DNA of 64,000 nt from Negativibacillus massiliensis (GTDB taxonomy: Bacteria > Bacillota > Clostridia > Oscillospirales > Ruminococcaceae): the NCBI RefSeq assembly GCF_900148495.1, contig NZ_FTRU01000008.1, forward strand, positions 1,550,001 to 1,614,000, given 5' to 3'. Made by a program: the position numbers and the translations under genes. Numbering within the stretch: position 1 is the first letter of the stretch; each line of letters begins with the position of its first letter. Positions 1 to 64,000 of this stretch are shown piece after piece. Below the pieces are notes generated by a model. That model was not told the origin of the DNA and made no database searches. It saw only the letters and a list, made by a program, of their open reading frames with translations.

Positions 1-2638
1 CGCTGTCCACCAATGTCTGGAGCACTTCAATCAGCTTGTGGACATCTGCTGCATGCAGTCCGGTTGTTGGCTCATCCAGAATGTAGATGGTTCGTCCGGT
101 CGCACGTTTGGAAAGTTCGGTTGCAAGCTTTACTCTCTGTGCCTCACCACCGGAAAGAGTTGTTGCAGACTGTCCCAGCTTTACATAGCCAAGTCCAACA
201 TCGCACAGGGTCTTCATCTTGCGTGCGATCTTCGGGATATTTTCGAAGAAAAGATATGCTTCCTCCGCTGTCATCTCCAAAACATCGCTGATATTTTTTC
301 CCTTATACTTTACTTCCAGTGTCTCACGGTTATAACGTTTTCCCTTGCAGACCTCACACGGAACATAGATGTCCGGCAAAAAGTGCATCTCGATCTGAAG
401 GATTCCGTCGCCCTCACAGGCTTCACAACGTCCGCCCTTCACATTAAAGGAAAATCTTCCGCTGTCATATCCTCTTGTTTTTGCTTCATTTGTCTGTGCA
501 AACAACTGACGAATATCGGTAAATACACCGGTATAGGTTGCAGGGTTGGAACGCGGGGTACGTCCAATTGGGCTCTGGCTGATTTCAATTACCTTATCCA
601 GCTCTTCCAATCCCACAATCTCCTTGTGCTTTCCCGGACGCTCTCTTGCCTGATTTAACGCTGCTGCAAGACCTTTATAGAGGATTTCGTTGATTAGCGA
701 CGATTTTCCCGAACCGGAAACGCCGGTAACTGCGGTAAAGGTTCCCAGCGGAATGGAAACGTTTACATTTTTAAGGTTATTCTGAGCTGCTCCCTTGATG
801 GTCAGTTTCTTTCCATTGCCTTCTCTGCGTTTTTCTGGAATTGGAATTTTCTTTCTGCCGCTCAGATACTGACCGGTAATCGAACGTTCGCAAGCCATGA
901 TTTCATAGACTGGACCGGCACAAACAACTTCACCGCCGTGTACACCTGCGCCCGGACCGATGTCCACAATGTAGTCTGAAGCAAACATTGTATCCTCATC
1001 ATGCTCTACCACAATGACGGTATTACCCAAGTCGCGCAGATGACGCAGGGTGTCGATCAACTTGTCATTGTCCCGCTGATGCAAACCGATGCTCGGTTCA
1101 TCCAGAATATACAGAACTCCCATGAGGGAAGAACCGATCTGGGTTGCAAGGCGGATACGCTGACTTTCTCCGCCCGACAAAGTTGCCGATGCTCTGGAGA
1201 GGGTCAGATAATCCAAACCAACATTTTTTAAAAATTCTAAGCGGGAACGAATCTCCTTGATGACCTGATGGGAGATCATCTCCTCTTTTTCGGTCAACTG
1301 AAGGTTATTGAAAAAGTCGATCATTGCCGCTACCGACAGTCGGCAAAGCTGGCTGATATTCATTCCACCGATCAGAACGGACAGGCTCTCCTTTTTCAGT
1401 CGGTCGCCATGACACTGCGGACAATCCACCGAGTTCATCCAGTTAGTAATTTCTTCCCTCATCCAGTTGGAAGAAGTCTCCCTGAAACGACGTTCGAGGT
1501 TGTTTGCCACTCCCTCAAACTCAGTATAATAGGTGGATTTTACATCCTCGGTATCGCGCACCATCTTGATCTTTTCGCCTTTGGTTCCGTACAAAAGGAT
1601 GTCCACAATCTCTTTTGGCAGGTCTTTTACCGGAGTGTCCAAAGAGAAATGATAGTGGTCTGCAAGGCTCTGGAAATACAGCTGGGAGATTCCCCCTTCT
1701 GCATAGTACCATCCGCTTGCCTTAATTGCGCCTTCCCGAATGGACTTGCTTTTATCCGGGATAACCAAGTCAGGGTCGATGCTCATAAAGGTACCTAAGC
1801 CAGTACATTTTTCACAGGCACCGAATGGATTGTTAAACGAAAACATACGAGGGTTTAATTCCTCAATACTGATGTTATGTTCCGGACAGGCATAATTTTG
1901 TGAGAACATCATCTCTTCCCCGTCCACAACATCCACAACAACCAAGCCGCCGGTCAGCCCAATTGCTGTTTCCAGTGAGTCGGTCAGTCTGGACTGAATA
2001 TCATCGCGCACAACCAAACGATCCACCACTATTTCAATGTTGTGCTTTTTATTTTTGTCCAGCGTAATCTCTTCCGAAAGGTCGTACAGGTTTCCATCCA
2101 CCCGAACACGAACATATCCAGATTTTTTAGCCCGTTCAAACTCTTTTTGGTGCATTCCCTTTTTGCCGCGGACAATTGGTGCCAGAATCTGGATTTTGCT
2201 TCGTTCCGGCAGCTCCATCACCTTGTCCACCATCTGGTCAACTGTCTGCTGACGGATTTCTCTGCCGCAGACCGGACAGTGCGGAATACCAATTCGTGCA
2301 TACAAAAGACGCAGATAGTCATAAATTTCGGTTACCGTTCCAACAGTGGAACGAGGGTTTTTGGATGTTGTTTTCTGGTCGATTGAAATTGCCGGAGAAA
2401 GTCCACTGATCTCATCGACATCCGGTTTTTCCATCATGCCCAAAAACTGACGCGCATAGGAAGAAAGGCTCTCCATATAACGCCGCTGACCATCCGCATA
2501 GATGGTATCAAAAGCAAGGGAAGATTTTCCTGAACCAGAAAGTCCGGTAAAGACAATCAGCTTGTCTCTTGGAATTTCCAGATCGATATTTTTCAGGTTG
2601 TGTTCCCTTGCACCATGAATCGTGATTTTATCGTTCAT
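1..2638 (-). CDS. uvrA: UvrABC excinuclease subunit A (partial, C-terminus cut by window edge)
   Basis: UvrA is the damage-sensing ATPase of nucleotide excision repair and loads UvrB onto DNA. The 879 residues visible carry two ABC modules: Walker [10 protein letters not shown] near residue 32 and GVSGSGKSS in the second half, with signatures LSGGESQR and LSGGEAQR. Zinc-binding Cys pairs (CPVCG, CEKC, CPQC, CEAC) are present. The start ATG overlaps the stop of the upstream nucleotidyltransferase by 4 bp, so translation is probably coupled. About the last 60 residues of a typical UvrA lie beyond position 1. The identification is secure. Confidence 0.97.
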
Positions 2639-3357
2639 TCTGTCCTCCCAAATATCGTTTTTCTTCTATCTGCACAAAGTCTCTGCTGTGTTTCTTCCCA
2701 AAGAATCTCCCTGCACCATAAAAACAATGCTTCCAAGGCTTCCTCCTGTTTGCAGGATATTCCTTCCCGCATCTTAATTCCAATCTGCAAAACTATTTGA
2801 TCCAGACCACTCAGACAGGTCAAAAGTTCTGTTCTGTCCTGAAGATATTCTCCTGTGTTCAGCCAATGACGGTTTTGCAGCAGATAAAATGTCCCTTTAT
2901 ATAAAAATGGAAGTATCTCTTGCAGGGTGTCTGGTGCATGAATATAGCGATGGCAAAGCTCATGATATAAATTGCCTGCTCCAGTTTTCAGGTAATCCTG
3001 CACATCCTGTCTGGAGTATGCAGGCACCAGTTGGGAAAGTGTTCCATAATAATCTTTTGTTTCGTGCAAAAGCTGGCAGATTTCAAAACGGTTCCAGTTT
3101 TTCATCTCTTTTCTTCCGCAGATAAATCCACAGCTTTTGTTAAAGTTTCCCACACGTTTTAAAATCTCGCGGTATTCTGCCATTCTTTCGACAGTAAACT
3201 CTTCCAGAATGACCATAACATCAATATCGCTGCTCTCCCTTGCTTCTCCTCTGCGAAAGCTCCCCTGTAATCCAAGGTACACCAGCTCATCTCCAAAGGT
3301 ATTGAGCAGTTCCTGTTTTATTTTCTGCATATAGACTTCGATATCAAAACCTTCCAT
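2635..3357 (-). CDS. Nucleotidyltransferase-domain protein between uvrB and uvrA
   Basis: A 240-residue protein with an N-terminal MNT-type nucleotidyltransferase core. The motif [18 protein letters not shown] (about residues 32-49) has the G-S and D-x-D metal-binding pattern of the polymerase-beta fold, as in aminoglycoside adenylyltransferases and minimal nucleotidyltransferases. The rest is helical and unassigned. It starts 23 bp after the uvrB stop and its TGA overlaps the uvrA ATG, so it is co-transcribed with the repair genes. Substrate unknown: it could modify a small molecule, a protein or RNA. I do not infer antibiotic resistance. Confidence 0.75.
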
Positions 3358-3380
3358 TTTTTCACCTGCTTTCTGCCCTT

Positions 3381-5429
3381 TTATTTTCTGCTTCGTTTTC
3401 CGCTTTTATTTTTTTCGTCCGCTTCCTTCATAATCTTCAGGTTTGGATTTGCAGTATATTGCTCCTTGAGCTTTTTGATCTTATCCCGCAGGTAAGCAGC
3501 ATGTTCAAATTCCAGAATCTGTGCCGCGCTCTTCATTTCGGCAGTCAGCTTTTCAATGGTAGCCCTCAGTTCCGTCTGGGTCATGCGCTTCTTACCTTTA
3601 CCCAGCTTATCGGTATGCTCACGGGTGGAAATTTCCAGGATTTCCCGTACATCCTTCTTAATGGTCTGCGGAACAATTCCATGCTCCTCATTATATTTTA
3701 ACTGAACCTCACGACGGCGGTAGGTCTCGCTGATTGCCCGTTCCATCGAGTCGGTCACCGAGTCCGCATACATGATAACCTTACCGTTTGCGTTTCTCGC
3801 TGCTCGGCCGATAGTCTGAATCAGCGAAGTTTCACTTCTCAGGAAACCTTCCTTGTCTGCATCCAGAATCGCCACCAGCGAAACTTCCGGAATATCCAGA
3901 CCTTCACGCAGCAGGTTAATGCCGACCAGGACATCAAACTCACCCAGACGAAGATCACGGATAATTTCCATTCGCTCGATCGTGTCGATATCATGGTGCA
4001 TGTACCGCACCTTGACCCCCATGTTTTCAAAATATCCGGTCAGATCCTCCGCCATCTTTTTGGTCAGGGTAGTTACCAGCACGCGCTCACCCTTTTCCAC
4101 GCGGGTATTGATTTCGGACAGCAGATCATCAATCTGTCCGTCAACCGGACGAACATCGATTTCCGGATCAACCAATCCGGTCGGTCGGATGACCTGTTCC
4201 ACAATACGTTTGCTCTTTTCCTTCTCGAAAGGTCCCGGAGTCGCACTGACAAAAATCACCTGATTGAGTTTGCTGTAAAACTCATCAAAGGTAAGCGGGC
4301 GATTATCAAAGGCAGACGGCAGGCGGAATCCATAATCCACCAGATTCTTCTTTCTTGCCTGATCCCCCGCATGCATTCCGCGAACCTGCGGCAGGGTAAC
4401 ATGGGACTCATCCACGAACAACAGAAAATCATCCGGAAAATAGTCAAGCAAGGTATAAGGACAGCTGCCCGGAGCCCTGCCTGAAAGAACACGGGAATAG
4501 TTTTCGATTCCCTTACAGAAACCGATCTCAGTCAGCATCTCCATGTCGTAGTTTGTACGCTCCATGATGCGCTGTGCTTCAATGAGCTTGTCGTTTGCCT
4601 TAAAGTAAGCAATCCTTTCTTCCATCTCGTCCCGAATCTCGGTCAGTGCCTTCTGCATCTTATCTCTTGGAACGATATAGTGAGATGCCGGATAGATTGC
4701 AACATGGGAAACCACGTTTTTTACCTCGCCGGTGACCACATTGATTTCTGAAATACGGTCGATCTCATCACCGAAAAACTCAACGCGGATTGCTGTTTCA
4801 CTTCCATAGGATGGAAAAATCTCCACTACATCCCCGCGCACACGGAATTTGTTTCGGATGAAATTGACATCATTGCGCTCATACTGCAGTTCGACCAGCT
4901 TTTTGGTCAGTTCATCGCGCTCCTTCTGCATTCCGGTACGCAGCGAGATTACCATGTTGCGGTAATCGATTGGGTCACCCAGCGAATAGATGCAGGAAAC
5001 ACTGGCAACGATGATGACATCCCTGCGTTCGGACAGTGCCGAAGTTGCCGAATGTCTGAGCTTCTCGATCTCATCATTGATTGCACTGTCCTTTTCTATA
5101 TAGGTATCAGTATTTGCGATATAGGCCTCCGGCTGATAATAGTCGTAGTAGGAGACGAAGTATTCCACCGCATTATTGGGAAAAAACGCCTTAAATTCCG
5201 AACAAAGCTGTGCTGCCAGCGTCTTGTTGTGTGCCAGAACCAAAGTTGGACGATTTACTTCTTTGATAATATTGGCCATGGTAAAAGTTTTACCCGAACC
5301 AGTAACACCCAGCAGCGTCTGTTCCTTGTCTCCATGAAGAACACCCTCTGCCAACTGCTGGATTGCCTGCGGCTGGTCTCCAGTCGGCTGATAGGCCGAT
5401 ACCAGCTCAAATCCTTTTTCTTCCTGCAT
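3381..5429 (-). CDS. uvrB: UvrABC excinuclease subunit B
   Basis: UvrB is the DNA-loading helicase-like core of nucleotide excision repair. This 682-residue protein has Walker A GVTGSGKT (residues 41-48), the beta-hairpin [10 protein letters not shown] used for strand separation, helicase motifs including QTIGRAARN, and a C-terminal UVR coiled-coil that contacts UvrC. The ATG at 5429 is preferred over an upstream in-frame codon because it follows a purine-rich SD (gaaggga) and matches the usual UvrB N-terminus. It heads the uvrB-nucleotidyltransferase-uvrA unit behind a near-consensus promoter. Confidence 0.98.
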
Positions 5430-5484
5430 TTTCTTCCCTTCTTTCCCGTTTTTATTTTCGTGATTTCTTCTCTTATCTCCTATG

Positions 5485-5513
5485 ATTTTAGCACTACGCA
5501 AACGTGAAGTCAA
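5485..5513 (-). promoter_or_regulatory. Promoter of uvrB operon
   Basis: On the minus strand TTGACT and TAAAAT are separated by 17 bp, a near-consensus sigma-A promoter about 55 bp upstream of the uvrB ATG. No clear LexA (SOS) operator was recognised around it. Confidence 0.8.
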
Positions 5514-5595
5514 TCGATATTTTCACTTTGCAAACAAAAGCAGTTCTCTTACCAAATCTCTTTTTTATTGTAGACTTTTTCTGTGCTATTTAAGC

Positions 5596-5623
5596 AAAAA
5601 AGGCAGCCAAAAGCTGCCTTTTT
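5596..5623 (-). terminator. Intrinsic terminator after the secreted protein gene
   Basis: A GGCAGC/GCTGCC stem with a 5-base loop is flanked by A6 and T5. It lies 30 bp past the stop of the secreted protein gene and insulates the uvrB promoter from it. Confidence 0.85.
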
Positions 5624-5653
5624 CACAATATCAATCAAATTAAAAATGGACGA

Positions 5654-6547
5654 TTAATAAACTCTCCAGTAACGAACACCGTCGCGGTAGGAATAGTAAT
5701 GATAGTCGTCATAGTAGTCACCCAGATAGATGGTATCGGTTTCATATCCATCCTTGGAGATGGTCAGTTTATCATCCCAGTAACGGTTTGGACCTACATC
5801 AAAGGTATTGGTTCCTTTGGTTGTGGTACCAATCTTTTCTCCGTTCCAGCGTACTGTTGCACCAGAAACATCACAGTAAAAACGAACACTGCTTCCACGG
5901 TCATATACATTGCTGACGCCAAGATCCGAATCGCTTCTTCTGTAATATCTGCCGTCATAATAGTAGTAACGGTCATAATCATAATTAGAGGAAACACTTT
6001 CAATCTTTGGTGGCTCTACGTAAGATTTTACCCGATGGCTGAGCAGACCTTTTACGCTGTTTTTATTTTTTGCATAAACAACTTCCACATCGCTGCCGCT
6101 GTTAGCTGTCAATTTTGCACCGCTCGAGCTCAGATATGCTCTGCTGATTTCTCCATCTACTTTAATCTGGGCATTGCCATCCGAATAAAGTTCTTTGATA
6201 TCAGCATCTTCATCCAGCTGAATGGTGTAATCTTTATCCAGTGTCTGGCTGATGTTGAGGTAATCGATGTCGCCGGAAATGCTGACGTCTTTCTGTTCAC
6301 CAAGCGTTACCTTTTTGCCGCCCTCATCCTCTGTGCGGAAAGACAGTGCGATACCGCCATCATTGCTCTTACTCAAAGAAAGCTTCGAGTCCTCCAGCTG
6401 ATAGGTTGCCTTTGTTTCCCCATTGTTCACGGTCAGCAGATCATCATCAACCGAAACGCTGTATTTTGCTTCTGCTGCAAAAGCGGTTACGCTCATTGAC
6501 AGAATCATTGCTGCTGTGAGTAACATAGTCATCGTTTTTTTCATCAT
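5654..6547 (-). CDS. Secreted protein with PEGA-like C-terminal region, Tyr/Asp-rich
   Basis: A 297-residue exported protein with a signal peptide (Lys-rich start, hydrophobic stretch, AFA-A cleavage site near residue 25). The middle is polar and repetitive, with beta-strand character. From about residue 195 it is rich in Tyr, Asp and Arg. Residues about 225-275 (GATVRWNGEKIGTTTKG onwards) resemble a PEGA-type surface repeat, followed by a YYDDYHYYSYRDG tail. Start ATGATG follows AGGAGG. It has its own terminator; radC ends 60 bp upstream. Function unknown; extracytoplasmic location is inferred from the signal peptide. Confidence 0.75.
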   Translation of the reverse strand: MMKKTMTMLLTAAMILSMSVTAFAAEAKYSVSVDDDLLTVNNGETKATYQLEDSKLSLSKSNDGGIALSFRTEDEGGKKVTLGEQKDVSISGDIDYLNISQTLDKDYTIQLDEDADIKELYSDGNAQIKVDGEISRAYLSSSGAKLTANSGSDVEVVYAKNKNSVKGLLSHRVKSYVEPPKIESVSSNYDYDRYYYYDGRYYRRSDSDLGVSNVYDRGSSVRFYCDVSGATVRWNGEKIGTTTKGTNTFDVGPNRYWDDKLTISKDGYETDTIYLGDYYDDYHYYSYRDGVRYWRVY

Positions 6548-6607
6548 CGTTCTCCTCCTTTTTCTCCGTAAAGCGGAGTTTTTGCCTCTTTGGGCTTTAT
6601 CCTTAAG

Positions 6608-7297
6608 CTAAAACAGCTTATGGTCTTTCATGGAATAATACTCTCCATCTGTTATAACGAAATGATCGTGCAGCTTTACTCCAATATCCTTTAAAAAATC
6701 CTGCGCGCGTCTCGTCATGGTAATGTCTTCTCTGGATGGCAGCACCAAACCACTGGGATGGTTGTGTGCCAGAATGATGTCGTGTGTGTTTTTCTTCATG
6801 CATAGCCGTGCCACCTCACGCAGGGTGGTTGTGACGCTGTCACCGACCCCGCTCCCAAGCTCATCACAGTACAAAACCCGTCGGTCGGGTGTCATACACA
6901 GAATAATCAAAGTCTCCTTTGTGCGTCCTCTGAAACGGGCACTCAGGTAACTTCCTGCCTTTGCCGAGGTGTTTAGGATCACCTTTTCCGGTTTCTCTCC
7001 CTGCTTTCTCTGCCAGTGGTTTACTGCCGAAAACAGACACAGAAAGGAAGCGACCGCTTCTCCTACCCCTGGGACCTGTATCAGTTCATCTTTGGAAGCA
7101 TCCAGCACTTCTGCAAGGTTTCCAAAATGATTGATCAGTTCGTGTGCTAGAGGATTGGTGTCGCGGCGTGGAATTACCTGAAACAGGATAAGCTCCAGAA
7201 TCTCGTGCTCGCTGAATCCATCCAGCCCTACCTGATCAAACCGCTGTCTTAATCGTTTGCGATGTCCCTCATGGATATTTTTGTTTTCCTGCTGCAT
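6608..7297 (-). CDS. radC: RadC-family JAMM/MPN domain protein
   Basis: A 229-residue RadC family protein. It has an N-terminal UPF0758 region, a helix-hairpin-helix near VPGVGEAV (residues 75-82), and a C-terminal MPN domain with the JAMM metal-binding signature HNHPSG (residues 178-183) followed by a downstream Asp. The family is widely conserved, but a direct role in repair is not established. It is divergent from the pseudouridine synthase gene. Confidence 0.95.
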   Translation of the reverse strand: MQQENKNIHEGHRKRLRQRFDQVGLDGFSEHEILELILFQVIPRRDTNPLAHELINHFGNLAEVLDASKDELIQVPGVGEAVASFLCLFSAVNHWQRKQGEKPEKVILNTSAKAGSYLSARFRGRTKETLIILCMTPDRRVLYCDELGSGVGDSVTTTLREVARLCMKKNTHDIILAHNHPSGLVLPSREDITMTRRAQDFLKDIGVKLHDHFVITDGEYYSMKDHKLF

Positions 7298-7323
7298 GAT
7301 AGCACATCGTTCCTTTCCTTTTT

Positions 7324-7341
7324 GTCAGAATCTGTTCTGAC
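7324..7341. repeat. Short inverted repeat in the radC/rlu divergent region
   Basis: GTCAGAA-tctg-TTCTGAC is a perfect 7-bp inverted repeat with a 4-base centre, 14 bp upstream of the -35 of the rlu promoter and 27 bp upstream of radC. It could be an operator or a small hairpin; no regulator is evident. Confidence 0.5.
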
Positions 7342-7354
7342 ATGCCTTCATTCC

Positions 7355-7382
7355 TTGCAAAATTTTATCGGTATGTTATAAT
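7355..7382 (+). promoter_or_regulatory. Promoter of the RluA-family gene
   Basis: TTGCAA and TATAAT are 16 bp apart, with an extended TG motif (TGTTATAAT) just upstream of the -10. The start codon lies 50 bp downstream. Confidence 0.75.
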
Positions 7383-7432
7383 CAAATCATTCCAAAACAC
7401 CAAGCCGCTCTTGATGCAGAAAGGTATGTTCT

Positions 7433-8389
7433 ATGAAATCGTTTACCATCAATCAAAATGATGCGGGACAGCGGATCAGCAAGTTTGTCGAAAAAACAGT
7501 TCCTGCTCTCCCTAACAATCTGTTATATAAATATTTCCGATTAAAACGGATTAAGCTCAATAAAAAACGCTGTCAGCCTCAGGACAAGCTTCAGGCTGGA
7601 GACCTTGTAGAATTGTATATCAACGACGAATTCTTCGGAGAAGGCCGCCAGGACCTTGCATTTTTAAAGGTGCCCAGCTCACTCAATATCATCTATGAAG
7701 ATGAAAATATCATGCTGGTGGATAAAAAGCCCGGTCTGGTCGTCCATGAGGATGATAACAACACCCCCGATACCCTGATCAACCGCATCCTCCACTATCT
7801 CTATGAGAAAGGAGAGTACGATCCTGAACAGGAAAACAGCTTCGTTCCCGCTTTGTGCAACCGCATTGACCGCAATACCGGCGGCATTGTAATCGCTGCC
7901 AAAAACGCTCAGTCCCTGCGCATCCTCAACCAGAAGGTCAAAGATCGGGAGCTTGTGAAACTTTACCTCTGTCTGGTACACGGCGTTCCAGAACCAAAAT
8001 CTGCAACCTTAAAAGATTTTCTGCTCAAAGACAGCAGTCGCAATCAGGTCCGAATCTATCGGAATCAGGTACCGGGCAGCAAAACCATCATTACCCGCTA
8101 CAAAACACTGGAAACCAACGGAAAGCTCAGCCTTTTGGAAGTGGATCTCAAAACAGGCAGAACTCATCAGATCCGCGCTCACATGGCTTTCTACGGACAT
8201 CCTCTGGTTGGCGATACTAAATACGGAACCAATGCCCAAAACAAAGGTCTTGGCTATTCCTATCAGGCTTTGTACGCTTACAAACTGCGTTTTGCTTTCC
8301 AGACTGACGGCGGAATCCTCTCTTATCTGGATGGTCGGGAATTCTGCGTAGAAAATGTTCCGTTTGCAAAAGAAATTGCAAAACGATAA
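7433..8389 (+). CDS. RluA-family 23S rRNA pseudouridine synthase
   Basis: A 318-residue pseudouridine synthase of the RluA/RluC/RluD family, which isomerises uridines in rRNA. It has an N-terminal S4-like RNA-binding region (residues about 12-70), then the catalytic domain with NRIDRNTGG (the family HRLDxxTSG motif with its catalytic Asp) and GRTHQIRAH. The family's His-Arg-Leu is here Asn-Arg-Ile, a mild deviation. The exact uridine target cannot be told from sequence. Own promoter upstream and own terminator downstream. Confidence 0.92.
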   Translation: MKSFTINQNDAGQRISKFVEKTVPALPNNLLYKYFRLKRIKLNKKRCQPQDKLQAGDLVELYINDEFFGEGRQDLAFLKVPSSLNIIYEDENIMLVDKKPGLVVHEDDNNTPDTLINRILHYLYEKGEYDPEQENSFVPALCNRIDRNTGGIVIAAKNAQSLRILNQKVKDRELVKLYLCLVHGVPEPKSATLKDFLLKDSSRNQVRIYRNQVPGSKTIITRYKTLETNGKLSLLEVDLKTGRTHQIRAHMAFYGHPLVGDTKYGTNAQNKGLGYSYQALYAYKLRFAFQTDGGILSYLDGREFCVENVPFAKEIAKR

Positions 8390-8413
8390 AATAAATTCTA
8401 CTCTTATAAGATA

Positions 8414-8476
8414 ACGGGAAATCGCACATAATGCAATAGTTTTTATAAAAATTAGTGTGATTTCCCTGTTTTTTTG
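8414..8476 (+). terminator. Intrinsic terminator after the RluA-family gene
   Basis: A long stem (ACGGGAAATC paired with GATTTCCCTGT, extended by CACA/TGTG) ends in T7. It lies between two convergent genes. Confidence 0.75.
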
Positions 8477-8505
8477 TTTATTTTTTGTGATATTGCCAAA
8501 ACACC

Positions 8506-8940
8506 TTACAAGATCAGTACAAAAGTTCCGGCTGTAATCAGTAGACCTCCCACAATCGATTGCCAGGTAAGCTGCTCTTTTAGTACAACAAATGCCAGCA
8601 CCATGCTGATTACCACACTGGACTTGTCAATCGGTACGACCCTGCTTGCATCCCCCATCTGCAGCGCCCGGTAATAAAATAGCCAGGACAGTCCAGTTGC
8701 AATTCCGGATAAAACCAGAAACAGCCAGGAGCGCGCTCCAATGTTGGAAATCTGTTTCTGTACACCGGTCATAAAAACCAATCCCCAAGCCATTACCAGA
8801 ACAACCACCGTTCTGATCGCAGTTGCAAGGTTGGAATCCACTCCATTAATTCCGATTTTTGCCAGAATAGAGGTCAATGCCGCAAACAATGCCGACAGCA
8901 GCGCATAAACGACCCAGAGAGAACCTGTTGTTTGGTTCAT
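8506..8940 (-). CDS. EamA/DMT family single-domain transporter
   Basis: A 144-residue integral membrane protein with four to five predicted hydrophobic helices and a single EamA (drug/metabolite transporter) repeat. Two-repeat family members are about twice as long, so this one presumably works as a dimer. The ATG at 8940 is chosen because AGGAGG sits 7 bases upstream; an ATG two codons earlier is too close to the SD. Substrate unknown. Confidence 0.82.
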   Translation of the reverse strand: MNQTTGSLWVVYALLSALFAALTSILAKIGINGVDSNLATAIRTVVVLVMAWGLVFMTGVQKQISNIGARSWLFLVLSGIATGLSWLFYYRALQMGDASRVVPIDKSSVVISMVLAFVVLKEQLTWQSIVGGLLITAGTFVLIL

Positions 8941-8967
8941 AATCATTCCTCCTCATAACAAATGTTG

Positions 8968-8995
8968 AAAACGCTCCCTGACCGGGAGCGTTTTT
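8968..8995 (-). terminator. Intrinsic terminator after the TraX-like gene
   Basis: A 7-bp stem CGCTCCC/GGGAGCG with a TGACC loop, flanked by A4 and T5. The flanking run overlaps the stop codon of the TraX-like gene. Confidence 0.85.
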
Positions 8996-9800
8996 ATCTT
9001 GTTTTCTCTATTAGATTAGACAAAAGAAAGAATATCCAGATGTGTGCCGGATAAAAGAAATAAAAGAATTTTCCGTTTCCTTTTCCCTTCCTGCCATTAT
9101 ACAAAAGCATCAGCGGCAAGGAACCAATCATCATCCACTGATAAAAATACTGCACCATATAATTGAGCTGCCCATAGGAAAGCGAACGACTGAAAGAAGA
9201 ATACAGCTGCAATGCGCAATAGATGATATACCCAATACAGAGACGTTTGGAAGAGTTCATGCAAAAATAAAGAATCAATCCCAACAGTACAACATCGATG
9301 CTCCCTTCACAGAAAGCAATGTTCGGGATCAGTCCATTGATAAATCGTGCCCACTGTTTTCCCTGTCCTAATGTCAGATTGCTCATCACAATCACCAGAA
9401 CCTGAACTGCTGCAAAGATCCCCAGTGCTGCTTCCGGACGCTTGAGACGGTCGGTCCGTTGATAATTATCATCAAAGCTTTCAAAAATCCAAATTAGAAC
9501 TGCGATAACCACCATCGTGGAGAGAATGTTATTGCTGACCGCAACCGGGGCATTGGGATAAAGCAGCGTCAGCAAAAGATTTCCACTCCCCATCACCGCC
9601 GAACCAATCCACAGCCGCTTGATATATCTTGTCCGACTTCGGGTCTTACGCATTCCAACTGCAAGGCAGAACAAAAACAGCGGTGCTGACATTCTGCCCA
9701 GATAACGAAACCACAACGGAATCTGTCCGGGGAAAAATTCTCCCAGATGATCCAAAACCATCAAAACAAGTGCAGTCCATTTTAATGCAGAGGTACTCAT
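8994..9800 (-). CDS. TraX-family membrane protein
   Basis: A 268-residue polytopic membrane protein. The N-terminus (LKWTALVLMVLDHLG then a PLFLFCLA stretch) matches the TraX family, named after the F-plasmid pilin N-acetylase and now a broad group of membrane acyltransferase-like proteins. About eight hydrophobic segments are visible. A chromosomal copy in a non-conjugative setting probably acylates some other envelope substrate (inference). SD aggaggttatc precedes the ATG. Confidence 0.82.
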   Translation of the reverse strand: MSTSALKWTALVLMVLDHLGEFFPGQIPLWFRYLGRMSAPLFLFCLAVGMRKTRSRTRYIKRLWIGSAVMGSGNLLLTLLYPNAPVAVSNNILSTMVVIAVLIWIFESFDDNYQRTDRLKRPEAALGIFAAVQVLVIVMSNLTLGQGKQWARFINGLIPNIAFCEGSIDVVLLGLILYFCMNSSKRLCIGYIIYCALQLYSSFSRSLSYGQLNYMVQYFYQWMMIGSLPLMLLYNGRKGKGNGKFFYFFYPAHIWIFFLLSNLIEKTR

Positions 9801-9814
9801 GATAACCTCCTTTC

Positions 9815-9862
9815 AAAAAGAAAACAGCTTTTCCCAAATCCAAAGATTAATGGGAAAGCTGT
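9815..9862 (-). terminator. Intrinsic terminator after the coiled-coil gene
   Basis: The stem ACAGCTTTTCCCA/TGGGAAAGCTGT, read on the minus strand, is followed by a T-rich tract. It closes the rsmD-coaD-coiled-coil operon. Confidence 0.75.
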
Positions 9863-9868
9863 ACTTTT

Positions 9869-10354
9869 TTAGTCTTCTTTTTGTACCTGAATCTGTTTTG
9901 ATTTGCTGGTTGCGTTGCGCAGTGCCTGACGGGTATCCCGAACATTTTTCAGAGAAGTGCTCAGGTTTTCCTCTGTCTGTTTTAAGATCGAATCAGAGAA
10001 CTCGTGAGATGCACGGCGGATTTCCTTTGCAGCCATCTGTGCCTGAGCGATGATGTCAGCTGCTTTTTCCTGTGCCTGTTTGACAATCTCTTCCTGAGCA
10101 ATCAGCATTCTGGCACGCTCTTCTGCTTTGCGCAGAGTGGTTTCTGCCTGACGCTCTGCGGTTTTGATAATATCGTTGCGGTCTGCAACAATCATCTTTG
10201 CCTGTTTAATTTCACCTGGGAGATTCAGACGGATATCTTCCACGCACTCTTTTACCTTCTGTGCGTCAACCACGCAGCGTCCTCCCGAAAAAGGAAGGCT
10301 CCATGCTTCTTCCAACATGTCGTCGATCATATTCAAAATTTCATCAATATTCAT
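9869..10354 (-). CDS. Coiled-coil protein downstream of coaD
   Basis: A 161-residue protein, almost entirely charged alpha-helix with long heptads (Ala/Glu/Arg-rich from about residue 45 to 125). Such proteins are often loosely annotated as DivIVA-like or ATPase-subunit-like. No catalytic motif is visible. It is the third gene of the rsmD-coaD operon, 27 bp after coaD, a linkage I recall in other clostridia. A structural or division-associated scaffold is possible but unproven. Confidence 0.7.
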   Translation of the reverse strand: MNIDEILNMIDDMLEEAWSLPFSGGRCVVDAQKVKECVEDIRLNLPGEIKQAKMIVADRNDIIKTAERQAETTLRKAEERARMLIAQEEIVKQAQEKAADIIAQAQMAAKEIRRASHEFSDSILKQTEENLSTSLKNVRDTRQALRNATSKSKQIQVQKED

Positions 10355-10381
10355 CGTACATTCCTCCTGTTCCTGCTTTTG

Positions 10382-10879
10382 CTATTGCCGGGTTTTGTCC
10401 AGACGGTGAACAATACGGTCATGTACTTCTTCCGGAACAAACTGATGAATGTCTCCTCCAAAAGAAGCGATCTGTTTGACCACGTTTGAGCTGAGGTACT
10501 GATTTTCTGCACTGGTGGTCAGGAAAACGGTTTCTACTTTATTATACAACTCTTTGTTGATTAATGCCATCTGAAACTCGTATTCAAAGTCGGAAACTGC
10601 ACGCAGTCCTTTAACAATCGCACAGGCACCTGCATCCCTGACATAATCTACAAGCAGTCCATCATAACTGTCCACTTCCACACCGTCAATTCCCTGAATA
10701 GAATCCCGAATCAATTCCACACGTTCCTGTACCGAGAAACAAGGATTTTTCAGTGCATTGATTACAACTAGAACGATAACCTTATCAAACAGAGTCTGCG
10801 CACGACGGATAATATCCATGTGTCCCTTGGTGATTGGATCAAAGCTTCCCGGGACTACTGCAATTCTTTCCTGCTGCAT
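10382..10879 (-). CDS. coaD: Phosphopantetheine adenylyltransferase
   Basis: CoaD transfers AMP from ATP to 4'-phosphopantetheine, the penultimate step of CoA synthesis. The 165 residues begin with the family PGSFDPITKGHMDII (nucleotidyltransferase HxGH-type motif) and contain VKGLRAVSDFEYE and the C-terminal S-S-x-V motif (YLSSNVVKQIA). The ATG at 10879 follows rsmD by 4 bp; upstream in-frame codons lie inside rsmD in another frame and are not needed. Confidence 0.97.
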   Translation of the reverse strand: MQQERIAVVPGSFDPITKGHMDIIRRAQTLFDKVIVLVVINALKNPCFSVQERVELIRDSIQGIDGVEVDSYDGLLVDYVRDAGACAIVKGLRAVSDFEYEFQMALINKELYNKVETVFLTTSAENQYLSSNVVKQIASFGGDIHQFVPEEVHDRIVHRLDKTRQ

Positions 10880-10883
10880 TTGA

Positions 10884-11438
10884 TTATTCTTCCTCCTGCT
10901 CCTCACGCTCACGATATACTGTGATCTTCGCTTTGCCGTACAGATAGGTCTTGTGGCGCACAAAGTTTCCTGCTTCTTCTGGAAGCTGTTCGTTGCGCTC
11001 GGTTTCGCACACAATAATACCGGACTCTGCCATTTTGGATACCAGAATCGGCAGCACTTCATCGATCATCTGTTTCTGATATGGCGGATCAAGAAAGACA
11101 ATATCAAACTTCTGGGATGCTCCCTGCAAAAAGGATTTTGCATCCATCTGAGCTACTCTTGCCTGTTCCATCAATCCACAGTGCTTGAGGTTTGCCTTGA
11201 TTACTTCGATTGCTTTGTTGGAGGTATCGGTAAAGATCGCAGTCTTTGCGCCGCGGCTGAGTGCTTCAATACCCATCTGTCCGGAACCTGCAAACAGGTC
11301 GACAAATACAGCTCCCTCTACATAATTCTGAATAATATTAAATACCGCCTGCTTTGTCATATCGGAAGATGGTCTGGTATCCAGCCCCTGTGGTGCTTCC
11401 AGATTTCTTCCTCTTGCAAGACCTGTGGTAACTCTCAT
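10884..11438 (-). CDS. rsmD: 16S rRNA (guanine966-N2)-methyltransferase
   Basis: A 184-residue SAM-dependent methyltransferase of the RsmD family. It has the N-terminal RGRNLEAP and TRPSSDMTKQAVFNI motifs, the SAM loop DLFAGSGQMGIEALSRG, and the catalytic FLDPPY (N6/N2 methylase NPPY type). It methylates G966 of 16S rRNA during 30S assembly. It is first in an operon with coaD behind a strong promoter. Confidence 0.95.
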   Translation of the reverse strand: MRVTTGLARGRNLEAPQGLDTRPSSDMTKQAVFNIIQNYVEGAVFVDLFAGSGQMGIEALSRGAKTAIFTDTSNKAIEVIKANLKHCGLMEQARVAQMDAKSFLQGASQKFDIVFLDPPYQKQMIDEVLPILVSKMAESGIIVCETERNEQLPEEAGNFVRHKTYLYGKAKITVYREREEQEEE

Positions 11439-11509
11439 ATCATTTCCCTTTCTATGGACAAGTTTTTATATTTTTGATTTCGAAAGATGTCCTTGTTGGA
11501 TTCCTCTTT

Positions 11510-11538
11510 ATTATGTTCACTTTTCCTGTATTTGTCAA
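11510..11538 (-). promoter_or_regulatory. Promoter of rsmD-coaD operon
   Basis: TTGACA and CATAAT on the minus strand are separated by 17 bp, about 70 bp upstream of the rsmD start. Confidence 0.8.
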
Positions 11539-11586
11539 TGCTAAAACTGTGCTTTGTCAATTTTTCCGGACAAACTTTCCTGCTTC

Positions 11587-13518
11587 TTAATTTTCCGTTT
11601 CTTCCCCGCACGCTTCATTTGTTTTTTCATGCAGATAACGATAAAGATTGCAGGCGGTCAGATGGGTCATGCCTGGTGTCTCCTCCAGCTGTTCTAAAGT
11701 AGCAGCCTCCATCGCTTTAAGCGTCCTAAAACGCAGGAAAAGATTTTTTGCCCTCTTTTCGCCGATTCCCTCTACTGAACGCAGCACCGAATCCATTGCG
11801 CGGCTTGCATGCTTCTGACGGGAATAAGTGATGGAGAAACGGTGTACCTCATCCTGAATACTGGTCAGCAGATCAAACGCTGAGCGGAAGGAAGAAACAG
11901 ACAGTTCTCCATCCTCTGTGGCGATGGTTCTGGTGCGGTGTCTGTCATCCTTTGCCATACCAAACACCGGAATGGAAAATCCCATCTGCTGTACAATCGG
12001 CTTGACTGCCGCTACATGTCCCCGACCACCATCAAGCAAAATCAGATCCGGCAGATGACCAAAGCCAACTCCTTCTTCCTTGTGTTGGGAATAGCGTTCC
12101 AGACGTCGGATAATGACCTCCCGCATCGAAGCATAGTCGTCCGGCTTTCCCTGTACCGAACGCACCGAAAACTTGCGGTATGCTCCCTTGAGCGGGCGTC
12201 CTCCCTCAAACACTACCATACCGGCTACAATGGTCTCGCTGCCGATATTGGAGATATCGTATGCCTCAATATAGTTTGGAACCTTCTGCAGCCCTAAAAG
12301 CCTTGCAAGCTCGTCCAATGCAGAAATTTCCCGACTGGTGCGGCGGGTCTGTTCGGCAATCTGCTGGCTGGCATTTTCCTTTGCCATAGAAAGCAGCTTC
12401 ATCTGGTCTCCCTTCTGTGGGATTAACAGTTGAACGCTTCTGCCTGCCTTTTTGGAGAGATATTCTTCCAGTTCCTGCTGACAGCTTGGCTGTCCATCCA
12501 AAACCACCGATTTTGGAACACTGCCCTTCATATCATAATATCGGAGCACAAACTGGGTACGCATCTCCTGCAGCACCTTTTCCGCAGCCTGATTTTTCTT
12601 TTGCTCATCCGCCGAAAAGAGTGCTTCTTCGGAAAATTCTCCCATTTCGTCGAGCATAAAATATTCCTTATCCACCAGACGATAATCCCGAAACTGCAAA
12701 ACAACGGCACAGCATTTGATCGAAGACTGCACCAGAGCGATGACATCCTCCTCTTCATAGCGGATGGACACCACTTTCTGGTTCTCCTGAAGTCCCTGAA
12801 TGGCTCGGATACGGTCCCGATAGCGGGCAGCTTTTTCAAACTGGAGATTTTCCGATGCCTGTATCATCTTTTCTGTCAGCACCTTTTGAATCTGGGTGCT
12901 GGAACCTTTGAGAAAGCTCACCGCTTCTTCAAGTGCCTCCGCATATTCCTCCGGGCTGATCTTTCCGCTGCACGGAGCCATACACTGTTTGATGTGGTAA
13001 TTTAAGCAGGGACGCTGTTTTCCGATCTCCTGCGGAAAATTACGGTTGCAGGTTGGCAGAAGGAAGACCTTGTTTACCTCATCCACCGTCTGCTTGACCA
13101 CATATCCGGAAAGATAGGGGCCAAGGTACCTCGCACCATCCTTAAGCGGCTGGTGGCTTGCTGTGATTTTGCCATATTCCCCGCCGCCGATCCGGATATA
13201 ATGGTACCCTTTGTCATCTTTTAAGAGGATATTGTATTTTGGGGAATGCTGCTTGATGAAGCTGCATTCCAAAACAAGTGCTTCAAACTCACTGGAGGTC
13301 ACAATATATTCAAAATCCCAAACATTCTCTACCATGCGGTAGACCTTGGGTGTATGTTTGTCCACACTGCGGAAATAGCTGCTGACACGGTTTTTCAGCG
13401 CCTTCGCCTTACCGATATAGATGATCTGCCCCTTTTTATCCTTCATAATGTAAATTCCTGGCTGAAACGGCAGTTTTTTTACCTTATCCCTGAGGTAATC
13501 CAATCTGGGATTGTCCAC
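11587..13518 (-). CDS. uvrC: UvrABC excinuclease subunit C
   Basis: UvrC makes both incisions in nucleotide excision repair. The 643 residues show an N-terminal GIY-YIG nuclease domain (PGIYIMKDKKGQIIYIGKA), a UVR motif near residue 205-240, a C-terminal RNase H-like endonuclease (YDISNI, LILLDGGRGH) and helix-hairpin-helix repeats at the end. The start is GTG at 13518 behind GGAGGaaagatt. It lies downstream of ptsH with a terminator in between. Confidence 0.97.
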   Translation of the reverse strand: MDNPRLDYLRDKVKKLPFQPGIYIMKDKKGQIIYIGKAKALKNRVSSYFRSVDKHTPKVYRMVENVWDFEYIVTSSEFEALVLECSFIKQHSPKYNILLKDDKGYHYIRIGGGEYGKITASHQPLKDGARYLGPYLSGYVVKQTVDEVNKVFLLPTCNRNFPQEIGKQRPCLNYHIKQCMAPCSGKISPEEYAEALEEAVSFLKGSSTQIQKVLTEKMIQASENLQFEKAARYRDRIRAIQGLQENQKVVSIRYEEEDVIALVQSSIKCCAVVLQFRDYRLVDKEYFMLDEMGEFSEEALFSADEQKKNQAAEKVLQEMRTQFVLRYYDMKGSVPKSVVLDGQPSCQQELEEYLSKKAGRSVQLLIPQKGDQMKLLSMAKENASQQIAEQTRRTSREISALDELARLLGLQKVPNYIEAYDISNIGSETIVAGMVVFEGGRPLKGAYRKFSVRSVQGKPDDYASMREVIIRRLERYSQHKEEGVGFGHLPDLILLDGGRGHVAAVKPIVQQMGFSIPVFGMAKDDRHRTRTIATEDGELSVSSFRSAFDLLTSIQDEVHRFSITYSRQKHASRAMDSVLRSVEGIGEKRAKNLFLRFRTLKAMEAATLEQLEETPGMTHLTACNLYRYLHEKTNEACGEETEN

Positions 13519-13543
13519 AATCTTTCCTCCTTTCCACTATGTC

Positions 13544-13582
13544 AAAAAAGGTGTATCAGCCAAAATGGCCGATACACCTTTT
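13544..13582 (-). terminator. Intrinsic terminator after ptsH
   Basis: An 8-bp stem GGTGTATC/GATACACC with an inner GCC/GGC extension, flanked by T-runs (T6 on the minus strand). It ends the ptsH transcript. Confidence 0.88.
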
Positions 13583-13634
13583 CGGTTCCTATACGACTGA
13601 TTCGTCGCCGAAGCTTTTGGCAGCTTACTGTGGA

Positions 13635-13898
13635 TTATTCAGCAAAACCGGATTCTACCAGTTCTACCAGACTTTCAACAGCTTCCTTCTCATCTGCACC
13701 GTCAGCGATGATGCGGATGGTGGTGCCACCAACGATACCCAAGGAAAGAACGCCCAGAAGGCTCTTAGCGTTTACTCTGCGGTCTTCTTTCTCAACCCAG
13801 ATAGAAGCTTTGTATTCATTTGCTTTCTGGATGAAGAATGTTGCTGGACGAGCATGAAGACCTACCTGGTTCTGTACCACTACTTCTTTAACAAACAT
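13635..13898 (-). CDS. ptsH: Phosphocarrier protein HPr
   Basis: An 87-residue HPr, the phosphoryl carrier between enzyme I and the sugar-specific EII proteins of the PTS. The active His15 lies in GLHARPA. Ser46, in NAKSLLGVLSLG, is the site used by HPr kinase in Gram-positive carbon catabolite control. No ptsI follows, so it is a stand-alone gene with its own promoter and terminator. Confidence 0.95.
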   Translation of the reverse strand: MFVKEVVVQNQVGLHARPATFFIQKANEYKASIWVEKEDRRVNAKSLLGVLSLGIVGGTTIRIIADGADEKEAVESLVELVESGFAE

Positions 13899-14013
13899 TT
13901 CAGTTACTCCCCTATTCTAAGATGTTTAAAGTATTGTTATCAACGCAGTTCCAGAAATCTCACCGAAAAAATATTCCGGATGGTCCGTCCTGCATGATTC
14001 TTGACACAAATTA

Positions 14014-14041
14014 ATTATATCACAAAGGGACTTTTCGTCAA
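14014..14041 (-). promoter_or_regulatory. Promoter of ptsH
   Basis: TTGACG and TATAAT are separated by 16 bp on the minus strand. They sit about 115 bp upstream of the ptsH ATG, leaving a moderately long 5' UTR. Confidence 0.8.
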
Positions 14042-14354
14042 CGCATATTTTGCTATTCTTTTACATGGAGCTTTGATTTTCTGCTTCTTTTCTATATGAA
14101 CGGTTCCATTTCACATTCTCTTTGGCAGTATTCACTACAAAGTTTTCAACATACCTGTCACTATATACATCTTTTCTCCCCCAAATTTATACATATCCCT
14201 CAGTACAGAATATGTGTCGTTCTTTTGGCGGGTTCCTTTTCGTACTGTTTTTGCTCAAAAAGTACAAAGACAAGTCTGATACAGAGACAAATGTTTTGTA
14301 TTTTTTTACACTTTATCAAAATAAATTGAGAAACACTTTCATACAGCTTCACTG
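14042..14354. other. AT-rich intergenic stretch with no gene seen
   Basis: About 310 bp between the ptsH promoter and the trmD 3' end. Short reading frames here have no SD and no recognisable composition. A small GTACT/AGTAC hairpin near 14250 is the only structure noticed. rplS, often found after trmD in Firmicutes, is not here. Confidence 0.5.
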
Positions 14355-14384
14355 AAAAGACAGAATAAATATTCCTTTTCTGTC
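14355..14384 (-). terminator. Probable terminator after trmD
   Basis: GACAGAA/TTCTGTC stem followed on the minus strand by TTTT, 36 bp past the trmD stop. Stem is AT-rich, so strength is uncertain. Confidence 0.5.
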
Positions 14385-14420
14385 AAACAAAGCCTCATCT
14401 CAACACTAATGTATGCGCTG

Positions 14421-15176
14421 TTATCTTTCCTCGATACCTTCCAAAAGCTGCTGTGCACGCACCATTTCCTTTTTGTCAAGTTTTCCCTGCTGCATTGCGT
14501 TTTTCAGCAGATCTGGACGCTTCTTTGCAGTTTCCTCAAGGGACTGCTCGCGCTGCCATTTCTGGATGTTGGCGTGGTGACCGCTGATCAGCACCGGCGG
14601 TACTTCTCGGTCATGCCAGACCGGAGGACGAGTATACTGCGGATATTCCAACAGTCCATCATAGTGACTTTCTTCGGTAAAGCAAACTTCCTCGGACAAT
14701 ACGCCCGGACAAAGCCTTCCGACTGCATCTGCAACGACCAGTGCACCCAGCTCACCGCCGGTCAGCACATAATCCCCAATTGAGATTTCCTCATCGACAA
14801 TTTCGTCAAGGACACGCTGGTCTACTCCTTCATAATGCCCGCACAGGATAAAAATATTCGCTAAAGCTTTGAGTTCCCCTGCCCTTTTTTGAGAAAAAGG
14901 CGTTCCTTTTGGGGACATATAGATTACATGCGGTTTTTCTCCGATCATTTCGCACACTGCCTGATAGCAGTTATAGATTGGTTCGGTCTGCATCAGCATC
15001 CCCTTACCGCCGCCATAGGGAGTATCATCCACCCTGCGGTGTTTATCCTTGGTATAATCGCGGATATTGTGGCAGTGAATCTCCAGTTTTCCTGCGCGTC
15101 TGGCACGTCCAATGATACTTTCACTCAGAACCGTCTCGCACATCTCCGGAAACAGAGTCGCAATATCAATCCTCAT
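14421..15176 (-). CDS. trmD: tRNA (guanine37-N1)-methyltransferase
   Basis: TrmD methylates G37 next to the anticodon and prevents frameshifting. The protein (about 251 residues) starts MRIDIATLFPEM and has the SPOUT trefoil-knot motifs DDTPYGGGKGM and CGHYEGVDQR with SIGDYVLTGGE. ATG at 15176 gives the usual family start; a TTG two codons upstream is an alternative. It overlaps the end of rimM by 11 bp, as is common. Confidence 0.97.
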   Translation of the reverse strand: MRIDIATLFPEMCETVLSESIIGRARRAGKLEIHCHNIRDYTKDKHRRVDDTPYGGGKGMLMQTEPIYNCYQAVCEMIGEKPHVIYMSPKGTPFSQKRAGELKALANIFILCGHYEGVDQRVLDEIVDEEISIGDYVLTGGELGALVVADAVGRLCPGVLSEEVCFTEESHYDGLLEYPQYTRPPVWHDREVPPVLISGHHANIQKWQREQSLEETAKKRPDLLKNAMQQGKLDKKEMVRAQQLLEGIEER

Positions 15177-15684
15177 CGTCAAACAATCCTTCCAGCGGAC
15201 GAATTTTCATCACGTTGCTTTCCAGGTCAATCTCCAGCACTACCTGTGGAATGGCCGGAATCAATCTCTCCTTACCATCTTCAAAACGAATATGATAAAC
15301 ATCGTTTGCACCGGTAGGGCTGACCTGAGTCAATTCACCATAGACAGTGTCCTTGTCTGCATCAATTACCTTGAGACCGATCAGATCCTGAATCAGATAT
15401 TCGCCTTCCTCCATCGGGATGTCATCGCGATGAACATAAACAATCTTATCGCGAAGCTTGGACGCCTCCTCGATTGAGTTAAAGCCTTCCAGCTTCAGCA
15501 GCGGCATGTTCTTGGCATATCGTACTCCCTGCAGTTTTACTGGATTGGTTCCTTTACTGTCCAGATAGACCGTTTCAATGTCGTAAAACATATCCGGATC
15601 ATCGCACCATGGATAGAGCTTAACTTCCCCTTTGATTCCATGAGTGGTTACAATCTTTCCCGCTTCGATATACTCTTTTCTCAT
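15166..15684 (-). CDS. rimM: Ribosome maturation factor RimM
   Basis: A 172-residue 16S rRNA processing factor for 30S head maturation. It has an N-terminal GKIVTTHGIKGEVKL motif with a beta-barrel domain and a PRC-barrel C-terminus (YLIQDLIGLKV, LIPAIPQVVLEID). It overlaps trmD, and the SD aaggag precedes the ATG. It lies downstream of an AAC(3)-like gene rather than directly after khpA. Confidence 0.96.
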   Translation of the reverse strand: MRKEYIEAGKIVTTHGIKGEVKLYPWCDDPDMFYDIETVYLDSKGTNPVKLQGVRYAKNMPLLKLEGFNSIEEASKLRDKIVYVHRDDIPMEEGEYLIQDLIGLKVIDADKDTVYGELTQVSPTGANDVYHIRFEDGKERLIPAIPQVVLEIDLESNVMKIRPLEGLFDDED

Positions 15685-15772
15685 ACGCTTCTCCTTTCAT
15701 CCAAAATCTTTGGTCGAAGTATTCATTCTATCTCAAACATCACGACAGAAAAATCCTGCCCTGATATCTGTT

Positions 15773-16588
15773 TTAGCCTTTTACCTGATAATATGCTTTT
15801 GCAAAGTCCACACAATCCCTCATGCTAAAACAATATGCTTCCCCATTTGGTAAAGAACATTGTTTGATCTGATCGGCATATTTCTGGAAAAATTCTTTTT
15901 GCACATCCAAAAAATCATCAAAAATATCAAGGTCTACATTTTTAAAGGAGACCCACTGTTTCTTTCCGTCCACCAAAACAGGAGCCGATTCTTCGATATC
16001 CGGACGATTTGCAAAATATTCCGCTAAATGAAGGGATGTATTTGTTTCAAAAGTTGTACCAAGCATCAGAATTTTAGCACCTGCATCGTATAATTTTTGC
16101 AGTGGTGACCCAGTACCCAGCCCATAATCCAGAGGGTGATTTTCCACAATTTTTTCTGCATCCCTGCCGTAAGCACAAAATGAATATAATGGATGTGCGC
16201 TTCGATGTACATTTGGGTAACGATAAAAATAAGCTACAACAGCTCCCAATGCATCATCTACCGGAGTTCTTTGCGGATCATACGGCAGCATCGTTTCCCG
16301 TATATCATCGTGCCAATCTTGAGGAACCGGCGGATACTGCCAAAACTTCGGGTTCATATTATTCACCGACTGAGACGGCATCACCAGCGTTCCCTCCGGA
16401 CCGATGCAGTTAAGCACCGTATCAATCAGCATCGCTGCCCCGCCGATCAGATAGCCAAAAGATTTGAGCGAGGTATGAAGAATCAGTGTATCACCGGCAG
16501 TAACGCCCAGATTGTTCAGCAAACGTTCCAAATCAGGCCGATAATAGGGTTTCTGTCCCTTTTGAATCATTGTTTCGAGGTTTTCCAA
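15773..16588 (-). CDS. AAC(3)-family N-acetyltransferase-like protein
   Basis: About 271 residues of the aminoglycoside 3-N-acetyltransferase/YokD family, which use acetyl-CoA. Motifs are LILHTSLKSFGY near the N-terminus, EGTLVMPSQS, HRSAHPLYSF and GLGTGSPLQKL with the family's catalytic His/Asp environment. I prefer TTG at 16588 because GGGAGGAG lies 6 bases upstream; ATG at 16609 and GTG at 16612 lack an SD. A promoter lies upstream. Most family members have no proven resistance role, so the natural substrate is unknown. It interrupts the khpA-rimM linkage. Confidence 0.8.
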   Translation of the reverse strand: MENLETMIQKGQKPYYRPDLERLLNNLGVTAGDTLILHTSLKSFGYLIGGAAMLIDTVLNCIGPEGTLVMPSQSVNNMNPKFWQYPPVPQDWHDDIRETMLPYDPQRTPVDDALGAVVAYFYRYPNVHRSAHPLYSFCAYGRDAEKIVENHPLDYGLGTGSPLQKLYDAGAKILMLGTTFETNTSLHLAEYFANRPDIEESAPVLVDGKKQWVSFKNVDLDIFDDFLDVQKEFFQKYADQIKQCSLPNGEAYCFSMRDCVDFAKAYYQVKG

Positions 16589-16627
16589 ATCTGTCTCCTC
16601 CCTTGCCATCACAAAGATACTAATAAA

Positions 16628-16655
16628 AATTTAACACAAATATTTCGGATGTCAA
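16628..16655 (-). promoter_or_regulatory. Promoter of the AAC(3)-like gene (and probably rimM-trmD)
   Basis: Consensus -35 TTGACA, 16-bp spacer, -10 TAAATT on the minus strand. It lies immediately after the terminator of the khpA transcript. Confidence 0.65.
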
Positions 16656-16660
16656 GCAAT

Positions 16661-16700
16661 AAAAAAGGACGCCCAGAGCTAAATTGCCCTTGCGCCCTTT
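16661..16700 (-). terminator. Intrinsic terminator after khpA
   Basis: Read on the minus strand: AAAGGGCGC paired with GGGCGTCCTTT around an imperfect upper stem, ending in T6. It separates ylxM-ffh-rpsP-khpA from the next promoter. Confidence 0.7.
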
Positions 16701-16739
16701 CGGATGATCCATTTTCAGATTTGGATTGCAGTGTCCATC

Positions 16740-16973
16740 CTAGTCGATTTCAACTGCAACCTTCTGTTCAACCTTACCGGCAGCGGATCTTACAATTGTT
16801 CGAATTGCTTTTGCAATTCTGCCCTGTTTGCCGATTACTCTGCCCATGTCATCAGCTGCAACATGGAGATGATAAACAACTGTTCCGTCTTCCTTTGGTT
16901 CATCAACGGTAACCGAAACGGCATCCTTATCATCTACAAGGCCTTTCACAATAGTAACAATCAGTTCCTGCAT
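16740..16973 (-). CDS. khpA: KH-domain RNA-binding protein KhpA
   Basis: A 77-residue KH-domain protein (YlqC family) with the GxxG RNA-binding loop in DMGRVIGKQGRIAKAIRTI. Partners with KhpB in other Firmicutes to bind RNA and affect cell size and division. It follows rpsP by 13 bp in the usual ffh-rpsP-khpA order. Confidence 0.93.
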   Translation of the reverse strand: MQELIVTIVKGLVDDKDAVSVTVDEPKEDGTVVYHLHVAADDMGRVIGKQGRIAKAIRTIVRSAAGKVEQKVAVEID

Positions 16974-16986
16974 TTGCGATTACCTC

Positions 16987-17238
16987 CTACAGGATATTGT
17001 TCGCTTTAAGCAGGGATCGAACTGTGTCGGTTGGCTGAGCGCCGTTAGACATCCATTTCTTTGCTTTTTCAGCATCAACCTTAACGGTAGCTGGAGTCTG
17101 TGCCGGATCATAGTAACCGATCTCTTCAATAAATCTACCGTTGCGTGGATAACGGGAATCAGCTACAACGATACGATAGAAAGGAGCTTTTTTAGCACCC
17201 ATTCTGCGAAGTCTAATTTTAACAGCCATTTCTGTCAC
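16987..17238 (-). CDS. rpsP: 30S ribosomal protein S16
   Basis: An 83-residue S16 with the conserved N-terminus [23 protein letters not shown] and the [18 protein letters not shown] region. The start is ATG, preceded by the SD aggaggtgac. Between it and ffh is an 11-bp hairpin without a U-tract. Confidence 0.98.
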
Positions 17239-17263
17239 CTCCTGAACCTTTCAAATACTCTAT

Positions 17264-17288
17264 ATATCAATTCCGGAGGAATTGATAT
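17264..17288 (-). other. Intercistronic hairpin between ffh and rpsP
   Basis: A perfect 11-bp inverted repeat ATATCAATTCC/GGAATTGATAT with a 3-base loop and no U-run. It may be an RNA processing or stabilising structure that sets different levels of Ffh and S16; not a terminator by its sequence. Confidence 0.6.
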
Positions 17289-17320
17289 GCAATCTTTTCC
17301 GGAATTTGATAAACCTTATG

Positions 17321-18688
17321 TTACATTGGTGGCATGTTTTTAAGCATTGCCGGATTAAACGGCGGCATTCTTCTGCGGCGTTTACCGTTTTTGCCCTTGC
17401 CTCCCAGCAGCTTCATCATTTCCTTCATCTGCTTATACTGCTTGAGAACACGGTTGACACGCGGTACATCGGTTCCGCTGCCTGCTGCGATTCTTCTCTT
17501 TCTTGCAGGATTGATGATATCTGGGTTTGCCCTTTCTGCTTTGGTCATCGAATTGATGATCGCTTCCAGATACTTGATCTCCTGTTCGCCTGCCTGTGCA
17601 GTCTCATCAGTGATCTTGCCGGACATTCCTGGGAACATTTCCAGGATTTTGCCCAAAGGGCCCATATTTCTTACCTGCTTGATCTGTTCGAGCAGGTCTT
17701 CCATATCAAAAGAATTTTCCTTGAGCTTCTTGGCAACTTCCATTGCCTTCTGCTCATCCACTTCATCCTGTGCCTTCTCAATCAGGGTGAGCACGTCGCC
17801 CATGCCCAGAATTCTCGAAGCCATACGATCCGGATGAAATACTTCCAGGTCGTCGAGCTTTTCGCCCATACCGACAAACTTGATCGGCTTTCCGGTAACC
17901 GCTCTTACTGACAGTGCCGCACCGCCTCGGGTATCACCATCGAGCTTTGTGAGGATGACGCCGTCGATACCGAGGGTATCATTAAAGGTCTGTGCTACAT
18001 TAACTGCGTCCTGACCGGTCATCGAGTCAATTACAAGCAGGATCTCATTTGGATGAACTTCGGACTTGATGTCCTGAAGCTCCTGCATCAGCTGTTCATC
18101 AATATGCAGTCGACCAGCGGTATCGAGGATAACGATATCATTTCCGTAGTCCTTCGCATGCTTGATCGCGTTCTTTGCGATCTCAACTGGACTGATGGTT
18201 CCCATCTCAAACACCGGAGTGTTTACCTGCTCACCGACAACTTTCAGCTGTTCGATCGCTGCCGGACGATAAATGTCACAGGCAACCAGCAGAGGACGTT
18301 TGCCCTGCTTGCGGAACATTTTTGCCAGTTTTGCCGAGTGGGTGGTTTTACCGGAACCCTGCAGACCACACATCATGATGATGGTTGGAATCTTAGAGGA
18401 AAAATTGATTCGGCTGTCAGTGGAACCCATCAGCTCGGTCAGTTCATCTCTTACAATCTTGATTACCTGCTGAGCCGGTGTCAGGCTGGAAAGAACTTCC
18501 TCACCAACTGCCTTTTCGGTGATGTTCTTAACAAAGTCTTTTGCAACCTTGTAGTTAACATCCGCTTCCAACAGCGCCAGACGTACTTCGCGCATTGCTT
18601 CCTTGACGTCATTCTCCGAGAGCTTTCCTTTCGATCGGAGCTTTTTAAAGGCTTGATTGAGTTTTTCGGCAAGACCCTCGAATGCCAT
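17321..18688 (-). CDS. ffh: Signal recognition particle protein Ffh
   Basis: A 455-residue SRP GTPase that binds 4.5S/6S-like scRNA and signal peptides. It has an N domain, a G domain with GLQGSGKTTHSAKLA, DTAGRLHIDEQL, TKLDGDTRGGAALS and FVGMGEKLDDLE, and a Met-rich M domain ending MPPFNPAMLKNMPPM. It lies 21 bp after ylxM. Confidence 0.98.
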   Translation of the reverse strand: MAFEGLAEKLNQAFKKLRSKGKLSENDVKEAMREVRLALLEADVNYKVAKDFVKNITEKAVGEEVLSSLTPAQQVIKIVRDELTELMGSTDSRINFSSKIPTIIMMCGLQGSGKTTHSAKLAKMFRKQGKRPLLVACDIYRPAAIEQLKVVGEQVNTPVFEMGTISPVEIAKNAIKHAKDYGNDIVILDTAGRLHIDEQLMQELQDIKSEVHPNEILLVIDSMTGQDAVNVAQTFNDTLGIDGVILTKLDGDTRGGAALSVRAVTGKPIKFVGMGEKLDDLEVFHPDRMASRILGMGDVLTLIEKAQDEVDEQKAMEVAKKLKENSFDMEDLLEQIKQVRNMGPLGKILEMFPGMSGKITDETAQAGEQEIKYLEAIINSMTKAERANPDIINPARKRRIAAGSGTDVPRVNRVLKQYKQMKEMMKLLGGKGKNGKRRRRMPPFNPAMLKNMPPM

Positions 18689-18709
18689 TGGTTTTCCCCC
18701 ATTCCCGGT

Positions 18710-19081
18710 TTAAATTGTTTCTTCGTCTATTTCTCGTGCAAGTTCCATGATCTTTTTTGCATCCTGCTGTATCTTTCTGCCAAGAGCATATTTATCCGCC
18801 TCAAAGGCGATCTCTTTGGCACAGGATGTGATCTGTTCTAGTTTCCTCTGATAATCCCGAAACTTCCTTGCAAGCCCCAGTCGTTCTTCCATCTCAAGCA
18901 GAGTGCTTTCTGCACGCTTGATGCTGTCCCGCACACCCTGACGGGTGATGTTTGCAAACTGGGCAATCTCCGCAAGGGAGAGGTCTTCGTTATAATAAAG
19001 CCGCGCCACTTCCCGCTGTTTCTCGGTCAGCATCTGACCGTAATAATCCAGCAGCACCGATATTTCCAGGTTTTTTGCCAT
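18710..19081 (-). CDS. ylxM: YlxM-family putative DNA-binding protein
   Basis: A 123-residue YlxM/p13-like protein. Residues about 20-70 form a sigma-70 region-4-type helix-turn-helix (LTEKQREVARLYYNEDLSLAEIA, TRQGVRDSIKRAE). In Firmicutes it always sits upstream of ffh and is thought to modulate SRP. It is first in this operon behind a perfect consensus promoter. Confidence 0.92.
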   Translation of the reverse strand: MAKNLEISVLLDYYGQMLTEKQREVARLYYNEDLSLAEIAQFANITRQGVRDSIKRAESTLLEMEERLGLARKFRDYQRKLEQITSCAKEIAFEADKYALGRKIQQDAKKIMELAREIDEETI

Positions 19082-19158
19082 GATGCAGCTCCCCTTTTTG
19101 TGATCGGGTATCTTTTGAAACTGTAAAGGGAAATACCTTTACTGAACTTACCTTAGCT

Positions 19159-19187
19159 ATTATACAAAAGCTTTCCCATTCTGTCAA
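19159..19187 (-). promoter_or_regulatory. Perfect consensus promoter of ylxM-ffh-rpsP-khpA
   Basis: TTGACA, 17-bp spacer, TATAAT on the minus strand: full identity to the sigma-A consensus. It lies about 78 bp upstream of the ylxM ATG. Confidence 0.92.
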
Positions 19188-19304
19188 GGCTTTTTCCTTT
19201 ACACTTGCTCAAAAAGTTTGCTGTGGAAAAGGGATGTCTTTCGGTGTTTTTAACCAAATTTCCACCAAAGACCTTTGAGGAAGCTGATTTTTACGCCTTA
19301 CACA

Positions 19305-19338
19305 AACAAAAGGCATGGTAAAGTCCATGCCTTTTGTT
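19305..19338 (-). terminator. Intrinsic terminator after the threonine aldolase gene
   Basis: A 14-bp perfect stem AACAAAAGGCATGG/CCATGCCTTTTGTT with a 6-base loop. It starts 16 bp past the stop codon. Confidence 0.8.
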
Positions 19339-19354
19339 CCATCTGATATTTTGT

Positions 19355-20389
19355 TTACAGTGCTGCGATATCGTGAACCAGTGCCGCAACATTTTCATCC
19401 TTTGTTGCCCAGCTGGTGCAGAAACGGATAACGGTGTGATCTGCATCATATTTTTCCCAGGTTTCAAAGGTATATTTTTCTGCCAGCTTGTGCATCCAGT
19501 CATCGCGGATGATAACAAACTGCTGGTTGGTGTAGGAATCGGTGTACATTTCAACACCTTTTTCCTCAAATGCATGACGGATCTGCATTGCCTGTTCTAC
19601 TGCATGTTTGCAAATATCAAAATACAGGTTATCTGTAAATAGAGTCTCAAACTGAAGACCAAGCAAACGACCTTTTGCCAGCAGACCACCATGCTGTTTG
19701 ATGATGTAACGGAAGCCATCTTTGAGTTTATCATTCAAAATTACCAGAGCTTCTCCCATCAGAGCACCGCACTTGGTTCCGCCAATGTAGAACATATCGC
19801 ACAGATTTGCAATTTCTTTCAAAGTAAGGTCTGTTTTCGGGCTGGTAAGGCCATAGCCCAGACGTGCTCCATCAATATAGAGCGGGATGCCGCATTCATG
19901 ACACGCATTGCTCAAATCGGTCAGTTCTTCTTTGGTATACAAAGTTCCCATCTCGGTTGGGAAAGAAACATAAACCATTCCTGGCTGAACGGTGTGTTCC
20001 CTCATGCTGTCGGTAAAGTGGCTGTGATAATAATCCCGCACCTGCTGTCCAGTAATGATACCTTCGTTGCATGGAATCGGCAGAACCTTGTGACCAGTTG
20101 CTTCAATTGCACCGGTCTCATGGCATGCAATGTGTCCATCATATGCTGCGATAACACCCTGATATGGGCGCAGAATAGAAGAAATCGCAATCAGGTTTGT
20201 CTGGGTTCCTCCTACCAGGAAATGGACGTCAGCATCCTCTCTGCCACACGCTTCACGAATCAGCTGACGAGCTGTGTCACAGTAATGGTCTGTGCTGTAA
20301 CCCGGAAGCTGTTCCATGTTGGTCTGTACCATTCTTTCCAGAATTTTTGGATGTCCGCCTTCTACATAGTCACAATGAAAATAAATCAT
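19355..20389 (-). CDS. Low-specificity L-threonine aldolase (PLP-dependent)
   Basis: A 344-residue fold-type I PLP enzyme of the threonine aldolase/beta-eliminating lyase family, which splits threonine to glycine and acetaldehyde. It has the N-terminal DYVEGGHPKIL, the cofactor region VGGTQTNLIAIS, IDGARLGYG with the PLP-binding Asp, and the Schiff-base lysine K206 in YIGGTKCG. A TATAAT lies upstream (20421-20426 on the minus strand) with a poor -35. The exact amino acid preference is not fixed by sequence. Confidence 0.88.
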   Translation of the reverse strand: MIYFHCDYVEGGHPKILERMVQTNMEQLPGYSTDHYCDTARQLIREACGREDADVHFLVGGTQTNLIAISSILRPYQGVIAAYDGHIACHETGAIEATGHKVLPIPCNEGIITGQQVRDYYHSHFTDSMREHTVQPGMVYVSFPTEMGTLYTKEELTDLSNACHECGIPLYIDGARLGYGLTSPKTDLTLKEIANLCDMFYIGGTKCGALMGEALVILNDKLKDGFRYIIKQHGGLLAKGRLLGLQFETLFTDNLYFDICKHAVEQAMQIRHAFEEKGVEMYTDSYTNQQFVIIRDDWMHKLAEKYTFETWEKYDADHTVIRFCTSWATKDENVAALVHDIAAL

Positions 20390-20494
20390 CGTTCTCTCTC
20401 CTTACTTTTTAAAATCCTCTATTATAATTTTTTTATCAACACAAATTAAATATCTGTTTTCTTTTTCCACATGATTGGCAAAAGAAACATTCCC

Positions 20495-21022
20495 CTATCG
20501 GTTTATTACCTTAACCTGAATTCCAGACAAAATATCCAGAACCTTTTCGTTCATGCTCTCATCAAAGCTTGCTGTTGCCTTTGCGTCCACCAGAATTTCT
20601 GCTTCCGGCAGTGCTGCTTTAAGCAAAGCTGCGTTGGACAGCACACAGATGTTGGAGACCAGACCACACAGTTCCATCTGCTCAAAATTTCGTTCTCTTG
20701 CATATTCTGCAAGCTCCCACGAACCAAAACATGGCTTATAAAAGCATCTGTCCTGCGGCTGCACCATTTGTGATACTTTTCCAAACAGCTTCCAGCCTTC
20801 GCTTCCCTGAATACAGTGAGGAATTGGAAGATTTTTACCTTCCTGGGTCTGCAAATAGTTTTCTGTATGGGTATCAAAGGTAAAAAGGACTTCGATTCCT
20901 TCTTCCCTTGCACGGGTGATTTTTTCCACAATGACAGGTTCCAGCGAAGGGGCTTTTTCAAATCCCAGCGCACCATCAACAAAATCGTTCTGATAATCCA
21001 CTACAATCAGTGCCTTTTTCAA
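20495..21022 (-). CDS. Isochorismatase-like cysteine hydrolase (nicotinamidase-type)
   Basis: A 175-residue cysteine hydrolase with the family triad: Asp in ALIVVDYQNDF, Lys in CFYKPCFGS and Cys in GLVSNICVLS. The metal-site pattern D-x-H in FTFDTHTENY suggests a nicotinamidase-type enzyme, but isochorismatase-like hydrolases of unknown substrate are alike. TTG at 21022 is preferred because AAAGGAG lies 8 bases upstream; the upstream GTG would place the SD inside the coding region. The gene follows the M55 peptidase. Confidence 0.85.
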   Translation of the reverse strand: MKKALIVVDYQNDFVDGALGFEKAPSLEPVIVEKITRAREEGIEVLFTFDTHTENYLQTQEGKNLPIPHCIQGSEGWKLFGKVSQMVQPQDRCFYKPCFGSWELAEYARERNFEQMELCGLVSNICVLSNAALLKAALPEAEILVDAKATASFDESMNEKVLDILSGIQVKVINR

Positions 21023-21058
21023 TGTGTCTGCTCCTTTCACTCTGTTTTGCCCAACAGG

Positions 21059-21087
21059 AAGCCAGCCTGAAGCTGTCAGGCTGGCTT
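21059..21087 (-). other. Strong intercistronic hairpin
   Basis: A 12-bp perfect stem AAGCCAGCCTGA/TCAGGCTGGCTT with a 5-base loop between the M55 peptidase and cysteine hydrolase genes. No U-tract follows on either strand, so it may be a weak terminator or a processing site. Confidence 0.55.
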
Positions 21088-21123
21088 ATCTGTAAAAAGT
21101 TATTCTGTAAATATCATTCACTA

Positions 21124-21972
21124 TTAGCAGTAAGCAATGCGTCCCATGCTTGCAATACCATGGATTGCATCAAACATTTCAGTATAATCACTGCTTGTGA
21201 ACTCCAGGCTGCGGCCGCCAACACGTTTGATTCCCGGCATCTGCTGGATTACATCACACTTGGAAGAGGTTGCTAAATCGATATGGCAGTGATATGGAGC
21301 TTCAAAGGTATACAGAGGAAGCTTGGTATAATCGCTGTCCAGTACCTTTTTGACTGCTGCAATGGTTTCTTCCCGAATCAGCTGTTTTGGTTTGTACATT
21401 GCTGCAAATCTTGCCAGCGATTCTTTGGTGCTGACATACTCAACCCAAGGCATCATACCGTCTGTTTTCAGCTGACGCTCCAAAGCAGAATCACCGATTA
21501 CCAATCCGACCGGCGCCTTGTTTACAATACCCGCATAAGCTGCATTGATCGTAGCCTCATTCATCAGTTTACCGTTGATGAATACATTCTGTACCGATGC
21601 ACCCGAATAGGTGTGGTCCATAGAGCTTGCAAGCTCACCTGCACCGCCATGATAACCCACAAAGAAAACCAGATCAAAGCTGTCGTCCATTGCCGGCATC
21701 ATGTACTGTGGACGAGGACTTCCGCTGATCAGCCAAACTCTGGAATCCTTTTCACTGAGCAGATCATAGGAAAGGTTTTCACCGCCGCCATGAGAATCTG
21801 CAATCATAATGTGTGTGATTTCCGCGTTGCGTTTGCTCTGTGCAATGCCGTCCAGCACCCACTCTACCTGCTGGTTCATTGCCTTGCGGAAACGCTCTCT
21901 TTCCTCGGTTTCATCCTTCCAGTGGGTAATTCCCGCCAGACCTTCCATATCAACCGAAATATAAAGTTTCAT
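21124..21972 (-). CDS. M55 family D-aminopeptidase-like metallopeptidase
   Basis: A 282-residue M55 peptidase resembling DppA, a zinc D-aminopeptidase acting on D-Ala-containing peptides. The metal-ligand pattern is visible: Asp and Glu in SVDMEG (residues 6-11), His in ADSHGGG, His in VGYHGGAG and Glu in MNEATINA. ATG at 21972 follows the SD aaggaagggcag; an in-frame codon 63 bp upstream has no family-like sequence after it. Role: probably turnover of D-amino-acid peptides from cell walls (inference). Confidence 0.88.
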   Translation of the reverse strand: MKLYISVDMEGLAGITHWKDETEERERFRKAMNQQVEWVLDGIAQSKRNAEITHIMIADSHGGGENLSYDLLSEKDSRVWLISGSPRPQYMMPAMDDSFDLVFFVGYHGGAGELASSMDHTYSGASVQNVFINGKLMNEATINAAYAGIVNKAPVGLVIGDSALERQLKTDGMMPWVEYVSTKESLARFAAMYKPKQLIREETIAAVKKVLDSDYTKLPLYTFEAPYHCHIDLATSSKCDVIQQMPGIKRVGGRSLEFTSSDYTEMFDAIHGIASMGRIAYC

Positions 21973-22175
21973 ATCCTGCCCTTCCTTTCTGAATTTAAAA
22001 TCATCGATTTTATCGATCAATCTTCTTGTTATCATTTTAACACTGACTTTAACCAGATAAAAGAGGATTTTTTCTGATTCTTAATGTTTTTGGAAGTTTT
22101 CCATAAATATTATCGTAACAGTTCACTTTTTCTTTGTCCTTTTCAAAATTTGTCCTGGGTTTAACATTCTCATTC

Positions 22176-22204
22176 TTGACACATTCGGAAAAATCCTTTA
22201 TTTT
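22176..22204 (+). promoter_or_regulatory. Promoter of the UMF1-type MFS gene
   Basis: TTGACA, 17-bp spacer, TATTTT; start codon 55 bp downstream with SD aggaggc. Confidence 0.65.
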
Positions 22205-22258
22205 ATGTAACAGGTATCACTTTTAAGACATTATGTTTGATCCAACAGGAGGCTTTTT

Positions 22259-23488
22259 ATGTCAAAATTTACCAAGCCGGAAAAGAGCTGGATTTTGTAC
22301 GATGTGGCAAATTCCGCTTTTACCATGCTGATCTCCACCACCATTCCTATCTTCTTCCGTTCGCTGGCAGAACAGGACGTTTCCGCTTCTACCGCTTCCG
22401 GAATCTGGGCACTGACAACTTCTGTCGCTGTCTTGATTCTGGCAGTACTTTCCCCTTTTCTCGGAGCGCTTGCCGATTACAAGGGAATGAAGAAAAAAAT
22501 GTTTTCTTTGTTTCTGGTTGTCGGTGTCATTGGATTGCTGCTGCTTTCCTTTTCCGGAAACTGGATTTCCTACATGATTCTCTTTGTAATCACCCGAATC
22601 GGTTACAGCGCGTGCAACATCTTTTATGATTCCATGCTGGTCGATGTCACCGCGGACGACCGAATGGACCGCATCTCCTCTTATGGTTACGCACTCGGCT
22701 ATATCGGAAGCTGTATTCCATTCATCATCGGTATTCTGTTGATTCTGGTTCGTCCTTTCGGACTGTCCACCCAGGCCGCTACTCAGATTTCCTTTGTCAT
22801 CACCGCGCTGTGGTGGGTTGGATTGACCATTCCACTTCTGAAAAACGTCCACCAGACACACTATCTGGAAAATCGTTCCAATCAGGTCAGCCACGCTCTT
22901 TCCCGTATTGGACAAACTTTAAAGAAAATTCGCAAAAATCCTTCTGTCCTTTATTTTATCATCGCTTATTTCTGCTATATCGACGGTGTGTACACTATCA
23001 TCTCGATGGCAACCACTTACGGCGGTGAGGTCGGCATCAGCGACACCAATATGATTCTGGCGCTGCTGCTCACTCAGTTTATCGCCTTCCCATGTGCGAT
23101 CTTTGCCGGAAATCTGGCAGAAAAAGTCGGCACTTTAAAAGTTATCCGTGTCTCTATCCTCATTTACTGCGGTATTTGTATTTTCGGCTATCAGCTGGAC
23201 AAAGCGTGGGAATTCTGGGTACTGGCTGTCGTTGTCGGCATGGCACAAGGCGGAATTCAGTCTCTTTCCCGTTCCTATTTTGGACGTCTGATTCCAAAGA
23301 ACGAATCGAACGAATATTTTGGATTTTTTGATATTTTCGGAAAATTTGCTGATTTCTTCGGTCCGATGATCATGTCTTTCTGTGCTTTGGTTTTGGGCTC
23401 CTCCACTTACGGTATTTTGGGGTTGTTGTTACTCTTTGTAGTCGGCTATGTCCTTCTGCGAAAAATTCCGGAAAATCAGGAAAAATAA
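22259..23488 (+). CDS. MFS transporter, UMF1/Atg22-like family
   Basis: A 409-residue major facilitator with about 12 hydrophobic helices. The N-terminus KSWILYDVANSAFTMLI and the loop LGALADYKGMKKK mark the UMF1 (vacuole effluxer Atg22-like) group. A second-half motif GGIQSLSRSYFGRLIPK...EYFGFFDIFGKFA is also typical. Substrates are unknown; amino acid efflux is one suggestion for the family. Isolated plus-strand gene with its own promoter and strong terminator. Confidence 0.88.
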   Translation: MSKFTKPEKSWILYDVANSAFTMLISTTIPIFFRSLAEQDVSASTASGIWALTTSVAVLILAVLSPFLGALADYKGMKKKMFSLFLVVGVIGLLLLSFSGNWISYMILFVITRIGYSACNIFYDSMLVDVTADDRMDRISSYGYALGYIGSCIPFIIGILLILVRPFGLSTQAATQISFVITALWWVGLTIPLLKNVHQTHYLENRSNQVSHALSRIGQTLKKIRKNPSVLYFIIAYFCYIDGVYTIISMATTYGGEVGISDTNMILALLLTQFIAFPCAIFAGNLAEKVGTLKVIRVSILIYCGICIFGYQLDKAWEFWVLAVVVGMAQGGIQSLSRSYFGRLIPKNESNEYFGFFDIFGKFADFFGPMIMSFCALVLGSSTYGILGLLLLFVVGYVLLRKIPENQEK

Positions 23489-23497
23489 TATCTTCCC

Positions 23498-23533
23498 AAA
23501 AGGGGAGACAGCATTCTTGCTGTCTCCCCTTTT
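23498..23533 (+). terminator. Intrinsic terminator after the MFS gene
   Basis: A 15-bp perfect stem AAAAGGGGAGACAGC/GCTGTCTCCCCTTTT with a 6-base loop and a T-tract. Confidence 0.9.
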
Positions 23534-23628
23534 TCATTTTACAAAACAATCTGAATTGGATACAAAGTAGCCTGTTCCTTAACTGAGTGCTATTCACAAA
23601 AATATGGTACAACTCACCATTTAGATTT

Positions 23629-24117
23629 CTAATTTTTATTGCCCAGTTTTTTCAAATCTTCCAATGTAGCATCCAAATTAGCTCGATGCCAATTTGTCTT
23701 TTTGGTTACACCTTCACTGGTCACACCTGAGCCAAATCCACTCATACCCACTGACAAAGTGCCAGAGTGTCTCCACTCATTCAGTTCTTTCTGCTGGGTA
23801 GAAAGAGCTATTAGACCTTCATCCGTATCCAGTTCAATACAATAGTTGAGCATATCCTCTCGAACTTCCACCCTGTGGATACGATCATATGGAATCTCCA
23901 ACACAATATCTTTTTTCAGTATCATAGACATTCTGCCAAAGGGTAAAAGTACCAGAGAATTTTCACACATCTGCAAAGCAAAGAATTCATTAGAGAAGAA
24001 TCGAGCAATCTTATCACTCAAATTAGCAGGAGCATAGGTCACAATAATTGCACGATCTGGAATTGGGGTATAACCAGCATCTTTTACAAAATCATGGACA
24101 AATTTTTCAGCAGGCAT
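23629..24117 (-). CDS. Conserved hypothetical protein, possible bacterial PH-like fold
   Basis: A 162-residue soluble protein of unknown function. The alternating hydrophobic pattern from about residue 45 to 110 (ALQMCENSLVLLPFG, DIVLEIPYDRIHRVEV, YCIELDTDEGLIALST) looks like the two-sheet bacterial PH-domain layout, though I cannot prove it. A helical tail follows a Gly/Ser linker. No signal peptide. Own promoter and SD aaaggaggg. It lies in an AT-rich islet. Confidence 0.6.
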   Translation of the reverse strand: MPAEKFVHDFVKDAGYTPIPDRAIIVTYAPANLSDKIARFFSNEFFALQMCENSLVLLPFGRMSMILKKDIVLEIPYDRIHRVEVREDMLNYCIELDTDEGLIALSTQQKELNEWRHSGTLSVGMSGFGSGVTSEGVTKKTNWHRANLDATLEDLKKLGNKN

Positions 24118-24153
24118 TTTAATGGCCCTCCTTTACAAAATTAATCTATCACC

Positions 24154-24181
24154 AGTATAACATACCTCATTCAAAATGCAA
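24154..24181 (-). promoter_or_regulatory. Promoter of the PH-like protein gene
   Basis: TTGCAT and TATACT on the minus strand, 16 bp apart, with an extended TGT motif before the -10. Confidence 0.6.
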
Positions 24182-24463
24182 TATATTTCTTACATTATAA
24201 AATAAAAATATTGCCATCTTCCTTTACTAATAGAAGATAGCAGTAACAAACTTAATTTTTCATTTTTCTCACTATCAAAACGGAAACGTTTGCTGTCAAG
24301 TACAGTCGTAGACAAAAAAGCCGATATGATAGACTGCTAATAGAAACTAACCTCGTAACAATTGAATTATTAAATAAAGAAATCCATCTGACATTATTAT
24401 TCTCCTTGATATGTATGCTATGGACAAATCGGATGATGTTTCTTTAAGAAAAAGGCTCTTTCA
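24182..24463. other. AT-rich intergenic stretch with no gene seen
   Basis: About 280 bp of AT-rich DNA between two minus-strand genes. It contains an imperfect ATCTTC/GAAGAT hairpin near 24218-24240. A reverse-strand reading frame fragment near 24300-24350 could be the tail of a lost gene, but I could not identify it. Confidence 0.4.
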
Positions 24464-24781
24464 CTATTCGATTCTCTTATATATCAAGATAGCAGCAATT
24501 TCTATAGTCAACACAATATTGTAGATCCATTGAATAGAACAAGCCATTGTCAAATAATCAACGATTAGTTCATCTGATAATTTGGCATAGATATTGATTA
24601 AAACGATAAATGCGATTGTAGAAATGATACTGGCTTTTCCGATGATAGCCCGTCCTCTTTCGTCCCGTGACGTCTTCACAAAGAACAATACAATTACCGC
24701 AATGGTAATCGGTATACAATACCACGTTCCTACTTTGAACACCATTTCATTGCTAATAATCGACGATAACAACTCTATCAT
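24464..24781 (-). CDS. Small membrane protein paired with an XRE regulator
   Basis: A 105-residue protein with three to four hydrophobic helices and a short basic cytosolic loop (KTSRDERGRAIIGK). Its ATG overlaps the stop of the upstream XRE regulator by 4 bp, so the two are translated together. Regulator plus small membrane protein pairs are frequent in Firmicutes; the role is unknown and might be signalling or immunity-like. Confidence 0.65.
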   Translation of the reverse strand: MIELLSSIISNEMVFKVGTWYCIPITIAVIVLFFVKTSRDERGRAIIGKASIISTIAFIVLINIYAKLSDELIVDYLTMACSIQWIYNIVLTIEIAAILIYKRIE

Positions 24782-25002
24782 TTTTCTTCCACCTTAAAAT
24801 CAAATAAATCTTCAATCGTCACATCAAATACTTTTGCAATACTATACGCTAATAACATGGAGGGATTATAACGATTCCGTTCAAGCTGCATAATTGTCTG
24901 ACGGGACACACCGACTAAATCAGCAAGTTCCTGTTGCGTCATTCGTTTCGTTGCTCTGTAAATATGTATCTTACTCTCAAAAGAATACGGTTGCTTCGCC
25001 AT
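24778..25002 (-). CDS. XRE-family transcriptional regulator
   Basis: A 74-residue Cro/C1-type HTH protein: KIHIYRATKRMTQQELADLVGVSRQTIMQLERNRYNPS forms the five-helix DNA-binding domain, ending in VTIEDLFDF. This compact form matches the group of small YozG-like regulators coupled to membrane proteins. Strong promoter upstream; likely autoregulated (inference). Confidence 0.88.
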   Translation of the reverse strand: MAKQPYSFESKIHIYRATKRMTQQELADLVGVSRQTIMQLERNRYNPSMLLAYSIAKVFDVTIEDLFDFKVEEK

Positions 25003-25031
25003 TCAATCTCTCCTTCCCTTATAAATGTTTT

Positions 25032-25060
25032 ATTATAGCATATTTCTTTTATTTTGTCTA
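25032..25060 (-). promoter_or_regulatory. Promoter of the XRE-membrane protein pair
   Basis: TAGACA and TATAAT on the minus strand, 17 bp apart, with an extended TGC motif. Confidence 0.78.
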
Positions 25061-25145
25061 AAAAGTTTCATATGTCCTGCGAAATAGAAAGGTAACAATT
25101 TCATATGTTGATTTATCTCATAGATGCATTTTAGGAATCTGCTTT

Positions 25146-25628
25146 TTATTTTTGTCCCATCAGTTCCAAACCAGCTTTTGCTGTCAGATGATCAATTGCG
25201 ATTTCCACACAACAAAGGCTATTCCAATAGTTTTTAATTTCCCGCTCTGCAAGTTCCTCATCTTCATTGTACTTAAGAGAAAAACGCTTAGCTGCCTCCA
25301 CAATTTCCTGCTCCTCGGTCAGAATTCTCGCTCTGCCAAAAACAATCGCACTTTCATAAGCGGTGGTCAGCTTTTCTTTGATGACATCATCCTTGGAAAT
25401 CACACAGAAAGATACTTTTTCACAATCACGGATTGCATCTATCTTATGTCCGCTTTTGGCTGAATGAAAATAGATTTTGCCATCATAATAAACATAATTA
25501 AGCGGTACCGTATAAGGGTATCCGTTCTCTGAAATTACCGCGAGAATGCCTGTCTTTCCCTGTTCCAGAATTCTTACCGCTTCCCTGTTTGATAACTGCT
25601 GTTTTTCTCTTCTCATTGCTCGAAACAT
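25146..25628 (-). CDS. Pyridoxamine 5'-phosphate oxidase-like FMN protein (NimA-type)
   Basis: A 160-residue split-barrel flavin-binding protein of the PPOX/NimA group. Typical pieces are the early RREKQQLSNREAVRIL, GILAVISENGYPYTVPLNYVYYDGKIYFHSA and GHKIDAIRDCEKVSFCV. Relatives include 5-nitroimidazole reductases, but most are uncharacterised FMN- or F420-binding proteins. ATG at 25628 follows GGGGAG by 8 bases. It starts 20 bp after the radical SAM gene and is probably co-transcribed. Confidence 0.85.
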   Translation of the reverse strand: MFRAMRREKQQLSNREAVRILEQGKTGILAVISENGYPYTVPLNYVYYDGKIYFHSAKSGHKIDAIRDCEKVSFCVISKDDVIKEKLTTAYESAIVFGRARILTEEQEIVEAAKRFSLKYNEDEELAEREIKNYWNSLCCVEIAIDHLTAKAGLELMGQK

Positions 25629-25648
25629 TCTGTTCACTCCCCTTGATT

Positions 25649-26551
25649 TTACAGCAAACTGAGCTGCTGCATCTCGTATGGCTTCTGATAAGCCTGAATG
25701 ATATCTTTCATTCTCCACAAAATTCCGTATTTTCTACACTCTTGCTCAAACACTGCCCATAAAGTTCTGTGATTTGGGCACAAACAGGAATAATCTTCCT
25801 CATAATCCAGATACCGCTTCCAGATGTCCTGAGAATATTCCCGTACCTTTGCTAAAAAATATTCCCTTTGCCGATCCCGCAAGGTCACTCCAAAATAAGG
25901 ATAAACAAATTTCGCTCCCTTTTCAGCACAAAGCTTTACCAGCATTTTGATATCTTCTTCCCGATCTTCCAGAAATGGCAGCACTGGCATTAAAAGAACA
26001 CCTGCAAAAATCCCTGATTTGGAAAGGGTATGCAACGCCTCCAGACGTTGAGAGGAAGATGGCGCACAAGGCTCAATCCATCGGGACAATTCATCATGCG
26101 GGGTTGTCACTGTAATCTTCACGATAACTGGAGAATGACTTTGGATGGAGGATAACACATCAATATCCCTTGTTACCAGGCTGCCCTTGGTTGCAATCGC
26201 TGTGCCAAATCCATAGGCATCCAGAAGTTTGAGTGCACTTCGGGTAAACTCATACTGCCTTTCCATAGGATTATACGGGTCTGACATAGAACCTGTCGCT
26301 GCCACTCCGGTTTTGCGGCAGGATCGAAGCTCTGCATGTAGAATGGAAAGTGCGTCCTTTTTGACACGGACTTTGGAAAAATCGGTTATTCCATAACACT
26401 GACTTCTACTGTCACAGTAGATACACCCATGCGGACAACCCCGATATAGATTAAAGTTGTAGTCGCTTCCAAACCAGCCGGTATCCTTTTTTCGGTACAG
26501 GATATGTCGCGCCTGTGTCTCTTCCAATCCACTTTCCCCCTTACTTTTCAC
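25649..26551 (-). CDS. SPL-family radical SAM protein
   Basis: A 300-residue radical SAM protein with the 4Fe-4S cluster motif CPHGCIYC (about residues 39-46) and the Rv2578c/spore-photoproduct-lyase-like features GSMSDPYNPMERQYEFTR and ATKGSLVTRDIDVL. The family includes spore photoproduct lyase, yet this subgroup has no settled function. It lies divergent from the DEAD-box helicase and upstream of the flavin protein. Confidence 0.85.
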   Translation of the reverse strand: MKSKGESGLEETQARHILYRKKDTGWFGSDYNFNLYRGCPHGCIYCDSRSQCYGITDFSKVRVKKDALSILHAELRSCRKTGVAATGSMSDPYNPMERQYEFTRSALKLLDAYGFGTAIATKGSLVTRDIDVLSSIQSHSPVIVKITVTTPHDELSRWIEPCAPSSSQRLEALHTLSKSGIFAGVLLMPVLPFLEDREEDIKMLVKLCAEKGAKFVYPYFGVTLRDRQREYFLAKVREYSQDIWKRYLDYEEDYSCLCPNHRTLWAVFEQECRKYGILWRMKDIIQAYQKPYEMQQLSLL

Positions 26552-26573
26552 TTCGTTTGGATTATGTTATAAT
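26545..26573 (+). promoter_or_regulatory. Promoter of the DEAD-box helicase gene
   Basis: TTTTCA, 17-bp spacer, TATAAT with an extended TG (TGTTATAAT). It overlaps the 5' end of the divergent radical SAM gene. Confidence 0.65.
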
Positions 26574-26631
26574 AATACTACCATTACATAAAAGAAACCA
26601 GTACAATTTCATATTTTGGAGCGTGACCCTT

Positions 26632-27777
26632 ATGGAAAATACCTTTGCATCCCTCCCTATCTCGGAGGCTATCATCAAAGCCACCGAAGAATTGGGCTTT
26701 ACACAGATGACCGAGATTCAACAAAAAGCAATTCCTGTCATGCTTGCCGGAAAAGATTTGATTGCCAAAGCTCCGACCGGAACCGGAAAAACCTGTGCTT
26801 TTGGAATCCCGGTGATTGAGCACATTGACCCTGATTTGCCACAAATCCAGGCAATCGTTCTTGCCCCGACCCGCGAGCTTGCTACCCAGATCTGCGATGA
26901 TATCCGCAATCTGACCCGCTTTTTGCCCCAGGTCAAAACGGTCGTTGTCTACGGTGGTCAGTCGATGGAACGCCAGAAACAGCAGCTTCGCAAGAATCCA
27001 CAGATTCTGATTGCCACCCCAGGACGTCTGCTTGACCTGATGCAGCACCGGGCTCTTTCCCTTCAGGCAGTCTCCACAGCGGTTCTGGATGAAGCGGACA
27101 AAATGCTGGACATGGGCTTTTACAAGGATGTCCGCAAAATTCTGGACAGCCTTAAAAATCTAAAACAGATGTGTATGTTTTCTGCTACCATTTCCCGCGA
27201 AGTTATGGACATCGGATGGCTTTACCAGCGTGATCCGGAGGAAATCACTGTTCTGCCAGTACAGGAAAGTGAACCGAAGATCGACCAGTACAGCATCCAG
27301 TGCATCGGACGTGAAAAGATCGAGATTATCCTTCGGCTGATGAAGCAGTTTGAGGTAACACGCGCCATTGTCTTCTGCAACACCAAATATACCACCGGTA
27401 TGGTTGCTGAACAGTTGTACGCAAGCGGGCTCAATACCGCTTGTCTGCATGGAGATATGCGTCAGTCGGAACGAAACAAAATTATGGAGGAATACAAGTC
27501 CGGAGCTATCGATATTCTGGTTGCGACCGATGTTGCTGCCCGCGGCATTGATGTCAGCGATATTCAGGTAGTTTTTAACTACGATATCACCCCAGACAAT
27601 GACTCATACCTTCACCGGATCGGACGAACCGGACGCGCTAAAAAGGAAGGCATTTCTTTTGTCCTGCACTCTAAGGACGAACAGAAGCGTCTGGACAGCA
27701 TCATTCACTACACCCATTCCAACATCATCCCACTGGAAATGGATGGATGGGGCACCTTTCAGCAGGTAAAAAAATAA
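26632..27777 (+). CDS. DEAD-box ATP-dependent RNA helicase
   Basis: A 381-residue DEAD-box helicase core. It has the Q motif (GFTQMTEIQQKAIP), Walker A APTGTGKT, PTRELA, TPGR, DEAD in VLDEADKMLD, SAT, and the C-terminal lobe with RGIDV and HRIGRTGR. There is no C-terminal RNA-binding extension, so it is a minimal helicase, shorter than CsdA or DbpA. The ATG at 26632 gives the family-like N-terminus. Likely works in ribosome assembly or RNA decay. Confidence 0.93.
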   Translation: MENTFASLPISEAIIKATEELGFTQMTEIQQKAIPVMLAGKDLIAKAPTGTGKTCAFGIPVIEHIDPDLPQIQAIVLAPTRELATQICDDIRNLTRFLPQVKTVVVYGGQSMERQKQQLRKNPQILIATPGRLLDLMQHRALSLQAVSTAVLDEADKMLDMGFYKDVRKILDSLKNLKQMCMFSATISREVMDIGWLYQRDPEEITVLPVQESEPKIDQYSIQCIGREKIEIILRLMKQFEVTRAIVFCNTKYTTGMVAEQLYASGLNTACLHGDMRQSERNKIMEEYKSGAIDILVATDVAARGIDVSDIQVVFNYDITPDNDSYLHRIGRTGRAKKEGISFVLHSKDEQKRLDSIIHYTHSNIIPLEMDGWGTFQQVKK

Positions 27778-27789
27778 TATGGAAAATAA

Positions 27790-27832
27790 AAATCCCGGAT
27801 CTCTTTTTGCCAAAAGAAGAGGTCCGGGATCT
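27790..27832 (+). terminator. Terminator-like hairpin after the DEAD-box gene
   Basis: AATCCCGGA pairs with TCCGGGAT around an imperfect TCTC/GAGG and TTTTTG/CAAAAG upper stem; the tail is T-rich but interrupted. Confidence 0.65.
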
Positions 27833-27848
27833 TCTCTTATCTATCCCA

Positions 27849-28295
27849 TTAATCTTTCTGATTATGAAATCCTTTGATGAGCGGATGATTTTTTGCAAGG
27901 GTCATCATAAAGCCCATCTCGGCAAAACCAGTATGCAGCCAGTAAATTTCATAGCCATAGTGCGCACTCTCAAAAATAAGCTGATTTCCTGTATAAAAAG
28001 CAATCGTAAAATATTTTAAACATCCATCACTGCCCACACAGTTTTCTGTCAGCTCATCCATCATCTGCTCCGTTACTGTTCCAGTAAATACAAGCTCTTT
28101 GGTGCTGCTTTCCTGCTTCGTACCAAATTTTTCTCCGAAGGCAATGCCCTCTTTCTCATCTTCCCAGCAACGAAGCTGGAAAGAGTCTGCTTTTTCAGCA
28201 GCTTTTCTGACAAGCTCCTTCCACCAGTCATATTCCTCAAACTGTTCTTTTCCCTGTTCGTTCGTTCTGTGTTCCTCAAATTCCAAAGTTAGCAT
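27849..28295 (-). CDS. Hypothetical acidic protein
   Basis: A 148-residue soluble acidic protein of unknown function, with alternating strands and helices and no signal peptide. The C-terminal part reads YEIYWLHTGFAEMGFMMTLA. ATG at 28295 is chosen because AAAGGAAG lies 7 bases upstream; an ATG 24 bp earlier lacks an SD. It converges with the DEAD-box gene. Confidence 0.6.
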   Translation of the reverse strand: MLTLEFEEHRTNEQGKEQFEEYDWWKELVRKAAEKADSFQLRCWEDEKEGIAFGEKFGTKQESSTKELVFTGTVTEQMMDELTENCVGSDGCLKYFTIAFYTGNQLIFESAHYGYEIYWLHTGFAEMGFMMTLAKNHPLIKGFHNQKD

Positions 28296-28391
28296 GAAAA
28301 GACTTCCTTTCTTTCCCAAACTCAGGGCATCACATTTTTACTGATACAAGAATACAACAAACCTCCGGCTTTGTACAGAGTCAAATAAGGT

Positions 28392-29039
28392 TTATCTGTT
28401 TCGATAGATTACTTCAATCTGTCCATTGCTGCAATCCATAAAAAGAATTTCATGCCCTTTTACAAATTCGCGCACACTTTCTTCTGTGTGAGGATATAAA
28501 ATCATACCGGATCTGTTTCCTTGTGTATATTGATAACTTCCATCTGGTAAAATTTCATGCGGCAAACGTTCATCTTCTTCATCCAGAATATCAAAAGACA
28601 GATAAATAATACCATCTTCTTTTGTAATTCTTTCAAGCTCGGCGATACCCTTTTGGGCATCACAAAGCATCATATGATCCAGCACAGAATTAGAAAAAAC
28701 AGCATCAAAACGATGATCTTCAAAATGAACATCTGTAATGGATGAAACAACAAAGGAGTCAAACAGGAAATTGTTTTCCTGCAATATTTTTTGTGCAGCT
28801 GTAACGGCTTTTTGAGATACATCAAATCCAGATACTTGAAACCCATACTTTGCAAAGTACAAGGCATACATTCCAAATCCACACCCTGCATCACAAATCG
28901 TTTTCTTATTTTCCTTCTTCAAAATATCCAGTATTTTTTGTTTATCAAATTTTTTTACACTGAAAGCAGATTTTATTTTTTCCGGTAAATCTGGTTGATT
29001 CCAGATAAAATCCCAATATTTTTCTTTTGTATCAGACAC
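28392..29039 (-). CDS. Class I SAM-dependent methyltransferase
   Basis: A 215-residue Rossmann-fold methyltransferase. Motif I is CDAGCGFGMYALYFA, followed by GFDVSQKAVTAA and the DAVFSNSVLDHM region typical of Methyltransf_11-type enzymes. The start is GTG at 29039 behind AGGAGG (9-base spacing); reading further upstream runs into the pheT terminator. Substrate unknown. Confidence 0.85.
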   Translation of the reverse strand: MSDTKEKYWDFIWNQPDLPEKIKSAFSVKKFDKQKILDILKKENKKTICDAGCGFGMYALYFAKYGFQVSGFDVSQKAVTAAQKILQENNFLFDSFVVSSITDVHFEDHRFDAVFSNSVLDHMMLCDAQKGIAELERITKEDGIIYLSFDILDEEDERLPHEILPDGSYQYTQGNRSGMILYPHTEESVREFVKGHEILFMDCSNGQIEVIYRNR

Positions 29040-29080
29040 TTTATTTTTCCTCCTTTCCTCGTTCTCTTTCCAAGATGCAG

Positions 29081-29110
29081 CAAAACTCCGGCCCAAAAGC
29101 CGGAGTTTTG
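29081..29110 (-). terminator. Intrinsic terminator of the pheST transcript
   Basis: A 12-bp stem CAAAACTCCGGC/GCCGGAGTTTTG with a 6-base loop, T-rich on both sides. It lies between pheT and the methyltransferase start. Confidence 0.82.
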
Positions 29111-29180
29111 TTTTGTTTTTGATTTTTCCCAAAGAATGGAATTTCCATCTACCGCAGCAAAAAGTCGCTTTGCTCCATTC

Positions 29181-29277
29181 TCAAACGAGCGAGTGTGTTA
29201 ACACGAGCGAACGCCGCGTGCTGAAACCACCATTTCGCATAAAACCAAAGCGCGAAACAGCGTGCAGGCTCAGCCTG
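29181..29277 (-). repeat. Modular hairpin repeat, copy 1 (after pheT)
   Basis: Starts at the TAG stop of pheT, whose first base lies in the hairpin arm. Contains the 7-bp hairpin GCAGGCT/AGCCTGC (29264-29278), the module AAGCGCGAAACAG (29248-29260), CGTGCTGAAACCA (29217-29229) and a 21-base block with the GTGTTAACAC palindrome (29187-29207). The last three recur after wbpB. Confidence 0.75.
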
Positions 29278-31656
29278 CTAGGAGCGGATCTGAGCGCCCA
29301 GTTCTTCCATTGCTTTGAGGATCTTGTTCATTGCAGAACCAACTTCCTCATCGGTCAGAGTGCGGTCTGCTGCACGCATGGTAATGTTGAATGCAACACT
29401 CTTCTTGCCTGCTTCAATCTGGCTGCCCTTGTAAACGTCGAACAGTTCAACCTTTTCCAGAATCTTTCCAGCAGCATTCTTGATTGCTTTTTCCATGGTC
29501 AGTACTGGCAGACTGTCATCACACAGCAGAGCCAGGTCACGGGTGGATGCCGGGAATTTTGGCATTGGAACATAGGTCTTTTCATCGTTCATCAGGGCAA
29601 ACAGGGTGTTCATATTGAGCTTACCGGTGTAAACACGGGTATTGATGTCATAGTTCTGGCAAACCAGAGGATGAACTTCACCGATGATACCAAATTCTTC
29701 TCCGCCTTTGGAGAGGATTGCACAGCGTCCCGGATGGAAGGTTGGGTTATCGCTACATGCGGTAACATCATAGTCTTCGATGCCCAGAACATCCAGCAGG
29801 TTTTCTACAACACCTTTGAGTGTGAAGAAATCTTTATCCTCGCCGTACATACCCAGTACCAAGTTTGGAACTTCATCCGGCAGCAGCTCACCGTCAACCG
29901 GAATATATTCGTTACCGATTTCGTACAGGGAAACAGCACCATTTCTGTTGTTATAGTTTTTGGACAGGATATCCATCATGGATGGAATTGCATTGGTACG
30001 CATGATGCTGGTGTCCTCGCCCAGTGGGTTTAAGATAACAACCGATTTGCGTCTTGGGTCATCCTTTGGCAGACGGATTTTATCATACTGTTTTGGGCTA
30101 ACAAAAGAATAGGTCATGATTTCGTACAGTCCCTGTGCCAGCATGGTCTGGTTTACTGTACGCTCAAATTTCTGGTATTCACTGAGTTTGCCTTGTGGGC
30201 TTCCCTTTGCGGTTGTGGTTGGGATATTGTTGTATCCGTAGAAACGTGCGATCTCTTCTGCAACGTCTGCTTTGTGCTCAACGTCGCCGCGGAAAGAAGG
30301 AACGATGATTTCGTTGCCGTTTACACCAAAATGCAGGTCGCTGAGGATCTTCTTCATTCTTTCTTCTGGAATGTCAGTTCCGAGGAAGCGGTTGGTCCAT
30401 TCAGCATCCAGATGAAGAACAGTTGGCTTATAACCGGAGTTGTCAATATCGATAACGCCATCAACCACTTCACCTGCACCCAGCATTTCAACCAGCTCGC
30501 AAGCACGCATGATCGCTGGCAGACAGTTCTGTGGGTCCAGACCTTTTTCAAAACGGCTGGAGGATTCGGTTCTCATACCAAGTTTCTTTGCGGTAACACG
30601 AACCGAGCTTCCTTTAAAGCATGCAGATTCAAATACTACAGTGTGGGTTCCTTCGTTGATACCGCTGTACTCGCCACCCATAACACCAGCAACTGCAGAA
30701 GCTTTTTCTGCATCTGCAATAACCAGCATATCTTCGGTCAGGTTTCTTTCTACTCCGTCCAGAGTGGTCAGAGTTTCACCGCTAAGTGCGTTGCGGACAA
30801 TGATCTTGTTTCCTTTTACATATTCAATATCGAATGCATGCATTGGCTGACCGTACTCGAGCATAACGTAGTTTGTGATATCTACGATATTGTCGATTGG
30901 ACGAACACCGCTTGCACGAAGTCTTTCTCTCATCCAACGTGGGGATGGTCCGATCTTAACATTTTTTACAACACGTGCAACGTATCTCTGACAGAGTTCT
31001 TTATTCTGAACCTCTACCGAGAGATAATCGTTGATATTGCCGCCGCAGCCTTTTACAACCGGTGTGTGCAGGTTGATTGGTTTATCAAAGGTAACTGCAA
31101 CTTCTCTTGCCAGACCGATAACAGACAGGCAGTCAGGGCGGTTTGGTGTGATTTCAAACTCAACACAGGTATCGTTGCAGCCGATTGCGGAAGCGATGTC
31201 CTGACCTGGTTTGCAGCCTTCCTCAATCAGGAAGATGCCATTCTCGATTGCGTATGGGAAATCACCTTTTGTGAGGTTGAGCTCACCCAGAGAACACATC
31301 ATGCCGTTAGACATAACACCTCTGAGCTTACCTTTAGTAATTTCAACGCCATTTGGCAGTTTTGATTTGTGCAGAGCTACTGGAACCAAATCTCCTGCAT
31401 GTACGTTAGAAGCACCTGTTACGATCTGTACTGGTTCTCCCTGTGCAACATCCAGCTGGCAAATAACCAGATGGTCAGAATCTGGATGAGGTTCTACCGA
31501 CAGGATTTTGCCGACAACCACATTTTTAACACCTTCAAATTCAGTTTCCCAGCCCTCTACTTTGGAACCGGACATACTCATTGCTTCAGAAAAGTCTCTC
31601 ATCGAAACATTTCCAATATCTACATAATCTTTCAGCCATCTCATCGAAAGATTCAT
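29278..31656 (-). CDS. pheT: Phenylalanine--tRNA ligase beta subunit
   Basis: A 792-residue PheRS beta chain, which with PheS forms the alpha2-beta2 enzyme that charges tRNA-Phe. Domains in order: an OB-type tRNA-binding domain (about residues 40-150), B3/B4 editing region, B5 domain (about 405-475), the catalytic-like core, and the C-terminal anticodon-binding FDX-ACB domain (from about 700). It is separated from pheS by 259 bp holding a repeat, rather than being adjacent. Stop TAG. Confidence 0.98.
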   Translation of the reverse strand: MNLSMRWLKDYVDIGNVSMRDFSEAMSMSGSKVEGWETEFEGVKNVVVGKILSVEPHPDSDHLVICQLDVAQGEPVQIVTGASNVHAGDLVPVALHKSKLPNGVEITKGKLRGVMSNGMMCSLGELNLTKGDFPYAIENGIFLIEEGCKPGQDIASAIGCNDTCVEFEITPNRPDCLSVIGLAREVAVTFDKPINLHTPVVKGCGGNINDYLSVEVQNKELCQRYVARVVKNVKIGPSPRWMRERLRASGVRPIDNIVDITNYVMLEYGQPMHAFDIEYVKGNKIIVRNALSGETLTTLDGVERNLTEDMLVIADAEKASAVAGVMGGEYSGINEGTHTVVFESACFKGSSVRVTAKKLGMRTESSSRFEKGLDPQNCLPAIMRACELVEMLGAGEVVDGVIDIDNSGYKPTVLHLDAEWTNRFLGTDIPEERMKKILSDLHFGVNGNEIIVPSFRGDVEHKADVAEEIARFYGYNNIPTTTAKGSPQGKLSEYQKFERTVNQTMLAQGLYEIMTYSFVSPKQYDKIRLPKDDPRRKSVVILNPLGEDTSIMRTNAIPSMMDILSKNYNNRNGAVSLYEIGNEYIPVDGELLPDEVPNLVLGMYGEDKDFFTLKGVVENLLDVLGIEDYDVTACSDNPTFHPGRCAILSKGGEEFGIIGEVHPLVCQNYDINTRVYTGKLNMNTLFALMNDEKTYVPMPKFPASTRDLALLCDDSLPVLTMEKAIKNAAGKILEKVELFDVYKGSQIEAGKKSVAFNITMRAADRTLTDEEVGSAMNKILKAMEELGAQIRS

Positions 31657-31689
31657 ACTATATCATTCCTTTCCTGTTGTGGTGTGACA

Positions 31690-31915
31690 CTCACCATAGG
31701 CAGGGTACTGATGTACACCCAACATCGAACGCTTCCTGTATGTATCGTTTTCTTGCCTTTCTGATTGTGTCACAGGGGCTTTGCCCCCGTACTCCCACAA
31801 ACTTTTGTGTACAAAAAGCCAGTTGAAAATCTGTTTTCAACTACAAAAACTTTATTTTTCCCTTCAAACTGCCTGTCTTTGCGCCGTAGGCGAACAGGGC
31901 GCGGCATCATGCCGC
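31690..31915 (-). repeat. Modular hairpin repeat, copy 2 (between pheS and pheT)
   Basis: Begins directly after the pheS TAG with the 7-bp hairpin GCGGCAT/ATGCCGC (31901-31915). It then has GCGCCGTAGGCGAACA (from 31881), a GTTTTCAACTAC block, the hairpin module at 31767-31791 and AGGCAGGGTACTGATGTAC (31698-31716). Parts recur after wbpA and wbpB. Confidence 0.75.
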
Positions 31916-32935
31916 CTAGAACTGATTGAGGAAACGAGCGTCGTTTTCGTAGAAGAGACGCAGGTCATCGATGTTGTAACGTCTCATAACCAGACGTTCC
32001 AGACCCATACCAAATGCAAAACCGCTGTATTCTTCTGGATCGATTCCACAGTTTTCCAGTACCTTTGGATGAACCATACCGCATCCAAGAATTTCGATCC
32101 AGCCTTCACCTTTACACAGACGGCAGCCTTCGCCGTGACAGTTAAAGCACTGTACATCCAGCTCTGCGGATGGCTCGGTAAATGGGAAGTGATGTGGTCT
32201 GAAACGAACAACCGATTCTTCTCCATACAGACGTTTTACAAATACTTCCAGAGTACCTTTCAGATCCGCCATGGTGATGTTCTTGTCAACAACCAGACCC
32301 TCTACTTGATGGAACAGTGGAGAATGGGTTGCGTCCAATGCATCCGAACGGTAAACACGACCAGGAGCAATAATGCGAATCGGTGGTTTCTGTTTTTCCA
32401 TAACACGGATCTGAATTGGGGAAGTCTGGGTTCTCAGTACCACATTGTCGTTGATATAGAAGGTATCCTGTGTATCTCTTGCAGGATGATCTTTTGGAAT
32501 ATTGAGTGCCTCGAAGTTATAGTAGTCAAGCTCTACCTCTGGTCCCTGTGCAACATCAAATCCCATACCGATGAAGATCTCTTTCAGCTCATCGAGAACG
32601 ATGGTGATTGGATGTTTTTTGCCCAGAACGCTGCGTTTGCCCGGCATGGTAACATCCAATGTCTCGGTTGCAAGGCGCTGATCCAGAAGGTGTGCTTCCA
32701 GATTTGTCTTGGTTTCTTCCAGTCTTTCCTCGATCTGTGCACGAACCTGGTTTGCAAGCTGACCGATTACCGGACGTTCCTCTGCGGAGAGTTTGCCCAT
32801 CTGTTTCAAGATTGCGGTCAGCTCTCCCTTTTTACCAAGATACTTTACTCTGACTGCATCCAGATCCTTTAAATCCTGTGCGGCAGTCAGTTCTTCAAAT
32901 GCTTTCTTTTCGATTGCTTCCAACTGAGCTTTCAT
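31916..32935 (-). CDS. pheS: Phenylalanine--tRNA ligase alpha subunit
   Basis: A 339-residue class II PheRS alpha chain with an N-terminal coiled-coil and catalytic motifs 1-3 ([21 protein letters not shown], the [11 protein letters not shown] loop, [22 protein letters not shown], and [11 protein letters not shown]). Transcription is governed by a T-box leader upstream. The ATG follows the SD aaaggaatgag. Stop is TAG, immediately followed by a repeat hairpin. Confidence 0.98.
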
Positions 32936-33000
32936 TTGTATCTCATTCCTTTCCTGTTCTGTCCTGATCCGGTATTTTTTCTTACCGGATTTACCGCATA

Positions 33001-33274
33001 AAAAAAGCTCTTCGCCCTTTGCTGCATCTGTACAGCACAGGGACGAAAAGCATTACTTTCCGCGGTACCACCCACATTCCGGACTATGCTCCGGCATCTT
33101 CATTCTGCATATAACGGTGCCCTCCGTTCTTTCCTACTTTGATTCAGAAAGACCGCTCCCAGGTGAAATTTCATACCCGGTCTTCTGCGTGGCTTTCAGC
33201 CTGTGACACACGCTCTCTGAAAAGAAGTTTTCCCGATACTACTGATCCTGTTCCTTGCGTTTTTATGCGATTTT
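33001..33274 (-). promoter_or_regulatory. T-box riboswitch leader of pheS
   Basis: The leader senses uncharged tRNA-Phe. The T-box core GGGTGGTACCGCGGA is present (about 33059-33073, minus strand) next to the antiterminator. The competing terminator is GCTTTTCGTCCC...GGGCGAAGAGC followed by T7 at 33001-33007. Upstream is a long Stem I. A TTC triplet at 33165-33167 fits a Phe specifier codon (inference). A further small hairpin ATCCGGTA/TACCGGAT (32967-32990) lies before the SD. Confidence 0.92.
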
Positions 33275-33280
33275 ATCCAT

Positions 33281-33309
33281 AGGATAGCACAACTTTCCTT
33301 TTGTTGCAA
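33281..33309 (-). promoter_or_regulatory. Promoter of pheST
   Basis: TTGCAA and TATCCT on the minus strand, 17 bp apart, just upstream of the T-box leader. Confidence 0.6.
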
Positions 33310-33393
33310 GAGTTATTTCCAAAAATCCGGTCTGTTTTTCGGTGATTTTTCTCTTTTTTCCAAAACCGCCGCCCTTTTCTGCCGGAAATTGCA

Positions 33394-33423
33394 TTGCGGC
33401 AGTCTGTATTTTTGTGGTACAAT
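33394..33423 (+). promoter_or_regulatory. Promoter of the NIF3/CutA-like and ArsM genes
   Basis: TTGCGG, 18-bp spacer, TACAAT with an extended TG motif (TGGTACAAT). Confidence 0.6.
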
Positions 33424-33460
33424 CTTTAGGATATTAAAAGTTTCGGGAAGAAGGGAAAAA

Positions 33461-33808
33461 ATGAAACTGGAAGTAAAAAACCTGAAAATTGAAATCTATA
33501 CCCCACCCCAGTATGTCATTGAGCTGCGCGACGCCTTAAACCAGATTGGAGCCTGCCATGTCGGAAATTATGATCACGTCATCTCCTTTCAGAACAGCAA
33601 AGGCTGCTGGCGTCCTCTGGAAGGAAGCAACCCTTTTTCCGGCGAGGTCGGTAAAATCAGTCAGGATGAAGAAATCAAGATGGAACTGTACTGCCCGGCA
33701 GAACTTGCGAAGAAGGCTGTGCAGGTAATCAAAAACATCCATCCGTACGAAGAACCCGTCATCAACCTGATTCCACTGATCGACCCGTCCGATCTTGCAG
33801 AGCTATAA
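33461..33808 (+). CDS. YqfO NIF3/CutA-type (PII-like) domain protein
   Basis: A 115-residue protein made only of the PII/CutA-like trimeric domain found inserted in YqfO (NIF3 family). Typical are YVIELRDALNQIGACHVGNYD, GCWRPLEGSNPFSGEVG and the terminal IHPYEEPVINLIPL. The family fold suggests metal or nucleotide binding, but no function is proven. ATG at 33461 follows aaggga. It is 43 bp upstream of the selenoprotein-like methyltransferase and probably shares its transcript. Confidence 0.82.
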   Translation: MKLEVKNLKIEIYTPPQYVIELRDALNQIGACHVGNYDHVISFQNSKGCWRPLEGSNPFSGEVGKISQDEEIKMELYCPAELAKKAVQVIKNIHPYEEPVINLIPLIDPSDLAEL

Positions 33809-33851
33809 CAGGATCTGGAAAACTTTTACTCTAATTTAAAGGAGAAACTTC

Positions 33852-34613
33852 ATGAATAATAAAACCGATTTTGTTCGCCAAAGCTATTCCGATATTGCAC
33901 AGGGCAAGGAGGATACCATCCTGTTTGCTTCGCAGGATGAACAGACTGTCAGCTCCAGTATTGGCTATTCCGAAGAGGAGATCAGCCTTGTTCCAGAAAA
34001 AGCAAATATGGGACTTGGCTGCGGAAATCCATTTCATATCGTTCCAGTCAAAGAAGGCGACACCCTCATTGACCTTGGCAGCGGCGCTGGTTTTGACTGT
34101 TTTCTTGCTTCCCACAAAGTTGGCAGAAGAGGCAAGGTAATCGGTGTCGATATGACACCGGAGATGCTCTCCCTTTCCCGCCAGATTGCAAAAGAAAACC
34201 GCTACCGAAATGTGGAATTTCGCTTGGGAGAGATCGAAAATCTTCCAGCTGCAGATAACCTTGCCGATGTTGTTATCTCAAACTGTGTGATCAATCTTTC
34301 GCAGAACAAGGCCCGCGTATACCGCGAGATTCTTCGCGTATTAAAACCGGGCGGCAGCATTGGGATTTCCGATATTGTCATCATGAAAGAACTCCCAAAA
34401 GAAATCAAGCAGGATGATAAAATGTATGCCTGCTGAGTGTCGGGTGCTTCTTCGGTCGAAGAACTCGAAAAAATTGTCCGCATGGCTGGATTCTGTGATA
34501 TCTCCATCCGTACCGAACCGGTTTCCAAGGAGTATGAAGAAAAGTGGGGCGGCGAACTTACCGTTGGGCAGTATATTCTTTCTGCCAAAGTATTTGCAAG
34601 AAAACCACAGTAA
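33852..34613 (+). CDS. arsM: ArsM-type arsenite methyltransferase, probable selenoprotein (in-frame TGA = Sec195)
   Basis: A 253-residue SAM-dependent methyltransferase read through an in-frame TGA at 34434-34436. SAM motif IDLGSGAGFDCFLA (73-86). The three ArsM arsenic-binding positions are C57 (GLGCGNP), C145 (ISNCVINL) and position 195 in YAC-U-VSGA, where relatives have Cys. The frame continues 58 codons in good ArsM style (EELEKIVRMAGF) to a TAA. Directly 3' of the TGA is a hairpin TTCTTC-GGTC-GAAGAA (34448-34463), whose position and G-rich loop fit a bacterial SECIS element. If not decoded as Sec, translation would end at 194 residues. The adjacent C194-U195 pair is notable. ArsM assignment strong; Sec decoding likely. 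Confidence 0.8.
34437..34463 (+). promoter_or_regulatory. Putative bacterial SECIS element
   Basis: A 6-bp stem TTCTTC/GAAGAA with a GGTC loop, extended below by G-C pairs around a bulged C. The loop starts 17 bases after the TGA and begins with GG. The E. coli formate dehydrogenase SECIS also shows a GGUC in its loop. Confidence 0.7.
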
Positions 34614-34641
34614 CCTTTTGTCTCCAATCGATAAATTCTGC

Positions 34642-34670
34642 TTGTTTGTACGGGGAAAAGTTGCTATAAT
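34642..34670 (+). promoter_or_regulatory. Promoter of nnr
   Basis: TTGTTT, 17-bp spacer, TATAAT with an extended TGC motif; start codon 73 bp downstream. Confidence 0.75.
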
Positions 34671-34743
34671 CAAATCAGAATACTTTTGCGCCGAGCTTAT
34701 TTGTGAAATGGCGCGTTGACCCCAATAGAAAGGATATGAACAC

Positions 34744-36252
34744 ATGAGAATTGTGACATCCAAACAGATGAAACAAATCGAGCAAAACTCGATTCAATAC
34801 CAGATGAGCTATCTGCGCCTGATGGAAAACGCCGGATGCGCTGCTGCTCAGTTTATTGCACAGACCCTGCATGACGTAAATGGATTAAACTGCGTTGTCT
34901 TCAGCGGAAAAGGCAATAATGGCGGTGACGGATTTGTTGTTGCCCGAAAATTAAGCGAACTTGGTGCCAATGTCACCATCGTCCTGACTGACGGAGAACC
35001 AAAAACTGATGACGCTGCAAAGATGCTGCACATTGCCCGCATGATGGAACTGACTGTCCTCTCCTTCGAGGATGATCTGGAACTGGTAAACTCTGCTTTA
35101 GCTGACGTTGACGTCATTATCGATGCTGTATTTGGCAGTGGATTCCACGGAGAAATGGACGTTCGTCGCCGTCAGGTCTGCTCAATGATCAACTCCGCGA
35201 TCGCAGCAGTATTTTCGCTGGATATCCCAAGCGGCGTTAACTGTGATACCGGAGAAGCTGCTCAGGATGCAGTTCAGGCTGACTTTACCATCGCCTTTGA
35301 CAGCTACAAGCCTGCACATATGCTTCCGAAATATCTTCCAAATCTCGGACAGGTTACCCTCGCTCCAATCGGAATTGATCCTCTTTCCTATGTGGACGTC
35401 GAACAGAATCACTTTGTCACCGACGATGAATTTGTTTACTCCAAAATCCCGGTCAAAGAGGATAATGCTCACAAAACCTCTACCGGGAAATTGCTCAATA
35501 TCGCGGGCGGCGTTGGCTGCACCGGTGCGGCCATTCTTTCCTCCACTGCTGCTTTGAGAAGCGGTGCCGGTTATGTGGTTACTGCGGTTCCGCAGGCAAT
35601 TTATCCTATCGTTGCTCCAAGTCTGGTACAGTCCCCATTCTGCTTTATCGAGAATGCTTCGGACGTTGCCAGTGCCTTAAACGGCGTTTCGGCTGTTTCC
35701 ATCGGCTGCGGCATGGGAACCGGTCAGCGCCAGCGCGGCATTTTGGAAGAGGTTCTTTATCTTGCAAAATGTCCTGTTATTATTGATGCAGACGGCATAA
35801 ACAACCTTGCTATGGACATATCCATAGTAGCGGATGCAAAATGTCCTGTTGTTCTGACCCCGCACTTTGGAGAAATGGCAAGAATTTGCCAGACTTCGGT
35901 CAGCGAGATTCAAAAAGCACCGCTGCTGTGCGCACAGGAACTGGCTGCCCAGTTAAAGGCAACCATCGTTTTAAAGGGCGCACACACCATCATCGCTTCG
36001 GCAGATGGTCGTACCTTCATCAATCAGACCGGAAATCCCGGACTTGCAAAAGCTGGAAGCGGCGATGTTTTAACCGGAATCCTCGCTTCGCTCATCTCTC
36101 AGGGAATGCAGCCGTTTGATGCCGCTGTCAGTGCGGTTTATCTGCACGGTGCTGCTGCTGATCGATGTGTAGAACGGATGTCCGAGTACTTCATGCAGCC
36201 GGATGATATTCTCATTGATCTGGGCAGACTTTTTAAGGAACATATTCGATAA
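34744..36252 (+). CDS. nnr: Bifunctional NAD(P)H-hydrate epimerase / ADP-dependent dehydratase
   Basis: A 502-residue fusion that repairs hydrated NAD(P)H. The N-terminal YjeF epimerase domain (1-215) has GNNGGDGFVVARKL and the IDAVFGSGFHG motif. The C-terminal ribokinase-like dehydratase (about 225-500) has GCTGAAILSSTAALRSGAGYV, VLTPHFGEMAR and the catalytic AKAGSGDVLTGILA. Length is normal for the fusion. Confidence 0.96.
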   Translation: MRIVTSKQMKQIEQNSIQYQMSYLRLMENAGCAAAQFIAQTLHDVNGLNCVVFSGKGNNGGDGFVVARKLSELGANVTIVLTDGEPKTDDAAKMLHIARMMELTVLSFEDDLELVNSALADVDVIIDAVFGSGFHGEMDVRRRQVCSMINSAIAAVFSLDIPSGVNCDTGEAAQDAVQADFTIAFDSYKPAHMLPKYLPNLGQVTLAPIGIDPLSYVDVEQNHFVTDDEFVYSKIPVKEDNAHKTSTGKLLNIAGGVGCTGAAILSSTAALRSGAGYVVTAVPQAIYPIVAPSLVQSPFCFIENASDVASALNGVSAVSIGCGMGTGQRQRGILEEVLYLAKCPVIIDADGINNLAMDISIVADAKCPVVLTPHFGEMARICQTSVSEIQKAPLLCAQELAAQLKATIVLKGAHTIIASADGRTFINQTGNPGLAKAGSGDVLTGILASLISQGMQPFDAAVSAVYLHGAAADRCVERMSEYFMQPDDILIDLGRLFKEHIR

Positions 36253-36263
36253 AATTCGATCAT

Positions 36264-36346
36264 AAAAAACGGGACAGTTTGCAATCCGCACTGATTTTTC
36301 TTGTTCAGGAGGCGGTTTTATGATGCAAATGTTGTCCCGTTTTTTT
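36264..36346 (+). promoter_or_regulatory. Terminator-like long hairpin enclosing the SD and start codon of the next gene
   Basis: AAAAAACGGGACA (36264-36276) pairs perfectly with TGTCCCGTTTTTT (36333-36345), and TTTGCA (36278-36283) with TGCAAA (36324-36329). The loop holds AGGAGG (36307-36312) and the ATG at 36320. The 3' arm with its T7 encodes codons 5-9 of the next protein. It looks like an nnr terminator that doubles as a translation-blocking or attenuation structure. Confidence 0.65.
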
Positions 36347-36916
36347 GTACCCAAAAAGCTGATTGCGGTACTGCTGGCCCTTTTGGTCGTGATCGGTTCC
36401 ATCTTCCTGTTTCAGAAGTTTTCCTCTTCTTCCGATGAAGCATCTGCGCAGGATCTTTCCCGTATTGCTGCCAACCTCTCCGGTGGATTTACGGCAAATC
36501 TTTCGATGGAGTACGGTGATTTTCAGTCTGCTGCCCAGTTTGAACAGCGCTATATTGGGGACTGTACCTTCCGCTTCAGTTCTCCTCCTTCTCTGGATGG
36601 ATTTGAGCTCACACTCTCCGATGGAAAGGTGACAGTCTGCTACCGCGGGATTTCTTCCAGCATCTCAAATGATCAGCTGTTTGAGTCTTCCGGTGCCGGT
36701 TTGTTCTTACAGGCTCTGGAAACCATCACTTCGATGCAGGGACTTTCCTCCCAGACAGAGGATGGCATCCTTACCCTATCCCTGCCCGGCGGTGAGGAAG
36801 AGCCTGCCTTTTCTGCAAAACTAAATCCCACCGATGCAGAATTATTGGAAATTTCTTTCCCACAGGAAAATTTTAAGGTGGTCGTATCCGACTTTTCTCC
36901 CAGCAGTGCAAACTAA
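36320..36916 (+). CDS. Membrane-anchored extracytoplasmic protein of unknown function
   Basis: A 198-residue protein with one N-terminal hydrophobic segment (about residues 13-31, LIAVLLALLVVIGSIFLF) and no lipobox Cys, so probably an uncleaved anchor. The outer part has alternating beta strands (FTANLSMEYGDF, FELTLSDGKVTVCYRG, DGILTLSLPG, LEISFPQENFKVVV) reminiscent of LolA-like barrels of Gram-positive envelope proteins; not proven. The start region sits inside a terminator-like hairpin. Confidence 0.65.
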   Translation: MMQMLSRFFVPKKLIAVLLALLVVIGSIFLFQKFSSSSDEASAQDLSRIAANLSGGFTANLSMEYGDFQSAAQFEQRYIGDCTFRFSSPPSLDGFELTLSDGKVTVCYRGISSSISNDQLFESSGAGLFLQALETITSMQGLSSQTEDGILTLSLPGGEEEPAFSAKLNPTDAELLEISFPQENFKVVVSDFSPSSAN

Positions 36917-36917
36917 C

Positions 36918-36955
36918 AAACGCTCCATTGTTAAAACAATGGAGCGTTTTCTTTT
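36918..36955. terminator. Bidirectional terminator between convergent genes
   Basis: A 15-bp perfect stem AAACGCTCCATTGTT/AACAATGGAGCGTTT with a 2-base loop and T/A flanks, serving the anchored protein gene and the permease gene. Confidence 0.9.
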
Positions 36956-38294
36956 AGTCCTTATTCTGTGTTGTCACAATATCCATATTCTTTGGAAGGA
37001 TGAGGCTGAGAACGATTGAAACAACAAATACGACCGCTACGCAGTTTGCTGCAAATACATCCTGAATCACCTGAGGGAAAATGTGCCAGATATCCATTTC
37101 GCTTGCAGAGGTAAAACCAATACCGACTGCCAGAGACAGTGCCACGATGGTAATGTTGCGCTGAGAAAAACCTGCTTTGGAAATCATCTGGATACCGCTG
37201 ACTGTGATGGTACCGAACATCATAAGGGTACATCCACCCAAAACCGACTCTGGAAGACTTGCAAAGAAGTTTCCGATTGGCGGCAGCAGACCTGCAAGGA
37301 TCATGCAGACCGCACCAGTCATAATGGTAAAGCGGTTGACAACCTTGGTCATGTTGATCAAACCAACGTTCTGGCTGAACGAGGTAACCGGAGGACAACC
37401 AAACAGGGCAGACAGCGAGCTTGCATAACCATCACATGCAAGAGAACCGGAAATTTCTCTGAGCTCAATCTCGCGGTTTAAACCGCCGGAAACCATAGCG
37501 GTTGTATCACCGATTGTTTCTGCTGCAGATACCATAAAGATAATGGTTACCGAAAGGATTGCACCGATATTAAACTTTGGAACGTATGGGAAAAGATGCG
37601 GCAGAGAGAAAAGCCCGCCGGAAAAGATCTGAGACAGGTCGATAACACCCATCATCATCGCACACAGATATCCCACAACCAGACCTGCCAGAACCGAAAG
37701 CTGTTTCCAGTATCCTTTTGCCAGAATATTGAATACCAGACAGGTTACCAGCGTAATGGAACCCAGAAGAAGATTTTGTGCCGAACCAAACTCCGGTGTA
37801 TATCCGCCACCAAACGAGCGGGTACCAACGGTAAACAGAGAGTAGCCGATTGCGGTAACAACCGATGCTGCTACAACCGGTGTGATGATCTTTTTCCAAT
37901 ACTTGGCAAGCAGACCCAAAGTACCTTCTACAAAACCTCCGACCAGCACGGCGCCGACCATCGTTTCATAACCGTATGTACTGCCGACATAACTCAAAAT
38001 TGTAACAAACGTAAAGCTGACACCCATGACAATCGGGAGTCTGGAGCCGATTCTCCACAATGGATAAAGCTGGATCAGGGTTGCAATACCCGCAATAAAC
38101 ATTGCGTTCTGTAATAAAATTGCAATCTGTGCATTATCCAGCCCAGAAGCTGCGCCAATGATGGTGATCGGGGTAAGATTTGAAACAAACATCGCCAGAA
38201 TGTGCTGAAGGCCAAACGGAATTGCCTTTAAAATCGGCACCCTTCCATCCAACCGATAGATATTTTCTGTCGATACATTTTTGATTTCTGCCAT
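36954..38294 (-). CDS. NCS2-family nucleobase (uracil/xanthine) permease
   Basis: A 446-residue permease with about 12-14 hydrophobic helices of the NCS2/UraA-xanthine permease family. Key motifs are FGLQHILAMFVSNLTP near the N-terminus, AAETIGDTTAM (helix 8 acidic site) and FGCPPVTSFSQNVGLI (helix 10 site). The sequence fits purine (xanthine/urate) members as well as uracil; no riboswitch was seen in its short leader. Confidence 0.9.
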   Translation of the reverse strand: MAEIKNVSTENIYRLDGRVPILKAIPFGLQHILAMFVSNLTPITIIGAASGLDNAQIAILLQNAMFIAGIATLIQLYPLWRIGSRLPIVMGVSFTFVTILSYVGSTYGYETMVGAVLVGGFVEGTLGLLAKYWKKIITPVVAASVVTAIGYSLFTVGTRSFGGGYTPEFGSAQNLLLGSITLVTCLVFNILAKGYWKQLSVLAGLVVGYLCAMMMGVIDLSQIFSGGLFSLPHLFPYVPKFNIGAILSVTIIFMVSAAETIGDTTAMVSGGLNREIELREISGSLACDGYASSLSALFGCPPVTSFSQNVGLINMTKVVNRFTIMTGAVCMILAGLLPPIGNFFASLPESVLGGCTLMMFGTITVSGIQMISKAGFSQRNITIVALSLAVGIGFTSASEMDIWHIFPQVIQDVFAANCVAVVFVVSIVLSLILPKNMDIVTTQNKD

Positions 38295-38331
38295 AACCGC
38301 TCTCCTTTTTCGACATTTTTAACGTGCTTCC

Positions 38332-38360
38332 ATTATACTTCTATTTTTTATTATTTACAA
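38332..38360 (-). promoter_or_regulatory. Promoter of the nucleobase permease
   Basis: TTGTAA and TATAAT on the minus strand, exactly 17 bp apart; a leader of only about 30 nt follows. Confidence 0.78.
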
Positions 38361-38541
38361 ATCATTTTCATCTTTTTTACTCAATTTGTAAGCTGTTCCA
38401 GTTAAACGAAATGCCTTCCCTCAATTCTGTGCAGATTGTCCATTCTCTCTCACCTTTTTGTTCTGACGTGAATAGAATAAAACAGCTTTCTGCAATCTGC
38501 ACGATATCTCAATCCACTTTAGAATAAAAGGAGTTTTCGTT

Positions 38542-38784
38542 ATGTCCTCTTCTGCAACTTTACCACTTTCCAAACTTCGAGAAGGCCAGAAAGGACAGGT
38601 ATCTGACCTGCTTCTTTCTGGTGAAATGCGCCGCCGCTTACAGGATCTTGGTCTCATTCCCGGGACCTGTGTTTCATGTCTTTATCAAAGTGCTTTCGGT
38701 GATCCCTGTGCCTACTCTGTCCGCGGAGCCGCTATCGCTCTGCGGCAAACCGATTCCCAAAAAATTCTAATCAAACTATGCTGA
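38542..38784 (+). CDS. feoA: FeoA-family ferrous iron transport protein
   Basis: An 80-residue SH3-like FeoA protein (LREGQKGQVSDLLLSGEMRRRLQDLGLIPGT, ending SVRGAAIALRQTDSQKILIKL). It supports FeoB in Fe2+ uptake. It lies 22 bp upstream of feoB with SD aaaaggag. A TAGAAT about 65 bp upstream may be a -10 but has no good -35. Confidence 0.92.
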   Translation: MSSSATLPLSKLREGQKGQVSDLLLSGEMRRRLQDLGLIPGTCVSCLYQSAFGDPCAYSVRGAAIALRQTDSQKILIKLC

Positions 38785-38806
38785 TGATGCTGAAAGGATT
38801 TTTACT

Positions 38807-40945
38807 ATGGGACTTACATTCGACTCAACTGGAGGTTCTGCTGCCTGCTCTGCTCGTGAGCTGTCGATTCAAAAAGAAGAACCAGACGATCTGATTATCG
38901 CCCTCGCTGGAAATCCCAACGTCGGCAAAAGCACTATCTTTAATGCCTTGACCGGAATGCACCAGCACACTGGAAACTGGCCTGGAAAAACCGTTTCCAA
39001 TGCCTGTGGACGATGCGAATATCATGGCCAGGGATACCTTTTTGTCGATCTGCCTGGCACCTACTCCATCATGGCCCATTCCCCGGAAGAGGTCGTTGCA
39101 AGGGATTTTATCTGCTTTGGAAAAAGCGATGCTGCCGTCGTTGTCTGCGATGCGACCTGTCTGGAACGAAACCTCAATCTGGTTCTGCAGGTGCTGGAAA
39201 TCACGCCTAAAACCATTCTCTGCTTAAATTTGATGGATGAAGCAAAAAAGAAGAAGATTTATATTGACACAAATCTTCTTTCCAAAAAACTGGGAATCCC
39301 TGTTATCCAAACGACTGCCCGGGACAAAAAAGGATTGGAAAATCTGCTGGAAACTATCCTCGTGGTTGCAAAAAATCCTGCTCCCAATATAAACACTACC
39401 CCCGCACCACTTCCAAGGGATATTGAGAATGTTCTATCCTCCCTGTGTCAGTCACTGGAGCCTGTTTTGCCGCCTCATCTTCCGGTAAGATGGACCGCAC
39501 TGCGCTTACTTTGTCCTGATTCCCAGATTATAGAACACCTTACCGACCAAAACGGCATTCCCCTGACAGAAAACAGCCAGATTAACTCTCAGATTTCCTC
39601 TGCTCTTGATACATTACATCAGGCGGGTTACACCGACCAATCACTTCGAGACAAAATCGTTTTTTCCCTGGTTCATCGTGCAGAGCAAATCTGCTCTGCC
39701 TGCGTTTTTACTGCTCCCAACTCCTCTCGTGAGTTTGACCGCAAGCTGGACCACATCTTTCTCAGTCCTAAAACAGGGATACCGGTTATGCTGCTTCTGC
39801 TCTTTCTGGTATTCTGGCTCACCATCACCGGAGCAAACTATCCTTCCGCTTTACTCTCAAACCTCCTGTTCTGGTTTCAGGAAAGGCTCAGCGACTTTTT
39901 TGTCTTTTTGCACGCTCCTCAGTGGCTTCATGATATGCTGGTCCTGGGTGTTTACCGTGTCCTTGCCTGGGTCGTTTCGGTTATGCTCCCGCCAATGGCG
40001 ATTTTTTTCCCTCTCTTTACCCTGCTGGAAGACTTTGGCTATCTTCCACGCGTTGCATTTAATCTGGATCACTGTTTTCAAAAAGCAAATGCCTGCGGCA
40101 AACAGGCACTAACTATGTGTATGGGATTTGGCTGCAACGCTGCCGGTGTTGTTGGATGCCGCATCATCGATTCCCCCAGAGAAAGATTGATCGCCATTCT
40201 GACAAACAACCTGGTGCCCTGCAACGGAAGATTTCCCTCTCTGATTGCCCTGATTTCTATGTTTTTTGTGGTCGGTCAGGGGATATTTCATTCTTTGTTG
40301 TCCTCTGCTGCACTTACATTATGGATTCTTCTTTCGATTGGTATGACCTTTCTTTCCTCCCGATTACTTTCTCAAACCGTCCTAAAAGGGGAAGCCTCTT
40401 CCTTTGCGCTTGAGCTTCCACCCTATCGCCGCCCACAAATAGGCAAAGTAATCGTTCGCTCTGTCTTTGACAGAACTTTGTTTGTATTGGGTCGTGCTGC
40501 CGCTGTTGCCGCTCCTGCCGGACTTTTGATCTGGCTGCTTGCAAACTTCACTATTGATGGAGAAAGCCTGCTGTTCATCCTTTCCAGCTTTCTGGACCCT
40601 TTTGCTCAAGCTTTTGGAATTGATGGGGTTATCCTGCTTGCCTTTATCCTCGGATTCCCCGCAAACGAAATTGTGTTTCCTCTGATCATGATGGGGTATC
40701 TGCAAAGCAGTGTCCTGATGGAAACAGAAAATCTGACGGCACTGCACAGCCTTTTGCTTGCAAACGGCTGGACTGTACAAACTGCAATCGCAGTCACTAT
40801 CCTGTTTTTGTTTCATTGGCCCTGCTCCACCACCTGCCTGACCATATGGAAGGAAACCAAAAGTCTCAAATGGACTTCTCTTGCTTTTCTGCTCCCCACT
40901 GCAATCGGTTTTGGGTTATGTTTTGTCTTAGAGCTTATCTTTTAA
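38807..40945 (+). CDS. feoB: Ferrous iron transporter FeoB
   Basis: A 712-residue Fe2+ transporter. The N-terminal G domain has GNPNVGKST (G1), DLPGTYS (G3) and NLMDEA (G4). A helical GDI-like region follows, then the membrane part with paired gate/nucleoside-recognition domains (YLPRVAFNLD, MGFGCNAAGVVGCRIIDSPRERLIAILTN). Its TAA overlaps the stop of the convergent DUF1835 gene by 2 bases, with no terminator visible between them. Confidence 0.97.
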   Translation: MGLTFDSTGGSAACSARELSIQKEEPDDLIIALAGNPNVGKSTIFNALTGMHQHTGNWPGKTVSNACGRCEYHGQGYLFVDLPGTYSIMAHSPEEVVARDFICFGKSDAAVVVCDATCLERNLNLVLQVLEITPKTILCLNLMDEAKKKKIYIDTNLLSKKLGIPVIQTTARDKKGLENLLETILVVAKNPAPNINTTPAPLPRDIENVLSSLCQSLEPVLPPHLPVRWTALRLLCPDSQIIEHLTDQNGIPLTENSQINSQISSALDTLHQAGYTDQSLRDKIVFSLVHRAEQICSACVFTAPNSSREFDRKLDHIFLSPKTGIPVMLLLLFLVFWLTITGANYPSALLSNLLFWFQERLSDFFVFLHAPQWLHDMLVLGVYRVLAWVVSVMLPPMAIFFPLFTLLEDFGYLPRVAFNLDHCFQKANACGKQALTMCMGFGCNAAGVVGCRIIDSPRERLIAILTNNLVPCNGRFPSLIALISMFFVVGQGIFHSLLSSAALTLWILLSIGMTFLSSRLLSQTVLKGEASSFALELPPYRRPQIGKVIVRSVFDRTLFVLGRAAAVAAPAGLLIWLLANFTIDGESLLFILSSFLDPFAQAFGIDGVILLAFILGFPANEIVFPLIMMGYLQSSVLMETENLTALHSLLLANGWTVQTAIAVTILFLFHWPCSTTCLTIWKETKSLKWTSLAFLLPTAIGFGLCFVLELIF

Positions 40946-41730
40946 ATTGATTTTTTGCAAATTACCATTTGATAAAAATTTTCTGCATCTTCCTGTATCA
41001 ATTTTATCTGTCCATCTTTGATCATAGAATGGATTCTTTGTGCAATAAAACCATCGCCGATAGAAAAATCAAAATTTACCAAAGTTGAAACAATCAGCTC
41101 TGATACACGCATCTCTTTTGTAAGCCTTTTCAGAATGAAATGATCATAAAAACAATCATCTACCCCTAATATTTTCCCTCCCAAAAAGACACGGAGCGGT
41201 GCATTTTCTCTTTGAAGCGTTTTCCATATACAAGAAAGACTTTGAAGCTGTGTTTGGGATAATTTTCTTTCCTGCATCAGATACTCCGGCAATCTCTGTG
41301 ATTCGACTTCTCCCCAACCTTTATAACAAACAATCCCTCCCTCACTTTCCTCCCAAAATGGAAGAAAAACCATGCTGACTTGTGATTCTGCTTGGTACAA
41401 CAATTCTGCAATGGAAAGGAATCCACACAAACTGTCCGCCGTTTTATCCACCCAAAGCCTTACTGGTTCTGTCTTTGATAACTGAAAAAGATCTTCTCTA
41501 TTTTTAAATTGTTTTTCCAGATACATTCTTTCTTCATCCCGCCATGGGCTCAGTTCGTTTAAATGCTCAAACACTTCTTTTCGACTTTCAAAATCCGGAA
41601 AATCCGCAATATTTCCAAGCGATAATGCAAAGGCTAATGAAAGTACTCTTCCTTGGTCATTGCCAAGAAATTTATTTTTTGCCGATTTTAACAACCCTTC
41701 CACGGAAAGGTCAAAGCATACTTCTAACAT
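40942..41730 (-). CDS. DUF1835/DUF3658-type domain protein
   Basis: A 262-residue soluble protein. The N-terminal part (residues 1-125) resembles DUF1835, with EPVRLWVDKTADSLCGFLSIAELL. The C-terminal part (about 190-255) resembles DUF3658, with VSELIVSTLVNFDFSIGDGFIAQRI. Function unknown in the family. SD gaaggag lies 6 bases before the ATG. Its 3' end overlaps that of feoB. Confidence 0.75.
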   Translation of the reverse strand: MLEVCFDLSVEGLLKSAKNKFLGNDQGRVLSLAFALSLGNIADFPDFESRKEVFEHLNELSPWRDEERMYLEKQFKNREDLFQLSKTEPVRLWVDKTADSLCGFLSIAELLYQAESQVSMVFLPFWEESEGGIVCYKGWGEVESQRLPEYLMQERKLSQTQLQSLSCIWKTLQRENAPLRVFLGGKILGVDDCFYDHFILKRLTKEMRVSELIVSTLVNFDFSIGDGFIAQRIHSMIKDGQIKLIQEDAENFYQMVICKKSI

Positions 41731-41744
41731 CTTTTTCTCCTTCT

Positions 41745-41779
41745 AAAAAAGGATGTGCCGAAAAAGCACATCCTTTTTT
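41745..41779 (-). terminator. Intrinsic terminator after the DUF3795 gene
   Basis: A 14-bp perfect stem AAAAAAGGATGTGC/GCACATCCTTTTTT with a 7-base loop. Confidence 0.9.
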
Positions 41780-41780
41780 A

Positions 41781-42215
41781 TTATCTCTTTTTATACAGAA
41801 CAATCTGAGGATCTGTTCCATTGCAGCCATACTCACAGACAAGTACAAAATCGTCATCTGCTACAAGTCCATAACAGCGTTCACTGTCTGGACGCTCAAT
41901 CTGGTTTCCCCAATAAATATTCTCGTCGCGAAGAAATTTAGCCGTTTGTCCGTTTGGTAAAGGATATTCCAGATTCACATAGAATCCATTGAGCAGATTT
42001 AAGTCCGTGATGCGAAGATCTGGAATAGACAGGGCGTTAATCTCCTGTATGAGAGCCTGTTTTCGTTCTTCCATACCTTCTGTGCCAAAGTTCTGGACCC
42101 AGTTTGCCGCAACGCACTGTCCACCAAACGGGTGATCCTTTACCTTGATACATCCGCCGCAGCTTTCTTTCCGGCTGCACTTTTCACAGCAGTCCTTGCC
42201 GCAAATCGACAGCAT
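41781..42215 (-). CDS. DUF3795-type Cys-rich protein
   Basis: A 144-residue protein whose N-terminus is a probable zinc site (CGKDCCEKCSRKESCGGC, residues 5-22), the hallmark of DUF3795 proteins. A C-terminal region with beta strands follows. Function unknown. It starts 14 bp after the S9 peptidase stop, so the two form an operon. Confidence 0.78.
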   Translation of the reverse strand: MLSICGKDCCEKCSRKESCGGCIKVKDHPFGGQCVAANWVQNFGTEGMEERKQALIQEINALSIPDLRITDLNLLNGFYVNLEYPLPNGQTAKFLRDENIYWGNQIERPDSERCYGLVADDDFVLVCEYGCNGTDPQIVLYKKR

Positions 42216-42229
42216 GATGACTCCTCCCG

Positions 42230-44230
42230 CTACTTTTCTTCTTTGAGATAGTGATTAAACCAATCTGTGATCTCTTTCAGTCTGCGGATACGATGGTTTG
42301 GTTTACCTGAACGGGAAAGTTCATGGTTTTCTCCGTGGAACAGACAGATTCTCGATTCCACTCCATGTACCTTTAGAGCTGAGAACATCTGGTACGCCTC
42401 TACCATCCAGCAGCGGTAGTCTTCATCTGAATGGATAAAGAGGGTTGGTGTAGTACATTTATCTGCATATTTGAGCGGAGAATGCCACCATGCCTGATCA
42501 AAGTTCTCCCATGCGTTTCCTCCTGCCTGATCCATACCAAAGTAAGGACCGATATCCGAAGTTCCCTCCATCGAGATCCAGTTGGAAATGGAACGCTGAG
42601 AAGCAGCTGCTGCAAAGCGATGGGTATGACCGATAATCCAGTTGGTCATAAAACCGCCGTAGCTTCCGCCGGTAACGCCGATACGACCTTTATCGATCTG
42701 TGGATATGCAGACAGCACCTGATCGGTAAACTGCATGATGTCATCATAATCTTCCTGTCCATAACGTCCGCGGATGTCTGCAAAGCGGTTTCCTCTTCCG
42801 TCTCCGCCGCGTGGATTGCAGAAGAATACGAAGTAACCGCAGTTTGCCCAGTACTGCATTTCGTGATAGAACACAGCTCCGTAAACGGTCTTTGGACCAC
42901 CATGAATATCCAGAATAGCCGGATAGCTCTTTTGTGGGTCAAATCCAACCGGCTCGAGCACCCATCCGTCGATCTCCACTCCATCGGTATCGGTAAAACG
43001 AATCATCTTTGGTGTTACCACTGATTTGCCTTCCAATGCCATGGCGTTGATTTGGGTCAGACAAACCTCTTCTCCATGCTCTACTGTGTACAGCTCCTGA
43101 AGACCGGTTTTTCTCATCGCAACATAAACAAGTCGACCATTCTTTTTGTCCATGCAGTCAACCGAACCTTCATCTGCTGTCAGAGAACTAATCATACCAT
43201 CAAAAGAAACGTGGTTGATTTTAGACCAGTTACGCTCAGTGGTGATATAGGTTATACCGTCTTCTTCACCGACCATGCTCTTTCCTCCGCCATAACGGCA
43301 GTCAGAACCGACGCTGCTGTAATAGGAGCGGTCAGGCTGGGAAATCAGCTGTAATTTTTTATTTTCTCTGTCATAGCAGTACAGATTTGCATTTTCATTG
43401 ATGCCATACTTTTTGTTTTCGGTGGCTGTCACCACAATCTTTTCCCCAGCATATACAACATGGTGAATGTTCCAGGTTGCCAGTGGAACAAGTACGGTTT
43501 TCTCTTTGGTTGCAAGATCGATTTCAACCAATTCCTGTTTCAGGGATTCTACTCCCTGAAAATCGCTTCCACAGTAAACCAGTTTTTTCTTATCCTGCGA
43601 AAGGTCATATCCTTCCAGCTGATATTTTGCTTCGGTCAGTGGCTCCATCACCTTTTCTACTGCATGGTACAGGTACAGGCGGCTGCGTTGGAGGTTGGTA
43701 ATTCCTGCACCATTTCTCCAGAATGGAAGCTCGGAAAATACCTCATAATCCTTTTCTTCCTTGCGGGAAGCAAGCAGTTTTTGACGTTCTTCCCGGCTCA
43801 TTGTGAAAAAGTTTTCCGGCAGGTTATTATCATAAGATACATCCAGCAGATAGGTGTCTGCATCAATAGATGCAACAACTCTTGCAGGAGCATCGATGGT
43901 CATTCTCTTTCTTGCTTCACCGCCGTGCAGGGAGATTACAAAACAGTCGGTGTAGTACTGGTCCACTTCTTCCGGTTTTGTACGGTCTCTGCGCGAAGTA
44001 AAGAGCAGTGTATCATCATTTAACCACAAAAAAGAAGATTCATCTTTTCCGGCAGTCAACATTCTGCACTCTTTGGTGTTCAAATCTACAGTCCAGATTC
44101 CCGATGTGTATCCATCTTTTTCCTCATTGCTTTTGCTTACAACAAAAGCAGCTTTGTTTGCACTTGGGCTGAGCTTTACATTGGACAAAAAGTGATAGTT
44201 TAAAAATTCATCCAGCTTGATTGCTTGCAT
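42230..44230 (-). CDS. S9-family prolyl oligopeptidase-type serine peptidase
   Basis: A 666-residue peptidase: an N-terminal seven-bladed propeller region (about 1-400) and a C-terminal alpha/beta-hydrolase. The nucleophile elbow is GGSYGG (about residue 520), the acid Asp is in IHSDEDYRC and the His in FHGENHELSRSG. It matches acylaminoacyl-peptidase/S9C enzymes that trim short peptides. There is no signal peptide, so it is cytoplasmic. Confidence 0.93.
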   Translation of the reverse strand: MQAIKLDEFLNYHFLSNVKLSPSANKAAFVVSKSNEEKDGYTSGIWTVDLNTKECRMLTAGKDESSFLWLNDDTLLFTSRRDRTKPEEVDQYYTDCFVISLHGGEARKRMTIDAPARVVASIDADTYLLDVSYDNNLPENFFTMSREERQKLLASRKEEKDYEVFSELPFWRNGAGITNLQRSRLYLYHAVEKVMEPLTEAKYQLEGYDLSQDKKKLVYCGSDFQGVESLKQELVEIDLATKEKTVLVPLATWNIHHVVYAGEKIVVTATENKKYGINENANLYCYDRENKKLQLISQPDRSYYSSVGSDCRYGGGKSMVGEEDGITYITTERNWSKINHVSFDGMISSLTADEGSVDCMDKKNGRLVYVAMRKTGLQELYTVEHGEEVCLTQINAMALEGKSVVTPKMIRFTDTDGVEIDGWVLEPVGFDPQKSYPAILDIHGGPKTVYGAVFYHEMQYWANCGYFVFFCNPRGGDGRGNRFADIRGRYGQEDYDDIMQFTDQVLSAYPQIDKGRIGVTGGSYGGFMTNWIIGHTHRFAAAASQRSISNWISMEGTSDIGPYFGMDQAGGNAWENFDQAWWHSPLKYADKCTTPTLFIHSDEDYRCWMVEAYQMFSALKVHGVESRICLFHGENHELSRSGKPNHRIRRLKEITDWFNHYLKEEK

Positions 44231-44347
44231 CGAAAAACACCTCTTTTAATATACTTGGTATCTTTTTTTCTTCGATTTCTTTTTCCATTTTATCATATAA
44301 TTTTTCAAATAGAAAGATATTTTTGAATCTATTTAACAAAAAGTTCC

Positions 44348-44375
44348 TTGACTTTTCTCTTTTATATACTACAAT
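44348..44375 (+). promoter_or_regulatory. Promoter of the TVP38/TMEM64 gene
   Basis: TTGACT, 16-bp spacer, TACAAT. Its position argues that translation starts downstream at the TTG of 44437. Confidence 0.72.
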
Positions 44376-44436
44376 TAAGTCATTATCAGCCGTGTTTGTT
44401 GTTTTTTTATTTTATATATTAAGGAGCGTATTCATC

Positions 44437-45129
44437 TTGCATCCATCCAAATTGACAAAAACACTCAAAATCCTTCCGCCCATTCTTACCATACTTCTGG
44501 TCATCATTTCTATCATAATTGGAAGCCGTATGTCCCTTTCCGGACTGATTTCCTATCAACCATCCAATATCATCCTCGCTGCTGTGGGAATTGTTGTTCT
44601 GTTTGCGGTAAAATCTCTTTCGGTAATTTTTCCGCTATCTGCTCTGTATATTGTCTCTGCCTTTTGGTTTGGGACTTTGTGGGGAATTATCATCAATTAT
44701 ATTGGCCTTATCGTCTGCGTTTCGGTCCCTTATTGGATTGGTCACCATTTCGGCAGCGATCTTATCGATCATTTAATTGAGAAATATCCTAAACTACAAC
44801 AGATTCAAAAACTTGGTATTTCCAACCAGATCATGCTTTCCTATCTGCTTCGCATTGTATCTGTTCTTCCCGGTGATTTGTGCAGTCTTTTTCTGGGAGC
44901 CTGCTCAACGGATTACAAACGATATCTGATCGGCTCACTGCTGGGACTTTCTCCGGTAATGATTCTCCATGTTTTATTTGCTGACCTGTTCTCACAAAGT
45001 CTATCTGGCGGATTCCTGTCCGCACTTACCCCGAAAAGCCTTGTCACCATCGTGGTATTAATTGGTATTTCCGTAGTTTCTTCGGTTCTACTCAATAAAA
45101 AGTATTCCAATCCTGACAAGACACTATAA
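44437..45129 (+). CDS. TVP38/TMEM64 (DedA-like) membrane protein
   Basis: A 230-residue membrane protein with about six hydrophobic helices and a SNARE-associated/VTT domain (FPLSALYIVSAFWFGTLWGII, GHHFGSDLIDHLIEKYPKL, then SYLLRIVSVLPGDLCSLFLGA). The family is linked to lipid scrambling and undecaprenyl-phosphate recycling. Start TTG at 44437 follows AAGGAG by 10 bases; sequence upstream of this is promoter. Confidence 0.85.
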   Translation: MHPSKLTKTLKILPPILTILLVIISIIIGSRMSLSGLISYQPSNIILAAVGIVVLFAVKSLSVIFPLSALYIVSAFWFGTLWGIIINYIGLIVCVSVPYWIGHHFGSDLIDHLIEKYPKLQQIQKLGISNQIMLSYLLRIVSVLPGDLCSLFLGACSTDYKRYLIGSLLGLSPVMILHVLFADLFSQSLSGGFLSALTPKSLVTIVVLIGISVVSSVLLNKKYSNPDKTL

Positions 45130-45148
45130 TCTAACGGGAGGATTCTGC

Positions 45149-45670
45149 ATGTCCAAACACTGTATCTTAATTAACGGAACCATGGGCGTTGGAAAAACCA
45201 CAGTATGTAAGGAACTGATGAAACTGCTTCCTGCCAGCGTATTTCTGGACGGGGACTGGTGCTGGTACAGCCATCCTTTTACCGTTACCGAACAGACCAA
45301 ACAGGTTGTTATGGAAAATATCGGTTTTACGCTGAAAAATTTTCTGAAATGCCCCGATTATCAAAATGTTATCTTTTGCTGGGTAATGGACCAGCCCAGT
45401 ATTTTGGATGAGGTCATTTCCCGTATTGAACCTGCACTGGGAGATACTTCTCTCTTTTGTATTACACTCACAGCTTCTCCCCAAGCTATTCGGGAACATC
45501 TGCAAAAAGATATTGACGCTCAACTGCGTGAAGAAGATATTATAGAACGCAGTCTGGCACGCCTTGCCCTATACGATAAACTTTCTACTCAAAAACTCGA
45601 TATTTCTAACCTTACACCAAACCAAGCTGCAAAAGCTATTATCTCACTTATTACAACATCATTTTCTTAA
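45149..45670 (+). CDS. P-loop nucleotide kinase-like ATPase
   Basis: A 173-residue P-loop protein with Walker A GTMGVGKTT (residues 9-17) and the layout of small kinases (shikimate or nucleoside kinase-like AAA proteins). An LDGDWCW motif follows, then a C-terminal DISNLTPNQAAKAI strand-helix. Substrate unknown. It follows the TVP38 gene by 19 bp, SD gggagg. Confidence 0.78.
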   Translation: MSKHCILINGTMGVGKTTVCKELMKLLPASVFLDGDWCWYSHPFTVTEQTKQVVMENIGFTLKNFLKCPDYQNVIFCWVMDQPSILDEVISRIEPALGDTSLFCITLTASPQAIREHLQKDIDAQLREEDIIERSLARLALYDKLSTQKLDISNLTPNQAAKAIISLITTSFS

Positions 45671-45705
45671 AACTAATAACCCTCCAAAACGTTTCTTTCT
45701 GCAAT

Positions 45706-45736
45706 AAAAGCCAGCATCCAAATGATGCTGGCTTTT
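45706..45736. terminator. Bidirectional terminator between convergent operons
   Basis: A 13-bp perfect stem AAAAGCCAGCATC/GATGCTGGCTTTT with a 5-base loop. It ends both the kinase transcript and the hybrid transport operon. Confidence 0.9.
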
Positions 45737-45766
45737 ATTATACTCTAAATCATTATAACCATATAC

Positions 45767-46012
45767 TTAATACAGTTCAATACATTTAAAATATCTTCCT
45801 TCTTTCGGCAAATTTTGTGGCACAGAAACAATTTTTCGTGCAACCAACTCTTCATTGACAGAACCAAAGACAATATGATAAAGCTCATTGGCAATTTCCA
45901 GTCTATTCACTCCATGTCTGACAGCAGTAATATCTATATCATTTGCCAAATCCATCAGAGTATCAGCCATCGCTGATCCAATGCATTCTTCCACAAGATG
46001 TTCTATTTCCAT
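45767..46012 (-). CDS. Small protein of unknown function ending the transport operon
   Basis: An 81-residue acidic, helical protein (IEHLVEECIGSAMADTL...) I do not recognise. The ATG directly abuts the stop codon of the ATPase gene, so it is translationally coupled and likely belongs to the transport system. No membrane segment or signal peptide. A regulatory or accessory role is possible. Confidence 0.6.
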   Translation of the reverse strand: MEIEHLVEECIGSAMADTLMDLANDIDITAVRHGVNRLEIANELYHIVFGSVNEELVARKIVSVPQNLPKEGRYFKCIELY

Positions 46013-47008
46013 CTATAAAATCCTCCTTCCGTTATCTGGATCAAACTGGTGCAAAAGTTCTCTATCCATCTGCAAAAAGCATCTGTCGCCCTCTTTTAAA
46101 CTGCAATCAACACCTGCTAAAACGGCCAAAGTGCCCTGCCTCTGTGTTAAAACAAAGAGAATCTTCTCTCTTCCTGTGTGCTCCACTGTCATGACTTTTG
46201 CTTGGATATGATCAGAGTTTAACGTAATGTAGATATGCTCGGGGCGAATCCCCCATATCTTTCCCTCTTCTTCCCAGATATTCATCGGAGGAGAGCCAAT
46301 AAACTGTGCTACAAACAAGTTTTCCGGTCTCTGATATACATTCTGCGGCGTATCAACCTGCTGAAGAACACCTTCCCGAAAGATCGCGATTCTATCCCCC
46401 ATTGTCATTGCTTCCGTCTGGTCGTGTGTTACATAGATTGTTGTAGTCCCCAGATTTTTTTGGAGGACAGTAATCTCCCTTCGCATCTGAACCCGCAATT
46501 TTGCATCCAAATTGGACAGTGGTTCGTCCATCAAAAATAATTTCGGTTCGCGAACCATTGCTCTCGCCAAAGCAACACGCTGTCTTTGACCACCCGATAA
46601 TGCAGCTGGTTTTCGCTTAAGATATTCTGTCAGCTCCAGTGTTTTGGCAAGCTCAGTGACACGATAGCGGATTTCATCTTTTTTCATATGCCGCATTTTT
46701 AATGGAAAGGCAATATTATCAAAAACGTTCATGGTAGGATACAATGCATAGTTTTGAAACACCATGGCAATATCCCGTTCTTTCGGAGGAACATGGTTGA
46801 TTATCTTTCCATCCATACAAATTACCCCACTGTCAAGCACTTCCAGTCCGGCAATCATACGCAAAGTCGTTGACTTTCCGCATCCGGATGGCCCGACAAA
46901 TACCAAAAGCTCCCCCTCATTCACCTCCAAGTTCACATCTTTGACTGCATGAACTTTGTTATCGTACCATTTGTTTACCTGCTCTAATGTTAAAAATACA
47001 TCCTTCAT
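46013..47008 (-). CDS. ABC transporter ATP-binding protein, MsmK/UgpC type
   Basis: A 331-residue ATPase of the carbohydrate importer class. Walker [11 protein letters not shown]-loop VFQNYALYP, signature [14 protein letters not shown], Walker [17 protein letters not shown] and switch His in [12 protein letters not shown]-terminal OB/TOBE regulatory domain (about 240-331) begins with [11 protein letters not shown] at 47008 chosen for family agreement. It lies 11 bp after the MalG-type permease. Confidence 0.93.
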
Positions 47009-47019
47009 GATTATTTTCC

Positions 47020-47859
47020 TCAATCTTTTAAACCAGAAGCTGAAATCCCTGCTTCCAAGTATCTTTGTCCAAAAAGGAAGATCAGCAACGCTGGCAAAAG
47101 CATAATTACTGACGCTGCCAGAGATGCTCCTGCATTTTCTGACGTTACTGCAGGAAGATAGAGCGAAAGCGGCCACAAGGTTTTATCCTTTAAGAAGGTC
47201 ATGGGCTGTTCCAGCATGTTCCAATATTCCAAAAATCCCAATACAACTGCAGACAAGATTCCGGGAGCTCCGAGCGGAAGTCCAATATACCAGAATATCT
47301 GCCATGGTCCTGCTCCATCCAAAGCAGCAGCCTCTGTTAACGCTGTTGGAATCGCTGCAAAGAAACGGATCATCAAAAATACCGGAAAGGTCGATACCGC
47401 TCCGGGCAGAATAATTGCCCAGACAGTATTCATCAATCCAAGTCGGTCCAAAACAAAATAGCTTGATACCATCGTTACCTGAAATGGAAGCAGCATTAGC
47501 ACAATATAAATAGCATACAAAAACTTCTTCCCCCAAAAGTCATATCTTGCAAAAGCCCAGGCCGCTGGTGCTCCAACCAAAATCTGTCCTATCACAACCG
47601 GAAATACCTGACCACAGGAATTCCAGAACATGGTGAAAAATTCTGGAGAATCCAAAAGCAGCTCCACATAAGAATGAAGCGTTGGATACTGCGGCAAAAG
47701 TGGCCACAATGCATAACCGGTTTTGTCAGATAAAACCGGAGCCAGATTCTGTGTCATCTCCTCACTTCCCATAAAGGAAGCCGAAATTATCATCCACAAC
47801 GGAATCCACACAAGCAATGCCAATACACAAAGCAGTATTGCAATCAGCCACTTTCTCAT
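47020..47859 (-). CDS. Carbohydrate-type ABC permease, MalG-like
   Basis: A 279-residue type I importer permease with six hydrophobic helices and the EAA coupling loop [21 protein letters not shown]. The periplasmic-side loops are normal for the MalG/CUT1 family. Its ATG overlaps the stop of the MalF-type gene by 4 bp. No binding-protein gene accompanies it in this operon. Confidence 0.9.
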
Positions 47860-48731
47860 GACTCTTCACCCCTTCCCCACATCCACTGCAAAATTCCAAT
47901 CACACTAACCACTGTTATTGCCATGAGAACTGCTCCTGCACACATCTTGTCAACATCCAACTTGGTAAACCAGTTGTTAAAAAGATGCTGCAGCAGATAA
48001 ATACTCTCATGTGGGTAGCTTCCTGCTATCAGGTATGCTTCCCGAAACACCTTAAAGGAGTTTAAGAGCGACAGTACTGTCACAGTAAACAGGGTAGGAA
48101 TCAAATTAGGCAGTGTGATTTTTAAAAATCGTTGCCAGGAATTTGCACCATCCAGAGAAGCAGACTCATACAAAACCGGTGATATGGATGTAATTCCCGA
48201 AAGCCACAGCACCATATCATAACCAACATTTTTCCAGATATATGTAAAAATCAATACAACAAACGCCCATTCACTGTTTAGCCAGTCTATTTTTTCTGCT
48301 CCAATTCCTGCTAAAATCCGATTGAGCAGTCCATTTTCATGAAAGAATACCTTCCATAGCAACACGACAGAAGCTACTGGAATGGACATTGGAATCAAAA
48401 AGGAGGTTTTGAGAATCCCTTTTTGTTCTTTGATTGCATCAATCAACAACGCTAAAATCAGCGAAAGAATCAGCAGCAAAGGTATACACACCAAGGTAAA
48501 ACGAACTGTATTTTTAGCAGCAAGCTTAAAAGCTTCATTTTGTAGCACAGCCACATAGTTTTTTAATCCTACAAATTGTCCGCTCATAGATGAAAAAAAG
48601 GAACGCCGCACAACATCCACAAAAGGAATCAGTACAAAAATACTGACTAATATAAGGCTGGGCAGCAAAAAAAGCCACGGAACCATCTTTTCTTTTGAAA
48701 ATCTCAGTGCTGTACTCTTACTCTTCTTCAT
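47856..48731 (-). CDS. Carbohydrate-type ABC permease, MalF-like
   Basis: A 291-residue permease with six helices and the EAA loop YESASLDGANSWQRFLKITLP. ATG at 48731 is preferred over one 9 bp upstream because AAGGAA then has proper spacing. It overlaps the end of the MacB-domain gene by 14 bp, so the operon is tightly coupled. CUT1-like by sequence; substrate unknown. Confidence 0.9.
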   Translation of the reverse strand: MKKSKSTALRFSKEKMVPWLFLLPSLILVSIFVLIPFVDVVRRSFFSSMSGQFVGLKNYVAVLQNEAFKLAAKNTVRFTLVCIPLLLILSLILALLIDAIKEQKGILKTSFLIPMSIPVASVVLLWKVFFHENGLLNRILAGIGAEKIDWLNSEWAFVVLIFTYIWKNVGYDMVLWLSGITSISPVLYESASLDGANSWQRFLKITLPNLIPTLFTVTVLSLLNSFKVFREAYLIAGSYPHESIYLLQHLFNNWFTKLDVDKMCAGAVLMAITVVSVIGILQWMWGRGEES

Positions 48732-49956
48732 TTTTGTCATTTCCTTTTTCCTGTTCTTTGATTAAATCAAGCCACTTATGATATCTGTCCATCATCCACT
48801 GTGATGTCATCCAAACTGGCGGCATTGTTAAGATGGAAGCTGGTGGATATTGAAAAATCCGCTCACCAAAGATCCAGGTTAAAATCAGCACCATTCCCCA
48901 ATACACAATACTTTTCCAAAAGACAAATCCTGCTCTCTTAACATATTGCAAGTTAAAAATAAATAAAAGCAACACCACTGCAATGATGGAAAAAACTCCA
49001 CTATAAAAAAATTGTTTCCAAAACCATTGTTCCCAGACAGAAGGAAGCTTGATAAGAATCTCCTTTATGGGATAAATAACACTTCTTCCCAATTCGCTCC
49101 CAAAACTGGTATCTGACCATCGTGTAGGCAAAAAACGATCTGGGATGGTCCATGGAAATCCTGCTGCCCAACAAATGAAAAGAAACTGCATTAAAACAAA
49201 CAGAATCGTAACCAATAGAATCAATTGCGTACTCCGCACTTTCCAGATTTGATAAATCAGTTTCAGTGTAAGACTTCCCCACATCAGAAAAACTGGTATA
49301 CTACTCATCGCTTCTGTAATCCATGAAAATAATCCCAGATCCGTTATCTTGCCTGCTGGAAGATGGCATTGATTCAGTATCTGTTCTGCCTGCATAACCC
49401 CTGTCTGAGATTTTGGCAGACGAAACAAAATCCCTGAAAATTCTGTTGTATTATCTTCCTGGGCTGGAAAAAATGCGGTGCTTTCATCTCCATCAATAAC
49501 ACCTCGTACATACCAAGTTTTTCCATTCCATAAAATAGATCGTCCCACAACCTCACTGGAGCCCCATAAAGTGTCCGCTACTGATTTGTCAATCACACAT
49601 CCTCTTTCGTCTGATGCCCAGTATCCTGATAGAAATTTAACTGGGTATAATAGGGATATATCTCCATAGTATTCTAAAATCTCTCCTGTAACACTCCGGT
49701 CATTTTGGTCTCCCAACAATTGCTGGGACTGCTCGGTCCTCCACATCACAAACTCTGGTACAAATCCTCCATCTTGATGCTGCCACCTGAGTTCCTTGGA
49801 AAGATATGCTGGAGAAACGCCGCTTGTTTCTTCCCACCGAACAGAAATATCGTTTTGATACCATAATGTCCATTCACTGTAGAAAGAAGCCAGATACCAT
49901 GCAAGAACAAACAACAGGCAGATAAAAAAAGCTCCTGCTCCTTTAATCTTTGACAC
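48718..49956 (-). CDS. MacB periplasmic-core-domain membrane protein
   Basis: A 412-residue protein: a transmembrane helix (about 6-26), then an extracytoplasmic domain (about 34-180) with MacB-PCD features (FLSGYWASDERGCVIDKSVADTLWGSSEVVG, then WYVRGVIDGDE), followed by about four helices (217-238, 242-266, 316-335, 346-366). It lacks the FtsX permease signature of normal MacB. Start GTG at 49956 behind AAGGGG; 14 bp overlap with the adaptor gene. It may take the place of a binding protein or extracellular gate in the transporter (inference). Confidence 0.7.
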   Translation of the reverse strand: MSKIKGAGAFFICLLFVLAWYLASFYSEWTLWYQNDISVRWEETSGVSPAYLSKELRWQHQDGGFVPEFVMWRTEQSQQLLGDQNDRSVTGEILEYYGDISLLYPVKFLSGYWASDERGCVIDKSVADTLWGSSEVVGRSILWNGKTWYVRGVIDGDESTAFFPAQEDNTTEFSGILFRLPKSQTGVMQAEQILNQCHLPAGKITDLGLFSWITEAMSSIPVFLMWGSLTLKLIYQIWKVRSTQLILLVTILFVLMQFLFICWAAGFPWTIPDRFLPTRWSDTSFGSELGRSVIYPIKEILIKLPSVWEQWFWKQFFYSGVFSIIAVVLLLFIFNLQYVKRAGFVFWKSIVYWGMVLILTWIFGERIFQYPPASILTMPPVWMTSQWMMDRYHKWLDLIKEQEKGNDKNEEE

Positions 49957-51991
49957 GCACCCTGTCCCCTTTCTCGATTGGCTTAGAGGCAGAAACCACA
50001 ACTTGATCATCAGGCATGAGAGGACCTTCCACTGCCATATTTTTACTGTCCTGTGCTTTGACATTTACTTCTATAGCTTCTACCTGCTGCTCTGTACCCA
50101 TTACGCTTTGATATTCCCTTATGACCAGCACAACGTCCGCTCCATCGATATTTCGAAGAGAAGAAAGTGGAAGGATATTTTGATACTGCTCACTGTTCTT
50201 TTCAATTTCCAAAGTTGCCGATACTTCGTTAAATACACTGCCTTCTGGTAAATTTACAATAACACGAACTTTTCCCTCTTCATTTACTGTACCAATAGAA
50301 GCAATCTGAACCGTTTCATTTTTTGTTTTTCCTCCAGTTGTATAGGACAATCTTCCTTCATCACCCACCGACAACTGCTCTGCCGTTTCTTCATCCACCA
50401 TTGCAGAAAACTGAAAATTTTTATCAGTACGTGCCAGTGTCACTGCTGAGGAGCCGTCCTGTATATTGCCTGTCTGTTCCGGCAATTTTTTTATCGTTCC
50501 ATCAACTGGAGAAAAGATGATACCCTGATTTTCACTGATCTCCCGAAGCAATGTTTGTAATTTCTGTTTTTCTTTTCGCTGGGCAATACAGTTTAATTTT
50601 TCTGATTCATTCTGTAATCTGGCAGACTCATCGCTCTGTTTTGCCTTCACTGCTTGCTGTTGTGCCATTTTTAACTCTGATTTTGCCAAATCAATTGCTC
50701 TTTGCGCTGCCAGAAGTTCCTTTTCTTGATTAAGTTGTCGATCTTCTTCATTCCTGTTTGCGGTCTTCAGCGAAGACTTTGCTGAATCAACCTTTCCTTC
50801 TGCACCGCTCACCGATGCGTCATCACGGAAATCTGTTCTATTTTGAGCAGAAAATAAGTCATCTTCTGCTGATTCAACTGACTCATCTGCACGATCAACC
50901 AATTCTGATTGATATTCTCTTACTCGATCCACTTCTTCCTGTGCTCGTCTGACTGCTGAATTAGCATGATCCAAATTCTCTGAAGCATCCTCTAGAGTAG
51001 GCTTAAATTCGTCTGCCTGTAACTTGGCTTCTGTAACTTCTTTTTGAGCCTGCTCTATTTCTTCTGGGGAAGCTGGTGGGTCCTGCTGCTGAAGTTCTTC
51101 CAATCTTTCCTGCGCTTTTGTTAAAGCATCCATGAACTGATTATAAACGGTAAGGGCATTGTTATATTTTCTTTCTGCTGTGCTGGCGGATTCCTGTGCT
51201 ATTTCCAGCGCATTTTGGGCGGAAGCAATCGCAGAATCGCTTCCGTATTGTGCGTCTTCCAGCGCATTCCAGGCATCATTTAATTTATTTTCCGCATTTT
51301 CTATGGTCGAATCTTTTGCTTCTTTTTCTGCCTTATCAAGATCAGACAATGCATTTTGGTAATCTTCTTCTGCCTGATCCATATCTTCATTGGAGCGATT
51401 TTCCGATAACTCCAAACTTTTTAACAACAAATCATAATCCTGTTGGGCTGCCTTTACCTTTTCTTCTGCCTGCTTTATCTGCTCATCTTGTGAAGTAGAA
51501 ATGTCAATTGAGTAGTTTGCAATCTTTTGATCAAGAATCTGAATCTCATAGTTAACCTGCTCCAATTTATCCTGCACATCTTCCAGATTCATCTCCAATA
51601 AAGGATCATTTGCTTTGACACGATCCCCTTCCTGTACCAGGATGCTGGTTACACGAACCTCATCTGGCAGCTCAACATCAACGGTATTTTGAGACGCAAC
51701 GCTTCCGGATAATGTGTATCGTTGTGTTAAGATTCCTGCTTTTGAAGTTTCCACCGATACTTCTGCAATGGCCATTGCTGTTGCTGTACGGGAAACTACT
51801 GTTAGGATTAACATGACAGCAAAAAAAGCTGCCAGTAATTTTAAAGCTTTATTTTGCTGAGGATTTTGAAAAAGGTGTTCTGGCCTTTTTCCACTAAGCA
51901 ATCGTTCCTTCTCCAACTCCAAACGATCCTTTATAGCTCCTTGTGAATCTGCGGCAATCTGCTTTGTATTTTCGAACAAATGATAATCCAT
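49943..51991 (-). CDS. HlyD/RND-type adaptor protein with very long coiled coil
   Basis: A 682-residue membrane-fusion-like protein: a short cytosolic segment, one membrane helix (about 49-66), a lipoyl half-motif near VTSILVQEGDRVKANDPLLEM, then an Ala/Glu/Gln-rich coiled coil over about residues 135-505. The second lipoyl half (IIFSPVDGTIKKLPEQTG) and a beta-barrel follow. The coil is far longer than in typical Gram-positive YknX-like adaptors. It heads the operon; SD aggagg precedes the ATG. Confidence 0.88.
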   Translation of the reverse strand: MDYHLFENTKQIAADSQGAIKDRLELEKERLLSGKRPEHLFQNPQQNKALKLLAAFFAVMLILTVVSRTATAMAIAEVSVETSKAGILTQRYTLSGSVASQNTVDVELPDEVRVTSILVQEGDRVKANDPLLEMNLEDVQDKLEQVNYEIQILDQKIANYSIDISTSQDEQIKQAEEKVKAAQQDYDLLLKSLELSENRSNEDMDQAEEDYQNALSDLDKAEKEAKDSTIENAENKLNDAWNALEDAQYGSDSAIASAQNALEIAQESASTAERKYNNALTVYNQFMDALTKAQERLEELQQQDPPASPEEIEQAQKEVTEAKLQADEFKPTLEDASENLDHANSAVRRAQEEVDRVREYQSELVDRADESVESAEDDLFSAQNRTDFRDDASVSGAEGKVDSAKSSLKTANRNEEDRQLNQEKELLAAQRAIDLAKSELKMAQQQAVKAKQSDESARLQNESEKLNCIAQRKEKQKLQTLLREISENQGIIFSPVDGTIKKLPEQTGNIQDGSSAVTLARTDKNFQFSAMVDEETAEQLSVGDEGRLSYTTGGKTKNETVQIASIGTVNEEGKVRVIVNLPEGSVFNEVSATLEIEKNSEQYQNILPLSSLRNIDGADVVLVIREYQSVMGTEQQVEAIEVNVKAQDSKNMAVEGPLMPDDQVVVSASKPIEKGDRVRVKD

Positions 51992-52098
51992 ACCATAAAC
52001 CTCCTGTCATCAAGTTATCCTATCATTTTTTTCTCTAAAAAAACTGGAAGTTATTCTTTTTCAGGAATTGTTTAAGCGTAAAAAACGAAATACAAAAG

Positions 52099-52129
52099 AA
52101 AAGCCCTCACCATTTTGGTGCGGGCTTTT
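52099..52129 (-). terminator. Intrinsic terminator, second of a tandem pair
   Basis: AAAAGCCC/GGGCTTTT with an inner CACC/GGTG, upstream of the adaptor gene. Confidence 0.75.
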
Positions 52130-52144
52130 CAAAATAAAGACAGT

Positions 52145-52179
52145 AAAAAGACGGTTTCGAACATTCGAAACCGTCTTTT
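52145..52179 (-). terminator. Intrinsic terminator, first of a tandem pair
   Basis: A 12-bp stem GACGGTTTCGAA/TTCGAAACCGTC flanked by A5 and T4, following the Lys-rich secreted protein gene. Two terminators 16 bp apart isolate the transport operon. Confidence 0.88.
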
Positions 52180-52230
52180 ATTTTGTATCTGTATTTGTAA
52201 GGGGGTTAAACTAAACGACAACATCAAGTT

Positions 52231-52596
52231 CTAGTTTTTGGCTGCTGCAGAAAGGCTCTTTCTTACCTGTTTTTCTGTTGTAGCAGTATTTTTCTTTGCC
52301 TTGATTACTTTTGCTTTCTTTGTTGTTTTTTCTGCTTCTTCTTTTTCCTTTACAGTAGTCTTCTTTTTAGAAGAAGTATTGGTGGATTTTTTGATCACTT
52401 TGCGACCAGAAGGCAAAACAATCTCATTTGGAACTTCTTTTGCAGCATCCTCATCCGGCAGATAGTTACCCAACTGGACCTGCTCAAATGATGTTGGATA
52501 GAAAGAATCTGCAGATGCTGTTGAGATTGTGGAAATTCCTGCAAATGCCATACATGCCGCCATTAACATTGCAAATGCTTTTTGTTCACGCTTCAT
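52231..52596 (-). CDS. Secreted lysine-rich small protein
   Basis: A 121-residue exported protein with a signal peptide (hydrophobic AMLMAACMAFAG, cleavage near STASA-D, about residue 29). The mature part has a short conserved-looking region (FEQVQLGNYLPDEDAAKEVPNEIVLPSGRKVIKKS) and then a Lys/Thr/Ala-rich tail that looks disordered and very basic, suited to binding anionic wall polymers. No homologue recognised. Strong promoter and two terminators. Confidence 0.7.
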   Translation of the reverse strand: MKREQKAFAMLMAACMAFAGISTISTASADSFYPTSFEQVQLGNYLPDEDAAKEVPNEIVLPSGRKVIKKSTNTSSKKKTTVKEKEEAEKTTKKAKVIKAKKNTATTEKQVRKSLSAAAKN

Positions 52597-52635
52597 AAAA
52601 CCACCTCAAAATATTACAATAATTTTATTGATTTT

Positions 52636-52664
52636 ATTATATACCTTTCTTCTATCGGATTCAA
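52636..52664 (-). promoter_or_regulatory. Promoter of the Lys-rich secreted protein gene
   Basis: TTGAAT and TATAAT on the minus strand, exactly 17 bp apart. Confidence 0.82.
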
Positions 52665-52680
52665 TGTCACTTTAAACCAA

Positions 52681-52718
52681 AAAAAACTGGCAAAAGTAGA
52701 TACTTCTGCCAGTTTTTT
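52681..52718 (-). terminator. Intrinsic terminator after galU
   Basis: AAAAAACTGGCA/TGCCAGTTTTTT with an inner AAGTA/TACTT stem; T6 on both strands. Confidence 0.88.
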
Positions 52719-52732
52719 ACGTTTATCATCGT

Positions 52733-53611
52733 TTACAGTCTAGCTGCAACTTCTTTCAGGTAATCGCGGAACTGATCTTTTACCTGTGGGTGCTGCAGGG
52801 CAACTTCCACAATTGCCTGCAAAATACCGAATTTATTGCCCATATCATAACGGGTTCCGGTATATTCCACACCCATCATTCCTTTGGTCTGTGCCAGCAC
52901 TTTCATCGCATCGGTCAGCTGAATTTCGCCGCCTGCACCCGGTCTGGTCTTCTCCAGAATCGGGAAAATTTCCGGTGGAAGCACCACTCTTCCCAAAATC
53001 GAATAATTGGAAAGCACTTCGGTCAGGGATGGTTTTTCAATCATATCGGTCAGATGAAAGACGCGGTCTTTTCCCTCCACCTTTTCAATAGCAAGAGAGC
53101 AATATTTGCTGATATCTTCCATCGGTACCGGTTTTATTCCCGCTACACCGACGCCAAACTCTTCATAAGCTTCACAAAGTTCACGGCAGGCTGGACGTTC
53201 CCCGTTGAGGATAACATCATCGCCGTACAAAACAGCAAATGGTTCATTGCCTACAAATGCTTTTGCACAAAGCACGGCATGTCCCAAGCCTTTGGTTTCT
53301 TTCTGGCGGACATACTGAATATTTGCCATATGGGAAATGGCAACCATCTGGTCATAAACTTCCTGTTTTTTGCTTGCAAGAAGTCTTGCTTCCAATTCTG
53401 GATTGCGGTCAAAATGGTCCTCAACGGTCGTCTTTCCTCGGCTGGTGATAATCAGAATATCCTCAATTCCGCTCTTGACCGCTTCCTCTACAATATACTG
53501 GATTGCCGGTTTATCAACAATCGGGAGCATTTCTTTTGGCATGGACTTGGATGCCGGAAGAACTCTGGTTCCAAGACCGGCAGCCGGAATTACCGCTTTT
53601 TTAATTTTCAT
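52733..53611 (-). CDS. galU: UTP--glucose-1-phosphate uridylyltransferase
   Basis: A 292-residue nucleotidyltransferase that makes UDP-glucose. It starts KIKKAVIPAAGLGTRVLPASK with the GxGTR nucleotide site and has SMPKEMLPIVDKPAIQYIVEEA, VLYGDDVI and GAGGEIQLTDA. ATG at 53611 follows ggaggaatgt. It lies at the end of the polysaccharide locus, so it likely supplies UDP-sugar for it. Confidence 0.96.
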   Translation of the reverse strand: MKIKKAVIPAAGLGTRVLPASKSMPKEMLPIVDKPAIQYIVEEAVKSGIEDILIITSRGKTTVEDHFDRNPELEARLLASKKQEVYDQMVAISHMANIQYVRQKETKGLGHAVLCAKAFVGNEPFAVLYGDDVILNGERPACRELCEAYEEFGVGVAGIKPVPMEDISKYCSLAIEKVEGKDRVFHLTDMIEKPSLTEVLSNYSILGRVVLPPEIFPILEKTRPGAGGEIQLTDAMKVLAQTKGMMGVEYTGTRYDMGNKFGILQAIVEVALQHPQVKDQFRDYLKEVAARL

Positions 53612-53671
53612 ACATTCCTCCATCGCTTTGCGCTGCTTTGTACTTTTGCAGCCATACAGACCGAATCCTTC

Positions 53672-54805
53672 TTACAGGTTCAGTGCTGCTTTGACTGCAT
53701 TAGCTACAAATCGAATATCTTCTTCGTTTAAATATGGGTGCATCGGAAGAGAAAGAACTCTCTCGCACAGAGATTCTGCTACTGGGAAATCCCCTTTCTT
53801 GTATCCCAGGTCTGCAAATGCTCCCTGAAGATGCATCGGTTTTGGATAATAAACCATGGTCGGAATTCCCTGTTCCTTCAGCTCTTTCTGCAGATGTGTT
53901 CTCTGTTCCTTGCTGTCCAGAATCAAAGTATACTGTGCCCAACTGGAATAAAATCCTTCTGGAACAACTGGTGTTTTAACAACGTTGCCCAAATACTCGT
54001 CATAAAGTTTTGCTGCACGGTTTACGCTCTCCAGCTCATGGTCTTTAAATGCCTGCAGTTTTACCTTGAGCACTGCTGCCTGAATGGTGTCCAGACGGGA
54101 GTTCAGACCAATGCGGAGGTTGTCATATTTGTCCGCAGGACTCTTTCCATGTACACGGATTGAGCGCATATAATCTGCCATCTCATCGTCATTGGTAAAT
54201 ACTGCACCGCCGTCACCATAGCATCCCAGAGGTTTTGCCGGGAAGAAGGATGTTGCTGCTGCATCGCCAAAGCTGCACGCTGTACGGTCACCGATCTTTC
54301 CGCCAAATCCCTGTGCACCGTCTTCCAGAAGAAGCAAGCCATGCTTTTTGCAGATTTCTTCAATCTTGGTATAATCTGCCGGCTGTCCAAACAGGTCAAC
54401 TGCAATCACTGCTCGTGGATTGAGTTTGCCTTCTTTTTTTACCTGTTCGATTGCTTCTTCCAGCTTAACAGGGTCTACATTGAAGGTTCTTTCATCTACA
54501 TCCACAAATACTGGTGTTGCACCCTCAAATGCAACTACCTCTGCACTTGCAAAGAAGGTGAAAGTCGGTACAAATACAGCATCTCCTGCTTTGATATCCC
54601 ATGCCATCATAACCAGAGTCAGTGCATCGGTACCGTTACCGCAGGTAACACAGTGTTTTACACCAACATATTCAGCCAGCTGCTGTTCCAGTTCTGTTAC
54701 CTGCTTGCCGCTGATAAAGTTACAGTTTTCTGCTACTTCCAGCATTGCTGCATCCATCTGTGGCTTCAAAACCTGATATTGTCTTTTTAAATCACGAAAT
54801 TCCAT
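53672..54805 (-). CDS. wbpE: DegT/DnrJ/EryC1/StrS aminotransferase, WbpE-like
   Basis: A 377-residue PLP sugar aminotransferase. It has FISGKQVTELEQQLAEYVGVKHCVTCGNGTDAL, VDLFGQPAD and EDGAQGFGGKIG, and the PLP Lys in SFFPAKPLGCYGDGGA. With its WbpA, WbpB and WbpD neighbours it fits UDP-2-acetamido-2-deoxy-3-oxo-glucuronate transaminase, which yields the 3-amino sugar. Assignment to this step rests mainly on context. Confidence 0.85.
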   Translation of the reverse strand: MEFRDLKRQYQVLKPQMDAAMLEVAENCNFISGKQVTELEQQLAEYVGVKHCVTCGNGTDALTLVMMAWDIKAGDAVFVPTFTFFASAEVVAFEGATPVFVDVDERTFNVDPVKLEEAIEQVKKEGKLNPRAVIAVDLFGQPADYTKIEEICKKHGLLLLEDGAQGFGGKIGDRTACSFGDAAATSFFPAKPLGCYGDGGAVFTNDDEMADYMRSIRVHGKSPADKYDNLRIGLNSRLDTIQAAVLKVKLQAFKDHELESVNRAAKLYDEYLGNVVKTPVVPEGFYSSWAQYTLILDSKEQRTHLQKELKEQGIPTMVYYPKPMHLQGAFADLGYKKGDFPVAESLCERVLSLPMHPYLNEEDIRFVANAVKAALNL

Positions 54806-54839
54806 GAGGATTTTCCCCTCTCTTCTTTAACGATATCTG

Positions 54840-55409
54840 TTATTCTTTTTCTTCAACCAGCCCGTCATCACTCTTACGGTATTTTCTGCCGCAGTCCGGG
54901 CAGGTCAGATGTTCATCCAGCACCTGACCACATTCACAAGCCCATCCAATCTGACGTGCAGGAACTCCTACCATCAGTGCATGAGACGGCACATCCTTGG
55001 TTACAACTGCTCCAGAACCGATCAGTGCCCAGCTGCCGATAGTATGTCCACAAACAACAGTGGCATTTGCACCGATGGTAGCACCCTGTTTTACCAGAGT
55101 TTTTTTGTATCCGGCAGAACCTTTGGGGTATTTCGCTCTGGGAGTCAGGTCATTGGTGAATACCATCGAAGGGCCGCAGAACACATAGTCTTCCAATTCC
55201 ACCCCTTCGTAGATGGAAACATTGTTCTGGACCTTGACGCCATTTCCGATTGTTACATTGCTGGAAATATTGACGTTTTGTCCAAAGGAGCAGTTTTCAC
55301 CGATCACTGCACCGCTCTGGACATGACAAAAATGCCAGATCTTTGTGTTTTTTCCGATGGTTACATTATCATCCACATAGCTGCTCTCATGTACAAAATA
55401 GTCTGACAT
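54840..55409 (-). CDS. wbpD: Hexapeptide-repeat sugar N-acetyltransferase, WbpD-like, with C-terminal zinc ribbon
   Basis: A 189-residue left-handed beta-helix acyltransferase ([21 protein letters not shown] and further hexapeptides) of the WbpD type, predicted to acetylate the 3-amino group of UDP-GlcNAc(3NH2)A. A C-terminal extension [17 protein letters not shown] carries two Cys pairs and looks like a zinc ribbon. ATG at 55409 fits the SD aggacg; upstream in-frame codons lie in a terminator. Confidence 0.85.
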
Positions 55410-55452
55410 TTTAAAACGTCCTTTCGTACTGTTTTTAGGATTGTATGCCACA

Positions 55453-55487
55453 AAAGCAGCCTGTTGATCCGGCTGCTTTATTTTGTG
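55453..55487 (-). terminator. Terminator-like hairpin between wbpB and wbpD
   Basis: AAAGCAGCC/GGCTGCTTT with an outer CCACAAAA/TTTTGTGG extension and a TTTT in the lower stem. Confidence 0.6.
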
Positions 55488-55519
55488 GTTGATTGTTTAT
55501 TTTTGATTGGTTTCTCTTC

Positions 55520-55830
55520 TGCTCAGTTAAGTGTCACAGAGGTTTTACCCTCGTAGCTCTACAACCTTTTCTATCCAACGAGCAAATACCACGTGCTGAA
55601 ACCAGAGCACAAACAGTGTCCAGCTTTAAACTGGAGTCTTTGCATCATAAGCAAACAGGGTACAGGCTTAGCTTGCCGAGCGAGTGTGTTAACACGAGGG
55701 ATTGCCGCGGATAGTATCTGTCATTTTACACAAAACCCAAGCGCGAAACAGGGTCCAGCTTCAAGCTGGCGGCGAAGCTGAACACTTTTCTTTTGGCTCC
55801 ACCTTTTCTTTTTAGCAAAGAAAAGGTGGA
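55520..55830 (-). repeat. Modular hairpin repeat, copy 3 (between wbpB and wbpD)
   Basis: Ends directly at the wbpB TAG. Holds the 51-base hairpin unit (55780-55830), then hairpins CCAGCTT/AAGCTGG (55755-55769), CAGGCTTAGCTTG (about 55663-55675) and CCAG...CTGG (55620-55634), each joined to a CCCTGTTT- or ACACTGTTT-like string on the minus strand. Also the 21-base block at 55678-55698 (shared with copy 1) and the hairpin module at 55531-55555 (shared with copy 2). Confidence 0.78.
55780..55830 (-). repeat. 51-bp hairpin repeat unit, first copy
   Basis: Identical over 51 bp to 57202-57252. Holds a 13-bp inverted repeat CCACCTTTTCTTT/AAAGAAAAGGTGG with a TTAGC loop. It touches the TAG of wbpB. 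Confidence 0.9.
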
Positions 55831-56904
55831 CTAGAATTCACCTTTCATATCGATGCTTGCAAAATCGGTCAGCGGCAGTTTAACTGGTTTTCCTTCTTTC
55901 TGGCTCTTGTAGATGGCAAGTACCAGTTCCAGAGCATTTCTGCCTGCATATGCATCCACATACGGTTTGCGGTCATGCTCGATTGCATCGATTACATCTG
56001 CATACAGGCTGGTATGACCGTTTCCATATACGTTGCTGGTTGCTTCCTGAAGACCTTTGTTCTTCTGATCTTCTTCGCCTTCATCCGCAAAATCCCATAC
56101 ATCGATGTTGTTGGTGGATTTTCCGCCCAGTTTTACAGTACCGTTCTCACCAAAGAGATATAAGGTTTCTTCCAGATTCTTTGGATAAACGTTAGTTGTA
56201 CCTTCGATGGTAGCAACTGCACCATTTTTGAATTTTACAACTGCCATACCGATATCTTCTGCTTCCAGATAATGATGGAACTGCTGTCTGGTAACACCGT
56301 ATACTTCATCAATCTCGCCGCCCATCATCCAACGCAGCAGATCAATGCCGTGGATGCACTGGTTCATCAGAGCGCCGCCATCCTGTGCCCAGGTTCCTCT
56401 CCATTTTGCCTGATCGTAGTAATCGCGGTTGCGGTTCCAACGAACATGGATGGAACCATGAGAGAGTTTACCAAAGCGTCCTGCTTCCAGTGCTTTTCTC
56501 ATCTGCTGAACCGCTACATTAAAACGGTTCTGATGGCAGGCAGAAACCTTGACGCCTTTTTCTTCACTGCGGCGAATGATCTCTTCTGCATCTGCAATAC
56601 TCATTGCCATTGGTTTTTCAATAATAACATTGACACCATGGTCGATGCAGTACAAAGCGATTTCTGCATGAACACCGCTTTCAGTTGCAATGCCGACCAG
56701 TTCTGGCTGTTCCTTTTCGATCATCTCTTTATAATCGGTATAGCGATGGATGGATGCATCGTGATTGAGTTCATGCTTTGCAAGCAGATTTTCCATCTGC
56801 TGCGGCACAACGTCGCAGACTGCTGCAAATTCCAGATGATTGTTGAGTACTGCCTTGATATGATTGGTTGCGATTCTTCCGCAGCCGATTAAAGCATATT
56901 TCAT
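55831..56904 (-). CDS. wbpB: Gfo/Idh/MocA oxidoreductase, WbpB-like
   Basis: A 357-residue NAD(H)-dependent sugar dehydrogenase with an N-terminal Rossmann fold (ALIGCGRIATNHIKAV) and the EKPMAMSIADAEE motif with the conserved Lys. Context places it as UDP-N-acetyl-glucosaminuronate 3-dehydrogenase, which makes the 3-keto sugar for WbpE. Stop TAG, followed at once by a repeat hairpin. Confidence 0.85.
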   Translation of the reverse strand: MKYALIGCGRIATNHIKAVLNNHLEFAAVCDVVPQQMENLLAKHELNHDASIHRYTDYKEMIEKEQPELVGIATESGVHAEIALYCIDHGVNVIIEKPMAMSIADAEEIIRRSEEKGVKVSACHQNRFNVAVQQMRKALEAGRFGKLSHGSIHVRWNRNRDYYDQAKWRGTWAQDGGALMNQCIHGIDLLRWMMGGEIDEVYGVTRQQFHHYLEAEDIGMAVVKFKNGAVATIEGTTNVYPKNLEETLYLFGENGTVKLGGKSTNNIDVWDFADEGEEDQKNKGLQEATSNVYGNGHTSLYADVIDAIEHDRKPYVDAYAGRNALELVLAIYKSQKEGKPVKLPLTDFASIDMKGEF

Positions 56905-56964
56905 CCTGATCTTCCTCCTTGCAGGCCCAGCCTGCTTCTGTTTTTCTCAAACGAGAGTCATATT

Positions 56965-57259
56965 AGACTGCCTGCAGCGCAGGCAGGGTACTGACGTACC
57001 ACAGCACCGAAACTACAAACTGCCCCGATCGCTTTTTATGTTTTAGTTGTTTTGGGATATTTCGCTCGTTGCGACGAGCGCCCAAAGACGCTGTCTTCGG
57101 AATCTGTGAGCTTTTTGTAGAAAAGCAAGTTGGAAAACAAGTTTTCAACTACCAAAAATTTTTGTTTTCGCTTCCATGCCACTTATTTTGGCGCCGTAGG
57201 CGAACACTTTTCTTTTGGCTCCACCTTTTCTTTTTAGCAAAGAAAAGGTGGATAGCCTG
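56965..57259 (-). repeat. Modular hairpin repeat, copy 4 (between wbpA and wbpB)
   Basis: Fills most of the gap between wbpA and wbpB. Holds the 51-base hairpin unit (57202-57252), GCGCCGTAGGCGAACA (57191 onward) and GTTTTCAACTACCAAAA, in the same order as copy 2, and AGGCAGGGTACTGACGTAC (56981-56999, 18/19 identical to copy 2). Confidence 0.78.
57202..57252 (-). repeat. 51-bp hairpin repeat unit, second copy
   Basis: Identical to 55780-55830; lies 7 bp from the TAG of wbpA. No T-tract follows on the minus strand, so it is not a classic terminator. Confidence 0.9.
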
Positions 57260-58576
57260 CTACAGAACTTCGATGTTTTCGCGGTTTGCGATGTTCTTCA
57301 TTGCATTCTTGGTATCGAAGATCAGTGCTGCATTCTTCTGTACCATATCATAGTCGATATTGGTATGTGCAGTTGTGATCATAACCAAATCTGCTGCTTT
57401 GAGGACATCTTCGGTCAATGCAGGAATGCTCTGACGGGTCTGACCATTGTGTTTGTATTCTTTTACCCATGGATCGAAGAAGGTAACTTCTGCACCCTCA
57501 CGTTCGAGTACATCGATAACCTTCAGAGCCGGGCTTTCACGGTAGTCGTCGATATCCTGTTTGTATGCAACACCCAGAACCAGAACTTTGGAACCGTTCA
57601 TTGCTTTCTTTACTTTGTTGAGAATCTTAGCTGCACGGTCTACACAGTATTCTGGCATCTTATCATTAATCATCATCGAGCTTTCGATCATGGATGTATG
57701 GAAACCATACTCTCTTGCTTTCCAGGAGAGGTAGTATGGGTCAAGTGGAATACAATGTCCGCCAAGACCTGGACCTGGATAGAATGCCTGGAAGCCGTAT
57801 GGTTTTGTCTTAGCAGCGTCAACAACTTCCCACATGCTGATACCCATCTCGTTGCAGAGCATGGTCAGCTCGTTTACCAGACCGATGTTGATGTTGCGGT
57901 AAGTATTTTCCAGGATTTTTTCCATCTCTGCAACTGCTGGGCAGGATACTTCGTAAACTTCACCTTCCAGAACAGCACGATACATTGCAGCGATTACTTC
58001 GGTAGCATCTTTGCCGATTGCACCTACTACCTTTGGAGTATTTTTGGTTTTATAGATGAGGTTTCCTGGATCGACACGTTCTGGGGAGAAGCCGAGGTAG
58101 AAATCCTCACCGCATTTGAGACCGGAACCATTTTCCAGAATTGGTTTGATCAGCTCTTCGGTAGTACCTGGGTAGGTTGTGGATTCCAGAACAACCATAG
58201 TACCTTTTTTCAGGTATTTGGAAACAGCGGTTGCAGAATCACGAACATAGCTGATATCTGGCTGCTGATGAGAATCCAGTGGAGTTGGAACACAGATTGC
58301 GATAAAGTCAACATCTTTTACAAAGCTGAAATCGGTGGTAGCAGAAAGCATACCGCTCTTTACAATCTCAGCAAGGTCGCTGTCTACAACGTCACCGATG
58401 TAGTTATGACCTGCGTTGACCATATCTACCTTCTGTGGCTGTACATCAAAGCCGATTGTTTTGAAGCCAGCTTTTGCCTTCTCAACAGCCAGAGGCAGAC
58501 CAACATAGCCCAGTCCAACAACTCCGACAACGATTTCCTTATTTTCTATCTTGCGGAGCAATTCATTTTTCATCAT
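57260..58576 (-). CDS. wbpA: UDP-N-acetylglucosamine 6-dehydrogenase, WbpA-like
   Basis: A 438-residue nucleotide-sugar dehydrogenase: VVGLGYVGLPLAVEKA (NAD site), the SPERVDPGN motif, the catalytic Cys in GLGGHCIPLDPYY and a C-terminal UDP-binding domain. It oxidises UDP-GlcNAc at C6, the first step toward UDP-GlcNAc(3NAc)A. ATG at 58576 follows ggagag; the 5' end overlaps the flippase gene by 14 bp. Stop TAG. Confidence 0.9.
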   Translation of the reverse strand: MMKNELLRKIENKEIVVGVVGLGYVGLPLAVEKAKAGFKTIGFDVQPQKVDMVNAGHNYIGDVVDSDLAEIVKSGMLSATTDFSFVKDVDFIAICVPTPLDSHQQPDISYVRDSATAVSKYLKKGTMVVLESTTYPGTTEELIKPILENGSGLKCGEDFYLGFSPERVDPGNLIYKTKNTPKVVGAIGKDATEVIAAMYRAVLEGEVYEVSCPAVAEMEKILENTYRNINIGLVNELTMLCNEMGISMWEVVDAAKTKPYGFQAFYPGPGLGGHCIPLDPYYLSWKAREYGFHTSMIESSMMINDKMPEYCVDRAAKILNKVKKAMNGSKVLVLGVAYKQDIDDYRESPALKVIDVLEREGAEVTFFDPWVKEYKHNGQTRQSIPALTEDVLKAADLVMITTAHTNIDYDMVQKNAALIFDTKNAMKNIANRENIEVL

Positions 58577-59888
58577 GGTTAATCTCTCCTATCTGTGATT
58601 TGCATATATTTCTTAAATGAATGTTCATTATAAGCCCTGATAAGAAGTAAACAACAATCAGTGCGATTGCTGCGCCATAGATTCCCAGCATCTTGACCGC
58701 TGCAATGTCGATCACTGCATGGAGAACCACGAAAACAATGTTGATTTTTAGGTTAAACTTTTCTTCTCCTGTTACGGCAAGAATATTGCCCGAGAGCCCG
58801 CGGAATACCGCCTGGATCCACGATGCCACCAGGAACATCCGCACCAGACTAACTGCACCCATATATTCGGGTCCCGCAAAGATGAACAGGTAAAGTTTTG
58901 CAAAGATAAACAATCCTAAATGGAAGATTGTCATAACAACACCGTTTATCAGAAACAGCTTTTTATAGCTGTCCCAGATCCAGCGTCTATCACCAATATG
59001 CTGGATAAAGTACGGCAGGATAAATACCAGAAGCGCTTCCAATAAGAACAGCGAGATGGACAGGATATTTGCTGCTACTCGATATTCTGCCAGCAGCTCC
59101 TTGTCCTTTAACAGCTGTCCTACAATGAAGGTTTCATTGTAGCTCATAACCGTTGAAGTCGCAGACGCAGTAAGCATTACTACGCTGAATCGAATTGCTG
59201 TCTTCGTTTCTTGCCAGCTAAGTTTCACCGCCTTAACCTTCATCATCGGCAGATCTCGGATCAACAGATACCCCATTATTACGCACAGTCCCATGGAAAT
59301 ATATTTTCCAATCATAACGCCAGTAACGCCCCACAGCACTGCAAAGACAATCTGGAAGATCATCAGCAAAAAGGAGTAGGTGAAGTTATAGACCGAGTAG
59401 CGCTGATTCTGAAAAGTTGCACGCAGCAAAAGCTGAATGTCAGTAAATAAAAAGTATAGGATTGGAAGACACGATGAAATAACTAATTGGAACTTTGCAC
59501 CTTCATACGGAAATGGAATCACCAGATATGCTACCGTAGTAAACACAACTAACAGGATATCTGCAATAATTCCTACCTTTAGTGAGGTCACAAAGTATCC
59601 TTTTTTGACCTCGTCATCACTCTTCTGTGCACAGAAACGCAGAGTTGCCTGGGTGATACCGATTCCATTAAAGAGCATGACATAACTTTGGATGTTGTTT
59701 ACATAGGTAAGCAATCCATAGTCAGCTTTGGACAAAAATCGCGGCAGGAAAAATACCGAGACAAATCCTGCAATCTTTGCCAGTGTGGAACCGGCAATAA
59801 TGTGGAAAAAACCTTTTTTGTGCAAGGTAACGATTCCATCCCAGAGCTTGTCCCAAAGCCCCATGATCTGCTGTTTTTTCATTCCCAC
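58563..59888 (-). CDS. Polysaccharide flippase, Wzx/MATE-like
   Basis: A 441-residue membrane protein with about 12-14 helices of the polysaccharide transport (PST/MurJ-like) superfamily: an N-terminal STLAKIAGFVSVFFLPRFLSKADYGLLTYV motif typical of Wzx. It would translocate lipid-linked repeat units. GTG at 59888 has AGGA 7 bases upstream; the ATG two codons later is less well placed. Adjacent to the polymerase gene. Confidence 0.88.
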   Translation of the reverse strand: MGMKKQQIMGLWDKLWDGIVTLHKKGFFHIIAGSTLAKIAGFVSVFFLPRFLSKADYGLLTYVNNIQSYVMLFNGIGITQATLRFCAQKSDDEVKKGYFVTSLKVGIIADILLVVFTTVAYLVIPFPYEGAKFQLVISSCLPILYFLFTDIQLLLRATFQNQRYSVYNFTYSFLLMIFQIVFAVLWGVTGVMIGKYISMGLCVIMGYLLIRDLPMMKVKAVKLSWQETKTAIRFSVVMLTASATSTVMSYNETFIVGQLLKDKELLAEYRVAANILSISLFLLEALLVFILPYFIQHIGDRRWIWDSYKKLFLINGVVMTIFHLGLFIFAKLYLFIFAGPEYMGAVSLVRMFLVASWIQAVFRGLSGNILAVTGEEKFNLKINIVFVVLHAVIDIAAVKMLGIYGAAIALIVVYFLSGLIMNIHLRNICKSQIGEINHDEK

Positions 59889-59922
59889 ATGATCTTCCTT
59901 TCACGGGTTGTCACAGACCGAT

Positions 59923-61233
59923 TTAACGGATATACTGCGAAGAAAATGCCGGTAAAATCGGCTCTTTCTCTTCTCTCTTGGTATGTTCTCCAACCAGAAC
60001 CAGCAAAGAAGGTACCAGGAAGAACAAAATTTCAATCAATGGCTCATTATATCCGGCATTTACCGTAATCTGTGCATAATAAAGAACAAATACCGCAAAG
60101 TATAAAAATCTTCCCCTGCGGTCAAGCAGTTTTTCAATTCTTGCAAAATTGACAATCAGGATGCTGTGGAACAGGATACTTCCCACCAGTCCATAGTAAG
60201 CCAGATAGTCGCACACAATCGAGTGCCCGCCAACAATCTCCCGCGGGTTCTCCACTGTCTTTAAAACAAGATCTCCAATTCCAAATAATGGAGCAGTTAA
60301 AAATGTTTTTATCGAGGTCATGTACAGGTCGATTCTGGTTCCTGCATCACTTCCTTCGGTGATTCCACTGCCGCTCAGAAGATTACCAACTTCCATAAAA
60401 CGAAGCTGCATCTTCAGACTATCGGTATTCTCCGCAATAAAATAGAAAATCCGGTAAAGGTTTGGCACAACTACCAGCGCTGCAAGGCAACATGCCAACA
60501 GGATCGCCGTAGTTACACCTCCGCTTTTTGGCAGTCGACAAAGAACCAGAAGACAAAAGCTGAACACAAACAAAATCGCAAAGGAATAGTTGGACATCAC
60601 GATGACCAACAGTCCCAGCAGTACGGTCAGCCCCCACCCGATCGTCTCAAACAGTTTGGGGCGATAGTACCAGATGATTCCCACAATCGCTACCGTAAAC
60701 ATGGTCAGCGAGTAAATGTGCTGATATCCTCCGGTAAAGGGACTTGCAAGCGGTCCGGTCAGTTCCGGGTTTCCGTTTGCAAGCAGTCTCGATACATCTG
60801 GATTCTGGCGGAGCGCAAACACAGTTCCAACATTAATCAGCAGATAATATCCCGTCGTCACAAAGCTGAGAAGTTTTAAGGCGAAGCGATCCTGTAATGA
60901 CCCGTAATACCAAAACAGAAGATAGAAAATCGGCATCAGAAGATGATGGAACGGAAACTCCACATGCCCCAAAACAGCATAAACCGCAAGCAGTACCGGC
61001 CATCCAAAGCTTAATAACATCCCTGGATGCAGCACCGTTTTCCAGAAGTGTATCCAGTCAGAGGCCATTGCAAAACAGGCCCAAAGTACAACCACTCCCG
61101 CATAGAGCGCCCAGTTATATAAAAAAGATTCCGGGTTGATTCCCCACAGCAATACAAAAGCTGCGCACAGCTCGCGCGGAAGATGCAAAAAGCTGTATCC
61201 TTTATTTTCCCGAATATAGCTTGACTTTGGCAT
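59923..61233 (-). CDS. O-antigen polymerase/ligase-type membrane protein (Wzy-like)
   Basis: About 436 residues with roughly 11-12 hydrophobic helices and a large loop near residues 320-365 (residues such as GVTTAI and GGHSIVCDYLAYYGLVGS), the layout of Wzy polymerases and O-antigen ligases. ATG at 61233 has a GGGGAGG 12 bases upstream; in-frame ATGs at 61269 and 61284 are alternatives. It lies between a glycosyltransferase and the flippase, which fits repeat-unit polymerisation. Confidence 0.8.
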   Translation of the reverse strand: MPKSSYIRENKGYSFLHLPRELCAAFVLLWGINPESFLYNWALYAGVVVLWACFAMASDWIHFWKTVLHPGMLLSFGWPVLLAVYAVLGHVEFPFHHLLMPIFYLLFWYYGSLQDRFALKLLSFVTTGYYLLINVGTVFALRQNPDVSRLLANGNPELTGPLASPFTGGYQHIYSLTMFTVAIVGIIWYYRPKLFETIGWGLTVLLGLLVIVMSNYSFAILFVFSFCLLVLCRLPKSGGVTTAILLACCLAALVVVPNLYRIFYFIAENTDSLKMQLRFMEVGNLLSGSGITEGSDAGTRIDLYMTSIKTFLTAPLFGIGDLVLKTVENPREIVGGHSIVCDYLAYYGLVGSILFHSILIVNFARIEKLLDRRGRFLYFAVFVLYYAQITVNAGYNEPLIEILFFLVPSLLVLVGEHTKREEKEPILPAFSSQYIR

Positions 61234-61308
61234 GTCCTGTTCAAACCTCCCCTCTACACTTCTACCCATTTTATATTGTAACACCTATTTATGGAATTAT
61301 TTTTAAAT

Positions 61309-62511
61309 TTAAGCAAAAACTCCTTGCAAAACCTCATCTTTTTGTTCTGCAACCTTTTCATACTGTTTCATCAAAGTTGCTGCAACTGCCTGAGAGGAAT
61401 AGTTTTCCCGTATCTCCTGTGCAATTGCCGCACGATTATAATAACCATTATTACAGTACATCGAAAGCAGCGCTTTTGCAAGTGCATCTACATCGTCCGG
61501 ATCTACCATGATTCCGTTATGCTCATTCACAAAGCACTCCGGTCCGCCGCAGCGGGTCGCAATGACAGGGATTCCGCAGGACAGTGCTTCCAGGTACGCA
61601 ACACCAAATGTTTCGGATACCGATGCCATAACAAAGCAGTCACACTGCTGCAGGCGATGGGCGATTTCTTCCCTTGGACGAAGTCCCAGCATCTCGATGC
61701 GTCCATCCATGTTCAAATCGGTAATCAGTTTATGTAAAGAGGCTTCTTCCTCTCCCTGTCCGCAAATGGTAAGGGTAACTTTCGGACAATCCCGAAATGC
61801 TTTTGCAAATGCTTTGATCAGGACGTCCATTCTCTTGATCTTGCGAAGATTTCCACAGCTGAGGAAAGAAAACTCGCCGCCTTCTTCCTCCATCTCTACT
61901 TCTTCTCGCAGCGCTTTCTGGCGCTCGTGTTCATCGCTGTAAGAAAACAATTCGGTGTCCACCATATCCGGCACCCACAGAACCTTTCGATGGCTATGTT
62001 CTTCCATCTTCTGTGCAAGAGCAGGACTTACCGCGATCAGGCAATCTGCCTGCTGAAAAGCGGTTTTTGCTGCCTGCTTAATGTCAGACGGCAGAGTATC
62101 CTGATTGACAAGCGAAGAATGCTCGGTTACAACAAGCGGAACGTGTTCCTGTTTTTTCAGCTCCGCTGCAAGGTATGCATAATCGGTAAAATGGGCATGC
62201 AGCACATCCGGACGGCCAAATTCCCGGACAGCCCGACGATACAACATCTTTAATCCCCATTCACCGATCGGATAAAAAATCTTCTTTGGAATGTTGCCCA
62301 GAGGAATGCTTAAAACCCGCACCTGTACGCCGTCACGCTCAAAGGAGGAAAATCCCCATTTGCGCACTCTGCGCACCGAGCGCAGATCCAGCGCCAAAAA
62401 CACGACCTTGCATCCTGCCTGAGTCAGCGCACGTGCCTGGTCAAATTCGAATACACCATAGGTGGAATACTTCTGTGTCGGAACCCCTCGGGATAATAGA
62501 AACGTTAACAT
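61309..62511 (-). CDS. Glycosyltransferase family 4 protein
   Basis: A 400-residue GT-B glycosyltransferase. The C-terminal donor domain has GNLRKIKRMDVLIKAF and GLRPREEIAHRLQQCDCFVMASVSETFGVAYLEALSCGIPVIAT, with the acidic pair (ETFG...EAL) typical of GT4. It lies 12 bp after the neighbouring GT gene. Sugar specificity is not visible from sequence. Confidence 0.9.
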   Translation of the reverse strand: MLTFLLSRGVPTQKYSTYGVFEFDQARALTQAGCKVVFLALDLRSVRRVRKWGFSSFERDGVQVRVLSIPLGNIPKKIFYPIGEWGLKMLYRRAVREFGRPDVLHAHFTDYAYLAAELKKQEHVPLVVTEHSSLVNQDTLPSDIKQAAKTAFQQADCLIAVSPALAQKMEEHSHRKVLWVPDMVDTELFSYSDEHERQKALREEVEMEEEGGEFSFLSCGNLRKIKRMDVLIKAFAKAFRDCPKVTLTICGQGEEEASLHKLITDLNMDGRIEMLGLRPREEIAHRLQQCDCFVMASVSETFGVAYLEALSCGIPVIATRCGGPECFVNEHNGIMVDPDDVDALAKALLSMYCNNGYYNRAAIAQEIRENYSSQAVAATLMKQYEKVAEQKDEVLQGVFA

Positions 62512-62523
62512 AGAAAACCTCTT

Positions 62524-63666
62524 TTAAGATAACCCTTTCTGAAGCTTTTTATAGAGTGCAAAAAGCTTTTCTTCCTCGATACCCCAGTTATATTTGTTCA
62601 GTACCGCAGCTCTGCCGTTTTCTCCCATTTTAAGGGCAGTCTGTTGGTCAGATAATACATCCTGAATGGTTTTAGCGATTGCATCCACATCCGCCGGATC
62701 CACCGCTACACCAAAACCATCCTGCTGCACCGATTTTCTCATAAACGGATAATCAGAAACGATAACTGGCAGTCCTGCTGCCATATATTCATAGACCTTT
62801 GTCGGGAAATTATCCAGACTGGAATATTGCCCTACATTCAAAATGGTGGACATTCCGATGCTCGAACGCGCATATACCTTTGCAAGCTCCTGCCTTCCCA
62901 GATATCCCAGATATTCTACACAGGAATACTCCGGCATCTGTTCCAGTTCTTTCTGATAAGCATCGGAGGAATACTTTCCTGCCAGAATCAGTTTTACACC
63001 CGCTTTGTGGGCAGCTTTGATCAGATGGGTGATTCCTCTCTGGTAGGTAAGGCTTCCTGTACAGCAGATGGTCTTTCCATCCTTCTGTTCCTGTCCGCAC
63101 TCCTCTGGAGAAAGCATCTCGGACACCATAACTGCATTGGAGATGATGACCGTTTCCTTTGCTCTGCCCGCAAAGATATCCACGCCATTCTTGGTGCACG
63201 GGAACAATACAGCATCAAACTTCTTAACCGCATGGGTCTCATACGCTTTATATACGCCGGAGATAATCTTGCGGAGGAAGACCGGAATCCATTCCTTTTC
63301 CATAATCTGGGTCGGATAGTCTTCGTGGCTGTCAAAGATTACTTTTTTCCCTTTGCGCGCAAGTTTTACTCCATATGGAAGCAGCTCCGGATCATGAAAC
63401 TCATAAATATCTGCATCCACTTCCAGAGCTTTTTGATAAACTGTCTTCGCTCCAAAAAGCATTCGTTTGAGTCTCGACGAGCTGTCCACCGGTACCTGAA
63501 TAATCTGCACACCCTTTTCGGTTGTAGTTCCTACCGAAGAGGAATCCTTTGCTTTGACTACAAAGGTGACATCGTATCCTTCTCTTGCAAGTGACGCACA
63601 CTGCTTGTGAAAGATACGGGTATCGTTTGGCGCATGTGCGCTGGAAAAATGGCAAACTTTGGTCAT
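62524..63666 (-). CDS. Glycosyltransferase family 4 protein
   Basis: A 380-residue GT-B glycosyltransferase. The N-terminal region has FSSAHAPNDTRIFHKQCASL, with a YEFHDPELLPYGVKL segment. The donor part has CCTGSLTYQRGITHLIKAA and FPTKVYEYMAAGLPVIVSDYP. Likely adds a sugar to the lipid-linked intermediate (inference). Confidence 0.9.
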   Translation of the reverse strand: MTKVCHFSSAHAPNDTRIFHKQCASLAREGYDVTFVVKAKDSSSVGTTTEKGVQIIQVPVDSSSRLKRMLFGAKTVYQKALEVDADIYEFHDPELLPYGVKLARKGKKVIFDSHEDYPTQIMEKEWIPVFLRKIISGVYKAYETHAVKKFDAVLFPCTKNGVDIFAGRAKETVIISNAVMVSEMLSPEECGQEQKDGKTICCTGSLTYQRGITHLIKAAHKAGVKLILAGKYSSDAYQKELEQMPEYSCVEYLGYLGRQELAKVYARSSIGMSTILNVGQYSSLDNFPTKVYEYMAAGLPVIVSDYPFMRKSVQQDGFGVAVDPADVDAIAKTIQDVLSDQQTALKMGENGRAAVLNKYNWGIEEEKLFALYKKLQKGLS

Positions 63667-63701
63667 ACCTTGTCCCTTCCATTTTGTAATATCAAGTAAT
63701 T

Positions 63702-63730
63702 ATTATACCTATTGTATCTTATTTTGTCTG
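63702..63730 (-). promoter_or_regulatory. Possible promoter ahead of the GT4 gene
   Basis: CAGACA and TATAAT on the minus strand, 17 bp apart. It overlaps the 3' end of the preceding GT gene, so it would be an internal promoter of the locus. Confidence 0.55.
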
Positions 63731-64000
63731 ATTTTGACCAACCGCGTTCTCAAGAATCGCAAGAAGATGATTGGTCAATTCCCTGTAATCATAATGTTCT
63801 GCTGCAGTTCTTGCATTTTTGCAGATCTGTTCATATTCTTCTTTTGGCATGTTGGCAAAACGAAGAACCTCTTTGCACAGCGTTTCGGTATCCTGTGTTG
63901 GTAGAGTAATTCCTGCCTGATAGCGTTCAATCAGGTCGTAGCTGACTGTCAGGTCAGACAATACCGGCCGACCGCTTGCAAAATAATCAAACTGCTTGTT
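63719..64000 (-). CDS. Glycosyltransferase, WbuB-like (partial, 5' end beyond window)
   Basis: Only the last 93 residues are present. They contain FDYFASGRPVLS and the C-terminal helix of a GT4-type enzyme of the WbuB type, which links L-FucNAc or similar sugars in other loci. The true start lies beyond position 64000. Identity to a particular sugar is uncertain. Confidence 0.7.
   Translation of the reverse strand, partial: NKQFDYFASGRPVLSDLTVSYDLIERYQAGITLPTQDTETLCKEVLRFANMPKEEYEQICKNARTAAEHYDYRELTNHLLAILENAVGQNQTK

Follow-up and report, generated by a model that had tools for sequence, protein, structure and literature searches.

The window, a stretch of 64,000 nucleotides of the Negativibacillus massiliensis genome, contains an arsM-like gene whose reading frame is broken by a TGA, and the question raised by this locus is whether that codon ends the protein or is read as selenocysteine (Sec). 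The frame comprises 194 codons up to the TGA and 58 codons beyond it, up to a TAA (Table 1). Translation of the window places every feature where the original prediction had put it: the TGA at codon 195 is the sole in-frame stop, Cys57 lies in GLGCGNP, Cys145 lies in ISNCVIN, and Cys194 precedes residue 195. Any gene caller treating TGA as a stop would cut this gene to 194 residues. With a probability of about 0.95, we consider the product to be an arsenite S-adenosylmethionine methyltransferase (ArsM) of the selenoprotein type, in which UGA-195 specifies Sec. This reading draws on comparison of sequences, namely the frame, the family, three conserved positions, the Sec machinery, the conservation of the UGA and of a hairpin, and selection past the UGA; from these we infer Sec insertion itself, arsenic methylation by the protein and a possible role for Cys194.

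Table 1. Features of the arsM gene, in window coordinates.
Feature	Position	Strand	Remarks
arsM open frame	33852..34613	+	253 aa with UGA-195 as predicted Sec; TAA stop 34611-34613
Cys57 codon	34020..34022	+	Equivalent to CmArsM Cys72 by alignment; invariant in 26-row alignment
Cys145 codon	34284..34286	+	Equivalent to CmArsM Cys174 by alignment; also read in 26-row alignment
Cys194 codon	34431..34433	+	Immediately 5' of the predicted Sec codon
TGA codon, predicted Sec195	34434..34436	+	Equivalent to CmArsM Cys224 by alignment; motif UVSG (UxxG)
Bacterial SECIS-like hairpin TTCTTC-GGTC-GAAGAA	34448..34463	+	Stem 34448-34453 and 34458-34463, loop 34454-34457; apical loop 17 nt past UGA

The family assignment is given by the NCBIfam model NF008823 (arsenite methyltransferase), against which the protein, with Cys substituted for Sec, scores 299.6 bits (cut-off 263). 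Alignment of the 253-residue product with ArsM homologues, proposed in the original prediction, brings residue 195 onto Cys224 of CmArsM (4kw7/4fr0), and the three equivalences, counted by hand on the pairwise alignment, extend to Cys72 and Cys174. Cys72 and Cys224 are named in the PDB entry titles, and together with Cys174 we take them to be the three arsenic ligands. The AlphaFold model of the protein (26-row alignment; pLDDT 88.2, pTM 0.89) has ArsM structures as its top matches, namely 4fr0 (Z 26.0, rmsd 2.5, 211 aligned), 5evj (Z 25.3) and 6cx6 (Z 25.1), while the first other row has a Z of 22.2.

Machinery for Sec insertion is encoded in this genome of 2.88 Mb (8 contigs, completeness 99). 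One tRNA-Sec with anticodon TCA scores 66.4 bits, above the gathering score, and it is adjoined by genes for SelB (410 bits, cut-off 242) and SelA (611 bits, cut-off 267.9). SelD (G000:C7:203197-204120) scores 400 bits to TIGR00476 (cut-off 125) and contains one in-frame TGA, so that it is probably a selenoprotein too. Thus selA, selB, selC and selD, which the original prediction had named as the genes to look for, are all present. Both SelB and SelD exceed their cut-offs in all 16 genomes tested, comprising 14 with a Sec-ArsM and two congeners without one. A tRNA-Sec over the cut-off was found in 13 of 14 Sec-ArsM genomes against 5 of 15 Cys-ArsM genomes in the first sample of ArsM loci described below, where 16 of the 70 Cys loci were chosen and 15 searched, the genome of L040 being left out. 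The corresponding numbers in the class sample were 11/13 and 6/13, two of the latter six being marginal (49.8 bits). Pooled, these make 24/27 against 11/28 genomes (Fisher p 0.0002, kinship ignored), with only part of the first-look candidates scored in most genomes.

The three Sec-ArsM genomes in which no tRNA-Sec over the cut-off of 47 bits was found gave the same result on repetition: G541 (147 of 147 candidates scored, best 46.7 bits), G596 (150 of 174, 46.7 bits) and G299 (150 of 205, 42.5 bits). Our guess is that assembly gaps lie behind these cases. The assembly of G596 is split into about 400 contigs and that of G541 into about 130. G299, Faecalicatena contorta ET51, which holds locus L024, has a Sec-ArsM, selD, selA and selB, but not a tRNA-Sec over the cut-off. 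Its three sel genes share one contig (L106, G299:C296), whose end comes about 1 kb past selB, and a gap is therefore likely there.

The aligned codon was followed in two samples of ArsM loci. The first comprises 84 loci, being the best 80 of at least 571 genome-contig matches plus four from the genus, so that Cys forms distant from the window ArsM are under-sampled. The class sample adds 28 loci; 27 of 391 genomes matched, that of the window included, and two of its 15 Cys loci (L137 and L138) share genomes with L129 and L131. Codon 195 is TGA in 14 of 84 and TGC or TGT in 70 of 84 loci of the first sample, and in the class sample it is TGA in 13 and a Cys codon in 15 of the 28. Over all 112 scored loci, of which the first 84 include the best 80 of at least 571 matches, 27 have TGA and 85 have Cys, as expected of a selenoprotein codon and in agreement with the claim that the TGA stands where relatives have Cys. 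Within the genus, ArsM of the window kind occurs in four of six genomes, all four with TGA (the window's own, and others at 82, 65 and 64% identity), so that close relatives carrying TGC and lacking the hairpin, which would have pointed to a nonsense mutation, were not found; of the other two genomes, G005 yields nothing better than a weak methyltransferase match (E 9e-5) and G002 none at all. In the family sample, matches at E <=1e-40 were confined to 4 of 297 genomes, all of the window's genus.

In the IQ-TREE phylogeny of the 112 rows, the 27 TGA rows form one side of a branch (support 98/88), and a single switch between Cys and Sec thus suffices; L133 and L118 sit on long branches, and their placement is unsure. 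Among the 112 scored loci (best 80 of at least 571 matches in the first sample) no TGC or TGT member without the hairpin falls inside the Sec clade. A second, divergent group of Sec-ArsMs (L118, L124, L126, L127, L128 and L133) has 36-51% identity. The subclade of the window contains rows named as Peptostreptococcaceae, Lachnospiraceae and Oscillospiraceae together with the window's genus, whose members are scattered. The genus ArsMs fall in two parts of the tree, L012 and L013 in one and L010 and L011 in the other, one part being mixed with Lachnospiraceae. That the genus members do not group together suggests horizontal transfer of arsM. Five genes flanking arsM accompany it in the congener G003 and in none of eight other loci tested, L012 and L013 among them (about 3-8 kb around the gene); this, with the split tree, perhaps points to repeated transfer of the genus arsM.

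Bacterial SECIS elements have a G among the first two loop bases and lie at a set distance from the UGA. In the window gene the loop GGTC follows this rule by its sequence just downstream of the UGA, and the spacings in the original prediction, 11 bases from the TGA to the stem and 17 to the loop, were reproduced. The hairpin occurs at this fixed place in the window gene and 20 others, i.e. in 21 of the 27 Sec loci. The RNAalifold consensus of the 14 Sec loci of the first sample adopts the register with the GGTC loop, exactly the hairpin first proposed, and the element is conserved with compensatory synonymous changes. Of its six pairs in these 14 loci four are invariant, while at pair 18-27 twelve loci have UA and two have CG, and at pair 15-30 seven have UA, three CG, two UG and two no pairing. 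The covariation score is 0.201 against 0.106 in shuffled alignments (0/500 shuffles as high), and cells altered on both sides number five against 1.3 (1/500). Two related measures do not stand out, namely pairs with a double change (2 against a shuffled mean of 1.0, 106/500) and further pair types (3 against 3.0). Pairing falls to 41.7-63.1% when the partners are shifted, against 97.6% in register. In the first sample (best 80 of at least 571 matches included) the inner five pairs all form in each of the 14 Sec loci and in 5 of the 70 Cys loci, and they are also present in seven Sec loci of the class sample (L111-L117); random synonymous recoding of Sec loci retains them about 18-21% of the time, which is the share owed to the encoded peptide by itself. 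Judged by this comparison among loci, the hairpin of the window is more than chance.

Folding energy was dropped as evidence. The 52-nt region reaches -10.5 kcal/mol (z -0.15), a value equalled or bettered by 78 of 200 shuffled sequences, and its minimum-energy structure pairs the UUCUUC repeat in another register. The six other Sec loci have hairpins of different sequence with at least six Watson-Crick pairs and a loop 17-23 nt past the UGA, e.g. TATCTTT-GGA-AAAGATA in L124 and TAACGAA-GGA-TTCGTTA in L127; each is the best hit of a scan and hence weaker evidence, and a comparable but somewhat narrower scan, set to accept five or more Watson-Crick pairs, gives a hit in 6 of the 70 Cys loci drawn from the best 80 of at least 571 matches.

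Over the 57 codons past the UGA, the window gene and its 82%-identical congener differ by 24 synonymous and nine non-synonymous changes (dN/dS 0.066), while before the UGA the synonymous sites of this pair are saturated. Other pairs among eight clade members have dN/dS of 0.05-0.28 past the UGA where it is defined, the rest being saturated. By this measure the codons past the TGA are under purifying selection.

Truncation of an ordinary Cys-containing ArsM at residue 194 by a nonsense mutation or a sequencing error is very unlikely. Its sole support is that TGA is a standard stop in table 11 and leaves a 194-aa open frame, whereas TGA at the aligned codon in 27 loci from several named families, the low dN/dS past it (0.066), the hairpin with its compensatory changes and the full Sec machinery all argue against it, and on these grounds of conservation, hairpin, selection and machinery it was rejected. 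It is also very improbable that another tRNA (e.g. that for Trp) reads the UGA, or that the UGA is a regulated stop with two products, Sec being conditional on the selenium supply. UGA recoding is selenium-dependent and rarely complete, which speaks for such a stop, and a 194-residue product would retain two of the three arsenic positions; however, loci without TGA have Cys in 85 of 85 cases and never Trp (the best 80 of at least 571 matches included), which argues against another tRNA, and the conserved SECIS-like hairpin argues against both variants.

An ArsM-fold methyltransferase acting on another substrate, such as another metalloid or a thiol, is unlikely. No arsenic gene was recognised near arsM (six neighbouring ORFs by Pfam, others by reading), and the fold is common to many methyltransferases, both of which would accord with another substrate; against it, the three arsenic positions are kept, the NF008823 cut-off is passed, and ArsM structures head the list of fold matches.

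Promoter and terminator scans around arsM gave nothing above shuffles. Directly 3' of the gene lies a YjeF-type NAD(P)H-hydrate repair enzyme (34744-36252), and a FeoA-FeoB iron transport pair is found about 4 kb downstream (38542-40945). Just upstream, a short conserved ORF (33461-33808), which is 71% identical over 108 aa in the congener G003 and has no Pfam match, may be co-transcribed with arsM.

According to the selenoprotein reading, SelB with Sec-tRNA(Sec) would bind the hairpin just past UGA-195, Sec would be inserted and translation would continue to residue 253. Cys57, Cys145 and Sec195 would then bind As(III) for methylation, with SAM as the methyl donor, and Cys194 may pair with Sec195 as a selenenylsulfide in the redox cycle.

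The cysteine pattern of the window ArsM is moderately of interest. Cysteines of the N-terminal arm were counted over the 50 residues that lead up to the GLGCGNP-type motif, in open frames with assumed start codons; one Cys row, L068, in which the motif was not found, was left out. Of the 84 Cys forms thus scored (best 80 of at least 571 matches included), all have an N-terminal Cys and 83 have a CC pair. The 27 Sec forms comprise 12 with CC, 14 with none and one (L012) whose only Cys in this region lies three residues N-terminal to the motif; with the last counted as armless, the arm is missing in 15 of 27, in two separate branches of nine rows (100/99) and six rows (100/97). A Cys directly before Sec occurs in nine of the 27 Sec forms, which are all nine members of the window's clade, and in no other, and a Cys directly before the aligned Cys in 3 of 84 scored Cys forms (from the same best 80 of at least 571). 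Each of the 12 Sec forms with CC, such as that of Clostridium magnum (L028), has the sequence YCGU and thus a Cys at -2; a Cys stands at that position in 5 of the 84 scored Cys forms (sampled as above). The vicinal Cys194-Sec195 pair noted in the original prediction therefore holds for the window protein, but is not general to Sec-ArsMs. The second armless group (L118, L124, L126-L128 and L133) has no Cys before Sec, and its hairpins are of different sequence.

As read from the sequences, this pattern is one of two arm losses and no test of function. A doubtful possibility is that Sec at the third arsenic position makes the N-terminal arm dispensable and that in the window's branch the Cys-Sec selenenylsulfide couple takes over redox or arsenic-delivery work. 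A replacement of the N-terminal di-Cys by Cys194 was downgraded from a statement of fact, six of the Sec forms without the arm being also without Cys at -1; given this second armless branch, the Cys-Sec pair would be one solution and no requirement. Loss of the arm in Sec forms, with the Cys-Sec pair in the window's branch, is perhaps new. Among titles on N-terminal cysteines, from literature searches aimed at neighbouring questions, none settled their role in bacterial ArsM. TtArsM, a distant Cys form outside the sampled loci, is described with a single Cys (PMC8649762). Forms with Sec present and the arm gone provide a natural experiment on the arm's part in arsenic methylation.

The original prediction was unsure whether a Sec-ArsM had been described, and it has. 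A table of the 2008 GOS marine survey lists, under arsenite S-adenosylmethyltransferase (PRK11873), eight Sec sequences from four samples and 245 Cys homologues, and arsM is named there among recently found selenoprotein families (PMC2398784). Sec-ArsM also appears in a table of PMC9312934, and Table 1 of a 2026 review (PMC13188914) places it under 'Experimentally verified' with the motif UxxG, citing Fomenko 2007, while the same review states of the group including arsenite methyltransferase that nearly all were found by bioinformatics and that functions are largely uncharacterised. The kind itself is thus not new; the window gene is a further, well-supported example of it, from a genome whose Sec system is complete. 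Compared at the level of family model and motif, it has in common with the known Sec-ArsM (NF008823/PRK11873 with Sec; reference protein WP_011987699.1) the family model, the single Sec, UxxG and the Sec/Cys pairing with ordinary ArsM. The window's clade differs in its Cys before Sec and its lack of the N-terminal arm, where the table entry of PMC13188914 for the known Sec-ArsM gives only UxxG.

Three multi-Sec fusion subfamilies, for which the review tabulates UxxG (PMC13188914), match the window protein in their methyltransferase part (141-155 bits) and were rejected as its family, with 155.3 of 510 bits for NF041537 (ArsM_AhpD_UU), 141.4 of 575 for NF041536 (ArsM_DUF2284_UU) and 144.8 of 460 for NF047649 (MTase_UXPK_star); their models are longer (283-459 positions), with an added C-terminal part, and contain 2-3 Sec, whereas the window protein has one UGA. 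CmArsM, CrArsM and human AS3MT (4fr0, 5evj and 8xt7) share the fold of the window protein and have longer chains. The three cysteine positions of CmArsM correspond to Cys57, Cys145 and residue 195, and CmArsM has Cys where the window protein is predicted to have Sec.
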